NCBI GenBank assembly: GCA_018672315.1
Contig: CP076053.1
Location: 979,827-1,043,826, forward strand
Source of the DNA: Nocardioidaceae bacterium
GTDB taxonomy: Bacteria > Actinomycetota > Actinomycetes > Propionibacteriales > Nocardioidaceae
Direction of reading: 5' to 3'
DNA: 64,000 nucleotides
Positions 1 through 64,000 of the stretch are shown in pieces. Below the pieces are notes generated by a model. That model saw nothing but the letters and a program-made list of their open reading frames with translations, ran no database searches and was not told the DNA's origin. The translations under genes and the position numbers were made by a program. Every line of letters starts with the position of its first letter. Position 1 is the first letter of the stretch.

Positions 1-537
1 CATCTCCTGGCTGGGCAGCTCGCGCAGCGCCGCGACCTCGAGCTCGTCGATCTGCTTGGTGCGGTGGGCGCCGAGCTTGGTGTCCTGCACCTTGTCGTGC
101 AGCTTCAGGATCGCGTCGATGAGCATCTCGGGCCGCGGCGGGCAGCCCGGCAGGTACATGTCGACGGGCACGACGTGGTCGACGCCCTGGACGATCGCGT
201 AGTTGTTGAACATGCCGCCCGAGGACGCGCACACGCCCATCGCCAGCACGTACTTCGGCTCCGCCATCTGGTCGTAGATCTGCCGCAGCACCGGGGCCAT
301 CTTCTGACTCACCCGGCCCGCGACGATCATCAGGTCGGCCTGGCGCGGGGAGGCACGGAAGACCTCCATGCCGTAGCGCGCGAGGTCGTAGCGCGGCCCG
401 CCCGAGGTCATCATCTCGATCGCGCAGCAGGCCAGCCCGAACGTGGCCGGCCAGAAGGACGCCTTGCGCATGTAGCCCGCGACGCCCTCGACGGTGGTGA
501 GCAGGACGCCGCTGGGGAGCTTCTCCTCGATACCCAT
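1..537 (-). CDS. nuoB: NADH-quinone oxidoreductase subunit B (partial)
   Basis: Peripheral-arm subunit of respiratory complex I that holds Fe-S cluster N2 and passes electrons to menaquinone at the membrane surface. The 179 codons visible begin at ATG ([10 protein letters not shown]) and run off the left edge, so the C-terminus is missing. The expected cluster ligands are present: adjacent cysteines near residues 37-38 (GLACCAIEM), one near 103 (MGVCASSGG) and one near 132 (YLPGCPPRP). It lies 133 bp downstream of nuoA on the same strand, as the second gene of a nuo operon that continues to the left. The family assignment is very secure. Confidence 0.97.
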
Positions 538-670
538 CGAGATCACCCGACTTTCTGGTCGAACCGGACGCCGTGGTGCGGCGCTCGGCCTCGGTGCGCG
601 CCGGTGCTGGACGCGCGAGATGCGTGCTGGGCAGCCGCGCTGTCGCGGGCTGCGTCCACGGAGGTGCCGA

Positions 671-1030
671 TCAGTCCCACTCCAGCCCGCCTCGACGCCA
701 CTCGTAGCCGTAGGCGACGGTGATGTTGGCGAGGAACAGGATGATCGCGGCAAAGCCGAACCACGCGAGCTGGTCGAAGTAGACGGCCCACGGGATCAGG
801 AACATCACCTCGACGTCGAAGATGATGAAGGTCATCGCGACCGTGTAGTACTTCACCGGGAAGCGGCCGCCGTCGTGCGCCTGCGGCGAGGGCTCGATGC
901 CGCACTCGTAGGAGTCGAGCTTGGCGCGGTTGTAGCGCTTGGGGCCGGTCAGGCTGCTGACGGCCACGGAGAAGACCGCGAAGCCCGCCCCCAGGATCAG
1001 GAGTCCCAGGACCGGTGTGTAGAGGTCCAT
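671..1030 (-). CDS. nuoA: NADH-quinone oxidoreductase subunit A
   Basis: Small membrane subunit of complex I, 119 aa, the normal family length. Three hydrophobic helices are visible at about residues 5-28, 62-82 and 88-108. The conserved loop with YECGIEP between helices 1 and 2 carries the cysteine that lines the quinone channel. The start ATG has a good ribosome binding site (GAGGAG about 8 nt upstream on the minus strand). It is the first gene of the nuo operon; the 133 bp between it and nuoB hold no gene that I can see. Confidence 0.96.
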
Positions 1031-1111
1031 CCGTCAGCTCCTCGTCGGTGGTTGCTGCCGCGTGCGCCCCCCGAGCCTCTCAGTGGCCCAGCGCACGGTT
1101 TGCCACCGTCG

Positions 1112-1117
1112 AGTCTA
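1112..1117 (-). promoter_or_regulatory. candidate -10 box for the nuo operon
   Basis: TAGACT on the minus strand about 80 nt upstream of nuoA, in the only intergenic space before the operon. It would give a leader of roughly 75 nt with a ribosome binding site. No clear -35 box was identified. Confidence 0.35.
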
Positions 1118-1163
1118 GGACGGACGTGGCACGCCTGCGACTCAGGGCACCCTCAGCGCGTCC

Positions 1164-1862
1164 TCAGGAGGGCGGCTTGACGCCCGTGTGCAGGGCGACG
1201 ATGCCGCCCGAGAGGTTCTGCCAGCGCACCTCGCCCCACCCGGCCTCGTCCAGCATCGCCGCCAGACCGCGCTGGTCCGGCCAGGCGCGGATCGACTCGG
1301 CGAGGTAGACGTACGCGTCGGGGGCCGAGGACACCTTGCGCGCCACCGCCGGGAGCGCCTTCATCAGGTACTCCAGGTAGACGGTGCGGAACGGTCTCCA
1401 GGTGGGGTCGGAGAACTCGCACACCACGAGCCGGCCCCCCGGCCGGGTCACCCGCGCCATCTCGCGCAGACCCGCTGCGGGGTCGACGATGTTGCGCAGC
1501 CCGAAGGAGATCGTGACCGCGTCGAAGGTCTCGTCCCCGAAGGGGAGCCTGGTGCCGTCGCCCGCGGTGAACGGGAGGTCGGGGCGGTTCTGCTTGCCCA
1601 CCCGCAGCATGCCGAGGGAGAAGTCGCACGGCACGACGGTGGCGCCGCGCTCGGCGAAGGGCTCCGAGGAGGTGCCGGTGCCGGCGGCGAGGTCGAGCAC
1701 ACGGTCGCCGTACGCCGGGTCGACCGCCTGCAGGACCTTCGTACGCCAGCGGCGGTCCTGCCCGAGCGAGAGCACGTCGTTGGTCAGGTCGTAGCGCTTG
1801 GCGACGCCGTCGAACATCGCGGCGACCTCGGCGGGCTGCTTGTCCAGGTCTGCGCGCGTCAC
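1164..1862 (-). CDS. menG: demethylmenaquinone methyltransferase
   Basis: SAM-dependent C-methyltransferase catalysing the last step of menaquinone synthesis (UbiE/MenG family), 232 aa, normal length. The N-terminal [14 protein letters not shown] segment is a UbiE signature. The SAM-binding glycine motif VLDLAAGTG sits at residues 55-63, and a later SFGLRNI motif is also typical. The GTG start is preceded by TAGGGT with a 6-nt gap, so a leaderless mRNA is likely. It is transcribed divergently from menF, the first step of the same pathway. Confidence 0.95.
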
Positions 1863-1868
1863 GGGCCA

Positions 1869-1874
1869 ACCCTA
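1869..1874 (-). promoter_or_regulatory. leaderless -10 box of menG
   Basis: TAGGGT on the minus strand, 6 nt before the GTG start. Transcription would begin at or next to the start codon. Confidence 0.5.
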
Positions 1875-1951
1875 GTCGGCCCGGGCGGCGTTCCCCCGCG
1901 GCCGTGACCGGCGGCACTCCCGGGCGCCTCCGGTGCAGGCCACCGGCGCAC

Positions 1952-1957
1952 TAGGCT
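1952..1957 (+). promoter_or_regulatory. leaderless -10 box of menF
   Basis: TAGGCT, 8 nt before the GTG at 1966. This favours that GTG over the upstream in-frame GTG at 1933, which would lie in front of the promoter. Confidence 0.5.
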
Positions 1958-1965
1958 CCGATCTC

Positions 1966-3222
1966 GTGACCGACGCCCCCGCCCCTCGGGGTCTCGCGGC
2001 ACCGGCTCCGACGCTGGTGACGCGGACCCGCGGCGTCGAGGACCCCGGAGCGCTCCTCGACCTGCTGCCAGCCGATGCCGCGTGTGCCTGGCTGCGCGGC
2101 GGCGACGGCCTGGTCGGCTGGGGCGAGGCCGCGCGCGTCGAGTTCGCCGGCGCCGACCGCTTCGAGGCGGCGGACCGCTGGTGGCGGGAGGCGACCGAGG
2201 CGGCCGTCGTCCGCGACGAGGTCGGGGTGCCCGGCACGGGCCTGGTCTGCTTCGGCAGCTTCGCCTTCGCCGACGAGCCGGGCCGCAGCATCCTGGTCGT
2301 CCCCGAGGTCGTGGTGGGCAGGCGCGGTGAGACGGTCTGGGTCTCGACCACGGGCACCTCGCTGGGTCCCGCGCCCCGGCTGCGCCCCACTGACGCACCC
2401 CGGCCGCCTGGGGACCTCGAGGTCGACGACGACGCCGCCGGGCGCGACCGCTGGACCGGGGCCGTCGCCGAGGCGGTGTCCCGCATCGAGGACGGGGGCC
2501 TGGAGAAGGTCGTGCTGGCGCGCGACGTGCACGCCCGCCACGAGGGCCGGCTCGACGTGCGGTGGCCGCTGCGCCGTCTCGCGGAGGACTACCCGACCTG
2601 CTGGACCTTCCACGTCGACGGCCTCTTCGGCGCCACCCCGGAGATGCTGGTGCGGCTCGAGCGGGGCCTGGTCACCTCCCGCGTGCTCGCCGGCACGATC
2701 CAGCGGTCCGGCGACGAGGTGCGCGACCTGAGCCTCGGGGCAGCGTTGTCGCGGTCCAGCAAGGACCTGGAGGAGCACGAGTACGCCGTACGCTCGGTCG
2801 CCGACCGCCTGGCCGCGCACTGCACGTCGATGAACGTGCCCGAGCGGCCGTTCGTGCTCGAGCTGCCCAACGTGCTGCACCTGGCCACCGACGTCGCGGG
2901 CGTCTCCTCCGACGACGCCTCCGCGCTGCGCCTGGCGGCCGCGCTGCACCCGTCTGCCGCCGTCGGCGGCACCCCGACCGAGGTCGCGGTCGAGCTCATC
3001 GCCGAGCTCGAGGGCATGGACCGCGGCCGCTACGCCGGCCCCGTCGGCTGGATGGACGCCCGCGGTGACGGCGAGTGGGGCATCGCGCTCCGCTCGGCCG
3101 AGGTGACCGAGGAGGGCGTACGCCTCTTCGCCGGCTGCGGCATCGTCGCCGGGTCACGGCCCGAGGCCGAGCTGGCCGAGTCCGACGCGAAGCTCGTGCC
3201 GGTCACCGACGCGCTGAGCTAG
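1966..3222 (+). CDS. menF: isochorismate synthase
   Basis: Converts chorismate to isochorismate at the entry to menaquinone synthesis; 418 aa from the GTG chosen here. The C-terminal chorismate-binding domain (about residues 155-410) shows EKVVLARDV, the substrate-contact segment GATPEMLVRL, the HPSAAVGGTPT motif and a GPVGW...GEWGIALRS end. An in-frame GTG 33 nt upstream is possible but lies before the candidate -10 box. The location inside the men cluster argues for MenF rather than a siderophore or salicylate isochorismate synthase; no siderophore genes are nearby. Confidence 0.9.
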   Translation: MTDAPAPRGLAAPAPTLVTRTRGVEDPGALLDLLPADAACAWLRGGDGLVGWGEAARVEFAGADRFEAADRWWREATEAAVVRDEVGVPGTGLVCFGSFAFADEPGRSILVVPEVVVGRRGETVWVSTTGTSLGPAPRLRPTDAPRPPGDLEVDDDAAGRDRWTGAVAEAVSRIEDGGLEKVVLARDVHARHEGRLDVRWPLRRLAEDYPTCWTFHVDGLFGATPEMLVRLERGLVTSRVLAGTIQRSGDEVRDLSLGAALSRSSKDLEEHEYAVRSVADRLAAHCTSMNVPERPFVLELPNVLHLATDVAGVSSDDASALRLAAALHPSAAVGGTPTEVAVELIAELEGMDRGRYAGPVGWMDARGDGEWGIALRSAEVTEEGVRLFAGCGIVAGSRPEAELAESDAKLVPVTDALS

Positions 3223-3266
3223 TCGGCGCTGTCGGCCTGTCACCTGCGGACGGGCCCCGGTCACCG

Positions 3267-5012
3267 TCAGCTGCGCAGTGCCTCGCTCGCGGCGGCGATG
3301 CCCGTCGTACGCAGCTGCTGGTCCAGCTCCCGGCGGCCCGCCCGGTCGACGCGCGCCTCGACCACCTCGATGCCGCCGTTCGGCGAGGCGAGCAGGGCCT
3401 CGAGCTCCCCGCGCGAGGTGGCGAGCGCGTAGGGCGTCCGTGTCGCCGCGCACAGCTGCTCCAGGTGCACCTCGTGGGGCAGGGCGAAGACCTGCTCGAA
3501 GGAGTCCGCGTACGCCGGCGCCCCCTGCTCCAGCCCCGCGAAGATCGACCCGCCGCGGTCGTTGACCACGACGATCGTGAGGTCGGGACGCTGCTCGTAC
3601 GGGCCCAGCAGCAGCCCGGCGTGGTCGTGCAGGAAGGTCAGGTCTCCCATCAGCGCGAGGTTGCGCGAGGAGTGGGGCCGCGCGATCGAGGCGCCGATCG
3701 CCGTGGAGACCGTGCCGTCGATGCCGGCCAGTCCGCGGTTGGCGAGCACGAGGCGCCGTTCGCCCACGCCGGTCGGGCGGTGCACCAGGTCGAGGTCGCG
3801 GATCGGGTTGGAGGCACCGACGACCAGCAGGCCCGAGGGTGGGAGGGCGGCACCGACGGCGGCCGCGACGTGGTGCGGCAGCAACCCCGAAGCGGCGCCC
3901 AGGAAGTGGTCGACGGCGCGGCTCGCGGCGCGGTCGGCGGCCTGCCAGCTCTCGAACCACCCGGAGCCGTCAGGCTCCTCGACCGCGAGGGCGGGTGCGG
4001 TCAGCGACACGAGCCCGGCGAGGTCGGTGACGGCGCGGCGGCCGGGCCAGCCGGGGTGGTGGGCACGCGGCAGCAGCGCCACGTGCTCGATGTCGGGTCG
4101 ACGGAGCAGCCGACTCACGGGGCGTGACAACGTCGGGTGGCCGGCCACCACGACCCGCTCGATCCGGTCCGCCAGCTCCGGCACCTCCAGCAGCAGCCGG
4201 TAGGAGCGCAGGGCGTGCTCGCCGGTGCGCGACCCCGACGACGGCTCGGCCAGCAGGGGCCACCCCGACCGCTCGGCGAGGTGCCGCGCGGGGGGTCCCG
4301 CGTCGTCGCCGGCGACGACCACGGTGCGGGGACCGCCGGGCAGCACCGTCACCGGGGGCGGCGGGGAGGACGACGCGGGGTCGGGCCCCGGGGCCGTGTC
4401 CTGCTCGTGGACCTCCGTCCACCCGTCGGGTGCATCCGGCACCAGGGGCTCGGGCAGCTGCACGTTGAGGTGCACCGGCCCGGGCGTACGCCGCTGGGCC
4501 CGCAGGGCGTCGTGCACGTGGGCGCGCCAGGCGCGCACCTGCACCGTGCAGTCGTCGAGGCCGCCCGGCACGCCGGCCGGCACGTCGACCGAGACGACCG
4601 CGGCGGGTCCGAACCCGACGGCGAAGTCGGTCGTCTGATTGGCCCCGGTGCCACGCACGCCCGCCGGCCGGTCAGCGGTGAGCAGCACCAGGTCGACTCC
4701 GGCGTGCGCGGCCTCCAGCGCCGCGGGGTGCAGGTGGGCGACCGCGGTGCCGGAGGTGGTCAGCACGGCAGTCGGCCGGCGCGAGGTCTTCGCGATCCCC
4801 AGCGCGAGGAACGCAGCGGTGCGCTCGTCGAGCCGGGTGTGCAGTCGCAGGGCGCCGGTGCGTACGCGGTCGTGCGCGGCCAGGGCGAACGGCGCGCTGC
4901 GGGAGCCGGGGCACAGCACGAGGTCGCGGACGCCGCCCGCCACCAGGGCGTCGAGGACCGTGGTGGCCGCAGCCGTCGCGGCGTTGCGTACGGGGCGACC
5001 CGGGGTGCTCAC
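3267..5012 (-). CDS. menD: 2-succinyl-5-enolpyruvyl-6-hydroxy-3-cyclohexene-1-carboxylate synthase
   Basis: Thiamine-diphosphate enzyme joining isochorismate and 2-oxoglutarate, 581 aa from the GTG at 5012. The frame stays open far upstream through menC, but the protein family begins at VSTPGRPVRN. The N-terminal half has LVLCPGSRSAP and the active-site helix around RLDERTAAF. The C-terminal half has the ThDP/Mg signature GDLTFLHD followed by NDRGGSIF. The start overlaps the menC stop by 4 nt, so the two are translationally coupled. It converges on menF with 44 bp between the stops. Confidence 0.94.
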   Translation of the reverse strand: MSTPGRPVRNAATAAATTVLDALVAGGVRDLVLCPGSRSAPFALAAHDRVRTGALRLHTRLDERTAAFLALGIAKTSRRPTAVLTTSGTAVAHLHPAALEAAHAGVDLVLLTADRPAGVRGTGANQTTDFAVGFGPAAVVSVDVPAGVPGGLDDCTVQVRAWRAHVHDALRAQRRTPGPVHLNVQLPEPLVPDAPDGWTEVHEQDTAPGPDPASSSPPPPVTVLPGGPRTVVVAGDDAGPPARHLAERSGWPLLAEPSSGSRTGEHALRSYRLLLEVPELADRIERVVVAGHPTLSRPVSRLLRRPDIEHVALLPRAHHPGWPGRRAVTDLAGLVSLTAPALAVEEPDGSGWFESWQAADRAASRAVDHFLGAASGLLPHHVAAAVGAALPPSGLLVVGASNPIRDLDLVHRPTGVGERRLVLANRGLAGIDGTVSTAIGASIARPHSSRNLALMGDLTFLHDHAGLLLGPYEQRPDLTIVVVNDRGGSIFAGLEQGAPAYADSFEQVFALPHEVHLEQLCAATRTPYALATSRGELEALLASPNGGIEVVEARVDRAGRRELDQQLRTTGIAAASEALRS

Positions 5013-5983
5013 GGGGCCCCCGCCAGGGAGCGGACCCGGTCGAGGCGCTCGCCCCACCAGGTCGCGCGCCCGTCGTCGGCGCCGAGGCGCTCGAGGGCGG
5101 CGAGGTCGACCTGCGGGCGGCGCACCGGCAGGGCACCGTCCACGGGCAGCAGCGGGTCCTCCGCGAGGTCCTCGACCATCAGCTGCACGGTCGCCAGACC
5201 GCACGCGTACGGCAGCTCCGGCAGCGCCGCGGCCAGGGCGACGCCCGCGGCGATGCCGACCGAGGACTCCAGGGCCGAGCTCACGACGACCGGGAGCCCG
5301 ATGTCCTCGGCGATGCGCAGACAGGCCCGGACGCCGCCGAGCGGCTGCACCTTCAGCACCGCGATGTCGGCGGCCTCCAGGTCGCGGACGCGGTAGGGGT
5401 CCGCGGCGCGGCGGATCGACTCGTCGGCCGCGATCGGCACGTCGACGCGGCGGCGCACCACGGCGAGCTCCTCGACCTCGGCGCAGGGCTGCTCGACGTA
5501 CTCCAGCCCCCCGGCGGCCCGGTCCAGGGCGCGGATGGCCGTCACGGCCCGCTCGGGGGTCCAGGCTCCGTTGGCGTCGACGCGGATGCGCCCGGGAGCG
5601 GCCCCGGGGCCCGCCTCCTCCAGCGCCGCGCGCACCGCGGCCACGCGCGCCTCGTCGTCGGCGAGGGACTGCCCCGGCTCGGCGACCTTCACCTTCGCGG
5701 TGCGGCAGCCGGCGGAGCGGCGCACGACGTCGGCGGCGAGCTCGGGGGCGACGGCCGGCACGGTCACGTTGACCGGGACGCTGTCGCGCACCGGGTCGGG
5801 CCAGCCCTCGTCGGCGGCCTCGAGCGCGGCGCGCAGCCAGGGCAGGGCCGTGGCGTCGTCGTACTCGGTGAACGGGCTGAACTCCCCCCACCCGGCCTCG
5901 CCGCGCAGCAGGACGCCCTCGCGGACCGTGATGCCGCGGAAGCGCGTCCGCAGGGGCAGAGAGAAGACCTCGCCGCGGCTCAC
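5009..5983 (-). CDS. menC: o-succinylbenzoate synthase
   Basis: Enolase-superfamily enzyme that dehydrates SHCHC to o-succinylbenzoate, 324 aa. The superfamily residues are readable in order: a catalytic lysine in TAKVKV, metal ligands in RVDANGAW, YVEQP and AADES, and a second catalytic lysine in AVLKVQPLGG. Overlaps menE upstream and menD downstream by 4 nt each, giving a coupled menE-menC-menD unit. Enolase-fold enzymes can be promiscuous (for example N-acylamino acid racemase), but the operon fixes the role. Confidence 0.94.
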   Translation of the reverse strand: MSRGEVFSLPLRTRFRGITVREGVLLRGEAGWGEFSPFTEYDDATALPWLRAALEAADEGWPDPVRDSVPVNVTVPAVAPELAADVVRRSAGCRTAKVKVAEPGQSLADDEARVAAVRAALEEAGPGAAPGRIRVDANGAWTPERAVTAIRALDRAAGGLEYVEQPCAEVEELAVVRRRVDVPIAADESIRRAADPYRVRDLEAADIAVLKVQPLGGVRACLRIAEDIGLPVVVSSALESSVGIAAGVALAAALPELPYACGLATVQLMVEDLAEDPLLPVDGALPVRRPQVDLAALERLGADDGRATWWGERLDRVRSLAGAP

Positions 5984-7110
5984 CGCTCGTCCCCTCGGGC
6001 CAGCAGCGCCGCGCGGTCGACCTTGCCGCGATCGGTGCGCGGGATGCGCGGCACGACGAGCACCTCGCGAGGCGCCCAGGACCGCGGGTGGACGAGCGCC
6101 ACCCAGTCACGCAGCTCCGTGGCGGTGGGCCGGTCGGCGGTCGCCTCGCCGGTCGGCTCGGGGTGGTTCTCGTCGAGCACGACGTACGCCACGAGGCGCC
6201 GTCCCCACTCCGCGTCCTCGACGCCGATCACCTCGCAGGCCTCGACCATCGGGTGCTCCGCAAGCCGGGCGGCGACGACCGGCCCGGGCACGTTGACGCC
6301 GCCGGTGACCACGACGTCGTCGGCGCGGCCCAGCACCCGGACGCGGACCGTCCGGTCCGCCGTGGCCGGCTGCACCTCGCCGAGGTCGGCGGTGCGGAAC
6401 CAGCCGCCCCGGAGCACCGCGGCGGTCGCGGTCGGGTCGCCCTCGTAGCCGCCGAAGAGCATGGGGCCGGCGATGCGCAGGCGCGAGTCGTCGTCGGTCA
6501 CGACCTCGACCCCGTCGAGGGGCACCCCGTCGTAGACGCAGCCGCCGGCGGTCTCGGCCATCCCGTACGTCGCCACCGTCTCGATGCCGTGCCGTGCCGC
6601 GCGGAGGCGGAGGTCGACGTCGACCGGCCCGCCCCCGAGCAGCACGGCATCGAGGCCCGTCAGCGCGGCCAGGTCGCGGCGGGCCTGGAGGGCGTGGCCG
6701 AGGGCCTCGGGCCCGTCGTGCTCGACGGCCTCCAGCAGTCGGTACAGCTGGGTGGGCACGAGCGAGACGTAACGGCGCGGCCCCTCCAGGCGAGCGACGG
6801 CCTCGGCGAGCGACTCCCCCTCACCGCGCAGCACCGGCGCGTGGCCGGCGTGCAGCGAGCGGACGAGCACCTGCACACCCGCGACGTACGCGTGTGGGAG
6901 CGTCAGGAGCCAGGCACCCGGACCGCCGAGCCGCTCGTGCGTGGCCTCGACGCTCGCGAGCACGGCCTCACGGGTCAGGACGACCCGCTTGGGGTCGCCC
7001 GTCGACCCCGACGTCTCGACGACGAGGGGCTGGGGACGGGCCTCTCGGAGCCAGTCGGCGACCTGGTCGCGCACCACCGCGGGGGGCTGGTCGGACCGGG
7101 GGCGGGGCAC
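5980..7110 (-). CDS. menE: o-succinylbenzoate-CoA ligase
   Basis: Adenylate-forming enzyme that activates o-succinylbenzoate with CoA, 376 aa, on the short side for the ANL family as is usual for actinobacterial MenE. It shows the P-loop TSGSTGDPKRV (about residues 34-44), a YGMAETAGG A5-type motif, GWFRTADLG, the hinge GRADDVVVTGGVNV and the C-terminal catalytic lysine in RTDRGKVDR. The GTG start is preceded by TAGGTT at 6 nt, so it is probably leaderless. First gene of the menE-menC-menD unit and divergent from menA. Confidence 0.93.
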   Translation of the reverse strand: MPRPRSDQPPAVVRDQVADWLREARPQPLVVETSGSTGDPKRVVLTREAVLASVEATHERLGGPGAWLLTLPHAYVAGVQVLVRSLHAGHAPVLRGEGESLAEAVARLEGPRRYVSLVPTQLYRLLEAVEHDGPEALGHALQARRDLAALTGLDAVLLGGGPVDVDLRLRAARHGIETVATYGMAETAGGCVYDGVPLDGVEVVTDDDSRLRIAGPMLFGGYEGDPTATAAVLRGGWFRTADLGEVQPATADRTVRVRVLGRADDVVVTGGVNVPGPVVAARLAEHPMVEACEVIGVEDAEWGRRLVAYVVLDENHPEPTGEATADRPTATELRDWVALVHPRSWAPREVLVVPRIPRTDRGKVDRAALLARGDER

Positions 7111-7116
7111 CCGCCC

Positions 7117-7122
7117 AACCTA
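7117..7122 (-). promoter_or_regulatory. leaderless -10 box of menE-menC-menD
   Basis: TAGGTT on the minus strand, 6 nt before the menE GTG, within the 45-bp divergent spacer shared with menA. Confidence 0.5.
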
Positions 7123-7143
7123 GCCGCGCCCAGGGGTGGTTGC

Positions 7144-7149
7144 GAGACT
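7144..7149 (+). promoter_or_regulatory. possible leaderless -10 box of menA
   Basis: GAGACT, 6 nt before the menA GTG. It has G in place of the usual first T of TAnnnT; the same GAnnnT form occurs before the ECF sigma and PspC genes. Confidence 0.35.
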
Positions 7150-7155
7150 GGACGG

Positions 7156-8067
7156 GTGAGCACCGAGACCCTCTCCCCCACCCCCGGCCAGTGGCTGGAG
7201 GGCGCACGACCGAAGACCCTGCCCGCTGCCGTGGCGCCGGTCGCGGCCGGTGCGGGCGTCGCCCTGCACCTCGACTCCTTCGCCCTCGGACCCGTGCTGC
7301 TGGCGCTCGTCGTCGCCCTGGCACTGCAGGTCGGCGTGAACTACGCCAACGACTACTCCGACGGGGTCCGAGGCACCGATGACGCGCGGGTGGGACCGCT
7401 CCGGCTGGTCGGCTCGGGCCTCGCGGCGCCGCAAGCGGTCAAGCGGGCCGCGTACGCCTCCCTCGGGGTCGCCGCCGTCGCCGGCCTGGTGCTCGCCGTG
7501 CTGACCGCCTGGTGGCTCGTGCCGGTCGGGGCGCTGTGCATCGCCGCGGCGTGGTTCTACACCGGCGGGTCGCGGCCCTACGGCTACGCCGGGCTCGGCG
7601 AGGTGATGGTCTTCCTGTTCTTCGGCCTGGTCGCGGTCGTCGGCACCGTGTACGTGCAGACGGAGTCGTTCGGCGACGGCATGCTGGCGCCGTCGTTGCT
7701 CGCCGCGGTGGCGATCGGCGCGGTCGCCTGCGCGATCCTCGTCGTCAACAACCTGCGGGACGTGCCCACCGACACCGAGGCCGGCAAGACGACGCTCGCC
7801 GTACGCCTCGGTGACTCCAGGACGCGCGCGCTCTACGCGCTGCTGATGCTCACCCCGGCCGTGTGCACGCTCGCCCTCGCCGTGGTGACGGGCCCGTTCG
7901 CCCTGCTCGGCCTGGTCCACGGGCCGCTGGCGCTGCAGGGCGTACGCACCGTCGCCGGAATCGGCCGCGAGGCGGCGACCGGGCGGGCGCTCGTGCCCGT
8001 GCTGGGCGTCACCGGGCGCGCCGAGCTGTTCCTCGGTGTCGGGCTGCTCGTCGGCCTGGCTCTCTGA
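7156..8067 (+). CDS. menA: 1,4-dihydroxy-2-naphthoate polyprenyltransferase
   Basis: Integral membrane UbiA-family prenyltransferase that attaches the isoprenoid tail to DHNA, 303 aa from the GTG at 7156. The first aspartate-rich motif appears as NYANDYSDGVRGTD (about residues 61-74) and the second as NNLRDVPTDTEAGK. About eight or nine hydrophobic helices alternate with short loops. The N-terminal WLEGARPKTLPAA stretch is typical of MenA. The long in-frame extension upstream overlaps menE antisense and is not part of the gene. Confidence 0.93.
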   Translation: MSTETLSPTPGQWLEGARPKTLPAAVAPVAAGAGVALHLDSFALGPVLLALVVALALQVGVNYANDYSDGVRGTDDARVGPLRLVGSGLAAPQAVKRAAYASLGVAAVAGLVLAVLTAWWLVPVGALCIAAAWFYTGGSRPYGYAGLGEVMVFLFFGLVAVVGTVYVQTESFGDGMLAPSLLAAVAIGAVACAILVVNNLRDVPTDTEAGKTTLAVRLGDSRTRALYALLMLTPAVCTLALAVVTGPFALLGLVHGPLALQGVRTVAGIGREAATGRALVPVLGVTGRAELFLGVGLLVGLAL

Positions 8068-8083
8068 GGCCTGTCGCGGTTGC

Positions 8084-8839
8084 TCAGAGCTCGTCGCGAC
8101 GGGGGCGCAGCTCGAGCAACGGCCGCGGGTCGACGGCCGAGGTGACCGAGCCCCCGGCGGGTCGCACCTCGAAGTGCAGGTGGCACCCCGTGTACACCGC
8201 GGAGTCCGAGGCGTACGCGAACCGCTGCCCCGCGCGCAGCGTGTCGCCCTCGGCGACCAGGTTGCGCCGGGTGTGACCGATGACGACGTCGCGCGTGACG
8301 CCGTCGTCGTCCCTCATGCGGAGCAGCAGGGAGTTCTCCCCGTACGCCGGTCCCAGCGCCGCGGAGGAGACGACCCGCGCCGGCCGAGCCGCGCGCAGGG
8401 GTGTGCCGCAGGGGATCGCGAAGTCGTAGCCGTGGTGGAAGCCCGTGCCGTCGCAGCGCGGGTCGAGCACGTAGTAGGGCGCCGGTGTGCAGCCGTACGC
8501 GATCTGCAGTCGGTGGCGACCCGTCCACCACGGCGAGGCGTAGCGGGTCCGGTCGTCCTCGAAGTAGAGCCACCGCGGGTCGGGTGGGAGCCGCTGCCGG
8601 GGCACGCGCGGACGGTCCGCCGACGCGGTCCCGCTCGACTCCGCGGGTGTGGGGCTCGGTGCGGAGTCCGTCGGCGTGGAGTCCGTCGGTGAGGGGAAGG
8701 GAGCCGACGAGGTGCCCGGGGTCGGAGCGGGGCTCTGCTCGGCCGTGCCGGACGCGCCGCCCGGCGAGCAGGCGGTGAGGACGAGGGCCGCCCCGACGGC
8801 GAGGAGACGGAGCCGGACGCGAGGGGTCGGCCCGCTCAT
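8084..8839 (-). CDS. M23 family metallopeptidase lipoprotein
   Basis: Predicted exported lipoprotein, 251 aa, probably a peptidoglycan endopeptidase or a LytM-like regulator. The signal peptide ends in the lipobox LTAC (about residue 24). A Ser/Thr/Pro-rich linker follows to about residue 75, then the LytM/M23 domain. Zinc ligands are readable: HxxxD as HHGYDFAIPCGTP, and the HxH motif in CHLHFEVRP. Several extra cysteines (GCTPAP, DPRCDG, TGCHLH) suggest a disulfide-stabilised domain. Its start codon directly abuts the stop of the upstream DUF4229 gene, so the two form an operon. Confidence 0.88.
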   Translation of the reverse strand: MSGPTPRVRLRLLAVGAALVLTACSPGGASGTAEQSPAPTPGTSSAPFPSPTDSTPTDSAPSPTPAESSGTASADRPRVPRQRLPPDPRWLYFEDDRTRYASPWWTGRHRLQIAYGCTPAPYYVLDPRCDGTGFHHGYDFAIPCGTPLRAARPARVVSSAALGPAYGENSLLLRMRDDDGVTRDVVIGHTRRNLVAEGDTLRAGQRFAYASDSAVYTGCHLHFEVRPAGGSVTSAVDPRPLLELRPRRDEL

Positions 8840-9121
8840 CTAGTCGATGTCTTCCTTGCTGCGGCTGCGCTCCAACGCGTCGGAGGCGCGCGCGGCACGC
8901 CCCTCTACGACCTGCGCGAGCGCTTCGCGCTGCGTACGCAGCAGCTTCCACGAGCCGATCGCCGAGACGACGGCGGCCGCCGCCACGGCCACGAACACGG
9001 TGCCCGACCCGACCTCCCGGCCGGACAGCCGTGCGACCAGCACGACCACACCCCCGATGACGACCAGCGAGGTCACGAACAGCATCAGGCGCAGACCGGT
9101 GTAGACGAGGAACGGCTTCAC
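8840..9121 (-). CDS. DUF4229-like small membrane protein
   Basis: 93-aa protein of unknown function with two hydrophobic helices (about residues 8-31 and 41-59) and a charged C-terminal tail ending in RSKEDID. The layout matches small DUF4229 actinobacterial membrane proteins, an assignment made from appearance only. The GTG start is supported by TAACCT 7 nt upstream (leaderless). An in-frame extension upstream would cross the divergent promoter region and is unlikely. Operonic with the M23 lipoprotein downstream (no gap). Confidence 0.75.
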   Translation of the reverse strand: MKPFLVYTGLRLMLFVTSLVVIGGVVVLVARLSGREVGSGTVFVAVAAAAVVSAIGSWKLLRTQREALAQVVEGRAARASDALERSRSKEDID

Positions 9122-9128
9122 GTCTCCC

Positions 9129-9134
9129 AGGTTA
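9129..9134 (-). promoter_or_regulatory. leaderless -10 box of the DUF4229-M23 pair
   Basis: TAACCT on the minus strand, 7 nt before the GTG at 9121. Confidence 0.45.
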
Positions 9135-9167
9135 CGCCGCGGTGGTCGTACGCTTGCGCGCTCGTCG

Positions 9168-9173
9168 TACCGT
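9168..9173 (+). promoter_or_regulatory. leaderless -10 box of the 97-aa membrane protein
   Basis: TACCGT, 6 nt before the GTG at 9180, divergent from the DUF4229 promoter 34 bp away. Confidence 0.45.
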
Positions 9174-9179
9174 TGAGGT

Positions 9180-9473
9180 GTGGGAAAGATCCTGCTGGGG
9201 CTGGCGCTGATCGGAGCGGCCACGTACGCCCTCTTCTGGCTTCTCGAACGCCGCCGAGCACAGCGCGGCGGCCGTGGTGGTGGCTCGGGTCGCGCGGTAC
9301 GACCGCAGCGTCCGAGCCCCGGGGGTCCTCCCCGCGTGACCGGACCCGACGACGACCCCGCGTTCCTGCGCGAGATCGAGCGTCGCCGCCGGGACGCGCA
9401 GCGACGCTCCGACGAGGGCCGCGACCCCGGGGGTCCTGCCGGCACCGGCAAGCCGGGTCCCGAGCCCGTCTGA
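9180..9473 (+). CDS. small membrane-anchored hypothetical protein
   Basis: 97 aa: one N-terminal hydrophobic helix (about residues 4-20, ILLGLALIGAATYALFW) followed by a strongly basic, Gly/Pro/Arg-rich cytoplasmic tail. I do not recognise a domain. The leaderless promoter at the GTG and the coding-like composition support it as real. It converges on ccsB with 29 bp between the stops, but nothing in the sequence links it to cytochrome c assembly. Confidence 0.65.
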   Translation: MGKILLGLALIGAATYALFWLLERRRAQRGGRGGGSGRAVRPQRPSPGGPPRVTGPDDDPAFLREIERRRRDAQRRSDEGRDPGGPAGTGKPGPEPV

Positions 9474-9502
9474 GGCCCGGGACCTCCGGGGCCGAGGTCC
9501 GG

Positions 9503-10492
9503 CTACTCGGCGTAGGAGTGCAGGCTGCCGGCGCCGAAGAAGAAGTTGATGCCGACGAAGTTGAACCACAGCGTCGCCAGCCCGACCAGTGCCACGATCG
9601 CCGCGGCCTGGCCCTTCCAGCCGGCGGTCGCGCGGGCGTGGAGGTAGGCGGCGTACACGACCCAGGTGATGAACGCCCAGACCTCCTTGGGGTCCCAGCC
9701 CCAGAAGCGCGTCCAGGCCTCCTGCGCCCAGATCGGACCCGCGATGAGGGCCCCGAAGGTCCAGATCGGGAAGCCGATGGCGTGCATCCGGTAGGACAGC
9801 CGGTCCAGCGTCGGCAGGTCGGGCACCCGCGCGAGGAACCCGCCGGGCTTCAGCGACCCACGCTTCTCGGCCCGCTCCCGCACCAGGTACAGCGCCGAGA
9901 ACATGCCGCCGATCGTGAAGACCGCGGTGGCGATGATCGCCGCGACCACGTGGATGACCAGCCACGGCGACTGCAGCGCCGGCGTCAGCGGGGCGGCGGG
10001 CAGGTAGAGCCACAGCACCGCGGCCATCAGCACCACGAGCTGGAAGCCGGTCACCACCACACCGAGCCAGCGCAGCTTGTAGCGGCGCACCAGCGCCACG
10101 TAGACCAGCGAGACGACGACAGCGGAGCTGATCGTGAACTCGTACATGTTGCCCCACGGCACCCGCACCGGGTCGTTCGCCAGACCCCGGGCGACCACGC
10201 CGAGCAGGTGCACGACCGTCGCGAGCACCGTCAGCGACATGCCGATGCGCGCGGCGAGGTCGGCTCGCTCGGCGGCGGACGACGACGGCGCCGAGTCGGC
10301 CGAGACGTCGCCCGGTGCCTCCAGCGACGACGCACCCGCCCCGACCAGGGCACGCTCGGCCACGGGCGCGGCCCGTCGCGTACGCGAGATCGCCAGATCG
10401 GCGGCGAACGCCAGGAAGGCCAGGAAGTAGACCACTCCCGCCGCGTTGATGGCGTTGTTGCTGATGACGCCGAAGAAGACGTGGTCGATCAC
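9503..10492 (-). CDS. ccsB: cytochrome c biogenesis protein CcsB (CcsA/ResC type)
   Basis: Haem-handling membrane component of system II cytochrome c maturation; with ResB it exports haem and attaches it to apocytochromes. 329 aa with about eight hydrophobic helices. The tryptophan-rich WWD-type signature appears as FWGWDPKEVWAF (about residues 245-256), followed by a long helix and the C-terminal FFFGAGSLHSYAE. Histidines at helix ends (VIHVVAA, RMHAIGF, HARAT) are candidate haem ligands. Its start overlaps the resB stop by 4 nt; it is the last gene of the hemL-to-ccsB operon. Confidence 0.93.
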   Translation of the reverse strand: MIDHVFFGVISNNAINAAGVVYFLAFLAFAADLAISRTRRAAPVAERALVGAGASSLEAPGDVSADSAPSSSAAERADLAARIGMSLTVLATVVHLLGVVARGLANDPVRVPWGNMYEFTISSAVVVSLVYVALVRRYKLRWLGVVVTGFQLVVLMAAVLWLYLPAAPLTPALQSPWLVIHVVAAIIATAVFTIGGMFSALYLVRERAEKRGSLKPGGFLARVPDLPTLDRLSYRMHAIGFPIWTFGALIAGPIWAQEAWTRFWGWDPKEVWAFITWVVYAAYLHARATAGWKGQAAAIVALVGLATLWFNFVGINFFFGAGSLHSYAE

Positions 10493-12261
10493 GAGGACTC
10501 CTCGCTGCTGGTGGGGACCTGCGACGCGTCACCGTCTGCTCGATGTGTCTGCCCAGCCGACGTCGCTGCCTGGCCTGAGCCTACGCCCGGCTGCGCCAGG
10601 GTCCCACCGGTCGCCGCGGTGAGCGCGGTCACCAGCTCCTCGAGCTCGGCGCGCGGGTCGCCGCCCTCGGTGCGGTCCAGCACGGCGACGTCCAGCTCGT
10701 ACGGGCCGTCGGCGCCGCCCGGGGCGTCACCCGCCGGCCGCAGGCGCACCCAGGCGCGTCGGGGTCGGATGTAGAGGCTCAGCATCAGGCCGGCGAGGCC
10801 GACCACGACGCCTGCCAGGGCGTACGCGGCGCCGGGGCTCGAGGCCATCTGCAGCTTCACGTAGCGCTCGACACCGTCGTAGGTGATCGAGCCGAGCCCC
10901 CCGGGGATCTGCTTGGTCTGTCCCACGACCATGTCGACACGGAAGGGGGCGTCGGAGTCGGGGTTGTCGATCTCGTTCAGGTTGTCCTTGTCGAGCACGT
11001 ACACCGACTGGGTGTCGCCTCCGTCGAGCCCGAGGTCACCCTCGTACACCTGCAGGCTCACCACCGGGTCGAGCGCCGCCGGGAAGCGGCTGAAGGGGCC
11101 GCGCTCCATCGTGAAGTCGTACGTCGGGTAGAAGCCGCCCTCGAACCCCAGCTGGGTCGGCCGCGCGTCGGGCACCTTGACGACGCCGATCGAGGCGAAG
11201 GTCTGGTCGCTGGGCAGGAACGGCACCGCCCCGGAGAACGCGACGTCGCCGTTGCCGTCGCGCACGGTGAAGACGGGCGCGTAGCCGTGGCCCACGAGGT
11301 AGACCTGCGAGGAGCCGAAGGAGATCGGCTCGTTCACCTTCAGCATCTGCTGCTGCGGCTCGGCACCCGGCTCGGCGGTCGTGGTCAGGGCCGCCCGGAA
11401 GTCCTCGGGCTGGCCGGCCGCCGCCCCCTGGAAGATCCAGTCCACGTCGAAGTTGTCGACGGTGAAGGAGTACGGCGGCAGGTCGGCGGGGTCGAAGAGC
11501 GCCCCGGGCACGAAGTCGTCGAACTGGCTGACCTGGTCGGAGAACGTCTGCCCGACCGGGATGATCGCGCCCGCCTTGTAGCCGAACAGACCACCGAAGG
11601 CGACGGCCACGAGCACGACCACGACGGAGACGTGGAAGACGAGGTTGCCGGCCTCGCGCAGCTTGCCGCGCTCGGCAGCCAGCGAGGACGCACCGGCGGC
11701 GTCACCCTCGTCCGCGACGACACGGTAGGAGCGTCCGCGCAGCACGCGCCGCGCCTCCTCCAGGGCCGTGCCGTCGGCGTCGGCCGGCAGCGTCAGCGTG
11801 GCCGAGTGCGGCAGGCGGCCCAGGCGCTTCGGGGCGCGGGGCGGGCGGGCGCGCAGCGCCTTGGCGTACACCACCATGCGCGGCACGATGCAGCCGACGA
11901 GCGAGACCATCAGCAGCACGTACACGGCCGTGAACCACGGCGAGGAGTACACGTCGAAGAGGCCGAGCGCCTCGTAGATCGGCGTCAGCTGGGGGTGGTC
12001 GTCCTTCCATCGCCCGACCGCGAACGCGTCGACGCCGGTCTGCGGGATGATCGATCCCGGCACGGCGGCCAGCGCGAGCAGGAGGAGCAGGAGCAGCGCC
12101 GTACGCATCGAGGTCAGCTGGCGCCACGTCCACCGCGCGAGCTCTCGGGGGCCGAGGTCACCCGGCTGCAGCCCGTCCCGCGGCCCCCTGCCGTCACCCG
12201 GTCCGCCGGGGCCGCCCGCGGCCCGGTCGCTGTCGCTGCGCTGCAGCTCCGTGGTGCTCAT
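10489..12261 (-). CDS. resB: cytochrome c biogenesis protein ResB
   Basis: Partner of CcsB in the system II haem lyase complex, 590 aa. A Gly/Pro/Arg-rich cytoplasmic N-terminus (to about residue 45) is followed by helices at about 50-70 and 108-130, another near 205-225, a large exported domain (about 230-500) and a final helix near 490-510, with a cytoplasmic tail. The phrases SMRTALLLL and VPGSIIPQTG are typical of the family. The start ATG has a clear site (GGAGG 4 nt upstream). It follows ccdA by 48 bp and overlaps ccsB by 4 nt. Confidence 0.93.
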   Translation of the reverse strand: MSTTELQRSDSDRAAGGPGGPGDGRGPRDGLQPGDLGPRELARWTWRQLTSMRTALLLLLLLALAAVPGSIIPQTGVDAFAVGRWKDDHPQLTPIYEALGLFDVYSSPWFTAVYVLLMVSLVGCIVPRMVVYAKALRARPPRAPKRLGRLPHSATLTLPADADGTALEEARRVLRGRSYRVVADEGDAAGASSLAAERGKLREAGNLVFHVSVVVVLVAVAFGGLFGYKAGAIIPVGQTFSDQVSQFDDFVPGALFDPADLPPYSFTVDNFDVDWIFQGAAAGQPEDFRAALTTTAEPGAEPQQQMLKVNEPISFGSSQVYLVGHGYAPVFTVRDGNGDVAFSGAVPFLPSDQTFASIGVVKVPDARPTQLGFEGGFYPTYDFTMERGPFSRFPAALDPVVSLQVYEGDLGLDGGDTQSVYVLDKDNLNEIDNPDSDAPFRVDMVVGQTKQIPGGLGSITYDGVERYVKLQMASSPGAAYALAGVVVGLAGLMLSLYIRPRRAWVRLRPAGDAPGGADGPYELDVAVLDRTEGGDPRAELEELVTALTAATGGTLAQPGVGSGQAATSAGQTHRADGDASQVPTSSEESS

Positions 12262-12309
12262 CTGTCCTCCTGTCCTGCTCGACGATTGCTCGTGCGCGGT
12301 GGTTCCCGC

Positions 12310-13062
12310 CTAGATGCCGGGGGTGAATCCCTGGACCGAGACCTGCAGCTGCCCGATCAGCAGGTCCCAGAGTCCGGTCACCAGCAGCACCCCGACCGCG
12401 ACGAGCATGAGACCGCCGAGCCGCGTCACCCACTGCTGGTGGCGCCGGATCACACCGACGGCGCCCAGGAAACGGCGGTAGGCCAGGCCCGCCACGATGA
12501 AGGGCAGGCCGAGGCCGAGGGCGTACGTCGCGCTCAGGAGCGCACTGCGCCCGGCTCCGCCCTCGGTGATGCCGAGGGTGAGGATCGCCCCCAGGGTCGG
12601 GCCGACGCAGGGCGTCCAGCCGATGCCGAACAGGACGCCGAGGAAGGGGGCGGCGACGAGCCCCACCTTCGGCACGGCGTGCACGCGCACGTCGCGCTGC
12701 AGGAACGGCACGAACCCCATGAAGGCGACGCCGAGCAGGATCGTCAGCGACCCCATGACGACCGTGAGGACCCGCCGGTTGTCGCCCTGGGCCAGCCAGG
12801 AGCCGACCGACCCGAACAGGGCTCCGTACGCCACGAACACCGCGGCGAAGCCGCTGACGAACAGCGTCGACCCCAGCACCATGCGACCCCGCCGCGCGTC
12901 CGCGAGGTCGGCGCCGGAGAGCCCCGTGGCGTAGGAGAGGTAGCCCGGCAGCAGCGGCAGCACGCACGGCGACAGGAACGACACGAGCCCCGCCAATACC
13001 GCGATCGGGATCGCGAGCAGGAGCGACCCCGAGGCCGCCGTCTGACTGAAGAACTCGCCCAT
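12310..13062 (-). CDS. ccdA: cytochrome c biogenesis protein CcdA
   Basis: Membrane thiol-disulfide transporter that carries reducing equivalents from cytoplasmic thioredoxin to an exported thioredoxin such as the TlpA/ResA protein encoded just upstream. 250 aa with six hydrophobic helices. The two active cysteines sit in the family motifs SFLSPCVLPLLPGY (about residues 28-41) and GIGWTPCVGPTLG (about 148-160). The ATG at 13062 is chosen because the family begins there; the frame stays open upstream through the TlpA gene. It lies 11 bp after the TlpA gene. Confidence 0.94.
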   Translation of the reverse strand: MGEFFSQTAASGSLLLAIPIAVLAGLVSFLSPCVLPLLPGYLSYATGLSGADLADARRGRMVLGSTLFVSGFAAVFVAYGALFGSVGSWLAQGDNRRVLTVVMGSLTILLGVAFMGFVPFLQRDVRVHAVPKVGLVAAPFLGVLFGIGWTPCVGPTLGAILTLGITEGGAGRSALLSATYALGLGLPFIVAGLAYRRFLGAVGVIRRHQQWVTRLGGLMLVAVGVLLVTGLWDLLIGQLQVSVQGFTPGI

Positions 13063-13073
13063 CCCCGATCGCC

Positions 13074-13712
13074 TCAGCCGCTGCCGACTGCGCTGCCGGT
13101 CGACCCGCCGTCGCGTACGTCCTCGACGAGGTCGACGAGCGTCTGGGTCGAGGGCAGCTCGCCGATCACCGACGCCGCGATGCGCCCGTCGGCGTCGACC
13201 ACCAGCGTCGAGGGGATGACCAGCGGCCTGCCGAAGGCGAGCAGGGTCTCGCCGCCCTGGTCGAACAGGCTCGGGTACGGGATCTCGAAGTTGCGCTCGA
13301 ACCCCAGGGCAGGGGCCGGGCTCGGATCCCGGGTGTTGATACCGAGGAAGGCCACGTCGGCGTCGCTGCCGGGGGCACCCGCGCCGAGCTCGTCGTACGC
13401 CGCCACCAGCTCGGGGGCCTCCGCCCGGCACGGCGAGCACCACGAGCCCCACACGTTGACCACGGTGACCTGGTCGCCGGTCGCGACGGCGTCGGCGAGG
13501 CCGAGCGGAGCACCCTCGAGGCTCTCGCCGCTCACCTGGTCCACGGCGACCTCGACGCGGTCGTCCCCCGCGAAGGTCGCGACGTTGCCCTCGGCGGAGA
13601 CGAAGCCCTGCTGGGTGCCGCCGGCGACGTCGTCGTCACCGGTGCAGGCCGAGGCTCCCGCGACGAGCACGACCGCACCGAGGGCGGCGCCGAGACGCCC
13701 GCGGCCGGTCAC
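13074..13712 (-). CDS. TlpA/ResA-like thiol-disulfide oxidoreductase lipoprotein
   Basis: Exported thioredoxin-fold protein expected to keep apocytochrome c CxxCH cysteines reduced, 212 aa. The N-terminal signal peptide ends in the lipobox ASAC (Cys 23). The thioredoxin active site is WCSPC (residues 91-95) after VVNVWGS, with the cis-proline in VIPSTLVVD. The GTG start at 13712 overlaps the stop of the histidine phosphatase by 4 nt, and ccdA, its electron source, follows 11 bp later. ResA is the likely specific role by context. Confidence 0.9.
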   Translation of the reverse strand: MTGRGRLGAALGAVVLVAGASACTGDDDVAGGTQQGFVSAEGNVATFAGDDRVEVAVDQVSGESLEGAPLGLADAVATGDQVTVVNVWGSWCSPCRAEAPELVAAYDELGAGAPGSDADVAFLGINTRDPSPAPALGFERNFEIPYPSLFDQGGETLLAFGRPLVIPSTLVVDADGRIAASVIGELPSTQTLVDLVEDVRDGGSTGSAVGSG

Positions 13713-14416
13713 GACGCCTGCTCCTGGGCGGCGCCGCGTCCGCCGGAGCTGAAGTTCTTGCCGCGCTCGGAGATCGGGATCATGTCGGCGGCCGGCTCGG
13801 AGTACACGACCCGCAGCAGGCGACCGCCGCGGAAGTGGAACGAGGTCAGGCTGCACACGCTGCACCGGCGTGAGCGCGGGTCGTGGACGAACCAACGGCC
13901 CTCCGCCGCCAGGCGTGCGATCCAGATCGGCAGCTGGTGGGAGACCACGAGGGCCTCGTGCCCGTCGGCGGCGTCGCGGGCGTCCTTGATCGCCGAGGAC
14001 ATCCGACGCGCGATGTCGGCGTACGGCTCGCCCCACGAGGGTCGGAAGGGGTTCCACAGCTTCGGCCAGATCTGGGGCTGCGTCAGCGAGGAGAGGGAGA
14101 ACGGCGTGCCCTCGAAGTCGTTCTCGGACTCGATGACGCGGTCGTCGGTGAGCACCTCGAGCCCCCGGGCCGCAGCCGTCGGGGCGGCGGTCTCCTGCGC
14201 GCGCTCCAGCGGCGAGGCGATCACGTGCGTGATGTCGCGGTGGCCGATGGTGTCGGCGATGCGCTGCGCCATCGCCTGCCCGCGCTCGGAGAGGTGGAAG
14301 CCGGGCTTGCGGCCGTACAGGATGCCGTCGGGGTTGTGCACCTCGCCGTGCCGCAGCACGTGGACGACGGTGTCGCCCGAGGCGTCGTCGTCGGCGGCCA
14401 GGGGCTGGGACGTCAT
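13709..14416 (-). CDS. histidine phosphatase family protein
   Basis: 235-aa member of the phosphoglycerate mutase-like superfamily. The catalytic LRHGE lies at residues 21-25 (His 23), with a second histidine in VVSHQLPIW and the arginine of SPLERAQET in place. Substrate is unknown: the family includes mutases, cobalamin and sugar phosphatases. Fully embedded between hemL and the tlpA/ccdA/resB/ccsB genes with 4-nt overlaps on both sides, a placement that suggests a linked but unproven role. The sequence has an unusual cysteine pair, RRCSVCSL, near residues 190-197. Confidence 0.88.
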
Positions 14417-15759
14417 CGCGCCTCCTCGGGTGTGGCGGCGGCCGCGGCGGCCGCGGCGGCGGGCATGGCCGCGACGACGCGGTCGAGCGCCGCGTCGTCG
14501 TGAGCGGCGGAGAGGAACCACGCCTCGTACGCGCTCGGGGGCAGGTAGACCCCCGCCTCGAGCATGGCGTGGAAGAAGGCCGTGTAGCGGTGCACCTCCT
14601 GGCTGGAGGCGCCGGCGAAGTCGCGGACCCGCTCGGTGCCCTCGGGCGTGAAGAACACACTGAACATCGAGCCGCCCGCCTGCACCACGTGGGGCACCCC
14701 GGCCGCCGTGAGCGCGGAGCGCAGCTCCTCCTGCAGGCGCAGCGCCGCGGCGTCGACGTGGTCGTACACGCCCTGGTCGGCCAACCGCAGCGTGGTGAGG
14801 CCGGCGGTGGTCGCGACCGGGTTCCCCGAGAGCGTGCCGGCCTGGTAAACGGGGCCCTCCGGCGAGAGATGGCTCATCAGGTCGGCGCGGCCGCCGAAGG
14901 CAGCCGCCGGGTAGCCGCCGCCCATCACCTTGCCGAAGGTGACGAGGTCGGGCGCCCAGCCCTCGACGGCCCCGTCGAGACCCCACGCGCCGCTCGCGGA
15001 GAGGCGGAAACCGGTCATCACCTCGTCGGAGACGAACAGGGCCCCGTGCGCTGCGCAGGTCTCGGCCAGGAACCGGTTGAAGCCCGGCTCCGGCGGCACC
15101 GCCCCCATGTTGCCGGGCATCGCCTCGGTGACCAGGCACGCGATCGAGTCGCCGTGCTCGGCGAAGGCCGCCTCCACCGCCGCGCGGTCGTTGTAGGGCA
15201 GCACGAGCGTCGAGGCGGTCGACGCCGCCGGGACCCCAGGGGTCCCGGGAACGGCGAAGGTCGCCAGGCCCGAGCCGGCCGCGGCGAGGAGGGAGTCGAC
15301 GTGCCCGTGGTAGCAGCCGGCGAACTTGACGATCGTCTCGCGGCCGGTGACCCCGCGTGCGAGGCGGATCGCCGACATCGTGGCCTCGGTGCCGGAGGAG
15401 ACGAACCGGACCTTCTCGACCGAGGTGCGTCCGACGATCTCCTCGGCGAGCTCGACCTCGGGCACCGTCGGGGTGCCGAAGGACGAGCCGCGGCGCACCT
15501 GCGCCTCGACGGCGGCGACGACCTCGGGGTGGGCGTGGCCGAGCAGCATCGGACCCCAGCTGCAGATCAGGTCGACGTACTCGTTGCCGTCGACGTCCAC
15601 GAGGTAGGGCCCGCGGGCGGAGCTGATGAAGCGCGGCGTGCCGCCGACCGCGTTGAACGCGCGCACCGGCGAGTTCACACCCCCGGGCGTGACCTGGTGG
15701 GCGCGGTCGAAGAGAGCGTGCGATCCGGAGACGTCGAGTGGAGGCATCCCACCCATCAT
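14413..15759 (-). CDS. hemL: glutamate-1-semialdehyde 2,1-aminomutase
   Basis: PLP enzyme forming 5-aminolevulinate, the precursor of haem and other tetrapyrroles, by the C5 pathway; 448 aa. The PLP lysine is in [11 protein letters not shown] (about Lys 277), with the aspartate in VSDEVMTG and the signature [10 protein letters not shown] near residue 26. The C-terminus ends in an alanine run (9 of 10 residues near 430-440). Three ATGs at the start (15759, 15756, 15747) are possible. It leads the operon with the cytochrome c assembly genes. Confidence 0.94.
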
Positions 15760-15993
15760 CCCTGAGGCCGCAACGGCACCCGATCGGCCCGGGGGTCGCC
15801 TTGCTCACAGCGGGCGACATGTGCGGTGCACCGTGTCACACTTGTGACGAACCGGTGACGGGCCTCACAGCCCGCACCGGTCCGTACCGCCATGACGTCC
15901 TGGGATCCCGGACGTTGTGACCGGAAACCGGCGTGAGGATGCCTGAGGGGGGCATGGTGCACGTCACACGTGAGCGAGGGAGACGCAGAGCGC
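15760..15993. other. intergenic regulatory region before the lytic transglycosylase
   Basis: 234 bp between the divergent hemL and transglycosylase genes, the largest gap in the window. It holds GTGAC-type repeats (15835-15859), a small hairpin (GATGCC with GGCAT near 15937-15955) and a GAGGGAGA ribosome binding site at 15976-15983. No recognisable riboswitch or small gene. Confidence 0.5.
15835..15859 (+). promoter_or_regulatory. GTnAC repeat cluster, possible MtrA-type site
   Basis: GTCAC at 15835 and GTGAC at 15844 form the palindrome GTCACACTTGTGAC. A further GTGAC at 15855 gives GTGAC-N6-GTGAC, an 11-bp direct repeat (one helical turn). A similar pair lies before the M23 gene at 30239. 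MtrA regulation is inference. Confidence 0.35.
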
Positions 15994-17349
15994 ATGGCGA
16001 AGAAGACGTTGTCGCGGTGGCAGAAAGCCGTCGTCCTGGTGCCGCTGGCTGCGGCGTCCGGGGCGTGGACGGCGACGCTCGCCGTCCCGGCCGACAGCGA
16101 CACCGACACCCTGCAGGCCACGTCGAGCGAGGCGGCGGCGTCGACCGAGGGGTCCGGCATGCTGCCCGATGGCACGAGCGTCCCGACGCAGGCCATCGAG
16201 GCGCCCGCGAGCGTCTCCTCGCCCGACTCGTTCGGCTCCGGCGGCTATGACGGCTCCGTGGCGCGGAGCATCACCGCGGACTCCTCCATCAACGGCATCC
16301 CCTCGGCCGCGGTCGCCGCGTACCAGCGAGCCGCCCAGGTCATCAACGCCGCCGACTCGGCCTGCAACATCTCCTGGCAGCTCGTGGCCGCGATCGGCCG
16401 CGTCGAGTCCGACCACGGCCGCTACGGCGGCAACGTGCTCACCGCCGACGGTGTGGCGCGTCCGGGCATCTACGGCATCCCGCTGGACGGCACCAACGGC
16501 ACCGCCCGCATCGCCGACACCGACGGCGGCGAGTTCGACAACGACGCGGTCTGGGACCGCGCGATGGGCCCCATGCAGTTCATCCCCTCGACCTGGTCGA
16601 TCGTCGGGGTGGACTCCGACGGCGACGGTGAGCGCAACCCGCAGGACATCGACGACGCGGCACTGGCCACGGCCGTCTACCTCTGCTCCGGCGGCGAGGA
16701 CCTGTCGACCGAGCAGGGCCAGCGGTCGGCGGTGTTCCGCTACAACCGCTCGAACGACTACGTCGACCTCGTGCTCTCGCTGATGCGCGCCTACCAGGCC
16801 GGTGACTTCACCACCACGCCGAACGAGGTCTACTCCGGCGCCACCTTCTTCCCCGCACCGTCCGACTCGGTCGTCACCAAGCAGACCAAGGGCAAGCCGA
16901 AGAAGGCCAAGAACGTGCCCGAGCCCAAGCCGAAGCCCACGCGCAACGGCGGTGGCTCCGGTGGCCTGTTCGGCGGTGGTGGCAGCTCCGGCGGCTCGGG
17001 CGGCTCCGGCGGCGGTGTCGTCACCGGCGGTGAGACCGGCGGAGGCTCCGTCGGCGACACGGTCAAGGAGACGACCGAGAACGTCGGCGGCACCGTCAAG
17101 GACGCCACCAAGAACGTCCAGGAGACCGTCGAGGACACGCTGACGCCGCTGCAGAAGGCACAGGAGTACTGCCGCAACACCGACACCGGTCCCGCCAGCC
17201 TGCAGCAGTGCGTGGACGCCTACCTCAGCGGTGGAGCGAGCGCCGTGAACAACCTCGTCTCCGGCCTGCTCGACACGACCAAGGGCGCCGTCGACGGCGT
17301 CAAGGGCACCGTCGGCGGCGTCGTCGGAGGCCTCACCGGCGGCAACTGA
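15994..17349 (+). CDS. secreted lytic transglycosylase
   Basis: 451 aa from ATG 15994, chosen because GAGGGAGA lies 10 nt upstream; a GTG at 15970 is the alternative. Cleaves the glycan strand of peptidoglycan outside the membrane. A signal/anchor helix spans about residues 10-30. The SLT/MltB-like domain (about 105-270) shows the catalytic glutamate in GRVESDHGRYG (about Glu 138) and the MGPMQFIPSTW motif. A calcium-loop-like stretch DSDGDGERNPQDID follows. The rest is a Lys/Pro segment, a Gly/Ser linker (about 325-350), amphipathic VKETTENV-like repeats and a small two-cysteine C-terminal module. Confidence 0.9.
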   Translation: MAKKTLSRWQKAVVLVPLAAASGAWTATLAVPADSDTDTLQATSSEAAASTEGSGMLPDGTSVPTQAIEAPASVSSPDSFGSGGYDGSVARSITADSSINGIPSAAVAAYQRAAQVINAADSACNISWQLVAAIGRVESDHGRYGGNVLTADGVARPGIYGIPLDGTNGTARIADTDGGEFDNDAVWDRAMGPMQFIPSTWSIVGVDSDGDGERNPQDIDDAALATAVYLCSGGEDLSTEQGQRSAVFRYNRSNDYVDLVLSLMRAYQAGDFTTTPNEVYSGATFFPAPSDSVVTKQTKGKPKKAKNVPEPKPKPTRNGGGSGGLFGGGGSSGGSGGSGGGVVTGGETGGGSVGDTVKETTENVGGTVKDATKNVQETVEDTLTPLQKAQEYCRNTDTGPASLQQCVDAYLSGGASAVNNLVSGLLDTTKGAVDGVKGTVGGVVGGLTGGN

Positions 17350-17363
17350 CCCCCGACCGGTCG

Positions 17364-17882
17364 TCAGCGTCGCCTCAGCAGACCCTTCACGTACGCCGCC
17401 TGCCCGACGTGCTGGGTCGTGTCGCCGATGACGGAGACCAGCCGCGCCTGGGCAGTGACCGGCGGGTCCCACCGCTCGTCGACGACGCGGGCGAGGTCCG
17501 CCTCGCTCATCGCCCCGACCACCTCCAGGGTCATCGTGTGCACGGCCTCGTGGTAGTCGGTCAGCACGGACAGGTCGTCGACCCGCCACGCCCCGACCTG
17601 CTCGGAGGAGTGCCCGAAGCCGATGTCGTCGGGGTCGTACGGCAGCCCGGACCGATCGTGGAAGCCTCGAGCCGTCCACACCTGCTCGCGTCCCGCCAGG
17701 TCGGCCACGTGGTCGTCCTGGACGCGCGCGAGGTGCCAGACGAGCCAGCCGACCGGGTTCGCCTCGGCACCCGGCCGCCAGGTCAGGTCGTCGGGGCTCA
17801 TCCACTCCAGCACCGACGGCACCAGCTCGTGGACGCGGACGAAGGAGTCGCGGAGCACGGCGTGGGCGGAGACCTCAGTCAT
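17364..17882 (-). CDS. DinB/DUF664-like protein
   Basis: 172 aa, resembling the DinB four-helix metal-binding superfamily that includes mycothiol- and bacillithiol-dependent transferases. Candidate metal-ligand histidines occur in VWHLARVQDDH (about His 50 and His 58) and in DTTQHVGQAAY near the C-terminus, at the spacing usual for the fold. Substrate is unknown. The start overlaps the gnd stop by 8 nt, so it is probably translated from the gnd transcript. A longer in-frame start would lie inside gnd and is unlikely. Confidence 0.82.
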   Translation of the reverse strand: MTEVSAHAVLRDSFVRVHELVPSVLEWMSPDDLTWRPGAEANPVGWLVWHLARVQDDHVADLAGREQVWTARGFHDRSGLPYDPDDIGFGHSSEQVGAWRVDDLSVLTDYHEAVHTMTLEVVGAMSEADLARVVDERWDPPVTAQARLVSVIGDTTQHVGQAAYVKGLLRRR

Positions 17883-19356
17883 CCTGCTGCTCCTCCGTGC
17901 GGTCGCCGGACCACAGGGTGTGGAAGGTGCCCTCCTTGTCGGTGCGCTTGTAGGTGTGCGCGCCGAAGAAGTCGCGCTGGCCCTGGATGAGCGCCGCAGG
18001 CAGTCGCTCCGCGCGCAGCGAGTCGTAGTACGCGAGCGCGGCGGAGAACGCCGGCACGGGAACACCTGCGTCCACCGCGGTCGTGACCACGCGGCGCCAG
18101 GACTCCTGGGCCTCGACCAGCGCGTCGCGGAAGAAGGGCGCGAGCATCAGCGCGACCAGGTCGGGGTCCTCGTCGTACGCCTCGGTGATGCGGTCGAGGA
18201 AGCGGGCGCGGATGATGCAGCCGCCGCGCCAGATCTTCGCCACCTCACCCTTGTCGATGCTCCAGTCGAACTGCTCGGCGCCGGCGATGATCTCGTCGAA
18301 CCCCTGGGAGTAGGCGACGATCTTGGAGGCGTACAGCGCCTGCTCGACGTCGGCGACCAGCTGGTCGGCGTCGTCGGCCGTCCAGCCCTCGGGGCCGGGA
18401 AGATCGGCGGCGGCCTCGCGGGCCGCCGGCTTGCTGGACAACGACCGTGCGAAGACCGCCTCGCCGATCATCGACACCGGTACGCCGAGGTCGCAGGCGT
18501 TCATCACGGTCCAGGCGCCCGTGCCCTTCGCGCCGGCCTGGTCGAGGATGACGTCGACCAGCGGCTGCTGGGTCTCCGCGTCCTCCTGACGCAGCACCTC
18601 GGCGGTGATCTCGATCAGGTAGGACTCCAGCTCGCCGTCGTTCCACCGGTCGAAGACGTCGGCGATCTCGGACGGCGTCTTGCCGGTGCCGCGCCGGATG
18701 AGGTCGTACGCCTCCCCGATGAGCTGCATGTCGGCGTACTCGATGCCGTTGTGGATCATCTTCACGAAGTGCCCGGCGCCGTCCGTGCCGAGGTGCGTCA
18801 CGCACGGCACGTCCCCGGACTCCCCCGCCTTGGCCGCGATCTTCTCGAGGATGGGACCGAGGGTCTCCCACGCCTCCGCCGAGCCGCCCGGCATGATGGA
18901 CGGACCCTCCAGGGCCCCGACCTCGCCGCCGGAGATGCCGGCGCCGACGAACTGGATGCCGGTCTCCCGGATCCGCTCCTCGCGGGCGATGGTGTCGTGG
19001 AAGTCGGCGTTGCCGCCGTCGACGATGATGTCGCCCGGCTCGAGCACCTCGAGCAGGTCGTCGATGACCGCGTCGGTGCCCGGCCCGGCCTTGACCATGC
19101 TGATGACGGTGCGCGGGGTCGACATCTTCTCGGCGAGCTCGGCGTACGTCGTGGCCTTCACGAACCCGGCCTCGGGGTGCTCGTCGACGAGCTGGTCGGT
19201 CTTGGACGTCGTGCGGTTGTAGACCGCGACCTTGTTGCCCTCGCGCGAGGCCAGGTTGCGGGCGAGGTTGGACCCCATCACCGCGAGGCCGACGACAGCG
19301 ACGTTGGCCGGCTCCTCGGGCGAGGCGGCGGTGGATCCTTCGGTGGACTGCGACAC
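17875..19356 (-). CDS. gnd: 6-phosphogluconate dehydrogenase, decarboxylating
   Basis: Oxidises 6-phosphogluconate to ribulose 5-phosphate with NADP+ in the pentose phosphate pathway, 493 aa. The N-terminal dinucleotide fold has VAVVGLAVMGSNLARN and the NRT contact after it. The substrate motif reads GGEVGALEGPSIMPGG, close to the family's GGEEGARxGPSxMPGG. The catalytic lysine is in HFVKMIHNGIEY, and the C-terminal domain has IWRGGCIIRA and RDFFGAHTY. The GTG start has AGGAG 6 nt upstream. Downstream DinB-like gene overlaps by 8 nt. Confidence 0.95.
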   Translation of the reverse strand: MSQSTEGSTAASPEEPANVAVVGLAVMGSNLARNLASREGNKVAVYNRTTSKTDQLVDEHPEAGFVKATTYAELAEKMSTPRTVISMVKAGPGTDAVIDDLLEVLEPGDIIVDGGNADFHDTIAREERIRETGIQFVGAGISGGEVGALEGPSIMPGGSAEAWETLGPILEKIAAKAGESGDVPCVTHLGTDGAGHFVKMIHNGIEYADMQLIGEAYDLIRRGTGKTPSEIADVFDRWNDGELESYLIEITAEVLRQEDAETQQPLVDVILDQAGAKGTGAWTVMNACDLGVPVSMIGEAVFARSLSSKPAAREAAADLPGPEGWTADDADQLVADVEQALYASKIVAYSQGFDEIIAGAEQFDWSIDKGEVAKIWRGGCIIRARFLDRITEAYDEDPDLVALMLAPFFRDALVEAQESWRRVVTTAVDAGVPVPAFSAALAYYDSLRAERLPAALIQGQRDFFGAHTYKRTDKEGTFHTLWSGDRTEEQQDD

Positions 19357-19449
19357 GGGGTGCTCCTGGTTCTGCGGGTCGAGCGGATGAGTGACTACCC
19401 CGTCACCGTGCCCCGTCCGGAGTCGTTCTCACGCGCCGTCGCAGACGGA

Positions 19450-19752
19450 CTAGGGACCCAGCTGCTCGGGGATCCCGACCACGAGCAGCAGCAGCGAGCC
19501 GCTGACGACCAGCAGCATCACCACGTCGACGAGCTTGCCGCGGACACCCAGCATCCCGGCCTCCTCCTGCGGCAGCCGGAGGCGTGCGAGGGCGGCGAGC
19601 AGGAGCGTCGCGGCGACGACGGACACGCCGGCCCGCCACGGTCCGGCAGCCGCCAGCACGACGCCCAGCACCGACGCGGCCAGCACCAGCAGGTAGACGA
19701 CGCCGCCGGCGTGCTCGGGGCGTTGCACCCGCAGCAGACCCCGTACGCCCAT
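19450..19752 (-). CDS. DUF3017-like membrane protein
   Basis: 100-aa membrane protein of unknown function with three hydrophobic helices (about residues 18-35, 41-57 and 74-93). Size and position next to folD match the DUF3017 family of actinobacteria. I place the start at the ATG 9 nt downstream of the longest start, because TACGGT lies 7 nt before it (leaderless). It follows folD by 42 bp on the same strand. Confidence 0.75.
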   Translation of the reverse strand: MGVRGLLRVQRPEHAGGVVYLLVLAASVLGVVLAAAGPWRAGVSVVAATLLLAALARLRLPQEEAGMLGVRGKLVDVVMLLVVSGSLLLLVVGIPEQLGP

Positions 19753-19759
19753 GGTCGCC

Positions 19760-19765
19760 ACCGTA
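19760..19765 (-). promoter_or_regulatory. leaderless -10 box of the DUF3017-like gene
   Basis: TACGGT on the minus strand, 7 nt before the ATG at 19752, within the folD-DUF3017 spacer. Confidence 0.45.
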
Positions 19766-19794
19766 GGCCAGAAGGAGACCGGGCGGGGCGCAGG

Positions 19795-20646
19795 TCAGCC
19801 GGCGTCGCGCTCGGCGAGCGCCACCACGTTGGCGAGGAGCATCGCGCGGGTCATCGGACCGACGCCGCCCGGGTTGGGCGAGACCCAGGCGGCCACCTCG
19901 GCGACCCCCGGGTCCAGGTCACCGGCGATCTTGCCGTCGACCCGGGAGACACCGACGTCGAGCAGCGCGGCGCCCGGCTTGACCATGTCGGCGGTGATGA
20001 TGCCCGGCACGCCCGCCGCGGCGACGACGATGTCGGCCCGGGCGACCTCGGCGGCGAGGTCGCGGGTGCCGGTGTGGCACAGGGTGACGGTCGCGTTCTC
20101 GCTGCGGCGGGTCAGCAGCAGGCCCATCGGGCGCCCCACCGTCACACCACGGCCCACCACGACCACGTGCTGCCCGGCGATCTCGACGCCGTGGCGACGC
20201 AGCAGCTCGATGATGCCCGAGGGGGTGCAGGGCTGGGGGGCCTCCCGGCCGAGGACCAGCCAGCCGAGGTTGGTGGGGTGCAGGCCGTCCGCGTCCTTCG
20301 CCGGGTCCATCAGGCCGAGCACCGCGTTCTCGTCCATGCCCTTCGGCAGCGGCAGCTGCACGATGTAGCCGGTGCAGGCCGGGTCCTCGTTGAGGCGGCG
20401 TACGGCGTCCTCGACCTCGGCCTGTGTCGCGGTCTCCGGCAGGTCGACGCGGATCGAGGCAATGCCGACCTCCGCGCAGTCCTTGTGCTTGCCGTTCACG
20501 TACCAGCGGCTGCCCGGGTCGTCGCCGACCAGCACCGTGCCGAGTCCCGGGGTGATGCCGCGGGACGCCAGCGCGGCGACGCGCTCGGTGAGCTCGCCCT
20601 TGATCGCCTTCGCGGTGGCGGTGCCGTCGAGGATCTGTGCGGTCAT
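19795..20646 (-). CDS. folD: methylenetetrahydrofolate dehydrogenase/cyclohydrolase
   Basis: Bifunctional one-carbon enzyme interconverting 5,10-methylene-, methenyl- and 10-formyl-tetrahydrofolate, 283 aa. The catalytic lysine sits in the YVNGKHKDC motif (about residues 49-57), the folate-site motif is [10 protein letters not shown], and the NADP-binding motif is [13 protein letters not shown] (about 165-177). The C-terminal [15 protein letters not shown] is typical. The ATG has AGGAG upstream. Its product, 10-formyl-THF, feeds the purH and purN enzymes encoded upstream on the same strand. Confidence 0.96.
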
Positions 20647-20663
20647 CGTGTCGCTCCTGTTCT

Positions 20664-20695
20664 GCCGAGAGGACGTGATCTTCTGCCCTCTCGGC
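20664..20695 (-). terminator. hairpin between purH and folD
   Basis: GCCGAGAGG pairs perfectly with CCTCTCGGC around a 14-nt loop, starting 2 nt after the purH stop. No T tract follows, so termination or folD translation control are both possible. Confidence 0.5.
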
Positions 20696-20696
20696 G

Positions 20697-22307
20697 TCAG
20701 TGGAAGAAGTGGCGGGTGCCGGTGAAGTACATCGTCACGCCGGCGGCCCTCGCCGCCTCGATCGTGAGCTCGTCCCGCACCGAGCCCCCCGGCTGCACGA
20801 TCGCGCGGACACCCGCGTCGATGAGGATCTGCGGACCGTCCTCGAACGGGAAGAACGCATCGGAGGCCGCGACGGCACCCTTGGCGCGCTCACCCGCCCG
20901 CGACACCGCGAGCCGGCAGGAGTCCACCCGGTTGACCTGCCCCATCCCGACGCCGACCGAGGCGCCGTCGGCGGCGAGGAGGATCGCGTTGGACTTGGCG
21001 GCACGGCAGGCCTTCCAGGCGAACGCCAGGTCGGCGAGCGTCGCCTCGTCGGCCGCCTCGCCCGTCGCCAGCGTCCAGGACGCCGGGTCGTCGCCGGCGC
21101 CGTCCAGGTCGGCGTCGACGTGGTCGACCTGCTGCACCAGCAGGCCACCGGAGACCGCCCTGAACTCCCGCTGCTGCGGCTGCTCCTCGAGGGGGGCCAG
21201 GAGGATGCGGATGTTCTTCTTCCGGGTCAGCACCTCGACGGCGCCCCCCTCGTACGCCGGCGCGACGATGACCTCGGTGAAGACCTCGGCCACCTGCTCG
21301 GCCATCGCCACCGTGACCGGACGGTTGACCGCGATCACACCGCCGAAGGCCGAGACCGGGTCGCACTCGTGCGCCTTGCGGTGGGCCTCGGCGATGTCCT
21401 CGTGCTCGCCGCACACCGCGATGCCGCACGGGTTGGCGTGCTTGATGATCGCGACCGCGGGCTCGGTGAAGTCGTTCGCCGCCCGCCGGGCGGCGTCGGT
21501 GTCGACGTAGTTGTTGTAGGACATCTCCTTGCCGTGCAGCTGCTCGGCGCCGGCGAGCCCGCCCGACCCGTCGACGTAGAGCGCGGCGGCCTGGTGCGGG
21601 TTCTCGCCGTAGCGCAGGTCGGCGGCCTTGGTGTACGCCGCGCCGGTGAACCCTCCGAAGGCCGAGTCGCCGTCGGGGGCGAGCGTCGAGGCCATCCAGG
21701 AGGCGACCTGCACGTCGTACGCCGCCGTGTGCGCGAACGCCGCCGCGGCCAACGTCTTGCGCTGGTCGTAGGTGAAACCCCCGTCGGCCAGGGCCCCGTG
21801 CACCGCGGCGTACTGCTCGGGGTTCGTCACGATCGCGACCGAGGGGTGGTTCTTCGCGGCCGCGCGCACCATCGAGGGGCCGCCGATGTCGATCTGCTCG
21901 ACGCAGGCGTCGGCGTCGGCGCCCGAGGCCACGGTCTCGGCGAAGGGGTAGAGGTTGGACACCACGAGGTCGAACGGCGCGACCTGCAGCTCCGAGAGCT
22001 GGGCCCGGTGGGCCTCGAGCCGCCGGTCGGCGAGCAACCCCGCGTGCACCCGAGGGTGCAGCGTCTTCACCCGGCCGTCCAGGCACTCCGGGAAGCCGGT
22101 GAGCTCCTCCACCCTCGTCACCGGGAGCCCGGCGTCCTCGATCAGTCGTGCGGAGCCACCGGTGGAGACCAGCTCGACGCCCGCCTCGTGCAACGCGGTC
22201 ACCAGCTGCTCGAGGCCGGTCTTGTCGTACACCGAGACCAGCGCGCGGCGCAGGGGCACGCGGACGTCCCCGGTGGGATCGATCGGGTGGGAAAGGCTGC
22301 TGCTCAC
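20697..22307 (-). CDS. purH: bifunctional AICAR transformylase/IMP cyclohydrolase
   Basis: Performs the last two steps of de novo IMP synthesis, 536 aa from the GTG at 22307. The N-terminal MGS-like cyclohydrolase domain begins at [15 protein letters not shown]. The transformylase domain (about residues 200-536) carries the catalytic pair in [12 protein letters not shown] and ends with [11 protein letters not shown]. The start overlaps the purN stop by 4 nt, so the two are coupled. The frame stays open upstream, but the family begins here. Confidence 0.96.
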
Positions 22308-22921
22308 TGTCCGAACCGGACCTTCCTGTCGGTGATGGTGAATCCCTCGCGGGCGAGTCGGCCGACCTGCTCGACCAGCATGGCCCGCTCGGCGACCTTG
22401 ATGCGCTCGTGCAGGGCGTCGACGTCGTCGTCGTCCTCGACGCGTACGGCCACCTGCTCGACGATGGGGCCGGTGTCGACGCCGGCGTCGACCACGAAGA
22501 GCGTGGCGCCGGTGACCCTCACGCCGTACGCCAGCGCGTCGCGCGGACCCTGCATGCCGGGGAAGGAGGGCGAGAGCGCCGGGTGGGTGTTCACGGTGCG
22601 TCCGCCGAAGCGGGCCAGGAACGCAGGCCCGGTGAGCTTCATGAAGCCCGCCAGCACGACCAGGTCGGGCTCGTGCGCGAGCACCTCGCGCGCCAGCGCC
22701 TCGTCCCACTCGTCGCGGTGCGCGAAGTCGCCCAGCCGTACGGTGAAGGTCGCGACACCGGCCGCTTCGGCACGGGCCAGGCCCTGCACCCCTTCACGGT
22801 CCGAGCCGACCGCGACGACCTCGGCGCCGTACGCCGGGTCGGCGCTCGCATCGAGCAGCGCCTGGAGGTTGGTGCCGGCGCCCGAGACCAGGACGACGAG
22901 GCGAGCGGGGGCGTCAGGCAC
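22304..22921 (-). CDS. purN: phosphoribosylglycinamide formyltransferase
   Basis: Transfers formyl from 10-formyl-THF to GAR in purine synthesis, 205 aa. The phosphate-binding motif [11 protein letters not shown] is at about residues 13-23 (glycine-rich, with A in place of the more common S/G). Catalytic residues appear as N-H-D in [13 protein letters not shown] and [10 protein letters not shown]. The GTG start has TAGCCT 6 nt upstream, and that box overlaps the stop codon of the upstream perM-like gene, so purN-purH can be transcribed separately. Confidence 0.95.
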
Positions 22922-22927
22922 CCCCCG

Positions 22928-22933
22928 AGGCTA
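22928..22933 (-). promoter_or_regulatory. leaderless -10 box of purN-purH
   Basis: TAGCCT on the minus strand, 6 nt before the purN GTG. Its first three bases are the TAG stop codon of the upstream membrane-protein gene (22931-22933). Confidence 0.45.
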
Positions 22934-24334
22934 CCGACCGTCGCGGCCGGCGTCCCCAGCGGTCGGAGCCACGACCCGGCGCCACCCCGACGGGGTGAAG
23001 GCGCGTGCGCCGTGCCTCTCGACGACGATCTCGACGGTCTCCTCCTCATCGGTGGAGCCACCGGCGGGAGAGGCTCCGCCGCGACGGTCGCGCAGGATGA
23101 GGAGGCCGGCGCCCGACACGGCCCCGACCCCCAGCGCCGAGACGGACACGAGGAACAGCTCGAGCACCGGTACGCCGACCTCGCCGAGCCGCCCCGGGCC
23201 GACCGACCCCGAGGCCGTCAGGCCGAGCACCGCCAGCACCACGCCGGCGACGACCGCCGCCGCCGCGGCCTGGGCGATCGCCGCGGCCGTGCCGTGGGGA
23301 CGCTCCCTACGGGCCAGCAGCACGACTCCCAGCCCGACCAGCACCGGGGTCACCTGCACGGCGACGAGCCACGACGGGGGTCCGGTGGTGGGCAGGGCGG
23401 CGGTGAAGGGCACCGCGGGCAGCGGACCGAGCGTGACGACCGTCGGGGAGACGAGCGTGCCGGATCCGACCACGACGCCCGGACCGACGAGCCAGGCCGC
23501 CGCCCACACCACCAGGACCGGCAGGACGAGCAGGGAGGCGATGCCGAGCACGACGGTGTCGAGCGGACTCGGCTGCAGTGCCGAGACGGCCTCCGCACCG
23601 GCACCGGCGTGGCGCAGGAGCAGCGCACCGAGGAGCAGGGCTGCGAGCGCAAGCAGGAGGCCTGCCATCGCGACGCCACGCCGCAGGGCCCCGGGCACCC
23701 AGGCCGGCAGGAGCGTACGGGCCCGCGCGAGCAGGGCGTCCTGGCGTCCGGTGCCGGCCGCGAGGGCCGGGAAGGCGCCGAGCACGACGACAGCGCCGGC
23801 CCCGAGCAGGGCGCGCAGCAGCGAGGGGCCGGTCTCCTCGGCGCCGGCGAGGACGACGACCACCAGCGTCGCGACGAGGTAGCCGCCGAGCACCAGTGCC
23901 CCGGCGATGGCGACGTCGAGGTCACCGACCTCGTCCTGGGCCCGCGCCGCCACCCGGCGCCCCGCCCGGCGGGTGGCCAGCACGCTGAGCAGCGTCACGC
24001 CGAGCGGGACGACGCTCACGGCCCCCCAGGGCTGCACCAGGCTCGCCCCCTGGCCGAGCGCCCACGCGTCGGCGGCGACACGCAGGGCGGCGCGAGGCTC
24101 CCACCGCAGCCCGGCGTCAGCGCTGAACCAGCCCATCAGACAGACCACCGCCAGCGCCGCGAGCACCCACAGGGCCGCCAGCACGCCGTCGGCCACCGCT
24201 GCGACCGAGGCGCGGGCGGTGTGCCAGGCGCCGGTCTCCTCCCCCGGCACTGCGCCGGACCCGTCTCCGGGTCCGGTGCCGGTCGAGGCGCCGGCGTCGG
24301 CGTCGGATCGTTCGTCCAGGGCCGTGTCGCTCAT
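22931..24334 (-). CDS. DUF6350/PerM-like multi-pass membrane protein
   Basis: 467-aa integral membrane protein with about ten hydrophobic helices between residues 45 and 425, an acidic Ser/Gly-rich N-terminus and a charged C-terminal tail ending in TAGDAGRDGR. Position directly before purN-purH matches the actinobacterial DUF6350 family, a member of which is called PerM in mycobacteria and linked to cell division under stress. The link is by context and topology; I see no diagnostic motif. The ATG at 24334 is used because the upstream open frame enters the divergent gene. Confidence 0.72.
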   Translation of the reverse strand: MSDTALDERSDADAGASTGTGPGDGSGAVPGEETGAWHTARASVAAVADGVLAALWVLAALAVVCLMGWFSADAGLRWEPRAALRVAADAWALGQGASLVQPWGAVSVVPLGVTLLSVLATRRAGRRVAARAQDEVGDLDVAIAGALVLGGYLVATLVVVVLAGAEETGPSLLRALLGAGAVVVLGAFPALAAGTGRQDALLARARTLLPAWVPGALRRGVAMAGLLLALAALLLGALLLRHAGAGAEAVSALQPSPLDTVVLGIASLLVLPVLVVWAAAWLVGPGVVVGSGTLVSPTVVTLGPLPAVPFTAALPTTGPPSWLVAVQVTPVLVGLGVVLLARRERPHGTAAAIAQAAAAAVVAGVVLAVLGLTASGSVGPGRLGEVGVPVLELFLVSVSALGVGAVSGAGLLILRDRRGGASPAGGSTDEEETVEIVVERHGARAFTPSGWRRVVAPTAGDAGRDGR

Positions 24335-24456
24335 CCGTCCATGGTCGGCGCTGCAGGCGCTGCCGGCGGGGCGCCACGCCCGCACGGGAGTCCGAACCGT
24401 GCCCCTCGTCACGGCCCGTCGCGCCCAAGCCACCCCCCGGGTGTGCCTCGGTGCCC

Positions 24457-24462
24457 TACCGT
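24457..24462 (+). promoter_or_regulatory. -10 box of the sigma-like fusion gene
   Basis: TACCGT, 9 nt before the ATG at 24472, giving a leaderless or nearly leaderless transcript. Confidence 0.4.
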
Positions 24463-24471
24463 CGACCTGAC

Positions 24472-26445
24472 ATGTCTGAGATCTCGGAGTTCGATGCCTT
24501 CTACGGCCGTACGCGCCGTCGTGTGCTCCTGCAGTGCCTGGTGCTGACCGCGACGGTTCCCGAGGCCACGGCGGTGACCATCGGGGCGTACGAGCAGGCG
24601 TGGCGCCGCTGGCGCAAGCTCGGCCGTGACGGGGCGGACGGGCGTGACGGGGCGCCGGAGCGCTGGGTGCGCTCGCAGGTGTACGCCGCGCCGCGTCGTA
24701 CGGGCGGCACGACCGTGCCCCCGACCTCGGCGGACTCGCCCTCGAGCCCGACCCCGGACCACGAGCAGGCGGCCCTGCTCGCCACCCTCGCGACGCTGTC
24801 GGTCGACCAGCGCGCCGTGTGGGCCCTCGTGGAGGTGGCCGGGCTCGGCCCGGACGAGGCAGCGGCCGAGCTCGACCTGCCCTCGGCGACCGTCCGCCGC
24901 GAGCTGGCGGCGGCGCGCTCGACACTGGCCGACCCTCTCGGTTCCGCCACCGGCGACTCCTCGGCGACGTCCGCGCCCGCGCACCAGCCGTGGACCAGCC
25001 AGGACGTGGTCGTGGTGCTCGAGGACCTGGCTCACGTGGTGTCGCTGCCGACGCCGCCCCGCCTGCGCGCGAGCGGCCCGGACCCGGCGCGCCGCCGTCG
25101 CCGCGCGCTCCTTCCCGTCGCAGCGGCGGCGGGAGCAGTCGCCGTCGCTGCCACGGGGTGGGCGGTCGTCTCGGCGACGGACGCCGAGGGCCCGGCGACT
25201 CCTGACGGGCCCGCCGCGGCCGAGGACACGGTCACCCCCCGCGTCCTGCTGGGCCCGTCCGCCCTCGAGGACCTCGGTCCGGGCGGCTGGGTCGAGTCGG
25301 CGACGACCTCCGCGCCGGTCGACGCCGGACCCGGCTCGCTGTGCCAGCTCGCCGCGAGCGCGGATCCCGCCTCGCTCGGCGTCCAGTCGCGTCGCTTCAC
25401 CTCCGGGTCGGCCGCCGCGGAGGAGACGGTGGTGGTGTCCCGCTCGGTCGAGCTCGCCGCGTCGACGTACGAGCGCGCGGTCGGCTGGTGGACCGGGTGC
25501 ACCAACGTGACCGCGCTGCTCCAGGGCGCCTACGCGGTGCCGGAGCTCGGCGAGGAGGCGATCGTGCTGACCCTGCGCGACTGGGCCGACCCCACCGCCT
25601 CCTACGTCGTCGGCCTCGCCCGGGCCGGCGCCGCGACGGTCTCGCTGGTCTCCCTCGATCCCGTCGCGAGCGCTGTCGAGGCGGTCGCCGTGGACGAGCA
25701 GCAGCCGGGCACCCCGCAGGAGGCCGCCTCGGTGCTCGCCGACGCGGTCGCGACGGCCTGCGCCGCGGAGGCCGCGGACTGCGAGACGACCGACGCCCCG
25801 ACCTCCGTGTCCGTCGAGCGCATCTCCCCGCCCGACCCGCCCGGCAGCCGAGGCCTGCTCGCCACCGTCGACCTGCCGCCCGCCGGCGACCTCGCGGAAC
25901 CCTGGTCGACCAGTCCGCCCGTCTCGGCCGACGGTGAGCTGCGACCCAGCGACGACACCGACGCCACGACGCCGTGCGACACCGCCGACCTCGCCACCGC
26001 GGGCGCGGGCGACATCTACTCCCGCACCTTCACGGTGCCCGGGGACCCCGACCTGCCGAGCTACTTCGGGCTCGCCGAGACCGTCGCGACCTTCGCCACC
26101 CCCGACCTGGCCGACCAGTACGTCGCGGACACCGTCGAGGGCTTCGGCACCTGCTCGCAGCGCGTGGGGTCCGCCGTCGTCGCGAATCTCGGCGAGGACC
26201 TCACGACGGGACCGGCCGGCCGGGCCCCCGGTGTCATGGAGTCGGCGGTGTACGCCCTCGCCTACGACAACGAGCAGGACGAGCGGATCTTCCTCCGCAC
26301 CGCGGTCGTGCGCAACGACACCGGCGTCGCGCGGGTGACCCTGGTGCCCGGTCCCGACAACGACATGACCCGGGAGCAGTTCGACATCGTGGTGGTGCGG
26401 GCGCAGGCACGCCTCGCCGCCGCCGGCGACCAGCCGTCCTCCTGA
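24472..26445 (+). CDS. sigma-factor-like protein fused to a membrane-anchored exported domain
   Basis: 657 aa. Residues 1-50 resemble ECF sigma region 2 (FDAFYGRTRRRVLLQ...AYEQAWRRW) but the acidic DxxQE core of region 2.2 is missing. Residues 105-152 resemble region 4 (LSVDQRAVWALVEVAGLG, then a helix-turn-helix LPSATVRRELAAARSTL). A basic stretch RRRRRA (about 207-212) precedes one transmembrane helix (213-235). The remaining 420 residues are exported, Thr/Ala/Pro/Asp-rich, with two related halves that each have a DLGPGG- or AETVATF-like module and paired cysteines. Probably a membrane-tethered regulator or a degenerate sigma/anti-sigma fusion; function unknown. Confidence 0.75.
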   Translation: MSEISEFDAFYGRTRRRVLLQCLVLTATVPEATAVTIGAYEQAWRRWRKLGRDGADGRDGAPERWVRSQVYAAPRRTGGTTVPPTSADSPSSPTPDHEQAALLATLATLSVDQRAVWALVEVAGLGPDEAAAELDLPSATVRRELAAARSTLADPLGSATGDSSATSAPAHQPWTSQDVVVVLEDLAHVVSLPTPPRLRASGPDPARRRRRALLPVAAAAGAVAVAATGWAVVSATDAEGPATPDGPAAAEDTVTPRVLLGPSALEDLGPGGWVESATTSAPVDAGPGSLCQLAASADPASLGVQSRRFTSGSAAAEETVVVSRSVELAASTYERAVGWWTGCTNVTALLQGAYAVPELGEEAIVLTLRDWADPTASYVVGLARAGAATVSLVSLDPVASAVEAVAVDEQQPGTPQEAASVLADAVATACAAEAADCETTDAPTSVSVERISPPDPPGSRGLLATVDLPPAGDLAEPWSTSPPVSADGELRPSDDTDATTPCDTADLATAGAGDIYSRTFTVPGDPDLPSYFGLAETVATFATPDLADQYVADTVEGFGTCSQRVGSAVVANLGEDLTTGPAGRAPGVMESAVYALAYDNEQDERIFLRTAVVRNDTGVARVTLVPGPDNDMTREQFDIVVVRAQARLAAAGDQPSS

Positions 26446-26461
26446 AGCGCCCCGCTGACGA

Positions 26462-26498
26462 GACAGAGCCCCCGACGGCGTCCGTCGGGGGCTCTGTC
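26462..26498. terminator. bidirectional terminator, sigma-like gene and sucD
   Basis: A perfect 16-bp stem (GACAGAGCCCCCGACG with CGTCGGGGGCTCTGTC) and a 5-nt loop between two convergent genes. Confidence 0.85.
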
Positions 26499-26515
26499 GG
26501 GTAGAGCAACCGTGG

Positions 26516-27397
26516 TCAGCCGCCCAGGATCTCCTTGAGCTTCTCGGCGGTCTCGGTCGGCGTCTGACCGACCTTCACCCCTGCGGCCTCGAGGGCCTCG
26601 GCCTTCGCCGCCGCGGTGCCCGAGGAGCCGGAGACGATGGCGCCCGCGTGGCCCATCGTCTTGCCCTCGGGTGCGGTGAAGCCGGCGATGTAGCCGACCA
26701 CCGGCTTGGTGACGTGAGCCTTGATGTACTCCGCCGCCTTCTCCTCGGCGTCGCCGCCGATCTCGCCGATCATCACGATCGCCTCGGTCTCGGGGTCGTT
26801 CTCGAACGCCTCGAGGCAGTCGATGTGCGTGGTGCCGATGATCGGGTCACCGCCGATGCCGACGGCGGTGGTGAAGCCGAACTCGCGCAGCTCGTACATC
26901 AGCTGGTAGGTCAGCGTGCCGGACTTGGAGACCAGGCCCACCTTGCCGCCGGAGGCGATGTCGGCGGGGATGATGCCGGCGTTCGAGGCGCCGGGGCTGA
27001 TCAGGCCGGGGCAGTTCGGGCCGATGATGCGCGTGGTGCCCTTGGACTGGGCGTACGCGAAGAACTCGGCCGTGTCGTGCACGGGCACGCCCTCGGTGAT
27101 GACCACCGCGAGCGGCATGCCGGCGTCGACGGCCTCCTTCACGGCGGACTTGGTGAACGCCGGCGGCACGAAGAGGACCGACACGTCGGCGCCGGTCTCC
27201 TTCATCGCCTTCTCGACCGAGCCGAAGACGGGCACCTCGGTGCCGTCGATGTCGACGGTCTCGCCGTCCTTCTTCGGGTTCACGCCACCGACGACGTTCG
27301 TGCCCGAGGCCAGCATGCGGCGGGTGTGCTTCATGCCCTCGGAGCCGGTCATGCCCTGGACGATGACCTTGCTGTCTGCAGTCAGGAAGATAGCCAT
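26516..27397 (-). CDS. sucD: succinate-CoA ligase subunit alpha
   Basis: Alpha subunit of the TCA-cycle succinyl-CoA synthetase, 293 aa. The CoA-binding Rossmann domain is N-terminal ([15 protein letters not shown] near residue 12). The phosphohistidine is in [11 protein letters not shown], and the [12 protein letters not shown] loop is family-typical. ATG start with GGAGA upstream. It follows sucC by 14 bp. The frame remains open upstream within sucC, but that part is not sucD. Confidence 0.96.
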
Positions 27398-27411
27398 GGT
27401 GTCGTCTCCTC

Positions 27412-28578
27412 TCAGGCCTGTGCGGCCAGCTCGGCGGCCTTGTCGGCCGCACCGTCCATGGTCTCGGCCATCGTGACGAGCGGGTGGTTCGCCTCGCTCA
27501 GGATGCGACGACCCTCCTCCACGTTGTTGCCGTCGAGCCGCACGACCAGCGGCTTGTTCGCGTCGTCGCCGAGGATCTCCAGGGCCTGCACGATGCCGTC
27601 GGCGACCGCGTCGCAGGCGGTGATGCCGCCGAAGACGTTGACGAAGACGCTCTTGACCTGGGGGTCGTTGACGATCACGTCGAGGCCGTCGGCCATGACC
27701 TGCGCCGAGGCACCGCCACCGATGTCGAGGAAGTTGGCGGGCTTCATGCCGCCGTGCTTCTCGCCCGCGTACGCCACCACGTCGAGGGTGCTCATCACGA
27801 GGCCCGCGCCGTTGCCGATGATGCCGACCTGGCCGTCGAGCTTGACGTAGTTCAGGCCCTTGTCCTTGGCCTTCTGCTCGAGCGGGTCGGCGTCCTCCTT
27901 GATGACGAAGTCCGCGTGCTCGGCGTGCCGGAAGTCGGCGTTCTCGTCGAGGGTGACCTTGCCGTCGAGCGCGTCGACCTTGTCTCCGTCGACGCGACCG
28001 AGCGGGTTCACCTCGACCAGCGAGGCGTCCTCGGCGATGAAGCACTCCCACAGCGCCTTGAACGCCTCACGCAGCCCGTCGGCGATGTCGGTGGGGAACT
28101 TGCCCTCGGCGATGATGCGGTCGGCGACCTCGTCGGTGACACCCTCGAGCGGGTCGATCTGCACGCGGGCGATCTTGTCGGGGTCGGTCTTGGCGACCTC
28201 CTCGATCTCCACACCGCCCTCGACCGACGCGATGCACAGGTAGGACCGGTTGGTGCGGTCGACCAGGTAGGAGAAGTAGTACTCCTCGTCGATCTGGGCG
28301 ATCGGCACCAGCAGCACGCGGTGCACCGTGTGGCCCTTGATGTCCATCCCGAGGATCTCGCCGGCCTTCTCGACCGCCTCGTCCGGGGTCTTGGCGAGCT
28401 TGACGCCGCCGGCCTTGCCTCGTCCACCGACCTTCACCTGCGCCTTGACCACGACCTTGCCGCCGAGCTCCTCGGCCGCCGCGCGGGCGTCCTCGGCGTT
28501 CTCGACGACCCTGCCCATGGTGACCGGCACGTCGTGCTTGGCGAAGAGCTCCTTCGCTTGGTACTCCATCAGGTCCAC
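27412..28578 (-). CDS. sucC: ADP/GDP-forming succinate-CoA ligase subunit beta
   Basis: Beta subunit with the ATP-grasp fold that binds nucleotide and succinate, 388 aa from the GTG ([12 protein letters not shown]). An internal ATG three codons later is the alternative; family members usually begin MDLxEYQ, which favours the GTG. Visible motifs are [24 protein letters not shown] (Mg site), [19 protein letters not shown] and [12 protein letters not shown]. First gene of sucCD, with a plausible promoter 57 nt upstream. Confidence 0.95.
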
Positions 28579-28634
28579 TGGTTCACAGCCTGTCTTCTCT
28601 CGGGTCCGGCCTCGGGCCGGAGGACAACATCGCG

Positions 28635-28640
28635 ACCCTA
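28635..28640 (-). promoter_or_regulatory. candidate -10 box of sucCD
   Basis: TAGGGT on the minus strand about 57 nt upstream of the sucC start, within the 150-bp divergent spacer. No clear -35 box seen. Confidence 0.35.
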
Positions 28641-28715
28641 GTCCTCGTGCGCCTCGCCGTGCAGCCTGGTCGCAGCCAGGGGCACGTGAGATGGGTGACG
28701 GCGACGGGGGCCGCC

Positions 28716-28721
28716 TAGAGT
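28716..28721 (+). promoter_or_regulatory. leaderless -10 box of the epoxide-hydrolase-like gene
   Basis: TAGAGT, 7 nt before the ATG at 28729. Confidence 0.5.
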
Positions 28722-28728
28722 CCTGCCC

Positions 28729-29658
28729 ATGACGAGCGGACCTGCACCAGGACGCCGCGGCGGGCCCACCGGTTCGCGGCGACGCGACGTGGCGGGGGCG
28801 GGGGGCGTACGCCTTCGGGTCACCGAGTCCGGCCCGGCCGACGGCGGCCCCGACGGCGTCCACCTGCTCCTGGTGCACGGCTATCCCGACGACGCCTCGA
28901 TGTGGGACGACGTCGTCGACCACCTGCCGCCCGACTGGCACGTCGTCCGGCACGACGTGCGCGGTGCCGGTGGGTCCGAGGCCCCGGCCCGGCGGGAGGC
29001 GTACGCGATCTCATGCCTGGTCGGCGACATCGCCGCCGTCGTCGAGAGCTGCGTCCCCGACGGCGCTCGGGTGCACCTGGCCGCCCACGACTGGGGAGCC
29101 ATCCAGTCCTGGGCCGCGATCGACCAGCACGCGCCGAGCTCCCTGCAGGGCCGCGTGGCCTCCTACACCGCCATGAGTGGACCCAGCCTCGACGAGCTCG
29201 GACTCTCCCTGCGGCGCCGCGGCGGACTGCGGCGCCTGCTCAAGCAGCTCGTGCTGCACAGCTGGTACGTCTGGCTCTTCCACCTCCCGCGACTGCCCGA
29301 GTGGCTGTGGACCCGGCAGCCGTGGTGGTTGCGCCGCGTCATCCGGCTGCTCGACGACACCACGAGACTGCTCGACTGGGGCCCCCAGGTCGCCGCGAAC
29401 GCACGCCCGGGCCTCGAGCTCTACCGCGCGAACGTCACCCAGCGCATCCGCGACCCGCGGGACTGGCGCAGCGACGTGCCCACGCAGCTGCTCATCGCCA
29501 CCGACGACCCGTGGATCAGCACCGCGTCCCTGCACGGGCTCGACCGGCACCTCACCGACCTGCGCCGCGTCGAGGTCGACGAGGGCCACTGGCTGCCCCG
29601 CGTACGCCCCGGCTGGGTGGCGGACCAGGTGGCCGAGCAGGTGCTCAGGCAGGCGTGA
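28729..29658 (+). CDS. alpha/beta hydrolase, epoxide hydrolase-like
   Basis: 309 aa alpha/beta hydrolase whose nucleophile position is aspartate: [11 protein letters not shown] (about Asp 121), where ordinary esterases have serine. That pattern belongs to epoxide hydrolases and haloalkane dehalogenases. The oxyanion motif is VHGYPDD (about residues 49-55). A candidate acid aspartate is in IATDDPWIS, and the catalytic histidine is in DEGHWLP. A tryptophan-rich cap region (WYVWLF...[12 protein letters not shown]) lies between. Substrate unknown. Leaderless start. Its 3' end overlaps the convergent B12-domain gene by 14 nt. Confidence 0.85.
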
Positions 29659-30058
29659 CGGAGCCGGCGACCCAGTCGGTGATCTCGGTGGTCGGCGTGC
29701 CCGGGGTGAAGATGCGCGCCACGCCGAGACGCTCGAGCTCGGGCAGGTCCTCCTCGGGCACGATGCCGCCGCCGAAGACCACGATGTCGCGGGCGTCGTT
29801 CTCCTCGAGCAGCGCCATCACCTTGCGGAAGTGGGTCAGGTGGGCACCGGAGAGCACCGAGAGGCCGATCATGTCGGCGTCCTCGGCGATCGCCGCCGCG
29901 ACGATCTGCTCGGGCGTCTGCTGCAGCCCCGTGTAGATGACCTCGTGGCCGGCGTCGCGGAGCGCACGCGCGACGACCTTGATGCCGCGGTCGTGACCGT
30001 CGAGCCCGGGCTTCGCGACGACGATGCGTACAGCCGTGGACGTTTTCACACTGCTCAT
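29645..30058 (-). CDS. stand-alone cobalamin-binding domain protein
   Basis: 137 aa, made up almost only of a B12-binding Rossmann-like domain of the methylmalonyl-CoA mutase C-terminal type. The lower-ligand signature DxHxxG reads [10 protein letters not shown] (about residues 19-28), followed by the SVLSGAH and [11 protein letters not shown] segments typical of the small mutase domain. No catalytic mutase subunit is in the window, so it may pair with an acyl-CoA mutase large subunit elsewhere. ATG at 30058 chosen because TAGTGT lies 7 nt upstream; a longer start would extend into the spacer. Confidence 0.88.
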
Positions 30059-30065
30059 GGGTGTG

Positions 30066-30071
30066 ACACTA
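30066..30071 (-). promoter_or_regulatory. leaderless -10 box of the B12-domain gene
   Basis: TAGTGT on the minus strand, 7 nt before the ATG at 30058. Confidence 0.45.
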
Positions 30072-30136
30072 ACCACCGGAGGGCCCGTACGCCCGCTGCG
30101 GTTCTCCACAGAGGCGACCGTCACATGGTTGGACCC

Positions 30137-30152
30137 GTGACAAAGCCGTTAC
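30137..30152 (+). promoter_or_regulatory. GTGAC-N6-GTTAC direct repeat, possible MtrA-type site
   Basis: Two half-sites 11 bp apart, about 87 nt upstream of the M23 start, with the same geometry as the repeat before the lytic transglycosylase at 15844-15859. Confidence 0.35.
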
Positions 30153-30238
30153 CGTGGTCGTTGTTTCCCCCTGACGCCCCGGTCGACCCGGGGGGCACCC
30201 GATCCGACGGTGTGACCTCGGAGACAGACAGGACGTAC

Positions 30239-31132
30239 ATGGGACACGAGCGACCGACCTCGCACCGCGCACCCGGGCGCGCGCGACGCAGGGCCGCCGG
30301 CGGCACGGGCCGTCGACAGGTCATGCGGACGCGTACGCGCGCAGCCGTCACCGTCCCCCTGCTGACCGGTCTCGCGGTGTTCTCGGTCATCGGTGGCGGC
30401 ACCGCCGCCGACAGCGCGGCGATCTCGCCCACCTCGGGCCCGGCCCCGATGACGACACCCCCCATGGCCCTGACGGCTGCGTCGCCCGTGTCAGCGTTCG
30501 GCTCGTACGCCTCCCTGTCGCCGCGGGCCGTGACCGGCTCGAGCACCCCGATCCGCGAGGCCGTGCTGCTGGACCGCGGCCTTCCGGTCAGCCGGGACTC
30601 CGAGCGTCAGGCGCTCGGCCAGTCCTCGAGGACCGAGCTGCGTCCCGCGTCCGGTGCCGTCGCCAAGCAGTCGAACGCGGCGCTCGCCGAGCTGGCCCAG
30701 GCGGCCCAGGAGACGGCGAACCGCACGCCGCAGAACTCCTGGAAGCTGCCGCTGCAGAGCTACCGCCTCACGGCGTTCTTCGGTCAGGGCGGCGCGCTGT
30801 GGTCGAGCCGCCACACGGGGCTGGACTTCGCGGCGCCCGAGGGCACGATCCTCAGCTCGATCACCCCCGGCCGCGTGATCTCCGCGTCCTACGCCGGCGC
30901 GTACGGGGAGCGCATCATCATCCGTACGCCCGACGGCATCGAGCTCTCCTACTGCCACCTCTCCGCCTACGGCGTCCAGGTCGGCGACCAGGTCGTCGCA
31001 GGTCAGACCATCGGCAAGGTCGGCACGACCGGCAACAGCACCGGACCGCACCTGCACCTGGAGGTGCGACCCGGCGGCGGGGACCCCGTGGACCCGTTCG
31101 CCGCGCTGGTCTCGCGCGGCGTCAACCCCTGA
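30239..31132 (+). CDS. secreted M23 family metallopeptidase
   Basis: 297 aa predicted cell-wall endopeptidase. A basic N-terminus precedes a signal/anchor helix (about residues 35-52), then an Ala/Ser/Thr-rich linker and a short coiled segment (NAALAELAQAAQETANR, about 145-161). The LytM/M23 domain spans about 170-295, with zinc ligands in RHTGLDFAAPEG and the HxH motif in TGPHLHLEVRPGGG. The ATG has AGGA 5 nt upstream. The 180-bp leader region carries a direct repeat shared with the transglycosylase gene. Confidence 0.9.
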   Translation: MGHERPTSHRAPGRARRRAAGGTGRRQVMRTRTRAAVTVPLLTGLAVFSVIGGGTAADSAAISPTSGPAPMTTPPMALTAASPVSAFGSYASLSPRAVTGSSTPIREAVLLDRGLPVSRDSERQALGQSSRTELRPASGAVAKQSNAALAELAQAAQETANRTPQNSWKLPLQSYRLTAFFGQGGALWSSRHTGLDFAAPEGTILSSITPGRVISASYAGAYGERIIIRTPDGIELSYCHLSAYGVQVGDQVVAGQTIGKVGTTGNSTGPHLHLEVRPGGGDPVDPFAALVSRGVNP

Positions 31133-31156
31133 GCCGCGTCTCGGGCCGCGGGGGCC

Positions 31157-33709
31157 TCAGAGCTTCTCGACCGGGGCGTAGCGCAGCAGCAGCCGCTTGA
31201 CCCCGGCGGAGCCGAAGTCGATCGAGGCGGTCGACTGCTGGCCGGAGCCGTCGACGGCGACGACGGTGCCGAGCCCGAAGGAGTCGTGGGAGACCTTGTC
31301 GCCGGGCTCCAGCACGGGCACGTCGCGGCCCTTGCTCGCCTTGGCCGCGGCGTCGGCACGCAGCGAGGCCGAGTCGAAGGACCGGTTGACCCGCCGGGTG
31401 AGGGGTCGGATCGGCGTACGCCCGTCGCCACCCCCGATCGCGGAGCCGCCGGGGGCGACCTGCCGGCCCCACGAGGTCTGCTCGGCCTCGGTGCGCAGCC
31501 AGTCGACCAGGTCGACGGGCAGCTCGGCGAGGAACCTGCTCGCCGGGTTGTGCGCCGGCGCCCCCCAGGCCGACCTCATCAGGGCCCGGGAGACGTGGAG
31601 CCTGCGCTCGGCGCGGGTGAGGCCGACGTACGCCAGGCGTCGTTCCTCCTCGAGCTCGGCGGGGTCGCCGAGGGCTCGCTGGTGGGGGAAGATGCCGTCC
31701 TCGAGACCGGTCAGGAAGACGACCGGGAACTCCAGTCCCTTCGCGGTGTGGAGGGTCATCAGCGTCACGACCCCCGGCTCGGGGCCGTCGCCCTCGGCGG
31801 GGGTGTCGGGGATCTGGTCGGCGTCGGCGACCAGGGCGACGCGTTCGAGGAACGCGGACAGACCGGGCAGCTCGGGCTCGTCGTCGTCCGTCGCGTCGGC
31901 GTCGGCGTCCGCGTCGTCACCGTCGTCACCGTCGTCGGTCCCGGCCGCGGCGCGTGCCGCCTCCGCGGCGGCCTCGTCGGCGAACTCCCGCGCGACCGCG
32001 ACGAGCTCGGCGAGGTTCTCCACGCGGGTCTCGTCCTGCGGGTCGTGGGTCTCCGCGATGCGGTCCTCGAGCTCGGGGAGGTAGCCGGTGCGGGTGAGCA
32101 TCGCCTCGAGCACGACGTCGGCGCGCTCGCCCGCGTCGACCATCTGGGTGAGCTCCTCCACCACCGCGACGAAGGACCGGATGGACGACAGGGACCGCGA
32201 GGCGATGCCCGGCGCCTTCTCGGCGCGGGTCAGGGCGCCCCAGAAGCTGGTGCCCTCGCGCTCGGCGTACGCCGCCACCATCGCCTCGGCCCGGTCGCCG
32301 ATGCCGCGACGTGGCGTGTTCAGGATGCGACGCAGGGAGACCTCGTCGTCGGGGTTGACCAGGATGCGCAGGTAGGCGAGAGCGTCCTTGACCTCGGCGC
32401 GCTCGTAGAAGCGCACCCCGCCGACGACCTTGTAGGGCGTGCCCATCCGGATGAAGACCTCTTCGAACACCCGGGACTGCGCGTTGGTGCGGTAGAACAC
32501 CGCGACGTCGGCGGGCCGCACGTCCTCGTCCTTGGTCAGCGTGCCGATGCGGTCGGCGACGAAGCGGGCCTCGTCGCGCTCGTCGTCGGCGACGTAGCCG
32601 ATGATCTTCTCGCCGTCGCCGGCCTCGGACCACAGGCGCTTGTCCTTGCGACCGCGGTTGCGGGAGATCACCGAGTTCGCCGCGGTCAGGATCGTCTGGG
32701 TGGAGCGGTAGTTCTGCTCGAGCATCACCGTGCGGGCGTCGGGGAAGTCGGACTCGAAGTCCATGATGTTGCGGATGTTGGCACCGCGGAAGGCGTAGAT
32801 CGACTGGTCGGCGTCGCCGACGACCATCAGTTCCGACGGCTCCACCCGCGGCTCGGCGGGCTGGTCGGCCTCACCGCCGCTCGCGGTCAGCGGGTCGCCG
32901 GCGGGGTTCTCGGGGTCGTAGCCGCACAGCTGGTGCACCAGCGCGTACTGCGCGTGGTTGGTGTCCTGGTACTCGTCGACCAGCACGTGACGGAACCGCC
33001 GCCGGTAGGCCTCGCGCACCTCGGGGAAGGTCTGGAACAGGCGCACCGTCGTCATGATCAGGTCGTCGAAGTCCAGCGCGTGGGCGTCGACGAGGCGTCG
33101 CTGGTAGAGCGCGTACGCCTTCGCGTGCGCCCGCTCGACGTCGCTCGTGGCCTCCTCGGCGCAGTCCTCTGCGTCCTTCAGCTCGTTCTTCGCGTTGGAG
33201 ACCCAGGCCAGGACCGAGCGGGGCGGGAACTTCTTGGCGTCGAGCTCGAGCTCCTTGCACACCAGCGTCATGAGCCGTCGCGAGTCGGCCGCGTCGTAGA
33301 TCGTGAAGGTCGGCTTGATCTCGAGCCGCCCGATCTCGCGGCGCAGGATGCGTACGCAGGCGGAGTGGAACGTGGAGACCCACATGATGCGGGCGCGGCG
33401 GCCGACCAGGTCCTCGACGCGTTCGCGCATCTCGGCGGCGGCCTTGTTGGTGAAGGTGATCGCGAGGATCGAGCCCGGGTGGGCGCCGCGCTGGGAGATC
33501 AGCCATGCGATGCGCCGGGTGAGCACCCGCGTCTTGCCCGAGCCCGCGCCCGCGACGACGAGGAGCGGCGGACCGGCGTGCTGCACCGCTTCGCGCTGCG
33601 GCTCGTTGAGGCCCGCGAGCAGCTGGTCGGGGGTCGGACCCGAGGCCCGCGCGGCCCTGCCGGTCTCGGTGCTCCCGGTGGCTGAGGTCGTCTCGCTGGT
33701 GGCAGTCAT
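31157..33709 (-). CDS. pcrA: ATP-dependent DNA helicase PcrA/UvrD
   Basis: Superfamily 1A 3'-5' helicase for repair and for clearing stalled complexes, 850 aa. It has a Q-motif (LNEPQREAV), Walker A VVAGAGSGKTRVLTRR (about residues 52-67), Walker B LVDEYQDTN, motif III GDADQSIYAFRGA, motif IV EQNYRSTQ, motif V TLHTAKGLEFPVVF and motif VI VGLTRAERRL. An acidic Asp/Ala insertion lies near residues 588-610. The C-terminal Tudor-like RNA polymerase-binding region (GDKVSHDSFGLGTVVAV) identifies the PcrA type. TAGGCT lies 10 nt before the ATG. Confidence 0.96.
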   Translation of the reverse strand: MTATSETTSATGSTETGRAARASGPTPDQLLAGLNEPQREAVQHAGPPLLVVAGAGSGKTRVLTRRIAWLISQRGAHPGSILAITFTNKAAAEMRERVEDLVGRRARIMWVSTFHSACVRILRREIGRLEIKPTFTIYDAADSRRLMTLVCKELELDAKKFPPRSVLAWVSNAKNELKDAEDCAEEATSDVERAHAKAYALYQRRLVDAHALDFDDLIMTTVRLFQTFPEVREAYRRRFRHVLVDEYQDTNHAQYALVHQLCGYDPENPAGDPLTASGGEADQPAEPRVEPSELMVVGDADQSIYAFRGANIRNIMDFESDFPDARTVMLEQNYRSTQTILTAANSVISRNRGRKDKRLWSEAGDGEKIIGYVADDERDEARFVADRIGTLTKDEDVRPADVAVFYRTNAQSRVFEEVFIRMGTPYKVVGGVRFYERAEVKDALAYLRILVNPDDEVSLRRILNTPRRGIGDRAEAMVAAYAEREGTSFWGALTRAEKAPGIASRSLSSIRSFVAVVEELTQMVDAGERADVVLEAMLTRTGYLPELEDRIAETHDPQDETRVENLAELVAVAREFADEAAAEAARAAAGTDDGDDGDDADADADATDDDEPELPGLSAFLERVALVADADQIPDTPAEGDGPEPGVVTLMTLHTAKGLEFPVVFLTGLEDGIFPHQRALGDPAELEEERRLAYVGLTRAERRLHVSRALMRSAWGAPAHNPASRFLAELPVDLVDWLRTEAEQTSWGRQVAPGGSAIGGGDGRTPIRPLTRRVNRSFDSASLRADAAAKASKGRDVPVLEPGDKVSHDSFGLGTVVAVDGSGQQSTASIDFGSAGVKRLLLRYAPVEKL

Positions 33710-33784
33710 CGCGTACGCCAGCCTACGGTCGCGCGCCGACGCTCCCGGCCGGGGCGGGAAGCCGCCTGTGGATCACCGGGTCGG

Positions 33785-34129
33785 TCACCAGAAGAGGGCG
33801 ACGAAGGTGTTCAGCACCTCGAGCACGAGGAAGCCGTAGAAGAGCCCCTCGGGGATCGAGGGCTTCTTGCGGTTCGCCCAGGCGAGCACGGCCAGCACCA
33901 GGGCGATCGCCAGCTTCACACCGATCTTGGTGTGGTTCACGTCCTCGCCGTCCATGCCCTCGAGCACGCCGACGAGCAGCAGACCGGCCACCAGCTGGGT
34001 GTTGATCGAGTGCAGGATGATCGCGTCGATCACCTTCGCCTCGGACTTCAGCTGTCGCAGCAGTCCGAACAGCACCCCGGCCAGACCCACGAGGTGCACC
34101 ACGAGCAGCAGCCAGTAGACGACGGTCAT
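33785..34129 (-). CDS. small four-helix membrane protein
   Basis: 114 aa, unrecognised function. Four hydrophobic segments at about residues 4-24, 42-58, 69-85 and 94-113, with a polar loop GMDGEDVNHTKIG between helices 2 and 3. The ATG is preceded by TAGGCT at 6 nt, indicating a leaderless transcript. It lies 75 bp upstream of pcrA on the same strand and after the PspC kinase/regulator pair; no clear functional link to either. Confidence 0.75.
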   Translation of the reverse strand: MTVVYWLLLVVHLVGLAGVLFGLLRQLKSEAKVIDAIILHSINTQLVAGLLLVGVLEGMDGEDVNHTKIGVKLAIALVLAVLAWANRKKPSIPEGLFYGFLVLEVLNTFVALFW

Positions 34130-34135
34130 GGGCTC

Positions 34136-34141
34136 AGCCTA
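34136..34141 (-). promoter_or_regulatory. leaderless -10 box of the 114-aa membrane protein
   Basis: TAGGCT on the minus strand, 6 nt before the ATG at 34129. Confidence 0.5.
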
Positions 34142-34171
34142 GGTGTGTCCCGACCGGGGCCCGCGACCGTG

Positions 34172-34855
34172 TCACAGCAGACGGCGCTCGCTGGCCCAGC
34201 GCGTCAGCTCGTGGCGGCTCGAGAGCTGGAGCTTGCGGAGCACCGCGCCCATGTGGCTCTCCACGGTCTTGACCGAGATGAACAGCTCGGCGGCGGTCTC
34301 GCGGTAGGAGTAGCCGCGGGCGATCAGACGCATCACCTCGCGCTCACGCTCGGTCAGCCGGTCCAATGCGGGGTCGAGGGAGGTCGGGGGCGCCGCGCCG
34401 GCGCCTGCGAAGGCGTCCAGCACGAATCCGGCGAGCCGGGGCGAGAACACCGCGTCACCGTCGGCCACCCGGCGTACGGCGTCCAGCAGCTCGTCGCGGG
34501 AGATCGTCTTGGTGACGTAGCCGCGCGCTCCGGCACGGATGGCACCGATGACGTCCTCGGCGGCGTCGGAGACGCTCAGCGCCAGGAACCGGGTGCCGGG
34601 CGCGCGGGCCCCCACCTGCTGCAGGACGCTCGCCCCGCCCCCGCCGGGCAGGTGGATGTCGAGCAGGACCACCTCCGGACGGTGCGTGAGCACGGCGGCC
34701 ACGGCGCCCTCGACGTCCTCGGCCTCCGCGACGACCTCGACCGCCCCGGCGAGCTCCCCGCGCACCCCGGCGCGGAACATCGCGTGGTCGTCGACCACCA
34801 CGACCCTCGTGGGTGTGGTCGGCGAGGGCCGCTCGGCCGCCCCGGGGCCGGTCAC
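34172..34855 (-). CDS. LuxR/NarL-type response regulator
   Basis: 227 aa transcription factor of a two-component system. The receiver domain (about residues 16-130) has the acidic pocket in VVVDDHAMF, the phosphoacceptor aspartate in VVLLDIHLPGGGG (about Asp 65) and the lysine in GYVTKTIS. A C-terminal LuxR helix-turn-helix follows (LTEREREVMRLIARGYSYRETA...SVKTVESHMGAVLRKL). The GTG start overlaps the kinase stop by 4 nt. The 18-bp palindrome upstream of the kinase is its likely operator. Confidence 0.93.
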   Translation of the reverse strand: MTGPGAAERPSPTTPTRVVVVDDHAMFRAGVRGELAGAVEVVAEAEDVEGAVAAVLTHRPEVVLLDIHLPGGGGASVLQQVGARAPGTRFLALSVSDAAEDVIGAIRAGARGYVTKTISRDELLDAVRRVADGDAVFSPRLAGFVLDAFAGAGAAPPTSLDPALDRLTEREREVMRLIARGYSYRETAAELFISVKTVESHMGAVLRKLQLSSRHELTRWASERRLL

Positions 34856-36132
34856 CGGGCCGCCTCCGCGGGTCGCGGGACCCGGAGGGTCACCTCGGTG
34901 CCCCAGCCGGGGTGGGTGCGGACGTGCGAGGTGCCCCCGGCGCGCTCGAGCCGTCCGGCGATGCTGTGCCGCAGACCGCGGCGGTCCTCGGCGACCTCGG
35001 TGACCTCGAAACCGCGACCACGGTCCCTGACGAACACCTCGACGAGATCGGGCGCCACCTCGGCGTACACGTCGACGCTGGGCGCACCGGAGTGACGTGC
35101 CGCGTTGGTCACGGCCTCGCGGGCGGCGGCGACCAGCGGCTCCACGAGCGGGTCGTCGGCCGCCAGGTCCCCGACCACCACGACGTCGACGGTCACCCCC
35201 GTGCCGTCCTCGACGGACGCGGCGGCCGTACGCAGCCCCTCGGCCAGGTCGAGCGCACCACCGGTCGGCCGGTCCGCGAACAGCCACGTCCGCAGCTCGC
35301 GCTCCTGGCCGCGCGCCAGCCTCGAGACCGTCGCCGGGTCGTGGGCGCTGCGCTGGATCAGCGCGAGCGTCTGCAGCACCGAGTCGTGCAGGTGGGTCGC
35401 GACGTCGGCCCTCTCCTCCGAGCGCACCCGCTCGGCGCGCTCCTCGAGGTATCCCCGGGCCAGCCGGGCCACCCAGGGGCCTGTGACGACCCCGACGACC
35501 ACCACGACGAGCAGCCCGCCGCCCAGGGAGCTGCGGCCGACCAGCAGCACCGCGAGCGCCGCCACCAACAACGTGACGCCGCCGACGAGACGCGCGTACG
35601 CAGGGAGCCCACCGCGGCCGAGCAGCAGCCCGAGGATGCCCAGACGTCCACCGGCGAGCCGCTCCTCCTCCGCCACGTCGGCCTGCCGCCAGAGCGCCGC
35701 GAGCCCGGCGCCGGCCAGCAAAAGGGGCCACACGAACCCGGTCGTGCCCGTCAGCGCTCCGAACAGCCCGACCCCGCCGAGCACGAGCGCGCCCACGACC
35801 GCCCACGCCCCCGCGACCGCGAGGGGAGTGCGTCGCCCGGTGCGCAGGCCTGCACGCTCGGCGGCCACCAGACCGGGGGCCTCGGCGGCGGCACGGTCGC
35901 GGCGGACCGCCCGGTCGCTGGGCAGCACCAGCCACAGCGCGGCGTACAGCACGAGCCCGAAGCCGCTCGCGAGCACCAGGAGCGCGAACGTCCACCGCAC
36001 GTGCTCGGACCGGACGCCGAGGTGCTCCGCCACGCCTCCGGCGACACCCCCGACCCACCGGTCGGAGGTGCTGCGGAACGCACGGGGCACCTCCCCGTGA
36101 GGGGGCGCCGAGGCGGGGGCCGTCGTGGTCAC
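34852..36132 (-). CDS. PspC-domain sensor histidine kinase
   Basis: 426 aa membrane histidine kinase from GTG 36132. The N-terminal PspC domain (about residues 18-72: WVGGVAGGVAEHLGV...LWLVLPSD) is followed by several hydrophobic helices. The dimerisation segment carries the phosphoacceptor histidine in HLHDSVLQTLALIQ, typical of NarL-partner kinases. The ATPase domain has EAVTNAARHSG and DRGRGF. Probably senses envelope state through PspC. Coupled by a 4-nt overlap to the response regulator. GACCAT lies 6 nt upstream of the start. Confidence 0.9.
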   Translation of the reverse strand: MTTTAPASAPPHGEVPRAFRSTSDRWVGGVAGGVAEHLGVRSEHVRWTFALLVLASGFGLVLYAALWLVLPSDRAVRRDRAAAEAPGLVAAERAGLRTGRRTPLAVAGAWAVVGALVLGGVGLFGALTGTTGFVWPLLLAGAGLAALWRQADVAEEERLAGGRLGILGLLLGRGGLPAYARLVGGVTLLVAALAVLLVGRSSLGGGLLVVVVVGVVTGPWVARLARGYLEERAERVRSEERADVATHLHDSVLQTLALIQRSAHDPATVSRLARGQERELRTWLFADRPTGGALDLAEGLRTAAASVEDGTGVTVDVVVVGDLAADDPLVEPLVAAAREAVTNAARHSGAPSVDVYAEVAPDLVEVFVRDRGRGFEVTEVAEDRRGLRHSIAGRLERAGGTSHVRTHPGWGTEVTLRVPRPAEAAR

Positions 36133-36138
36133 ACCCCC

Positions 36139-36144
36139 ATGGTC
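36139..36144 (-). promoter_or_regulatory. possible leaderless -10 box of the kinase-regulator operon
   Basis: GACCAT on the minus strand, 6 nt before the GTG at 36132; the GAnnnT form mirrors GACGAT before the divergent PspC gene. Confidence 0.35.
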
Positions 36145-36166
36145 GCGCAGCGGACCCGGGGTGGGA

Positions 36167-36184
36167 ATCAGGGAAGTCCCTGAT
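36167..36184. promoter_or_regulatory. palindromic operator in the PspC divergent promoter
   Basis: ATCAGGGA-AG-TCCCTGAT, a perfect 8-bp inverted repeat with a 2-bp centre. Its centre (36175.5) is exactly 43.5 bp from both start codons (36132 and 36219). Confidence 0.65.
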
Positions 36185-36206
36185 GTGGCCGGCCGGTCCG
36201 CGAGCC

Positions 36207-36212
36207 GACGAT
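36207..36212 (+). promoter_or_regulatory. possible leaderless -10 box of the PspC/toast-rack operon
   Basis: GACGAT, 6 nt before the ATG at 36219, same form and spacing as the divergent kinase promoter. Confidence 0.35.
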
Positions 36213-36218
36213 GGAGCC

Positions 36219-37406
36219 ATGAACGAGACCCATGACCCCGGCCCCGGACCCGACTCCGACACCATGACGGACCCCGGGCCCCAGCCACAGCCCCGACCAC
36301 AGCCCCAACCACCGGGGCCTGTCCAGCGCGCTTCGCAGCTGACCAGGTCCCACGAGGACCGCTACCTCGGTGGTGTGGCCGGCGGTCTGGCCAGGCACCT
36401 GGCGATCGATCCGCTGCTGGTGCGGGTGGTGCTGGTCGTGCTGGGGCTCTTCGGTGTCGGGGTCGCGCTGTACGTCGCCCTGTGGCTCCTGCTCCCCGAC
36501 GAGGCCACCGGAGCCGCTGCCGTCCGGACCTCCCCCTCCACACGCGGCTGGATCGTGGTGGCCGTGGCCGGGTTGAGCGCCCTGTTCCTCCTCGGTCCGG
36601 TGATGGGCCTCGGCGACGCCGGACCGCTGGTCCTCCTCGCTCTCGTCGTGGGGGCGGTGCTCTTCGTGCGCGAACGTCGATCGCGGCGAGCGGGACCGCG
36701 GCCGGTGCCGCCGGAGGCGTACGCCACCCCCCCGGCGCCGTTGGCGCCGCCCGCGCCCCGACGTCCCCGGCGCACCGGTCCGCTGCTGCTGTGGCCCGCG
36801 CTCGCGCTGATCGCCGTCGCGTGGGGCGCCCTCGGCCTGCTCGAGGCGCTGGGTACCGACGTGCGAGGCTCGATCTACCCCGCCGTGGGCCTGACCGTCG
36901 CCGGGGCCCTGCTCGTGCTCGGCGCCTGGCGCGGCCGCCCGCTGCTGCTCGGACTGCTCGGCTTCACCATGTCAGTCGCCCTGGCGATCACGTCGGCGGC
37001 CGAGAGCGGCGCGTTCGACGCGGAGACCACCCGGGTGGCCCCGACCGAGGTGTCCGCGCTGCCGGTGACGACGACCGTCGGGAGCGGTGACTACGTGCTC
37101 GACCTGCGCGGCATGGACCCGGCCGACCTCGCGGGTCGCGACATCACCCTCACGGGGTCCCTCGGTCAGATCGACGTGCTCCTGCCGGCCTCGGTACCGG
37201 TGCGTCTGCGAGGCGTGGTCGACGTGGTCGGCGAGATCCTCGTCGTGGGCTCGGACGCCGGCTGCAGCGGCTTCGACTGCCGCGTCGACACCCTCCTCAC
37301 CCCGGACGGGGAAGGGACCGGCGGATCGCCCGACGCCGTGTCCGACCCGCTGGACCTGCGACTGACCCTGACCGCGGGCGTGATCCGCGTGGTGCCTGAG
37401 GCATGA
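36219..37406 (+). CDS. PspC-domain membrane protein with LiaF/toast-rack-like C-terminus
   Basis: 395 aa. A Pro/Gln-rich N-terminus (about residues 17-34) leads to a PspC domain (about 44-95: YLGGVAGGLARHLAI...LWLLLPDE), then further hydrophobic helices near 106-125, 128-143, 190-210 and 220-260. The C-terminal 110 residues (from about 290) form a beta-rich region with GDYVLDLRGM, TLTGSLGQIDVLLPASVPV and VDVVGEILV, resembling the LiaF/DUF2154 toast-rack domain. Likely an envelope-stress sensor or effector working with the divergent kinase. ATG chosen at 36219; an upstream in-frame ATG at 36183 overlaps the operator. Confidence 0.85.
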   Translation: MNETHDPGPGPDSDTMTDPGPQPQPRPQPQPPGPVQRASQLTRSHEDRYLGGVAGGLARHLAIDPLLVRVVLVVLGLFGVGVALYVALWLLLPDEATGAAAVRTSPSTRGWIVVAVAGLSALFLLGPVMGLGDAGPLVLLALVVGAVLFVRERRSRRAGPRPVPPEAYATPPAPLAPPAPRRPRRTGPLLLWPALALIAVAWGALGLLEALGTDVRGSIYPAVGLTVAGALLVLGAWRGRPLLLGLLGFTMSVALAITSAAESGAFDAETTRVAPTEVSALPVTTTVGSGDYVLDLRGMDPADLAGRDITLTGSLGQIDVLLPASVPVRLRGVVDVVGEILVVGSDAGCSGFDCRVDTLLTPDGEGTGGSPDAVSDPLDLRLTLTAGVIRVVPEA

Positions 37407-37738
37407 CCGGCGAGGAGGAGACCCGACCGCTGCACGAGCTGATGACGCCCACCGACGAGATCGACCAGACCGAGGACCCCATGGACACCACCGACGAGCA
37501 CCCGACCGAGACGCTGACCCAGCCCGACCGCGACGTCCAGGAGGTCCGCGACGTACGCCCCGTCGCGCTCGTGCTGGGCGTCCTCTACCTCGGGGGGGTC
37601 GCGACCTGGGCGCTCGCGCAGAGCACCCTGCTGGGCGTCGAGGACCTCGGCGTCGTGCTGCCCTCCATGCTGCTCCTCGCCGGGATCGTCGGCCTGGTCG
37701 GCCTGGCCACCCGGCGCCGCGGCACACTCAGCGAGTGA
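37403..37738 (+). CDS. small membrane protein of the PspC operon
   Basis: 111 aa, no recognised domain. An acidic, Thr-rich N-terminal half (EEETRPLHELMTPTDEID...) precedes two hydrophobic helices (about residues 53-71 and 82-101) and a short basic tail. It overlaps the upstream PspC gene and the downstream deacylase by 4 nt each, so it is co-translated with them. Possibly an accessory protein of the stress module. Confidence 0.75.
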   Translation: MTGEEETRPLHELMTPTDEIDQTEDPMDTTDEHPTETLTQPDRDVQEVRDVRPVALVLGVLYLGGVATWALAQSTLLGVEDLGVVLPSMLLLAGIVGLVGLATRRRGTLSE

Positions 37739-38280
37739 CCACTCCCTCCCTCGGCCGCCTCACGACCGTTCCCGCGCTGGAGCGCCCCGACCTGCTCGCC
37801 CCGGCGACGGTCGCGGCGCTGCAAGCGTGGCCCGGCGCCGACGACGTCGGCGTGGTGGCGATCGACCCGGGCCTCGCCGACACGGCGGCGCTGTGCGAGG
37901 CGTACGACCTGCCGCTGGCGGCCTCGGGCAACTGCGTCGTGGTCACCGGCAAGCGCGCCGGTGAGGAGCGGACGGCCGCCTGCGTCGTGCGGGCCGACAC
38001 GCGGGCCGACGTCAACGGGCTGGTCAAGCGCACCCTCGACGTCCGCAAGGCCACCTTCCTGGCCACCGAACGAGCCGTGGCCGAGTCGGGCATGGAGTAC
38101 GGCGGCATCACCCCGGTCGGGCTGCCCCCGGAGTGGCGCCTCCTGGTCGACGCCTCCCTGGCCGCGCAGGAGGTCGTCGTGCTCGGGTCGGGCGTACGCC
38201 GATCCAAGCTGCTGGTGCCCGGCCCGCTGCTGCTGGGGCTCCCCGGGGCCGACGAGGTCGAAGGGCTCGGCAAAGCCTGA
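37735..38280 (+). CDS. YbaK/aminoacyl-tRNA deacylase-like protein
   Basis: 181 aa with the YbaK/ProX (INS) editing-domain fold, a family that hydrolyses misacylated tRNA. Visible features are the CVVVTGKRAGEER core strand, the lysine-containing NGLVKRTLDVRKATF segment, the GMEYGGITPVGLP motif and the closing ILVDASL-like strand (here RLLVDASLAAQEVVVLGSG). The GTG start overlaps the preceding stop by 4 nt. Its link to envelope stress is not obvious from sequence. Confidence 0.85.
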   Translation: MTTPSLGRLTTVPALERPDLLAPATVAALQAWPGADDVGVVAIDPGLADTAALCEAYDLPLAASGNCVVVTGKRAGEERTAACVVRADTRADVNGLVKRTLDVRKATFLATERAVAESGMEYGGITPVGLPPEWRLLVDASLAAQEVVVLGSGVRRSKLLVPGPLLLGLPGADEVEGLGKA

Positions 38281-38387
38281 GCGGATCACGCCCGACGCCG
38301 CGTCACCGCTCCTACCGTGAGGGGCGGGTCCCGCACGTGCGGCACCTGCGCCACTCGGGCGCACCACTTCGGGGGAAGTCCGTCATC

Positions 38388-39923
38388 ATGCCTGTGCGTC
38401 GTCATGCCATCAGCCGGTCCAGCAACCGTCCACGCGCCCTGACCGTCACCGCCGCCGCCGTTGCGGCCGGCGGGCTCGTCCTCGGCGGCCTCGGGGTGCC
38501 GGCGGCGTCCGCCGCCGGCGCGCCGAAGGTGTCGCTGCGCGACGTCACCGTGCAGGAGCCGTCCGGCGGCGAGGCGCTCGCCACGCTGCGAGCCGTGCTG
38601 AGCCGTGCGGTCGACCGCACCGTCGTGGTGCGGTGGCGCACCGCGGGCGGCAGCGCCGTCGCCGGGGAGGACTTCACGCCCCGGAGCGGGCGCGCGATCA
38701 TCCGCGCGGGTTCGCGAGCCACGCTGATCAGGGTGCCGGTGCTGGGTGACGCGGCCGTCGACGGCGGCAAGGAGCTGCGCGTGAGGATCACGAAGGTCAA
38801 GGGCGCGAAGGTCGGCAAGCGGATCGGCCGCGTCCGGATCCTCGACGCCGACACCGATGTGCCCGCGCCGCCGCCCGGGCTCGTCGGACTCCCCACCGGC
38901 CTCACCGTGCTGGAGGGACTGCCCGTCCGTCTGCCGCTGACGCTGACGTCGCTGCCCCTCGGACCCCTCGAGGTGCTCTGGGAGGTCGTGCCCGGCAGCG
39001 CCGACGCCGCCGACTTCGGCGAGCGCGCCGGCTCGACAGCCTTCGGCACCACCGACCTCTCCCGCGTGCTCTCGATCCCCACCGTCGACGACGACCTCGC
39101 CGAGCCCGACGAGAGGGCCTCGCTCGTGCTGACCGTCGTCTCCGGGGCCTACCGGTCCGCGCTCGCGACCGTGCCCCTGACGATTCTCGACAACGACGGA
39201 GCGGACGACGGCGACGGCGGGCCGGCGACCGGCCAGCTGCCCTCGCTCGGACTCGGCGACTCGTTGCCCACCGACCTGACCGACCTGCTCGGGCTCGGCG
39301 GCTCGCTGCCGATCCCGCTGTCGCTCAGCAAGGTCGGCACCTCCGACGTCACCGGTGTGCTCACCGCCACGGTGTCCACGGTCCTCGGCGACCTGCCCCT
39401 GGCCAGCATCCCCTTCACGATCCCGCAGGGGTCGCTCTCGCCGACGGGCACCCTGCTCCTGCCGCTGGCGAACCTCCCGGTCGGGGGCAGCGCCCTGACC
39501 GTCACCGTCACCCAGCTGACGGGCGCCGCGGCCGGCAACCTGACGCGTACGCTCACCCTCCCCGACGTCCTCCCGGACCCCGGGACGGACCCCGAGCCGC
39601 TGCCCGGACTGTCGCTCGGCACGCTGCCCGGCAGTCTCACCGGCCTGCTCCCCGGTGGACTCCCGGTGCCGCTCTCGCTCGACGGCGCCGCCCCGACGGA
39701 GGTGACCGGTGTGCTGACCGCCACGGTCTCGACCCTGCTCGGCGACCTGCCCCTCGCGAGCCTGCCCTTCACCATCCCGCAGGGGGCGACCAGCCCGCTC
39801 GGTGGTCTGCTGCTCCCGCTGACCGGTCTGCCGCTGGGCGCGCTGGGGGTCACGATGACCGTGACCGAGCTGACCGGTGCCCTCCCCGTGGGATCGCTGA
39901 CCAGGACCTTGCCGATCCTCTGA
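38388..39923 (+). CDS. secreted Calx-beta-like repeat protein
   Basis: 511 aa exported protein. The ATG has GGGGGAAG about 10 nt upstream. The signal peptide ends near AASAAG (about residue 44). Residues 46-160 look like a Calx-beta repeat (VVRWRTAGGSAVAGEDFTPRSG and a closing VRILDAD), and 165-272 like a second one (ending VPLTILDND). Two further near-identical modules of about 95 residues follow (about 305-400 and 425-511), each with TGVLTATVST, GDLPLAS and PFTIPQG. No catalytic residues seen; a surface or matrix protein is likely. Confidence 0.8.
   Translation: MPVRRHAISRSSNRPRALTVTAAAVAAGGLVLGGLGVPAASAAGAPKVSLRDVTVQEPSGGEALATLRAVLSRAVDRTVVVRWRTAGGSAVAGEDFTPRSGRAIIRAGSRATLIRVPVLGDAAVDGGKELRVRITKVKGAKVGKRIGRVRILDADTDVPAPPPGLVGLPTGLTVLEGLPVRLPLTLTSLPLGPLEVLWEVVPGSADAADFGERAGSTAFGTTDLSRVLSIPTVDDDLAEPDERASLVLTVVSGAYRSALATVPLTILDNDGADDGDGGPATGQLPSLGLGDSLPTDLTDLLGLGGSLPIPLSLSKVGTSDVTGVLTATVSTVLGDLPLASIPFTIPQGSLSPTGTLLLPLANLPVGGSALTVTVTQLTGAAAGNLTRTLTLPDVLPDPGTDPEPLPGLSLGTLPGSLTGLLPGGLPVPLSLDGAAPTEVTGVLTATVSTLLGDLPLASLPFTIPQGATSPLGGLLLPLTGLPLGALGVTMTVTELTGALPVGSLTRTLPIL
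39348..39784 (+). repeat. in-frame duplicated module inside the Calx-beta-like gene
   Basis: An 83-bp core (39348-39430) recurs at 39702-39784, 354 bp (118 codons) apart and in the same frame, with only scattered, mostly third-position differences. This suggests a fairly recent internal duplication. Confidence 0.7.
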
Positions 39924-39953
39924 CCTCGCCGGTCCGACCCCACCGGCCGGTGC

Positions 39954-40670
39954 TCAGCGGGCCAACGACCGGGTGATCACCTCGTCCGCGGCCCGCTGGA
40001 AGCCCGAGACCACCGCCGCGAGCGTGATCTCACGCAGCCGCGCGTACGTCGCCTCCGTCGTGCGTGCGTCGCCGGCGCCCGCACGCCGGGGCCGCAGCAC
40101 CCGCTCCCGGACGATCTCGGTGAGCTCGTCGGCGAGCGCGTCCATGTGGCGGTTGATCGCGGTGGCCGCCTCGACGAGCGACTCGGTCGGGATGTCGAGC
40201 TCGAGCATCTGCACGCCGACCTCGAAGCCCGGGGTCGGGGCCCAGCCCCCACCGGTCTCGCTGACCGCTCCGGTGAGCACCAGCCGGTCGAGCTCCTCCT
40301 CGGCCAGCGGCCTGCCGACCTCGGCCTCGAGCGCCTCACGGGTCAGCACCGTGCGGGGCACGGGCGACCAGCTGGTCAGCATCGTGCGCTGCAGCATCAG
40401 CTCCTCGACGCTGGCCTCCAACGGGATCGAGGAGAGGTGCCGCTCGATCGCGGCGAGCGTGAACCCGTGGTCCTGGAGGGCACGCACCAGCTCGAGCCGG
40501 GCCCGGTGCTCGGCGGTGTAGAAGGCGACGCGACCCCGGCGTACGGGTTGCGGCAGCAGTCCGCGTGAGGCGTAGTAGCGCGTCGTGCGCACGGTCACCC
40601 CGGTGACCTGCGCGAGCTCGTCGATCGTCAGCTCACCGGCGGACGCGGGTTCGGTGCTCGGCTCGGCCAT
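39954..40670 (-). CDS. MerR family transcriptional regulator
   Basis: 238 aa. The N-terminal MerR winged helix is clear (about residues 13-80: LTIDELAQVTGVTVRTTRYYASRGLLP, then YTAEHRARLELVRALQDHGFTLAAIERHL). The C-terminal 150 residues are helical, with no metal-binding cysteines, so it is not a classical metal sensor and may bind a small molecule. ATG chosen at 40670 because TACCCT lies 6 nt upstream. It converges on the Calx-beta-like gene. Targets are unknown. Confidence 0.88.
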   Translation of the reverse strand: MAEPSTEPASAGELTIDELAQVTGVTVRTTRYYASRGLLPQPVRRGRVAFYTAEHRARLELVRALQDHGFTLAAIERHLSSIPLEASVEELMLQRTMLTSWSPVPRTVLTREALEAEVGRPLAEEELDRLVLTGAVSETGGGWAPTPGFEVGVQMLELDIPTESLVEAATAINRHMDALADELTEIVRERVLRPRRAGAGDARTTEATYARLREITLAAVVSGFQRAADEVITRSLAR

Positions 40671-40676
40671 GGGTCG

Positions 40677-40682
40677 AGGGTA
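40677..40682 (-). promoter_or_regulatory. leaderless -10 box of the merR-type gene
   Basis: TACCCT on the minus strand, 6 nt before the ATG at 40670. Confidence 0.5.
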
Positions 40683-40696
40683 TGGCGCGACCGGAC

Positions 40697-40743
40697 CCCC
40701 GCGGTGGATCGAGGTCATGTCCTGGCCCGGATCGACCGCGGGG
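40697..40743 (-). terminator. possible terminator after the sigma/anti-sigma operon
   Basis: CCCCGCGGT pairs with ACCGCGGGG around a 29-nt loop, starting 9 nt after the stop of the PASTA protein gene. No T tract. Confidence 0.35.
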
Positions 40744-40751
40744 ACGAGGTC

Positions 40752-42044
40752 TCAGGGCACCGGCTCGTAGCGGGCGAGCTCACGACCGCCGTCCATGAGG
40801 ATCAGGCTCTGCGGGCCGACCAGCACGCGGTCGGCCTGCTCGACGCCGACGCCGGCGGGACGTTCGCACCGACGGCGGGGCGTGCACCCGGTGCGCTCCT
40901 CGGAGCCGGCAGAGGTCGAGAGGGCGCCGTCGGGCCCGACGTCGTACTGCCTGACGTGGCGGTTCACACCGTCATTCCAGGTCACCGTGCGCCCGGTGAG
41001 GACGATGCGCCCCAGCGTCCCGGGCAGCGGCGGCTGACCCGCCACGTCGACGAGCCGCCAGGTGCCCACCAGGTCCTCGTCGGTCGCCGCGGTCGGCGAG
41101 GTGAAGTCCACCGGGTCCTCGCTGTCGGCGACGTAGGTGACCTCGACGGCGGCGCCACGAGGCACCACCGTGCCGGGCTCCACGTCGGTGCTCACGACGG
41201 TCCCGGTTTCCCCCTCGCTCGGGGCCACGGGCACCGGCATCGCCACCAGGCCGTAGGACTCGAGCAGTCGCACGTACGTCTCCACGCCCAGCCCCTCGTA
41301 CGCCGGCACGCCCGCGTGGTCGTCGACGACGCGCACCCGGTCGAGGATGTCGTCGACGGTGCGGGCGTCGGTGGTCGACCGTGCGCCGACCTCGAGCCCG
41401 AGCTCGTCGAAGACGACCGATGCCCCGCACTGCGGCGGGCGGGTCTGGAAGCAGAAGACGCCGGCGCGGCCGGCCGGCTCCCCGGAGACGACCCTGTCCT
41501 GCTCCATCCCGGGTGTGTCGTCGTCGACCGGCCCGACGGTCACCCGCTCCAGGCGGCTCGCGAGCAGGTCGCACGCGTCGGCGTCGTCCTGCGGGTCGGC
41601 ACCGGAGGTCACGTACGCCGCGTCGCGCGGGCAGGCGCGGCCGTCCCCTGCGTCGAGCACCCACTCGCTCGGCACCGAGACGACGACGGGTCCGACGCCC
41701 AACCAGACCGATCCCATCGGCGGGGCCCCGAGGCGGCGCTCCGTCTGCAGGGGTGGTTGTCCGCCCTCGGCCGGTCCGGCGTCCGTCGCACGGTCGGAGG
41801 CGGCCGGAAGGAGGCTCTCGGCGGCGATGCCCGCCCCTCCCACGAGGAGGGCGCTGGCCGCCGCGACCGCCAGGGCGGCCACCCAGGGGCGGCGCACGAC
41901 CTCGCTGCGGACCCGCCGTCCCGGACGGCTCGCGTCCCGGCGGATCTCCGCCACCGGTGCCGCTGCGACCGGCAGCCGCTCCGCCTGGCGCTCCAGCGCC
42001 GCGGCGACCCGACTCTCGATGTCGTCGTGATGACGGCTGCTCAT
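40752..42044 (-). CDS. membrane protein with PASTA-like domain, probable anti-sigma partner
   Basis: 430 aa. A cytoplasmic N-terminus (about 1-52, DDIESRVAAALERQ...) leads into one transmembrane helix (54-77). The exported part has a cysteine-bearing region (about 115-235), then a PASTA-like module (about 240-300: GLGVETYVRLLESYGLV...VVSTDVEPGTVVPRGAAVEVTY) and a C-terminal beta region beginning LVGTWRLVDVAG, which recalls META/HslJ-type domains. Directly downstream of the ECF sigma gene with a 1-nt overlap, so it is probably its membrane regulator; no ZAS zinc motif is visible. Confidence 0.75.
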   Translation of the reverse strand: MSSRHHDDIESRVAAALERQAERLPVAAAPVAEIRRDASRPGRRVRSEVVRRPWVAALAVAAASALLVGGAGIAAESLLPAASDRATDAGPAEGGQPPLQTERRLGAPPMGSVWLGVGPVVVSVPSEWVLDAGDGRACPRDAAYVTSGADPQDDADACDLLASRLERVTVGPVDDDTPGMEQDRVVSGEPAGRAGVFCFQTRPPQCGASVVFDELGLEVGARSTTDARTVDDILDRVRVVDDHAGVPAYEGLGVETYVRLLESYGLVAMPVPVAPSEGETGTVVSTDVEPGTVVPRGAAVEVTYVADSEDPVDFTSPTAATDEDLVGTWRLVDVAGQPPLPGTLGRIVLTGRTVTWNDGVNRHVRQYDVGPDGALSTSAGSEERTGCTPRRRCERPAGVGVEQADRVLVGPQSLILMDGGRELARYEPVP

Positions 42045-42571
42045 CAGCGACCACGCTCCTCGATCAGCGCGGGGTGGGCGGCCAGGGCCGCCAGCGCCCG
42101 CGACGTACGACTCTTGACGGTGCCCACGGCGATCCCGAGCGCCTCCGCGGTCTCGGCCTCACCGAGGTGGGCGTAGTAGCGCAGCACCACGACGGCGCGC
42201 TGCGCCTCGGGCAGACCGGCCACCGCGCGGGCCAGGAAGTCCGCCTCGTCGACCGACGCCATCGGGTCGAGGGCCTCCCCACCCGGCGGCTCGGGCAGGT
42301 GCTCGACCGGCCGTTCGCCCCACCAGCGCCTGCGGCGCATCGAGGTGAACAGGTTGACCAGGATGCGGTGCACGTACGCGTCGCGGTTCTCCGCCGCACT
42401 GACCCGGTCCCACTTGAGCAGACACCGCGTGAGGGTCTCCTGGGCGACGTCCTCGGCCTCGGACGGCGATGCCCCGAGCAGCACCGCCGTCCGCACGAGA
42501 CGTGGCCAGCGGGCGTGGACGTACGCGTCGAAATCCGCGTCCGTCCCGCCCGTGTCGGCGCCGCTGCTCAC
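42044..42571 (-). CDS. ECF sigma factor (SigE-like family)
   Basis: 175 aa RNA polymerase sigma factor. Region 2 (about residues 13-75) includes LVRTAVLLGASPSEAEDVAQETL with the conserved acidic core, then AYVHRILVNLFTSMRRRRWW. Region 4 (about 110-165) has LPEAQRAVVVLRYYAHL and the helix-turn-helix ALGIAVGTVKSRTSRAL. I choose the GTG at 42571 because GAGGCT lies 7 nt upstream; a GTG at 42586 is in frame. Overlaps the PASTA membrane protein gene by 1 nt. Confidence 0.92.
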   Translation of the reverse strand: MSSGADTGGTDADFDAYVHARWPRLVRTAVLLGASPSEAEDVAQETLTRCLLKWDRVSAAENRDAYVHRILVNLFTSMRRRRWWGERPVEHLPEPPGGEALDPMASVDEADFLARAVAGLPEAQRAVVVLRYYAHLGEAETAEALGIAVGTVKSRTSRALAALAAHPALIEERGR

Positions 42572-42578
42572 CTGGCCA

Positions 42579-42584
42579 AGCCTC
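42579..42584 (-). promoter_or_regulatory. possible leaderless -10 box of the ECF sigma operon
   Basis: GAGGCT on the minus strand, 7 nt before the GTG at 42571. If autoregulated, the operon may instead use an ECF-specific promoter that I cannot recognise. Confidence 0.3.
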
Positions 42585-42661
42585 ACACCGAACCGACGCG
42601 GTGGGTGGCAGCCGGGGTTCCACGGGCCTCGTGATTTTTCGCGGGCCTCGGTGCTTGCACC

Positions 42662-42680
42662 GTGACAGTTTCACTGTCAC
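42662..42680. promoter_or_regulatory. TetR-type operator upstream of the acyl-CoA dehydrogenase
   Basis: GTGACAGT-TTC-ACTGTCAC, a perfect 8-bp inverted repeat ending 11 nt before the ATG. A near-identical site (TGACAGT-AAC-GCTGTCA) lies before the MpaB-like oxygenase at 61559-61575. Confidence 0.6.
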
Positions 42681-42691
42681 AGTTCCATGTC

Positions 42692-43834
42692 ATGAGCCGA
42701 GACATCTTCGAGCCCGAGCACGAGGACTTCCGCAGCACCGTGCGCACCTTCGTCGAGCGCGAGTGCGTCCCCCACCACGACCAGTGGGAGAAGGACGGCC
42801 AGGTCAGCCGCGAGGTGTGGCAGAAGGCGGGCGAGGCCGGGATCCTCGCCTTCGACGTCGAGGAGGCGTACGGCGGCCTCGGCATCGACGACTTCCGCTA
42901 CAACCAGGTCGTGTGCGAGGAGCTCGCCCGCGCCGGCGTGAGCGGCCCCGGCTTCCTGCTGCACACCGACATCATCGTTCCCTACATCTCCGCCCTCGGC
43001 ACCGAGGACCAGAAGCAGCGCTGGCTGCCCGGATGCGTCTCAGGCGACATCATCACCGCGATCGGCATGACCGAGCCCGGCGCCGGCTCGGACCTGCAGG
43101 GGCTGCGCACGAACGCGGTCGACAAGGGCGACCACTACGTGCTCAACGGGTCCAAGACCTTCATCAGCAACGGCATCATGGCCGACATCGTCGTCGTGGT
43201 CGCCCGCACCGACCCCGACGCGGGCCACATGGGCTTCAGCCTGCTCGTCGTCGAGACCGGCATGGAAGGCTTCGAGCGCGGCCGCAACCTCGACAAGGTC
43301 GGCCTGCACGCCCAGGACACCGCCGAGCTCTTCTTCGACAACGTGATGGTGCCGAAGGAGAACCTGCTCGGCCAGGAGGGCCACGGCTTCATCTACCTGA
43401 TGGAGAACCTCCCCCAGGAGCGCCTGTCCATCGCGATGATCGCGGCGGCCTCCTGCCAGCGCACCCTCGACCTGTGCCTGGCGTACGCGAAGGAGCGCGA
43501 GGCCTTCGGCAAGCCGATCGGCAAGTTTCAGCACAACCGGTTCCTCATCGCCGAGATGGCCACGAAGGCCCACATCTGCCAGGTCTTCGTCGACGACTGC
43601 GTGACGCGGCACAACAAGGGCGAGCTCGACACCAAGCTGGCCTCGATGGCCAAGTGGTGGACCACCGAGCTGCAGGTCGAGCTCGTGAACCACGGGGTGC
43701 AGCTGCACGGTGGCTACGGCTACATGAACGAGTACCCGATCGCACGGGACTACAAGGACGCCCGCATCCAGACGATCTACGGCGGCACGACGGAGATCCA
43801 GAAGGAGATCATCGGCCGCTCGCTGGGCATCTGA
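42692..43834 (+). CDS. acyl-CoA dehydrogenase
   Basis: FAD-dependent acyl-CoA dehydrogenase, 380 aa, normal length. It has the FAD/substrate motif GMTEPGAGSDLQGLRTNA, the FISNG segment, LDKVGLHAQDTAELFFDNV, and the C-terminal LHGGYGYMNEYPIARDYKD and IYGGTTEIQKEI. The usual medium-chain catalytic Glu position is Gly here (YGGT). The LPQERL segment resembles the long-chain/isovaleryl type, whose catalytic base is on that helix; this is inference. ATG at 42692 chosen; the longer GTG start would put the operator inside the gene. Probably fatty-acid or branched-chain oxidation. Confidence 0.92.
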   Translation: MSRDIFEPEHEDFRSTVRTFVERECVPHHDQWEKDGQVSREVWQKAGEAGILAFDVEEAYGGLGIDDFRYNQVVCEELARAGVSGPGFLLHTDIIVPYISALGTEDQKQRWLPGCVSGDIITAIGMTEPGAGSDLQGLRTNAVDKGDHYVLNGSKTFISNGIMADIVVVVARTDPDAGHMGFSLLVVETGMEGFERGRNLDKVGLHAQDTAELFFDNVMVPKENLLGQEGHGFIYLMENLPQERLSIAMIAAASCQRTLDLCLAYAKEREAFGKPIGKFQHNRFLIAEMATKAHICQVFVDDCVTRHNKGELDTKLASMAKWWTTELQVELVNHGVQLHGGYGYMNEYPIARDYKDARIQTIYGGTTEIQKEIIGRSLGI

Positions 43835-43881
43835 GCGGGCATCTGAGCGGGTCGCAGCCGCTTCGGGACAGCTCGGGCGCG

Positions 43882-43887
43882 TACGTT
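43882..43887 (+). promoter_or_regulatory. leaderless -10 box of the helical-repeat gene
   Basis: TACGTT, 8 nt before the ATG at 43896; it argues against the GTG at 43890. Confidence 0.4.
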
Positions 43888-43895
43888 CGGTGACC

Positions 43896-44489
43896 ATGGC
43901 CACCGCACTGCTCGAGCTGGTGGAGCCGGATCTCGACTCCTCCTCGCGCCTCTCGCAGCCGCCCACGCACCGCAGGGCACGCCCACCTCGGGACCGCCGC
44001 CCGCTGCTCGTGGTCGCGGTCGCGCAGCGGGCGGGGACGACGTGGACGACGCGGGTCGCCGTGCCGGCGGGCGAGATGACCGCGCTCGTACGCCGCCTCA
44101 CCGGCAAGGTCGAGCTGCTGCTCGACGAGGTGCTGGCGCTGCTCGGCGAGATCCGGCCGCTGGTGCCCGCCGTGGTCGCGGCCGTGGAGCAGGGCCTGCT
44201 GGAGGAGGTGACGGGTCTCGTCCGCGAGGCCCGGCCGCTGGTGCCGAAGATCGGCGACGCCCTCGACCGCGGCCTGCTGGACGACCTGGACGCCACGCTG
44301 GCCCGCCTCGAGACGCTGCCGCGCACCCAGGACGACGTACGCCTGATCGTGGAGACGCTGCAGACCCTGGTCGGGCTCACGACCATCACGCTCGACCAGC
44401 TCGAGTCGATCCCCGGCGCCGGTCTGGTGCGCCGCCGCATCACCAAGGCGCTGGCCGACGCCCAGGTCGCGCCCGCGCGGGAGGCCTGA
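43896..44489 (+). CDS. hypothetical protein with helical repeats
   Basis: 197 aa, not recognised. A basic, Pro/Arg-rich first third is followed by an all-helical part (about residues 58-185). It contains a visible internal repeat: IRPLVPAVVAAVEQGLLEEV is echoed by ARPLVPKIGDALDRGLLDDL about 25 residues later. The heptad-like Leu/Val spacing suggests an amphipathic bundle or a membrane-surface protein. No signal peptide. It stands between the acyl-CoA dehydrogenase and the copper-type genes, apparently as its own unit. Confidence 0.65.
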   Translation: MATALLELVEPDLDSSSRLSQPPTHRRARPPRDRRPLLVVAVAQRAGTTWTTRVAVPAGEMTALVRRLTGKVELLLDEVLALLGEIRPLVPAVVAAVEQGLLEEVTGLVREARPLVPKIGDALDRGLLDDLDATLARLETLPRTQDDVRLIVETLQTLVGLTTITLDQLESIPGAGLVRRRITKALADAQVAPAREA

Positions 44490-44497
44490 GCCGACCG

Positions 44498-44503
44498 TAG
44501 GAT
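44498..44503 (+). promoter_or_regulatory. leaderless -10 box of the SOD-like/CopC operon
   Basis: TAGGAT, 6 nt before the ATG at 44510. Confidence 0.5.
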
Positions 44504-44509
44504 CGGGGC

Positions 44510-45097
44510 ATGAGCCGCACCGTCTCCCGCCGCCTGTCCGCTCTCGTCGCCCTGCCTCTGGCCGCGGCGCTCCTGACCGCCTGCGGAGGCGACGAGGACG
44601 CCGAGACCACCCCGTCGACGGTCGAGGAGACGAACTCCATGGGCGGCATGACGGGGATGACGATGAACGACCCGACCGCCACGGCTGCCGACGAGCTGCC
44701 CGGCGCCGCGCTGCGCACCGGGGAGTTCGCCGTGCTCGACACGGCCCCGCCGGGGAGCGAGGGCGTCAGCGGCACCTCCTACGTCGCGACCGAGGCCCCC
44801 GGAGCACCCGGCACCACCTGGACTGTCCGGCTCGCCGGCCTGCAGCCCGACACGGAGTACGTCGGGCACCTCCACGAGCAGGCCTGCGGCGACGACGCGG
44901 GCGGCGACCACTTCAAGTTCGACCCGGCGGGCTCCGACGTGCCCCCCAACGAGGTGCACATCGGGTTCACCACCGACTCCGAGGGCAACGGCGAGGCGAC
45001 CGTGACCAACGAGACCGCCGTCGGCGACGGGGTGAAGGCGTCGGTGATCCACCCGGCCGCGGCGATGGACAACAAGCTCGCCTGCGCCGACCTGTGA
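44510..45097 (+). CDS. Cu/Zn superoxide dismutase-like lipoprotein
   Basis: 195 aa exported lipoprotein with lipobox LTAC (Cys 25). A methionine-rich segment, SMGGMTGMTMND (about residues 43-54), could bind copper(I). The rest is a beta-sandwich-like domain: WTVRLAGLQPDTEYVGHLHEQACG and GDHFKFDP resemble the metal-binding strands of Cu/Zn SOD or CHRD domains, with a late His (SVIHPAA) and a paired cysteine (LACADL). Whether it dismutates superoxide is open because the full histidine set is not evident. Overlaps the CopC gene by 4 nt. Confidence 0.7.
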   Translation: MSRTVSRRLSALVALPLAAALLTACGGDEDAETTPSTVEETNSMGGMTGMTMNDPTATAADELPGAALRTGEFAVLDTAPPGSEGVSGTSYVATEAPGAPGTTWTVRLAGLQPDTEYVGHLHEQACGDDAGGDHFKFDPAGSDVPPNEVHIGFTTDSEGNGEATVTNETAVGDGVKASVIHPAAAMDNKLACADL

Positions 45098-45654
45098 GGG
45101 TCGCGGCAGGTCTGGGCCTCGCGGCGGCGACCGTCGCGGTCGTCGGCGCCTCGTCGCCCGCGGCGTACGCCCACGGGGACTTCGAGACCGGCTCGCCCGG
45201 GCCGGGCGACGCGATCGCGGCCGGCAGCACGACGCTGACGCTGCAGTTCGTCGACATCGACCCCGGCAGCCGCGCGGTGGTCGAGCTGTCGGAGACCGGC
45301 GGCGAGGTACAGCCTGTCGGCGCAGCGCTCGTGCTCCCCGACGCGGCCACGGTGTGCGCGCGGACCGAGCCGCTCGACCCGGGCATCTACACCGTCGCCT
45401 ACCGGCTCGACAGCCCCGACGGCGCGGTCGCCGAGAGCGCGTACGTCTTCGAGGTCGTCGACGGCGCTGCCGAGGACCCCCTGGCCGCAGGCCCCTGCGC
45501 CGACACCGAGCTGCGGCCCGCGGGGATGCCCGCCGTCTCCACCGCCGACTCCGGCAGCGTCGCCCCGCTGATCGCAACGGGCGCGGCGGTCTCGGTGGTG
45601 GTCGTCGGCGGGATCGTCGTGGCGTTGCGACGACGGCAGTCGCCGGAGGCCTGA
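45094..45654 (+). CDS. CopC-domain copper-handling protein
   Basis: 186 aa. A signal peptide ends at AYAHG, giving a mature protein that begins with histidine, the copper ligand position of CopC. The domain follows (about residues 27-125: FETGSPGPGDAI, TLTLQFVDID, GIYTVAYRLDSPDGAVAESAYVFEV). A C-terminal hydrophobic helix (about 155-176) anchors it. The GTG start overlaps the SOD-like lipoprotein stop by 4 nt. The pair likely works together in exported copper handling; no CopD or copper ATPase is in the window. Confidence 0.82.
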   Translation: MRVAAGLGLAAATVAVVGASSPAAYAHGDFETGSPGPGDAIAAGSTTLTLQFVDIDPGSRAVVELSETGGEVQPVGAALVLPDAATVCARTEPLDPGIYTVAYRLDSPDGAVAESAYVFEVVDGAAEDPLAAGPCADTELRPAGMPAVSTADSGSVAPLIATGAAVSVVVVGGIVVALRRRQSPEA

Positions 45655-45685
45655 TCGCGGCGTGATCGGGGCCCTGAGCCGGAGC

Positions 45686-46897
45686 TCAGGCGTCGCCGTC
45701 CCCGTCGTCGGTCGGCTCGCCGCGTACGCGGGTGCTGCGGGTGTCGTCGGAGGTGCGCGCGGCGTGCCGCTGCGCCGTGGGACGCGGCGTCTCCTCGGGC
45801 AGTCGCGCACCCACCTCGCGCGTGCCCACACCGGCCCCGCTCGCCTCACGCAGCTCGACGCGCTGTCGCGGCAGCCCGGCGGGACGCTCCCGCCGGATCC
45901 AGGCCGCGAGGTCCTCGCGCACCGCGCACCGCAGGTCGAAGAGGCTGCCGGGCTCGGCGGCGGTGACCAGCACCCGCACGGTGAGCCAGCCCTCGGTGGC
46001 GTCGGTGACCTGCACGACCTTCGCGCGGCCGTCCCAGAGCAGGTTCCCCTCCAGCACCCGGTCCAGCTCGGTGCGCACCTCGTCGACGTCGACCTCCCAG
46101 TCGAGGTCGAGCTCGACGGTGCCGGTCATGGAGGTGTCGAACTTCGTCCAGTTCTCGAAGGGGTTGCCGATGAACCACGTGGAGGGCAGCACGACGCGGC
46201 GCTCGTCCCAGGTGCGGACGACCACGTAGGTCAGGGTGATCTCCTCGATGCGGCCCCACTCGCCGTCGACCACGACGACGTCGTCGAGCCGGATCGCGTC
46301 GGAGAACGCCAGCTGCGCGCCGGCGATCACGTTGGCCAGCACGGACTGCGCGGCCAGCGCCGCCACGATCGAGATCAGACCGGCCGAGGCGAGCACGGAG
46401 GCACCGAGCGCGCGTACGCCCGGGAAGCTCAGCAGCGCGGCGCCGACGGCGACGACCGCGACGGCGGCGACGGTGAGCCGGCGCAGCACCAGCACCTGCG
46501 TACGCGCCCGCTTGCTGTGCGCCTTGCTGTCGTCGTCTCCGTTCCACCGGGCGAGGTGGAGGTCCTCGAAGAAGAGCAGCGTCGCGCCGATCAGCCAGGC
46601 ACCGGCGCCGATGGAGGCGATCCGCAGGATGAGGCCGATGCCGTTCCAGTCCCCGGGCCGGATCGCCTCGGGTCGCACCGCGTCCACGACGAACCCGAAG
46701 GCGAGCACCAGGACCAGCAACCGGAACGGGATCCGCACGTGCTTGGCGAAGTCGCCCGCCACCCACCACTTGCGCCCGGAGATCCGGAAGACCAGGTGGA
46801 CGACGACCATGAGGGCCAGCGCCGCGAGGGCGGCGAAGCCGAGGTCACGGAAGAGCTCTGCGTAGGTCACCACGTCCCGGTTGCGCACGACCTCCAC
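45686..46897 (-). CDS. mechanosensitive ion channel family protein (MscS-like)
   Basis: About 403 aa, small-conductance mechanosensitive channel family. Hydrophobic helices lie near residues 14-36, 52-72, 83-103 and 130-150, followed by the pore helix (SVLASAGLISIVAALAAQSVLANVIAG) with its Gly/Ala pattern. The beta domain has DDVVVVDGEWGRIEEITLTYVVVRTWDERRV split around the PSTWFIGNPFENWT motif. A long polar C-terminal tail ends TDDGDGDA. The start is uncertain: GTG at 46897, 46888 or 46873 are all possible and none has a clear ribosome binding site. Confidence 0.87.
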   Translation of the reverse strand: MEVVRNRDVVTYAELFRDLGFAALAALALMVVVHLVFRISGRKWWVAGDFAKHVRIPFRLLVLVLAFGFVVDAVRPEAIRPGDWNGIGLILRIASIGAGAWLIGATLLFFEDLHLARWNGDDDSKAHSKRARTQVLVLRRLTVAAVAVVAVGAALLSFPGVRALGASVLASAGLISIVAALAAQSVLANVIAGAQLAFSDAIRLDDVVVVDGEWGRIEEITLTYVVVRTWDERRVVLPSTWFIGNPFENWTKFDTSMTGTVELDLDWEVDVDEVRTELDRVLEGNLLWDGRAKVVQVTDATEGWLTVRVLVTAAEPGSLFDLRCAVREDLAAWIRRERPAGLPRQRVELREASGAGVGTREVGARLPEETPRPTAQRHAARTSDDTRSTRVRGEPTDDGDGDA

Positions 46898-46954
46898 TCT
46901 GCCGTGCCGGCGTTCACAGTGGCCACCGGGGCGGACGGTGGGTAAGAGCCGTCC

Positions 46955-47866
46955 ATGAGCATCGACGTGCTGCGTACGCCTGACTCCCGCTTCGACCGGA
47001 TCCAGGGGTGGGACCACGAGACCCGCTACGCCCAGGTCGGCGGAACCGACGACCTGCCCGAGGTCCGCATGGCGTACGTCGACGAGGGACCCCGCGACGC
47101 CCCGACCGTGCTGTTGCTGCACGGGGAGCCGACGTGGGGCTACCTCTACCGCCACATGGTGCCCACGTTGCTCGAGGCCGGGCTGCGGGTCGTGGTGCCG
47201 GACCTGATCGGGTTCGGGCGTTCCGACAAGCCGAGGCGCACGAGCGACTACACCTACCAGCGGCACACCGACTGGTTGCTGTCGTTGCTCGACCAGCTCG
47301 ACCTGGCCGACGACCTCACGCTCTTCGGGCAGGACTGGGGGTCCTTCATCGGCCTACGCATCGCCGGCCTGCAGCCCGACCGCTTCGCGCGCATCATGAT
47401 CAGCAACGGGATCCTCCCCAACGACGCCGTGCCGATGGGCCGCGGCTTCAAGGCCTGGCGCGCCTTCGCACGGTGGACCCCGATCCTCCCGGCGCCGGCG
47501 GTCGTCACGGTCGCCTCGAAGCGCTGGCTCGGACCCGCCGACCTCAGGGCGTACGCCGCGCCCTTCCCGTCGCGACGCTACGACGCCGCCTCGCGGGTGT
47601 TCCCGGCGCTGGTGCCCACCGACCCGGACCACGCCGAGATCGAGGTCCAGCGGGAGGCGTGGGCCGGCCTCGGGCGCTACGACAAGCCGTTCCTGTGCGT
47701 CTTCGGCGAGGACGACTTCGTGCTCGGCAAGCTCGACGAGCCGCTGATCCAGCACGTGCCGGGGGCGGCGGGACAACCGCACGACCGCATCCCCGGAGGT
47801 CATTTCATCCAGGAGGACCAGGGGCCGGAGCTCGCGTCACGGCTCGTGGACTTCGTGCGCGGCTGA
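46955..47866 (+). CDS. haloalkane dehalogenase-like alpha/beta hydrolase
   Basis: 303 aa. The HGEPTWGYLY oxyanion motif (about residues 56-65) and the nucleophile elbow FGQDWGSFIG (Asp 127, followed by Trp 128) match the HLD-I haloalkane dehalogenases, in which that Trp binds halide. A candidate acid is in FGEDDFV and the catalytic His in GGHFIQED. Would hydrolyse carbon-halogen bonds in alkyl halides; epoxide hydrolase activity cannot be excluded. Its 3' end overlaps the convergent DUF368 gene by 30 nt. Confidence 0.88.
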   Translation: MSIDVLRTPDSRFDRIQGWDHETRYAQVGGTDDLPEVRMAYVDEGPRDAPTVLLLHGEPTWGYLYRHMVPTLLEAGLRVVVPDLIGFGRSDKPRRTSDYTYQRHTDWLLSLLDQLDLADDLTLFGQDWGSFIGLRIAGLQPDRFARIMISNGILPNDAVPMGRGFKAWRAFARWTPILPAPAVVTVASKRWLGPADLRAYAAPFPSRRYDAASRVFPALVPTDPDHAEIEVQREAWAGLGRYDKPFLCVFGEDDFVLGKLDEPLIQHVPGAAGQPHDRIPGGHFIQEDQGPELASRLVDFVRG

Positions 47867-48832
47867 TCCTCGGTCGCGGCTCTCGCGGCGCGCCTCGACG
47901 ACGATCAGCGCGGCCACGACGGCGGCGCCGAGCAGCGCGAGCCCGACCGGCCCCCAGACCGGGGCGTACGGCGCCACGAGCCCGCCGACGTCCTCGCCCT
48001 CTCCGGACTGCCACGGCCACAGGGCGCGGAGCGAGCCGACCATCAGGCCCGCCATGACGAGCAGCGTCGTCCGCCGGTGTTGGGTCAGCGCCCATCGGAG
48101 CACGGGCACGAACAGCGCCAGACCGACGGCCGCGCCGGCGGCGAACACCCCGACGTACGCGAGGTCGCGGTCGTCCACCGCGGCCAGCGTGGGCCCGTAG
48201 AGCCCCACCGCGAGCAGGAAGAACGAGCCGGAGACTCCCGGCAGCACGAGCGCATTGATGGCCACGGCCGCAGCGAGCAGCACCACGAGGAGCGGCGGCC
48301 CGTCTCCCCCGCCGCCCGTGTCGGCGCCTGCAGCCAGGCCCACGAGCAGGAACGCGACGACGGCGGACGCGACCGCGACGAGCGCGTCGACCCACGGAGG
48401 GCGGTGTGCGGCCGGGAGCATCCGCAGGGGCACGACGACACTGACGGCGACCAGCCCGAAGAAGAGGCCGCGGGCGAGCTCGGGCTCACCGGACACGAAG
48501 CCGCTGAGGAGGCCCGCGATCGTGACGACCGCCGTCGCCATGCCGAGGAGCACCGGCACGATGAGCCACCAGTCCGTACGCCTCACCTCGACGCGCGCGG
48601 CAGCCACCCGGTCCGGGCCGGTCACGAGGCGCCGCAGCGCTCCGAGCACGTGCGAGGCGGAGTCGATGAGCTGGTCGTACACGCCGACGACCAGCGCCAC
48701 GGTGCCACCGGAGACGCCGGGCACGAGCTCGGCGCAGCCGATCAGGAAGCCCCGAAGGAGGTCCAGCGGCAGCAACTTCCTGGAGCGGCTCGGGCTCTCG
48801 ACCTGCTCCAGCGGCGGCGGGGTCTCAGCCAC
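47837..48832 (-). CDS. DUF368 undecaprenyl-phosphate translocase-like protein
   Basis: 331 aa with about nine hydrophobic helices. The duplicated family signature is plain: ELVPGVSGGTVALVVGVYD (about residues 35-53) and LVLPGVSGSFFLLAVGLYG in the second half. DUF368 proteins (PopT) recycle undecaprenyl phosphate across the membrane, supporting cell-wall synthesis. It starts 3 nt after the guaA stop, so it is probably co-transcribed with guaA. Confidence 0.9.
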   Translation of the reverse strand: MAETPPPLEQVESPSRSRKLLPLDLLRGFLIGCAELVPGVSGGTVALVVGVYDQLIDSASHVLGALRRLVTGPDRVAAARVEVRRTDWWLIVPVLLGMATAVVTIAGLLSGFVSGEPELARGLFFGLVAVSVVVPLRMLPAAHRPPWVDALVAVASAVVAFLLVGLAAGADTGGGGDGPPLLVVLLAAAVAINALVLPGVSGSFFLLAVGLYGPTLAAVDDRDLAYVGVFAAGAAVGLALFVPVLRWALTQHRRTTLLVMAGLMVGSLRALWPWQSGEGEDVGGLVAPYAPVWGPVGLALLGAAVVAALIVVEARRESRDRGSAAHEVHEP

Positions 48833-48835
48833 GCC

Positions 48836-50431
48836 TCACTCCCACTCGATCGTGCCGGGCGGCTTGGAGGTGATGTCGACGGTGACGCGATTGATCTCGC
48901 GCACCTCGTTGGTGATGCGGGTGGAGATGCGCTCCATGACCTCGTACGGCAGCCGCGCCCAGTCGGCGGTCATCGCGTCCTCGCTGGTCACCGGTCGCAG
49001 CACGACAGGGTGGCCGTACGTGCGCCCGTCGCCCTGCACACCGACAGAGTGCACGTCGGCGAGCAGCACCACCGGCATCTGCCAGATGTCACGGTCGAGG
49101 CCGGCGGCGGTGAGCTCCTCGCGCGCGATCGCGTCGGCCTCGCGGAGGATGTCGAGCCGCTCACGGGTGACCTCGCCGATGATGCGGATGCCGAGTCCGG
49201 GACCGGGGAACGGCTGGCGCCACACGATGTCGGCGGGGAGACCGAGCTCCTCGCCCACGAGCCGCACCTCGTCCTTGAACAGCGCACGCAGGGGCTCGAC
49301 GAGCTCGAACTCGAGGTCGTCGGGCAGGCCGCCGACGTTGTGGTGGGACTTGATGGTGGAGGCGCCGGCGCCGCCGCCGGACTCGACGACGTCGGGGTAG
49401 AGGGTGCCTTGCACGAGGAACGCGACCGTGTCGCCGTCCGCGGCCGCCGCACCCAGCACGTCGGCCTGAGCCGCCTCGAAGACCCGGATGAACTCGCGAC
49501 CGATGATCTTGCGCTTCGCCTCGGGCTCGGAGGTGCCGGCGAGGGCGTCGAGGAACCGGTCCTGCGCCTCCACGACGTGCAGGTCGACACCGGTGGCGGC
49601 GACGAAGTCACGCTCGACCTGCGCGGACTCTCCCTTGCGCATCAGCCCGTGGTCGACGTACACGCAGGTCAGCTGGTCGCCGATCGCGCGCTGCACGAGC
49701 GCGGCCGCCACAGCCGAGTCGACCCCTCCGGACAGCCCGCAGATGGCCTTGCCGTCGCCGATCTGCTCGCGGATCAGGGCGACCTGCTCCTCGACGATGT
49801 TCGCGCTCGTCCAGGTGCGGCGGCAGCCGGCGATGTCGTGGAGGAAGTGGTCGAGCACCTCCTGCCCGTACTCGGTGTGCAGCACCTCGGGGTGCCACTG
49901 CACGCCCGCCAGTCCGCGGGCCACGTCCTCGAAGGCCGCGACCGGCGACGCCTGCGTCGTGGCGAGGGCGGTGAAGCCGTCGGGTGCGGCGGTCACGGAG
50001 TCGCCGTGACTCATCCACACCCGGTGGGTCTCCGGCATGCCCGCGAGCAGCGTGCCGCCCTCGGTCACGGAGACCGGCGTCCGTCCGTACTCGCTGACCC
50101 CGGTGCGCTCCACCGTGCCGCCGAGGGCGGACGCCATCGCCTGGAAGCCGTAGCACATGCCGAAGACCGGCACCCCGGCCTCGAAGACGCCGGCGTCGAC
50201 CTGGGGAGCGCCCGGCTCGTAGACCGAGGACGGTCCACCCGAGAGGACGATCGCCTTCGGCTGTCTCGCGAGCATCTCGCTCACCGGCATCGTGTGCGGC
50301 ACGATCTCGGAGTAGACGTCAGCCTCGCGGACCCGGCGCGCGATGAGCTGGGCGTACTGCGCGCCGAAGTCGACGACCAGCACGAGGTCGTGCTCGGGCA
50401 GATCGCTCACGGCGACATCCTCGGTGCTCAC
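48836..50431 (-). CDS. guaA: GMP synthase (glutamine-hydrolysing)
   Basis: Converts XMP to GMP, 531 aa. Class I glutamine amidotransferase domain with catalytic Cys in [11 protein letters not shown] and His-Glu in WHPEVLHT. The ATP pyrophosphatase domain has the PP-loop [11 protein letters not shown] (about residue 230), and the dimerisation domain ends PPGTIEWE. The GTG start is supported by TACGAT 6 nt upstream. Followed by the DUF368 gene at 3 nt. Confidence 0.96.
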
Positions 50432-50437
50432 CGACCG

Positions 50438-50443
50438 ATCGTA
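50438..50443 (-). promoter_or_regulatory. leaderless -10 box of guaA
   Basis: TACGAT on the minus strand, 6 nt before the GTG at 50431. Confidence 0.5.
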
Positions 50444-50464
50444 TCGACCGCGGGCGACGTGACT

Positions 50465-50512
50465 CGGCGCGGATCCCGACCGAGGGAGGGAGGGGGGTCG
50501 GGATCCGCGCCG
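50465..50512. terminator. 17-bp-stem hairpin with a G-run loop
   Basis: CGGCGCGGATCCCGACC pairs perfectly with GGTCGGGATCCGCGCCG. The 14-nt plus-strand loop is GAGGGAGGGAGGGG. It lies downstream of the GMC oxidoreductase and just upstream of the guaA promoter, so it probably insulates the two. The 135 bp from 50513 to the GMC stop hold no gene that I can support. Confidence 0.6.
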
Positions 50513-50647
50513 TGGACGACCGGACGTGGGAGGAGGGAGGTCTGCCGTCCGTCACTGCCTCAACGACGGGTCACCCAGCGGGTTACGCGGCCTCGGGTTT
50601 CTTTACTTTCGGAGTCCGTGACCTGCCACGTGACCGGGTGAGACCTC

Positions 50648-52384
50648 TCAGGAGACCGCGACGATCGGGAGGCGCAGCGCCGCGGGGGCGTGGTCGGGCA
50701 CCACCGGGTGGGCGGGGCGCACCGGCTCCAGGGGCGCGTACGCCGACCCGGGCGCGGGTCGCGGGTCGGCCTCGCCCTTGTTGGGCCAGTACGCCATCGC
50801 CCGCTCGGCCTGCGCGGTGATCGTGAGCGACGGGTTGACGCCGAGGTTCGCCGAGATCGCCGAGCCGTCGGCGATGTGGAGTCCCGGGTAGCCGTGCACC
50901 CGCTGCCACGGGTCGATCACGCCCGTCGCGGCGGTCTCGCCGATCGTGCAACCACCGATGAAGTGAGCGGTCAACGGCATGTTGAAGGGCTCACCGATGT
51001 TGCCGCCCGGCGTACCCCCCAGGTGAGCGGCGATGCGCTTGACGGCGTCGTTGGCCGCCGGGATCCAGGTCGGGTTCGGCGCCCCGTGCCCCTGCCGCGA
51101 GGTCATCCGCCAGGTGCCGAAGCGACCCTTCTTGCCGTAGGTGGTGATCGAGTTGTCCAGGCTCTGCATCACCAGGGCGATGACGGTGCGCTCGGACCAG
51201 TGCTTGAGGTCGTACAGCTGGGTCAGGCTCGCCCGCTGCGTCCACAGCTCGCGGAGCCAGCTGCGCCACCGCGGTCCCGGCACGTCGCCGTCGGTCAGCA
51301 CCGTCTGCATCAACGCCATCGTGTTGTGGCCCCTGCCGTAGCGGCACGGCTCGATGTGGGTGTCGGAGTCGGGGTGGAAGCTCGAGGTGATCGCGACGCC
51401 GTAGGAGTAGTCGGTCGTGTCGTCCTTCGGTGAGATCGCGCCGAGGATCGACTCCGAGTTCGTCCGCGAGAGGTAGCCGAGCCGGTCCGAGAGCCGCGGC
51501 AGGTGCCCCTCGTCCTTCATGCGGTGCAGCAGCTTCTGGGTGCCGAGCGAGGCGGCGGCGAAGACGACGTGCTCGGCCGAGAGCGTCCGGGTCGTGCGCG
51601 GGGTGGACCGGCGCGCCTTGGAGAACTTGATGCGTACGTCGTAGCCGCCCCCCGCGGCCTCACCCCGCTCGGTCACCCGGGTGACGGTGCTGAGCGGCAT
51701 CACCCGTGCACCGTTCTGCTCGGCGAGGTAGAGGTAGTTCTTGACCAGCGTGTTCTTTGCGTTGTGCTTGCAACCCGACATGCACTCGCCGCAGTTGCGG
51801 CAGGGGTTCCGGTCGGGCCCGGCGCCGCCGAAGTACGGGTCGGCGACGGGCGTGTCCGGGTCCGCACCCGGGCCACCGAAGAACACCCCGACGGGCGTGG
51901 GGTGGAAGGTCTCCCCGACGCCGAGGTCGGTGGCGACCTTCTCCATCACGTCGTCGGCCGGCGTACGCACCGGGTTCTCCACGACGCCGAGCATGCGCTT
52001 GGCCTGGTCGTAGAACGGGGCGAGCTCGCTCTTCCAGTCGGTGATGCCCGACCACTGGGGGTCCTGGTAGAACGCGTCGAGGGGTTCGTAGAGCGTGTTG
52101 GCGTACACCAGGGAGCCGCCGCCGACGCCCGCTCCGGCCACGATCATCGTGTCGCGCACCGCGTCGATGCGCTGGATGCCGTAGCACCCGATCCACGGCG
52201 CCCACAGGTAGGACTTCAGGTCGGTGGTGCCGGTGCTGAAGTCGGAGTCCTCGAAGCGCGCCCCCGCCTCGATCACGCCGACCCGGTAGCCCTTCTCGGT
52301 CAGGCGCAGGGCCGTGACGGAGCCGCCGAAGCCGCTGCCGATGACGAGCACGTCGTAGTCGAAGTCGTTGTCCGCGCCGGTCAT
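50648..52384 (-). CDS. GMC family oxidoreductase (cholesterol oxidase-like)
   Basis: 578 aa flavoprotein oxidising an alcohol or sterol. The FAD motif VLVIGSGFGGSVTALRL is at about residues 13-29, with VIEAGARF after it and GAGVGGGSLVYAN as the second GMC signature. The C-terminal domain has THxIGGC-like AHFIGGCTIG and VADGS-like HIADGSAISANLGVNP. A cysteine cluster NPCRNCGECMSGCKHNA (about 193-209) resembles an Fe-S or zinc motif. Preceded by GGAGC. Downstream of the aldehyde dehydrogenase by 42 bp, suggesting stepwise alcohol-to-acid oxidation. Confidence 0.87.
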   Translation of the reverse strand: MTGADNDFDYDVLVIGSGFGGSVTALRLTEKGYRVGVIEAGARFEDSDFSTGTTDLKSYLWAPWIGCYGIQRIDAVRDTMIVAGAGVGGGSLVYANTLYEPLDAFYQDPQWSGITDWKSELAPFYDQAKRMLGVVENPVRTPADDVMEKVATDLGVGETFHPTPVGVFFGGPGADPDTPVADPYFGGAGPDRNPCRNCGECMSGCKHNAKNTLVKNYLYLAEQNGARVMPLSTVTRVTERGEAAGGGYDVRIKFSKARRSTPRTTRTLSAEHVVFAAASLGTQKLLHRMKDEGHLPRLSDRLGYLSRTNSESILGAISPKDDTTDYSYGVAITSSFHPDSDTHIEPCRYGRGHNTMALMQTVLTDGDVPGPRWRSWLRELWTQRASLTQLYDLKHWSERTVIALVMQSLDNSITTYGKKGRFGTWRMTSRQGHGAPNPTWIPAANDAVKRIAAHLGGTPGGNIGEPFNMPLTAHFIGGCTIGETAATGVIDPWQRVHGYPGLHIADGSAISANLGVNPSLTITAQAERAMAYWPNKGEADPRPAPGSAYAPLEPVRPAHPVVPDHAPAALRLPIVAVS

Positions 52385-52426
52385 CGTCGCGCTCCTCTGG
52401 TCGTACGGGTCGGGGTGGGGGCGCGG

Positions 52427-54031
52427 TCAGGCGCGGCGGATCGCCTTGAGGGCCCGCAGGCTCACGGTCATGAACTGGGCGTACTGCTTCTCGCTCATGC
52501 CGAGCATCGGCGCGAACCGCATGAAGCGCTGGGTCGCCACCGACTGGCTCTCGGTGAACCGCAGGATGCCCTCGGCGCCCTGGCGGCGCCCCATGCCGGA
52601 CTCGCGCATGCCGCCCATCGGGGAGTCGATGGAGCCGAAGGTCGCGGCGTACGCCTCGTTGACGTTGACCGTGCCGCACTTGATGCGCCGGGCGACGTCG
52701 CGGCCGCGGGCGGTGTCGCGGGTGTAGACCGACCCGTTGAGGCCGTACTCGCCGGAGTTGGCGAGCTCGACCGCCTCGTCCTCGTCGGAGAACCGGTAAA
52801 GGCTGACGACCGGGCCGAAGGTCTCGTCCCCGAACGCCTTCATGTCCGGCGTGACGCCCTCCATGATGGTCGGCTCGAAGTAGAACGGGCTCAGGTCGGT
52901 GCGCAGGTTGCCGCCGGTCAGCACGGTCGCGCCCTTGCTGCGCGCGTCCTCGGTGTGGTCGACCGCGGTGTCGATCTGGTCCTGGCTGATCAGCGACCCC
53001 ATGTCGGACTCCCAGCGCAGGGACGCCTCGAGGTGCATGGCCTCGGTCCGCTCGACGAACTTCGCACTGAACTCGTCGTACACGTCCTCGTGGACGTAGA
53101 AGCGCTCGGAGGAGACGCACAGCTGGCCGGAGTTGCCGAACGCGGCGCGCATCGCGCCCTCGACCGCGCGGTCGACGTCGGCGTCGGCGAGCACGAGGAA
53201 GGGGTTCTTGCCGCCGAGCTCGAGCGAGCAGCCGATGAGCAGCTCGGCGCACTGCGTGGCGATGATCTTGCCGGTGGCGGTGGAGCCGGTGAACTGCACG
53301 TAGTCCGACCGCTGGATCATCGGCGTGCCGAGCTCGCGGCCGGGGCCGGCGACGACGTTCCAGCAGTCCTTCGGCAGGCCGGCGTCCTCGAGCAGCTGGG
53401 CGCCGAGGAGGGCGGTCAGCATCGTCTGGGCGTCGGGCTTGGTGACGACGGTGTTGCCGGCGGCGAGGGCGGCGATGCCGTCGCTCAGAGCCATCGTGAA
53501 GGGGTAGTTCCACGGCGAGATGACGCCGACGACGCCCTTGGGCACGTGGTTGAGGTCGATGCGGGTCGCGATCGGGATGGCGCCGAGCTTGCGCTCGGAG
53601 CGCAGGTGCTTGCCGAGCGTGCGGCCGTAGTAGCGCGCGGTCAGCGCGACGTGCAGGGTCTCGTCGAAGGCGTTCTTGCGGGCCTTGCCGGACTCCAGGC
53701 AGATCATGTCGATGATCTCGACCTGGCGGTCGAGGATCAGGTCGTGGAGGTCGAGCAGCACCTTGCCGCGCTCGGCGTACGACATCGCGGCCCAGGCGGG
53801 CTGCGCGGCGCGGGCGCGGTCGTACGCCTCGGCGACGTCGGACTCGTCGCTCTGCGGGATCGAGGCGAGCGGCGCCCCGTCGATGGGTGAGGACACGTCG
53901 ACGCTGCGGCCGGTGCTCGAGACGACGCGAGAGGTGAGGGACTGGGCGTACGCCGGCTCCAGCTTCAGTGCCGCCCGCGGGTCGTGCTCGGGGTCGTGGG
54001 GGCCGGTCTCGAGGGAGGGGTGGGCGCTCAT
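52427..54031 (-). CDS. aldehyde dehydrogenase, succinate-semialdehyde type
   Basis: NAD(P)-dependent aldehyde dehydrogenase, 534 aa, with an N-terminal extension of about 30 residues. Signatures: ISPWNYPF, the Glu motif LELGGKNPFLVL, the catalytic Cys in NSGQLCVSSERF, and the C-terminal EEVFGP-like FGDETFGPVV. It is closest in style to succinate-semialdehyde dehydrogenase GabD2, but no GABA transaminase is near. TACCCT lies 6 nt before the ATG. First gene of a two-gene operon with the GMC oxidoreductase. Confidence 0.88.
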   Translation of the reverse strand: MSAHPSLETGPHDPEHDPRAALKLEPAYAQSLTSRVVSSTGRSVDVSSPIDGAPLASIPQSDESDVAEAYDRARAAQPAWAAMSYAERGKVLLDLHDLILDRQVEIIDMICLESGKARKNAFDETLHVALTARYYGRTLGKHLRSERKLGAIPIATRIDLNHVPKGVVGVISPWNYPFTMALSDGIAALAAGNTVVTKPDAQTMLTALLGAQLLEDAGLPKDCWNVVAGPGRELGTPMIQRSDYVQFTGSTATGKIIATQCAELLIGCSLELGGKNPFLVLADADVDRAVEGAMRAAFGNSGQLCVSSERFYVHEDVYDEFSAKFVERTEAMHLEASLRWESDMGSLISQDQIDTAVDHTEDARSKGATVLTGGNLRTDLSPFYFEPTIMEGVTPDMKAFGDETFGPVVSLYRFSDEDEAVELANSGEYGLNGSVYTRDTARGRDVARRIKCGTVNVNEAYAATFGSIDSPMGGMRESGMGRRQGAEGILRFTESQSVATQRFMRFAPMLGMSEKQYAQFMTVSLRALKAIRRA

Positions 54032-54037
54032 GGGCTC

Positions 54038-54043
54038 AGGGTA
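54038..54043 (-). promoter_or_regulatory. leaderless -10 box of the aldehyde dehydrogenase operon
   Basis: TACCCT on the minus strand, 6 nt before the ATG at 54031. Confidence 0.5.
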
Positions 54044-54138
54044 AGTGACCGGCGTCTCGTCGTACCAGGGGTATGTCGGGGTGATGCTTTACACATCGGC
54101 CCGCGATGTCCACGTATGTGACCATCCGGCCACATCCC

Positions 54139-54206
54139 GCGAGAGGTCACTTCTCGCGAGGGGTCACTTCCCGCGAGGGGTCACTTCCCGCGAGGGGTCA
54201 CTTCCC
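54139..54206. repeat. four tandem 17-bp repeats
   Basis: Units begin at 54139, 54156, 54173 and 54190. The plus-strand consensus is GCGAGGGGTCACTTCCC; unit 1 differs at two bases and a fifth partial copy (GCGATG) follows. The 3' end of the nitrilase-fold gene runs into them. The motif CCGCGATGTC occurs on both sides of the array. Confidence 0.85.
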
Positions 54207-54922
54207 GCGATGTCGGCGACGGCCAGCCCGGGGTCCGTACGCCCGGCCGAGCCGAGCACCCGCGCGTCGGGCGCGACGACACAGCTGCCGCCGGTGAACC
54301 CCCGGCCGTCGTACGACTCCCCGGTCGCCACCGCGGCGACCACCGGCAGCCCGGACTCCCGCGCCCGTGCAGCGAAGGTCGCGTCGCGCGCCTCCTCGCG
54401 GCCGGCGAACCACGCCGAGGAGACGACGTACGCGGTCGCGCCCGCCTCGGCACACGCCGCGACGTGCGCCGGCTCGTTCGCGTCCGCGCAGACGGCCAGG
54501 CCGAGCCGGTGACCCGACGTCGCCAGCGCAGGGTGGTCGAGCACGACCGCTCCGCCACCCGCGGCGTAGTGAGGCGCCTCGTCGGCGTCGACGTGGACCT
54601 TGTCGTAGACGTGCTCCGCCCGACCGTCGTGCACCGCGAGCAGAGCCAGCGTGCGTACGCCGTCGGGGCGCGCGCGGACGGTGCCGACCAGCACGAGCAC
54701 CTCGGGTGCGGCCCGCAGCAAGGGCACGAGGCGTACGTCGTGCTCCCCGACGGCTTCCCGCCCGGCGCCCGGGGCGTACCCGACCAGGAAGGCCTCGGGC
54801 AGCACCAGCACCTGCGCGACGGCCGTCGCGGCGCGGCGTGTCAGCGCCGCAGCCACGGCGACGTTGCCGGCGACATCGTCGACGACGGTGGTCGCCTGCC
54901 CGGCGGCGACCCGCAGGGTCAC
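54164..54922 (-). CDS. carbon-nitrogen hydrolase (nitrilase superfamily)
   Basis: 252 aa amidase or carbamoylase-type enzyme. The Glu-Lys-Cys triad is readable: LPEAFL (Glu 43), YDKVHVD (Lys 108) and AVCADANE (Cys 145). A second Glu in DEAPHYAAG is also usual. Substrate unknown. The last codons (SREVTPRGK and stop) are made by a tandem 17-bp repeat, so the C-terminus may differ between strains. The GTG start overlaps the guaB3 stop by 4 nt. Confidence 0.85.
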   Translation of the reverse strand: MTLRVAAGQATTVVDDVAGNVAVAAALTRRAATAVAQVLVLPEAFLVGYAPGAGREAVGEHDVRLVPLLRAAPEVLVLVGTVRARPDGVRTLALLAVHDGRAEHVYDKVHVDADEAPHYAAGGGAVVLDHPALATSGHRLGLAVCADANEPAHVAACAEAGATAYVVSSAWFAGREEARDATFAARARESGLPVVAAVATGESYDGRGFTGGSCVVAPDARVLGSAGRTDPGLAVADIAGSDPSREVTPRGK

Positions 54923-56022
54923 GAGATGACGACCTCGATGCGCTGGAACTCCTTGAGGTCCGTGTAGCCGGTCGTCGCCATCGAGCGGCGCAGCGCCCCG
55001 ACCAGGTTCATCGTGCCGTCGGCGACGCGGGAGGGGCCGAAGAGGATCTCCTCCATGGAGCCGATGGTCTCGAACTGCACGCGCTCGCCGCGGGGCAGGT
55101 CCTCGTGGTGCGCCTCGGTGCCCCAGTGGAAGCCCCGCCCCGGCGCCTCCACGGCGCGGGCCAGCGGCGACCCGACCATGACGGCGTCGGCGCCGCAGGC
55201 GATGGCCTTGGCGACGTCACCGGAACGGCCGATCGAGCCGTCGGCGATGACGTGCACGTACCGGCCGCCGGACTCGTCGAGGTAGTCCCGCCGCGCCGCG
55301 GCGACGTCGGCCACCGCGCTCGCCATGGGAACTGCGACACCGAGCACGGTGCGGGTGGTGTGAGCGGCACCGCCGCCGAAGCCGACGAGCACACCGGCGG
55401 CGCCCGTACGCATGAGATGCAGCGCCGCCTGGTAGGTCGCGCAACCACCGACGATGACGGGCACGTCGAGCTCGTAGATGAAGTTCTTGAGGTTCAGCGG
55501 CTCGGACTGGCTCGAGACGTGCTCGGCCGAGACCGTGGTGCCGCGGATGACGAACATGTCGACGCCGGCGGCCACGACGATGTCCGCGTACTGCTTGGTG
55601 TTCTGCGGGCTGAGCGACCCGGCCACCGTCACGCCGGCCTCCCGCATCTGCTTCAGGCGGGCGGTGATCAGCTCGGGCTGGATCGGGGCCGCGTAGATCT
55701 GCTGCATGCGCTCGGTGGCCGCGGCGCCGCGGAGCTCGGCGATCTCCTCGAGCAGGCTCGTCGGGTCCTCGTAGCGCGTCCAGAGGCCCTCGAGGTTCAG
55801 CACCCCCAGGCCGCCGGCGCGGCCCATGGCGATGGCGGTGTCGGGGCTCATCACCGAGTCCATCGGCGCCGCCACGACCGGCATCTCGAAGCGGTAGGCG
55901 TCGATCTGCCAGGCGACCGAGACCTCCTCGGGGTCGCGCGTGCGCCGGCTCGGGACGATCGCGATGTCGTCGAAGCTGTACGCGCGCCGGCCGCGCTTGG
56001 CCCTGCCGATCTCGATCTCCAC
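54919..56022 (-). CDS. guaB3: GuaB3 family IMP dehydrogenase-related protein
   Basis: 367 aa TIM-barrel protein of the IMPDH/GMPR superfamily without CBS domains. It has FDDIAIVPS, the VVAAPMDSVMSP segment, the phosphate-binding loop IADGSIGRSGDVAKAIACGADAVMVGS and the flap region. At the place of the catalytic GSICTTR loop it reads RGTTVSAEH, with no cysteine, a feature of actinobacterial GuaB3. True reaction not established from sequence. GTG start with TAGCCT 7 nt upstream; coupled to the nitrilase gene. Confidence 0.9.
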   Translation of the reverse strand: MEIEIGRAKRGRRAYSFDDIAIVPSRRTRDPEEVSVAWQIDAYRFEMPVVAAPMDSVMSPDTAIAMGRAGGLGVLNLEGLWTRYEDPTSLLEEIAELRGAAATERMQQIYAAPIQPELITARLKQMREAGVTVAGSLSPQNTKQYADIVVAAGVDMFVIRGTTVSAEHVSSQSEPLNLKNFIYELDVPVIVGGCATYQAALHLMRTGAAGVLVGFGGGAAHTTRTVLGVAVPMASAVADVAAARRDYLDESGGRYVHVIADGSIGRSGDVAKAIACGADAVMVGSPLARAVEAPGRGFHWGTEAHHEDLPRGERVQFETIGSMEEILFGPSRVADGTMNLVGALRRSMATTGYTDLKEFQRIEVVIS

Positions 56023-56029
56023 CCGCCGA

Positions 56030-56035
56030 AGGCTA
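56030..56035 (-). promoter_or_regulatory. leaderless -10 box of guaB3
   Basis: TAGCCT on the minus strand, 7 nt before the GTG at 56022. Confidence 0.5.
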
Positions 56036-56158
56036 CTTGGCCCCGGCGCGGGCCTGCTGTGTGCGGGTTCTGGACGCTGCGCCCTCGGGCGCATTTCACA
56101 ATCAGGTCACGATCGTGCATCGTGTCGGACACCGTCCTCGAGCACGTGAGGAGCAGAC

Positions 56159-56710
56159 ATGCCGTCCTCCCCGCCCCGTACCCGTCCGTCACGGCTGGTC
56201 CGTCGTGTCAGCGGCGCCGCCTGCCTGGCCGTGGTGGCCGCAATGGCCGGCGCCGTGCTCACGGCCGGTCCGGCCGACGCGCAGACACGCAGCGTCCGTG
56301 ACGGTCGCGACGCCGTCGTGCCGCGACTCGACCTGCGGCAGGTGACCTTCTCCAACACCCGCGAGCGGCTGCGGGCCACCGTGCAGGTGCGAGGGCTCCG
56401 CGCCCGTGGCGCGTTGCAGCTGACCCTGCGCTTTGACGACACCCGCGGCTACGCCCACAGCGCGGTCGTCACGAGGTACCCCTCAGGCGCCACCGGCACC
56501 TCGTGGACGTGGCAGCCCAGCTTCGGCGGCTCGATGGAGACCTGCCCCAAGCCCATGTCGGTGCGGGTCCTCCCCAAGCGGGACCGCGTCGTCATGATCA
56601 TGCCCCGGTGCAAGCGACCGGCGGCGCGCTATCTCGTGCTGGAGAGCTCACGCCCCGACGCCGACAGCGCCGACAGGATCGACCTCGACGGCCGCATCGG
56701 CGCTACCTGA
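56159..56710 (+). CDS. secreted hypothetical protein
   Basis: 183 aa, unrecognised. A basic N-terminus and hydrophobic core (about residues 15-35) end at a GPADAQT signal-peptidase-like site near residue 41. The mature part looks beta-rich (LRATVQVRGLRARGALQLTLRF), with a tryptophan pair (SWTWQPS) and two cysteines (METCPKP and MPRCKRP) that could form a disulfide. The ATG has a good site (AGGAG 5 nt upstream), so it is not leaderless. The 136-bp spacer to guaB3 is a shared divergent promoter region. Confidence 0.72.
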   Translation: MPSSPPRTRPSRLVRRVSGAACLAVVAAMAGAVLTAGPADAQTRSVRDGRDAVVPRLDLRQVTFSNTRERLRATVQVRGLRARGALQLTLRFDDTRGYAHSAVVTRYPSGATGTSWTWQPSFGGSMETCPKPMSVRVLPKRDRVVMIMPRCKRPAARYLVLESSRPDADSADRIDLDGRIGAT

Positions 56711-56726
56711 CATCGGGTTCTCGGCG

Positions 56727-56732
56727 TATCGT
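56727..56732 (+). promoter_or_regulatory. leaderless -10 box of the 237-aa gene
   Basis: TATCGT, 6 nt before the ATG at 56739. Confidence 0.5.
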
Positions 56733-56738
56733 GGGGCG

Positions 56739-57452
56739 ATGGAGACCCCCGGTACCGTCCGTCCCGCCGCGAGCGTCGAACCGGCGCAGTGGTTGATGTC
56801 GGACGCCCTCGACGACTGGAGCGAGACCGTCCGCTGGGGCCCGCGCGGCTTCGAGGTGTACGCTCGCGTCGACTTCGACGCGCGGGACGGGCACGACGAC
56901 GAGGCCGATCCCGAACGCCTCCTGACCGCTCTGCTGCCGACGCTCGCCGACCACACCTCGACCCCGGACGAGTGCTTCGCGGCCGTCTGGGAGGGCCGGT
57001 CCGGCCCGGACACCCCACTCCTCGAGGCTCCCGTCGTCGATCTGCCGGAAAGACGGATGTTCCTCTTCGAGGTCGCCTCACGCGATCTGCGCGACGTGCC
57101 GGCCCTCGCGTGGTCGGGCGACGATCTCGTCGATCACGGACCGGCGCCGGACCTGGCTTGGCCCGCGGACCGCGCCTGGCTCGTCGCCTGGGACGTCGAC
57201 GAGGCGCTCGCCTTCACCATCGCCTGCAGCGAGCGGGCGTACGCAGCCCTGACCGCCGCCCTGCCCGACCGGGTGCGGCGCGCGCAGCGGGGCGACCCCG
57301 AGCCGCTGTACGCGCCCGGTGGCCACGGCGAGCCCATCGACCCGCGGGCGCTCGGCGAGCCGGTACCTGCCGGGGACCCGGGCTTCATGCGCTACGCCGG
57401 CCTCGGTCTGCTCGGCGGCTTCGGCATCGGTGGCCTGAGCGACGGCGGCTGA
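56739..57452 (+). CDS. hypothetical cytoplasmic protein
   Basis: 237 aa, acidic, no signal peptide and no recognised domain. Features: a tryptophan-rich first 50 residues (QWLMSDALDDWSETVRWGPRGFEVY), a repeated Asp/Ala pattern, and a glycine-rich C-terminus (GLGLLGGFGIGGLSDGG). The clear -10 box at the ATG and a codon bias like the neighbours' support expression. Stands alone between the secreted protein and the tautomerase, all on the plus strand. Confidence 0.68.
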   Translation: METPGTVRPAASVEPAQWLMSDALDDWSETVRWGPRGFEVYARVDFDARDGHDDEADPERLLTALLPTLADHTSTPDECFAAVWEGRSGPDTPLLEAPVVDLPERRMFLFEVASRDLRDVPALAWSGDDLVDHGPAPDLAWPADRAWLVAWDVDEALAFTIACSERAYAALTAALPDRVRRAQRGDPEPLYAPGGHGEPIDPRALGEPVPAGDPGFMRYAGLGLLGGFGIGGLSDGG

Positions 57453-57497
57453 TCCCCGACGGGTTTGCATTGCGCGCAACCGGCGCAGGAATCAGGC

Positions 57498-57884
57498 ATG
57501 CCACTCGTACGCATCGACATGCAGAAGGGCCGCTCCCCCGAGCAGGTCCGTGAGATCGCCGACGTCGTGCAGCAGGTGATGGAGGACGTCTTCGCCGCCC
57601 CGCCCGGCGACCGCTACCAGGTGGTCACCCAGCACGAGGTCGGCGAGATCATCTTCGGTGACACCGGGTTGGGCCTGGACCGCACCGACGAGGTGATGCT
57701 GATCCAGGTCTTCCAGCAGGGGCGTGACACCTCGCAGAAGGAGTCGCTCTACGCCACGCTCGCCGACCGGCTCGGCAAGGTCGGCGTACGCCCGGAGGAC
57801 CTCGTCGTCTCCGTGAACGCCAACGAGCAGGCCGACTGGTCCTTCGGCATGGGTCGCGCGCAGTTCCTCACCGGCGAGCTCTGA
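57498..57884 (+). CDS. tautomerase family protein
   Basis: 128 aa, 4-oxalocrotonate tautomerase/MIF-like superfamily. Begins MPLVRIDMQKG, so Pro-1 after Met removal is the catalytic base, and the longer open frame upstream is rejected because it would bury this proline. The two halves (SPEQVREIADVVQQVMEDVF, and SLYATLADRLGKVGVRPEDLVV) show the doubled beta-alpha-beta plan. A 10-bp palindrome TTGCGCGCAA at 57470-57479 lies just upstream. Substrate unknown. Confidence 0.85.
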   Translation: MPLVRIDMQKGRSPEQVREIADVVQQVMEDVFAAPPGDRYQVVTQHEVGEIIFGDTGLGLDRTDEVMLIQVFQQGRDTSQKESLYATLADRLGKVGVRPEDLVVSVNANEQADWSFGMGRAQFLTGEL

Positions 57885-57892
57885 CCCAGACT

Positions 57893-57968
57893 GCATGTAA
57901 CCCCATGTTCTCGCTGCTTCGCGCGGCCCCGGCGGCGCGCGGAGCAACCACAACATGGGGTTACATGC
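57893..57968. repeat. 76-bp element with 17-bp perfect inverted repeats
   Basis: GCATGTAACCCCATGTT and its exact complement bound a GC-rich core that can itself pair (TGCTTCGCGC with GCGCGcGGAGCA). It fills the space between the convergent tautomerase and guaB genes. It may act as a two-way terminator or be a small mobile palindromic element. Confidence 0.65.
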
Positions 57969-57999
57969 CGGAGAGCGCCGGCGACGGCGGACCGAGAGG

Positions 58000-59550
<1,551 letters not shown>

Positions 59551-59635
59551 GGTCCGTCCCGAGGGGTGCGGCGGCGGGCCGCGCGTCGCCCTCGTCACCC
59601 TGCTGCGGGTCTCCGGGGGGTGTCTCGCGGCTGCC

Positions 59636-60580
59636 TCAGGAGGCGGCTCGCGGTGAGCCCGGCGTACGCGGCCCCCGCAGCGCCGAGACCCGCGCCAACG
59701 GCAGGCGTACGACCAGCTCCTCGTCCTGCACGCTGATGCGACCCGAGAGCCCGGTGCCGAGAACCATCGGCAGCACCGCGGGGTGCTGCGCCTCCGCCCG
59801 CAGCACCAGCTCGCCCGCCCCGCGCGCCTTGCCGAGGCCCGCGGCCTGACGCAGCAGCATGCTCCCGATCCCGCGCCGTCGCCATGCCGCGTCGACCGAG
59901 ACCGACAGGCCGAGGCTGTTCTCGCCGTGGGACCGGTCCTCCCCCACGGCCCCGTGCAGCTGCGCCCGGCCGACCACGTGCCCGTCGACGTGCGCGACCA
60001 CCAGGTCCTCCCCGCGCGTGCTCAGCTTCGGCCGCCCCGTCGCCTCGCCCGGCACGACGGATGCGGGCCGACGGCTGCGCGAGAGGGCCTCGTCGGCCAG
60101 GGCGGCCAGCGCCGCCGCGCGCGCGTGCTCGGACTGCGTGAAGGGCGCCGGCCGCCTGACCTGCACCAGCACTCCCCCCACGGCCATCTCGATCACGTCG
60201 AGGTCGGCGTCACCGTGCTCGGCCGCCTCGACGACGTCGAGGTCGGCGTCGAAGAGCTCCGTGGCGATCTCCGTGAAGCGCCGAGGGTCGGCCACGAGCC
60301 GGCGGGCGGCGTGCAGGTAGCGCACCGGCTGGTCCATCAGCGCCGCGTCCGAGCACGGAGCCACCGCCGCGTCCCGAGCACCCGACCGCTGCAGCAGCTC
60401 GACGACGTCCTCGGACGTCCACTCGTTCGGCGCCCCGAGAACGAGCTCGTCGGTCACCTGCGTCCCACCGGGGAAGACCTGCAGCGCCACGATGTTGACC
60501 TCGGCCGCGCCGCAGGTCTCGGCCAGGCGCGCGAGCGCCCCCGGGCGGTCCTCCAGCGTCACGCGTACTCGCCACATCAT
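59636..60580 (-). CDS. ACT domain-GNAT acetyltransferase fusion
   Basis: 314 aa. Residues 1-80 read as an ACT ligand-binding domain (MWRVRVTLEDRPGALARLAETCGAAEVNIVALQV). Residues 170-300 look like a GNAT acetyltransferase: the acetyl-CoA motif is RRRGIGSMLLRQA, preceded by the beta strand LGLSVSVDAAW. The middle (80-170) is not recognised. The fusion suggests acetylation controlled by an amino acid or other small ligand. ATG at 60580 or 60577. Upstream of guaB on the same strand with a 97-bp gap, but guaB has its own promoter. Confidence 0.83.
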   Translation of the reverse strand: MMWRVRVTLEDRPGALARLAETCGAAEVNIVALQVFPGGTQVTDELVLGAPNEWTSEDVVELLQRSGARDAAVAPCSDAALMDQPVRYLHAARRLVADPRRFTEIATELFDADLDVVEAAEHGDADLDVIEMAVGGVLVQVRRPAPFTQSEHARAAALAALADEALSRSRRPASVVPGEATGRPKLSTRGEDLVVAHVDGHVVGRAQLHGAVGEDRSHGENSLGLSVSVDAAWRRRGIGSMLLRQAAGLGKARGAGELVLRAEAQHPAVLPMVLGTGLSGRISVQDEELVVRLPLARVSALRGPRTPGSPRAAS

Positions 60581-60669
60581 GGGGCGAGCGTGCCGAGGCT
60601 GTGTTCCAGGTCATGTGCGCGCGTGTAACGGCCGGGTGAACGCCTCGCCCGGGCTCGGTCGGCCCGGTG

Positions 60670-61554
60670 TCAGGCGTGATGGACGACCGGGCAGCCCAGC
60701 GTCGCGGGTCGGTGCGTGCCGAGTCCCTCGATGTCGTAGCCGTGCGGGTAGCTCCGCGACCCCGGCAGGTCGGCGAACCGGAACGAGGAGGTGCGCGGGG
60801 CGGTGCGACGCACGTACGCGGACCGCGCCCGCAGCGCCGCCCGCGCGGCCCGTCGCTCCCACGCCGCCGGGTGCGGGTAGCCGAACGCGTCGAGGAGCGG
60901 GCCGTCCATCAGCGCGTACGAGAACCGCTTCACCGCCGCGCTCGGCGCGAGGTGATTGGGCGGAAAGGTGCACATCAGCTCCAGCGTCGCGTCGGCGACG
61001 GCCCGGGCACCCGGGTCGTAGGCGAAGTGCTGCCTCTCGTACGCATCCATCAGCTCCCCGAAATCCCGCCAGCCGTCCGGGATGCCGCGGATGCCCATGT
61101 GCTCACCCAGGTCGGTGTAGTAGGTGGACGCCGCGACCTTCTCCGCCTCGGTCATGGGCCGCCAGGCGTGGTCGTCCATCCAGCGGATCGGCACCGTCAC
61201 GAACGTGGAGAGCACGTAGAGCATGTCGTCGTCGGCGATGTCGTACATGGCGTGCATCTGGTTGATCCGCTTCACCGCGCGCCGCCCGGGTCCGGGCCCG
61301 AGCCCGTGGGCCATCACCTCGTCGAGCAACAGGCCGGTGTCGTCGTAGCGCTTCTGCACGCGCTCGGTGAACTCCCCCGTCGCGGCCAGCAACGAACCGA
61401 TCGACGGCACCGCGTACGTGCGGAACAGCGCGAAGCTCAACGCCTGGTTGGTGTCCCAGGGCAGCTCGTGCAGGGCGCTGATGCGGTAGATCTCGTGCGC
61501 GTCCTGCACCGGGTCGAGCGTCGCGATGCGCCTAAGCCAGAAGTCGCGTTCCAT
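60670..61554 (-). CDS. oxygenase MpaB family protein (DUF2236)
   Basis: 294 aa. DUF2236 proteins are b-type haem or related oxygenases (rubber oxygenase Lcp and fungal MpaB relatives). The pattern fits: DPVQDAHEIYRIS, RINQMHAMYDIADDDMLYVLSTFV and the DDHAWRPMTEAEK segment, with several candidate haem-ligand histidines (QMHAMY, ERQHFAY). No signal peptide, so probably cytoplasmic. Its promoter carries the same operator as the acyl-CoA dehydrogenase at 42692, suggesting co-regulation in lipid or isoprenoid catabolism. Confidence 0.83.
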   Translation of the reverse strand: MERDFWLRRIATLDPVQDAHEIYRISALHELPWDTNQALSFALFRTYAVPSIGSLLAATGEFTERVQKRYDDTGLLLDEVMAHGLGPGPGRRAVKRINQMHAMYDIADDDMLYVLSTFVTVPIRWMDDHAWRPMTEAEKVAASTYYTDLGEHMGIRGIPDGWRDFGELMDAYERQHFAYDPGARAVADATLELMCTFPPNHLAPSAAVKRFSYALMDGPLLDAFGYPHPAAWERRAARAALRARSAYVRRTAPRTSSFRFADLPGSRSYPHGYDIEGLGTHRPATLGCPVVHHA

Positions 61555-61558
61555 TCAT

Positions 61559-61575
61559 TGACAGTAACGCTGTCA
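61559..61575. promoter_or_regulatory. TetR-type operator overlapping the MpaB-like promoter
   Basis: TGACAGT-AAC-GCTGTCA ends 5 nt before the ATG at 61554. It covers TACTGT (61561-61566, minus strand), a leaderless -10 box 6 nt from the start, so a bound protein would block transcription. Confidence 0.55.
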
Positions 61576-61765
61576 GCGTCGCCCGTCGATACCTCGATCG
61601 GACTCAGCCTCGACATCGACTGGCGACCCCTTCCCGTGACCGGCGACCTCACGTCACGGGTCTCCAGCATTCTCGAGGGGTCGGCAGTCGGCTGATGCCG
61701 GCGCCGAGGCCCCCCGCTGTGGATAAGTCGTCTCGCCGCCTTCGTGGCACACCGAGGATGCATGC

Positions 61766-62728
61766 ATGCACGAAGAGTCGACGTTCGCCGCGATAACTCT
61801 CCAGTCTCGCGCCGCCCTGCTGACAGCCGGCCACACGGAGAGCGAGCTCCGGCGCCGCCGAGGACCCTCCGGCGACCTCGTCGTGGTCGGCCGGGGGTTC
61901 TTCGTCGAGCGCGACACGTGGGCCACGCTCTCCCGAGGCGAGCAGCACCGGCTGCGCACGGCCGCAGCCCTTCGCCGCGCGAACGACTCCACGGCCTCGA
62001 GTCACGGAAGTGCAGCCACCATGAGAGATCTCGCGACTCTGCGGAAGAGCATCGAGACGGTGCATCTCACGCGGCCCGGCTCCAGCACGGTGAAAAGGTG
62101 CTCGGGCCATCTCGTGCACGGTGGTCGACTCGAGGACGACGAGGTGACTCTCGTGCAGGGTCTCCGCACGACGACACCAGGCCGCACGGTCGCCGACATC
62201 GCGCGCTGCGACGGTCTGCTCGCCGGGCTGGTCGTCGCCGATCAGGCGCTTCGCTCCGGGATGGAACCCGTCGATCTCGCCGAGGCACTCGCTCGACAGC
62301 GTGGGCTGCCGGGCACCGCGTGCTTCGACCGGCTGCTCCGCCAGGCCGACGCGGGTGCGGAGAACCCGGGTGAGACCCTCGCCCGCGCTCTTGTCACCGA
62401 GGTGACTGCAGCACTGGGCATCCCCTCCCCGGAGACGCAGTTCGAGATACGGGGCTCGCGCACCGCGTATGCCGATCTGCGTGTGGGGCGCCTGCTGATC
62501 GAGTTCGACGGTCGATGGAAGTACGCCCGCGACCGACCCTTCGGCGACTGTCGCCCCGTCGACGACGTCCTCTGGGACGAGAAGCGACGCGAGGACTGGC
62601 TGCGAGAACAGGGCTTCGTGGTCATCCGCCTCACGTGGGGCGATGTGTGGGGCGCCGGGCGAGCAGCTGCACGTCGTCGCATCCACCACGCGATCGTGAA
62701 GCACTCGGGGCTGCTCCACGCGGCCTGA
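61766..62728 (+). CDS. DUF559/AbiEi-type nuclease-fold protein
   Basis: 320 aa. The N-terminal 70 residues (ALLTAGHTESELRRRR...LVVVGRGFFVE) look like the winged-helix part of AbiEi-like antitoxins. The C-terminal 110 residues resemble DUF559/Vsr-type PD-(D/E)xK folds: ADLRVGRLLIEFDGRWKYA gives the candidate Asp-Glu-Asp/Lys site, and EKRREDWLREQGFVVIRLTW the end of the fold. No toxin partner gene is adjacent. GAGGAT lies 6 nt before the ATG. Common, often multicopy in Nocardioides-type genomes; function unproven. Confidence 0.78.
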   Translation: MHEESTFAAITLQSRAALLTAGHTESELRRRRGPSGDLVVVGRGFFVERDTWATLSRGEQHRLRTAAALRRANDSTASSHGSAATMRDLATLRKSIETVHLTRPGSSTVKRCSGHLVHGGRLEDDEVTLVQGLRTTTPGRTVADIARCDGLLAGLVVADQALRSGMEPVDLAEALARQRGLPGTACFDRLLRQADAGAENPGETLARALVTEVTAALGIPSPETQFEIRGSRTAYADLRVGRLLIEFDGRWKYARDRPFGDCRPVDDVLWDEKRREDWLREQGFVVIRLTWGDVWGAGRAAARRRIHHAIVKHSGLLHAA

Positions 62729-62825
62729 TGTGCTCCGTCGCGCGCTGCCGTCCCGCTCGCGCGACTGACGACCCCCGACAGCGGGTCGCCAGGGACCTCG
62801 AGCGGTCGCCGGCCACCGGACGCAG

Positions 62826-62861
62826 ACGAGCCCCCACCCGCTGAGGCGGGTGGGGGCTCGT
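62826..62861. terminator. bidirectional terminator, DUF559 gene and groEL
   Basis: A perfect 16-bp stem (ACGAGCCCCCACCCGC with GCGGGTGGGGGCTCGT) and a TGAG loop, 10 bp from the groEL stop. Confidence 0.85.
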
Positions 62862-62870
62862 GAGGGTGGA

Positions 62871-64000
<1,130 letters not shown>

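Follow-up and report, generated by a model that had tools for sequence, protein, structure and literature searches.

The open reading frame at 24472..26445 on the forward strand of the window (the whole stretch of 64,000 nucleotides from a Nocardioidaceae bacterium analysed here) represents a genuine, conserved gene for a protein of 657 amino acids plus stop, in which a sigma-like cytoplasmic domain (residues 1-155) is joined by one transmembrane helix to two exported lobes. Comparison with related loci supports an origin of this protein from a SigE-family ECF sigma factor and its membrane-sensor partner, joined in frame. The sigma-like domain most likely does not start transcription, because the positions for contacts to RNA polymerase and promoter DNA are mostly lost while the predicted fold is kept and the domain is under purifying selection. 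Probably, it has been retained as a protein-binding module of sigma shape, attached to an envelope sensor and with no part in initiation.

The gene and its genomic slot

The start codon ATG 24472 is backed by the family-conserved N-terminus M....EFDAFY. By eye, no clear ribosome-binding site was visible upstream of it (window 24457-24474), and the hexamer TACCGT, whose end lies 9 bases upstream of the ATG, is a possible -10 box of a leaderless transcript. The divergent neighbour (22931..24334, reverse strand) encodes a DUF6350 membrane protein (Pfam E 6.8e-62), which may correspond to PerM. Between the convergent fused gene and sucD lies an inverted repeat (26462..26498) whose 17-bp arms match perfectly around a 3-nt loop; it lacks a T run but may terminate transcription in both directions. 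A scan for promoters and terminators found none and did not call this repeat as a terminator. Elsewhere in the window (34172-37406) two divergent PspC-domain genes were found, one of them with a histidine-kinase-type ATPase domain, and a gene that by eye resembles a response regulator adjoins this pair.

Among 58 whole genomes searched, full-length relatives with 27-35% identity were present in 26 of the 37 genomes of the window's own family group (f1), its own genome included. The other 11 comprise one genome with the gene interrupted by a contig end (G031), two drafts with the exported part and no sigma part (G007, locus L056; G024, locus L068), six without the exported domain and two with a weak one-lobe match. 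A wider draw, overlapping with the first, comprised 147 genomes of the order and was searched with a profile; here 49 of 52 f1 genomes gave a single full-length match; two of the remaining genomes matched in two pieces and one over positions 5-441 only. The named f1 relatives are mostly Nocardioides. In Nocardioides ungokensis (L100 4139-7028) the fused gene is apparently split over several frames, which may indicate a pseudogene or a sequencing error. The usual place of the fused gene is between sucCD and purN/purH, with both sides found in 22 of 26 loci (purN and purH in 25, sucC and sucD in 23); a DUF6350-like neighbour was detected by BLAST in 20 of the 26.

The same slot was compared in further family groups, whose names are guesses: Propionibacteriaceae (f2), Kribbella (f3), Actinopolymorpha (f4) and Micromonosporaceae (f23). 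At four f4 loci (L064, L065, L066, L123) it contains a separate sigma gene. This sigma was intact in the three loci tested (L064-L066; Pfam E about 1e-12 for region 2 and about 1e-14 for region 4). The ORF that follows it there combines an arginine-rich start and a hydrophobic segment with a Pro/Thr linker and a domain of exported type. Five f23 loci (L134-L137, L139) possess one or two separate sigma/membrane-sensor pairs, labelled mm1 and mm2 by gene order and scores. Where only one pair is present, its sigma reached 232-235 bits against a profile of intact sigmas. At the loci with two sensors, the sigma beside the DUF6350-type gene scored 149 bits (L135, L139) or was missing (L137), and the other one scored 228-233 bits. 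Separate sigma and sensor genes of f4 and f23 commonly overlap by 4 or 8 nt, so that a small indel could fuse them. The proposed fusion origin is supported by the separate sigma and sensor genes of f4 and f23 in this slot, and by a second, intact sigma of Nocardioides iriomotensis that forms one ORF with its sensor.

Sensors without a sigma part occur as well. In all 38 f3 genomes, four of which had this locus read in sequence, the best match does not begin before profile position 169, and 15 f2 loci encode a sensor with a low-complexity cytoplasmic stretch, usually with a PRR-type motif at its start, in which no sigma match was found. Across families one slot would accordingly house a two-gene pair, a fusion with an apparently disarmed, maintained sigma, or a sensor lacking a sigma. 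The sensor tree, in which row f4_L064 is a wrong-frame translation and is disregarded, contained several long branches and placed the sn2 rows unreliably. By sequence reading, a kynureninase-like gene lies beside the sigma/sensor genes at L134, L135, L137 and L139 and also at L033, L035, L038 and L053. Its presence in f23 and several f1 loci hints at an old conserved gene block.

Membrane segment and exported lobes

The first-pass annotation of this DNA had placed a single membrane helix at residues 213-235. Hydropathy analysis agreed, with residues 212-234 (25105..25173, forward strand, as all parts of the protein given below) as the sole hydrophobic segment; no 19-residue window of the fused protein starting outside 200-235 reached KD 1.6. 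The helix is preceded by a cytoplasmic juxtamembrane segment (residues 176-211, 24997..25104) with an arginine run at its end. By eye, this segment resembles the short stretch LPxxEVRRRGxRxRRR with which the separate membrane partners begin on the cytoplasmic side.

The exported region had been described as a domain with two related halves, and this was borne out: the halves proved homologous in a profile-profile comparison (P 6.7e-6 over 162 columns) and each was modelled as a lobe. Lobe 1 (residues 251-433, 25222..25770) is predicted to adopt the fold of the PknH extracellular domain, to which it was matched by structure (4esq; Z 14.9 in the whole-protein model, Z 14.3 in an exported-only model with a mean pLDDT of 82.7). 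It also matched TiME (Z 13.2-13.7). Lobe 2 (residues 455-652, 25834..26427) shows a related fold in structure and profile matches, best to 3lyd (Z 10.4), with DcrB, LpqN and MTC28 at lower Z and PsbP among the matches, too. Of 20 family members, 11 matched the Pfam family PknH_C (PF14032) with E 0.01 or better; the window protein itself gave no PknH_C match at E 10. Six of the seven cysteines of the window protein sit in the exported part. Six cysteine columns of this part are invariant in family alignments of 20 and of 24 rows, and the fused family alignment contains no invariant cytoplasmic cysteine.

The window's own genome encodes a separate 290-aa protein matching one exported lobe (L138 6010-6882; G000:C1 about 3232000). 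It has a hydrophobic, cysteine-containing N-terminal start, and no sigma gene was found beside it in the stretch read.

State of the sigma-like domain

A region 4-like segment had been noticed from the letters alone, and Pfam confirmed it: Sigma70_r4_2 matches residues 101-152 with E 6.4e-7, above the gathering score. The NCBIfam model of the SigE family (TIGR02983) covers residues 5-156 with 43.9 bits (E 2.3e-11), below its cut-off of 141.55. It was the best NCBIfam match of the window protein and the sole one at 1e-5 in three fused relatives, which scored 43.0, 46.6 and 55.3 bits; four intact sigmas scored 145.9-172.8 bits. A generic helix-turn-helix (HTH), which the first annotation had named as a possible source of the similarity, was rejected, since the region 4 match is to sigma families and the best NCBIfam model spans nearly the whole domain. 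Together with the slot common to intact members, the TIGR02983 match indicates descent of the window protein from the same ancestor as the SigE-family sigmas. Both Pfam regions, 2 and 4, which together mark a functional ECF sigma, were present in all eight intact sigmas scanned. The window protein displays region 4 alone, with no Pfam match to region 2, and region 2 was detected at E 0.01 in just 1 of 20 family members scanned.

In an AF2 model built for the whole protein from 24 sequences (mean pLDDT 77.5, pTM 0.53), a sigma fold is predicted at the N-terminus, the lack of which would have spoken against the first reading. It consists of a sigma2-like part with three helices (residues 1-76, 24472..24699) and a sigma4-like part with four helices (residues 97-153, 24760..24930), with block means of pLDDT between 84 and 95 over residues 1-50 and 91-150. 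Compact ECF sigma structures (SigW with RsiW, RpoE with NepR, SigG1, CnrH with CnrY) match this model with Z 12.6-13.4 and an rmsd of 3.0-3.7 Å; a Z of about 13 does not by itself settle the matter for helical bundles, and here it agrees with the sequence evidence. The sigma chains 5wuq, 5wur, 5uxx and 4cxf, solved with an anti-sigma factor, match at 3.0-3.5 Å, whereas most sigma chains from polymerase complexes deviate by 22-28 Å. There are counter-examples: the rmsd is 10.1 Å for SigK with RskA, and for AlgU/MucA and sigmaE/RseA the alignment is confined to one domain. PhyR structures match the sigma-like model, too (Z 8.5-11.6), and the Pfam family PhyR_sigma-like matches 1 of 20 family members (E 0.0097).

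The loss of contacts can be followed at 13 positions that were chosen for their invariance in a set of 42 intact close relatives and which, from general knowledge of ECF sigmas, presumably touch the polymerase or promoter DNA. All 27 fused proteins keep only 1-5 of these 13, the window protein 5. The intact set leaves out the sigma at 42044 of the window, L036b and two degenerate f23 copies, which keep 10, 8, 8 and 9, respectively. Intact SigE-type sigmas from other branches are without 3 and 5 of the 13, so several of these positions, taken singly, can be missing from one sigma factor or another. In the window protein all four region 2 positions scored are lost: the QE motif of region 2.2 is replaced by I-G, in line with the earlier remark on a missing acidic core, and the tryptophan of region 2.4 is absent as well. 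The second position of region 2.2 is acidic (D or E) in 21 of the 27 fused proteins. The HTH of the window protein is partly retained (T, V, R, L, R), better than in most fused relatives. Furthermore, the linker between sigma2 and sigma4 is shorter, with 39-47 residues in 27 fused proteins compared to 51-56 in 44 intact ones; two degenerate f23 sigma copies have linkers of 43 and 47 residues.

The fold core is retained by comparison. Five fold-core positions are kept in 23-27 of the 27 fused and in 39-42 of the 42 intact proteins, the window protein differing at one of them, the glycine of the HTH turn. In 16 close pairs of relatives, which share genomes and are hence non-independent and do not include the window's own gene, dN/dS of the sigma-like part was 0.03-0.40 and that of the exported part 0.19-0.66; the sigma-like value was the lower one in 12 pairs, the higher in 3 and equal in 1. 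The neighbouring intact sigma exhibited 0.06-0.24 in the 13 pairs possessing one. The sigma-like part of the relatives is under purifying selection. Since its contacts are lost and it is nevertheless under such selection, it would be neither a normal sigma nor a dead relic.

Possible roles and known systems

Two roles had been suggested from the sequence at first sight, an active sigma released from the membrane by proteolysis and a dead sigma acting as a decoy. The second fits better as far as the dead sigma is concerned, but dN/dS values well below 1 do not agree with junk. In the reading that we favour with modest confidence, that of a non-initiating binding module, a SigE-family sigma gene would have been fused in frame with its membrane-sensor partner gene, and the sigma part would afterwards have lost most positions for holding RNA polymerase and promoter DNA with its fold kept. 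The sigma-like domain may stay in a compact shape, like that of an anti-sigma-bound sigma, at the inner face of the membrane, where it could dock on its own arginine-rich juxtamembrane segment. It might then report or respond to envelope contacts of the two PknH-type lobes. The idea of a compact shape is weakened by SigK/RskA, AlgU/MucA and sigmaE/RseA, as these do not match the compact model. DNA binding by the window protein may persist, its HTH being better preserved than that of its relatives and its Sigma70_r4_2 match lying above the cut-off.

An active tethered sigma, with lobes that sense a signal, proteases that cut the membrane segment and a freed sigma that directs RNA polymerase, appears unlikely. 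Its architecture and membrane segment resemble the class of fused ECF sigmas released by proteolysis (IutY, and as proposed ECF52), and the kept sigma fold, the purifying selection and the partly intact HTH would suit it. Moreover, Nocardioides iriomotensis carries, near its degenerate fusion, a second SigE-family sigma, intact and continuous in frame with a sensor of the same kind (636-aa ORF, L033 5585-7495, reverse strand; the same gene in L073), a candidate for a real one-protein sigma/sensor. Set against this are the few intact-invariant positions left in every fused member, the failure of 19 of 20 members to match Pfam region 2 at E 0.01, the linker shortened in all 27 and the survival, in f3, f2 and two f1 genomes, of a gene that lacks the sigma part; all this weakens the earlier suggestion of a released sigma.

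Rather improbable, in our estimation, is a membrane-tethered counterpart of PhyR, in which an exported sensor of PknH type would drive a retained pseudo-sigma in its competition for anti-sigma segments. If it were true, the state of the envelope would be relayed by sigma mimicry at the membrane with no sigma being freed, and a sigma would have been fused to its own membrane partner and then disarmed.

We regard as improbable a PhyR-like mimic whose sigma-like domain, on a signal, would vie with the sigma of a paralogous SigE/sensor pair for the anti-sigma tail and thereby free that sigma. The loss of contacts with retention of the fold is of the same kind as in PhyR according to the sections available of PMC8103513, and the structural matches to PhyR and the single Pfam hit point the same way. 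In a draw biased to close relatives, 32 of 34 loci with the fused gene had an intact-type sigma downstream of it, but in a broader draw such a sigma was present within the fetched stretch in only 5 of 26 fused loci; a sixth (L036) contains a different sigma type 4.6 kb away. The paralogue test covered 19 selected of the 26 fused genomes and two without the fused sigma part. A close intact sigma paralogue at E 1e-25 was absent from 8 of the 19, the window's own genome included, which also tells against the earlier notion of a decoy for a closely paralogous sigma; a ninth fused genome (G028) gave only a 96-bit match. More distant SigE-family sigmas do exist despite this absence. One of them is encoded in the window itself at 42044-42571 (reverse strand; TIGR02983 172.8 bits, above the cut-off) and overlaps by one base the gene for a 430-aa PASTA-domain protein, the two together spanning 40752-42571. 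PASTA is a domain type of PknB-like kinases. Partners of sigma factors would thereby be linked with kinase-type extracellular domains in two forms, the PknH-type lobes and the PASTA protein.

That the sigma part is a functionless, decaying fossil of the fusion and the exported lobes alone matter is highly improbable: the lobes do remain where the sigma part is absent (f3, f2, two f1 genomes) and the contact positions are mostly gone, but the low dN/dS, the single full-length match in nearly all f1 genomes of the wider draw and the kept fold core stand against decay.

Among known systems, the SigE-family ECF sigmas with a partner gene are homologous over residues 5-156, and their partners have a short arginine-rich cytoplasmic start, a transmembrane segment and an exported part as in the fused protein. 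They are encoded by two genes, however, whereas the window holds one protein that stays far below the SigE-family cut-off. Actinobacterial ECF sigmas fused to a membrane part are described for ECF52 (SCO4117), ECF48 and ECF53 in the available portions of PMC8999054 and PMC5826349, which present fused ECF sigmas, SCO4117 (PMC5826349) among them, as thought or shown to be freed by proteolysis. As far as these portions go, they share with the window protein an N-terminal sigma, a transmembrane segment and an exported C-terminal region, and the long extension behind the membrane segment that is typical of ECF52 is predicted for the window protein, too. It differs from ECF52 in its PknH-type lobes, which replace the carbohydrate-binding module, and in its degenerate sigma part. 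Membership in ECF52 was rejected for lack of a zinc-finger anti-sigma domain after sigma4: Pfam detected no zinc finger in the window protein at E 10, nor was one among the six Pfam families matched by 20 members at E 0.01. IutY of Pseudomonas putida (ECF243), a sigma fused to a membrane anti-sigma-like part, is likewise a combination of sigma and membrane part, and in the excerpts of PMC8999054 it appears as an active, proteolysis-released sigma of iron signalling.

PhyR of Alphaproteobacteria has an ECF fold whose regions for polymerase and promoter are degenerate, and it titrates an anti-sigma factor (PMC8103513, in the sections available). The window protein would resemble it in this combination of fold and degenerate contacts, as judged from model and sequence. 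PhyR has a receiver domain and binds NepR, according to the same sections; the window protein, with no Pfam match to a receiver domain, has a transmembrane segment and exported lobes instead. The extracellular domain of PknH from Mycobacterium tuberculosis (PF14032) has the fold predicted for lobe 1, but PknH carries one lobe on a kinase and the window protein two on a sigma-like domain. Presumably Rv0954 adjoins perM in M. tuberculosis, for which reason the slots were compared. Orthology with Rv0954 was dropped because its four transmembrane helices and Pro/Gln-rich C-terminal half, as given in the accessible part of PMC8093794, differ from the architecture of the fused protein.

The fused family was absent from the top matches in open-licence literature, which is weak evidence of novelty. 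Known are membrane-fused ECF sigmas and the soluble pseudo-sigma PhyR; their combination was not found in these matches. Caution is advisable in annotating such fused proteins as active sigma factors. If confirmed, the role proposed here would provide a sigma-derived module with a non-initiation function outside the Alphaproteobacteria, in a protein that has the membrane architecture of the fused ECF group and a sigma part in the state described for PhyR.
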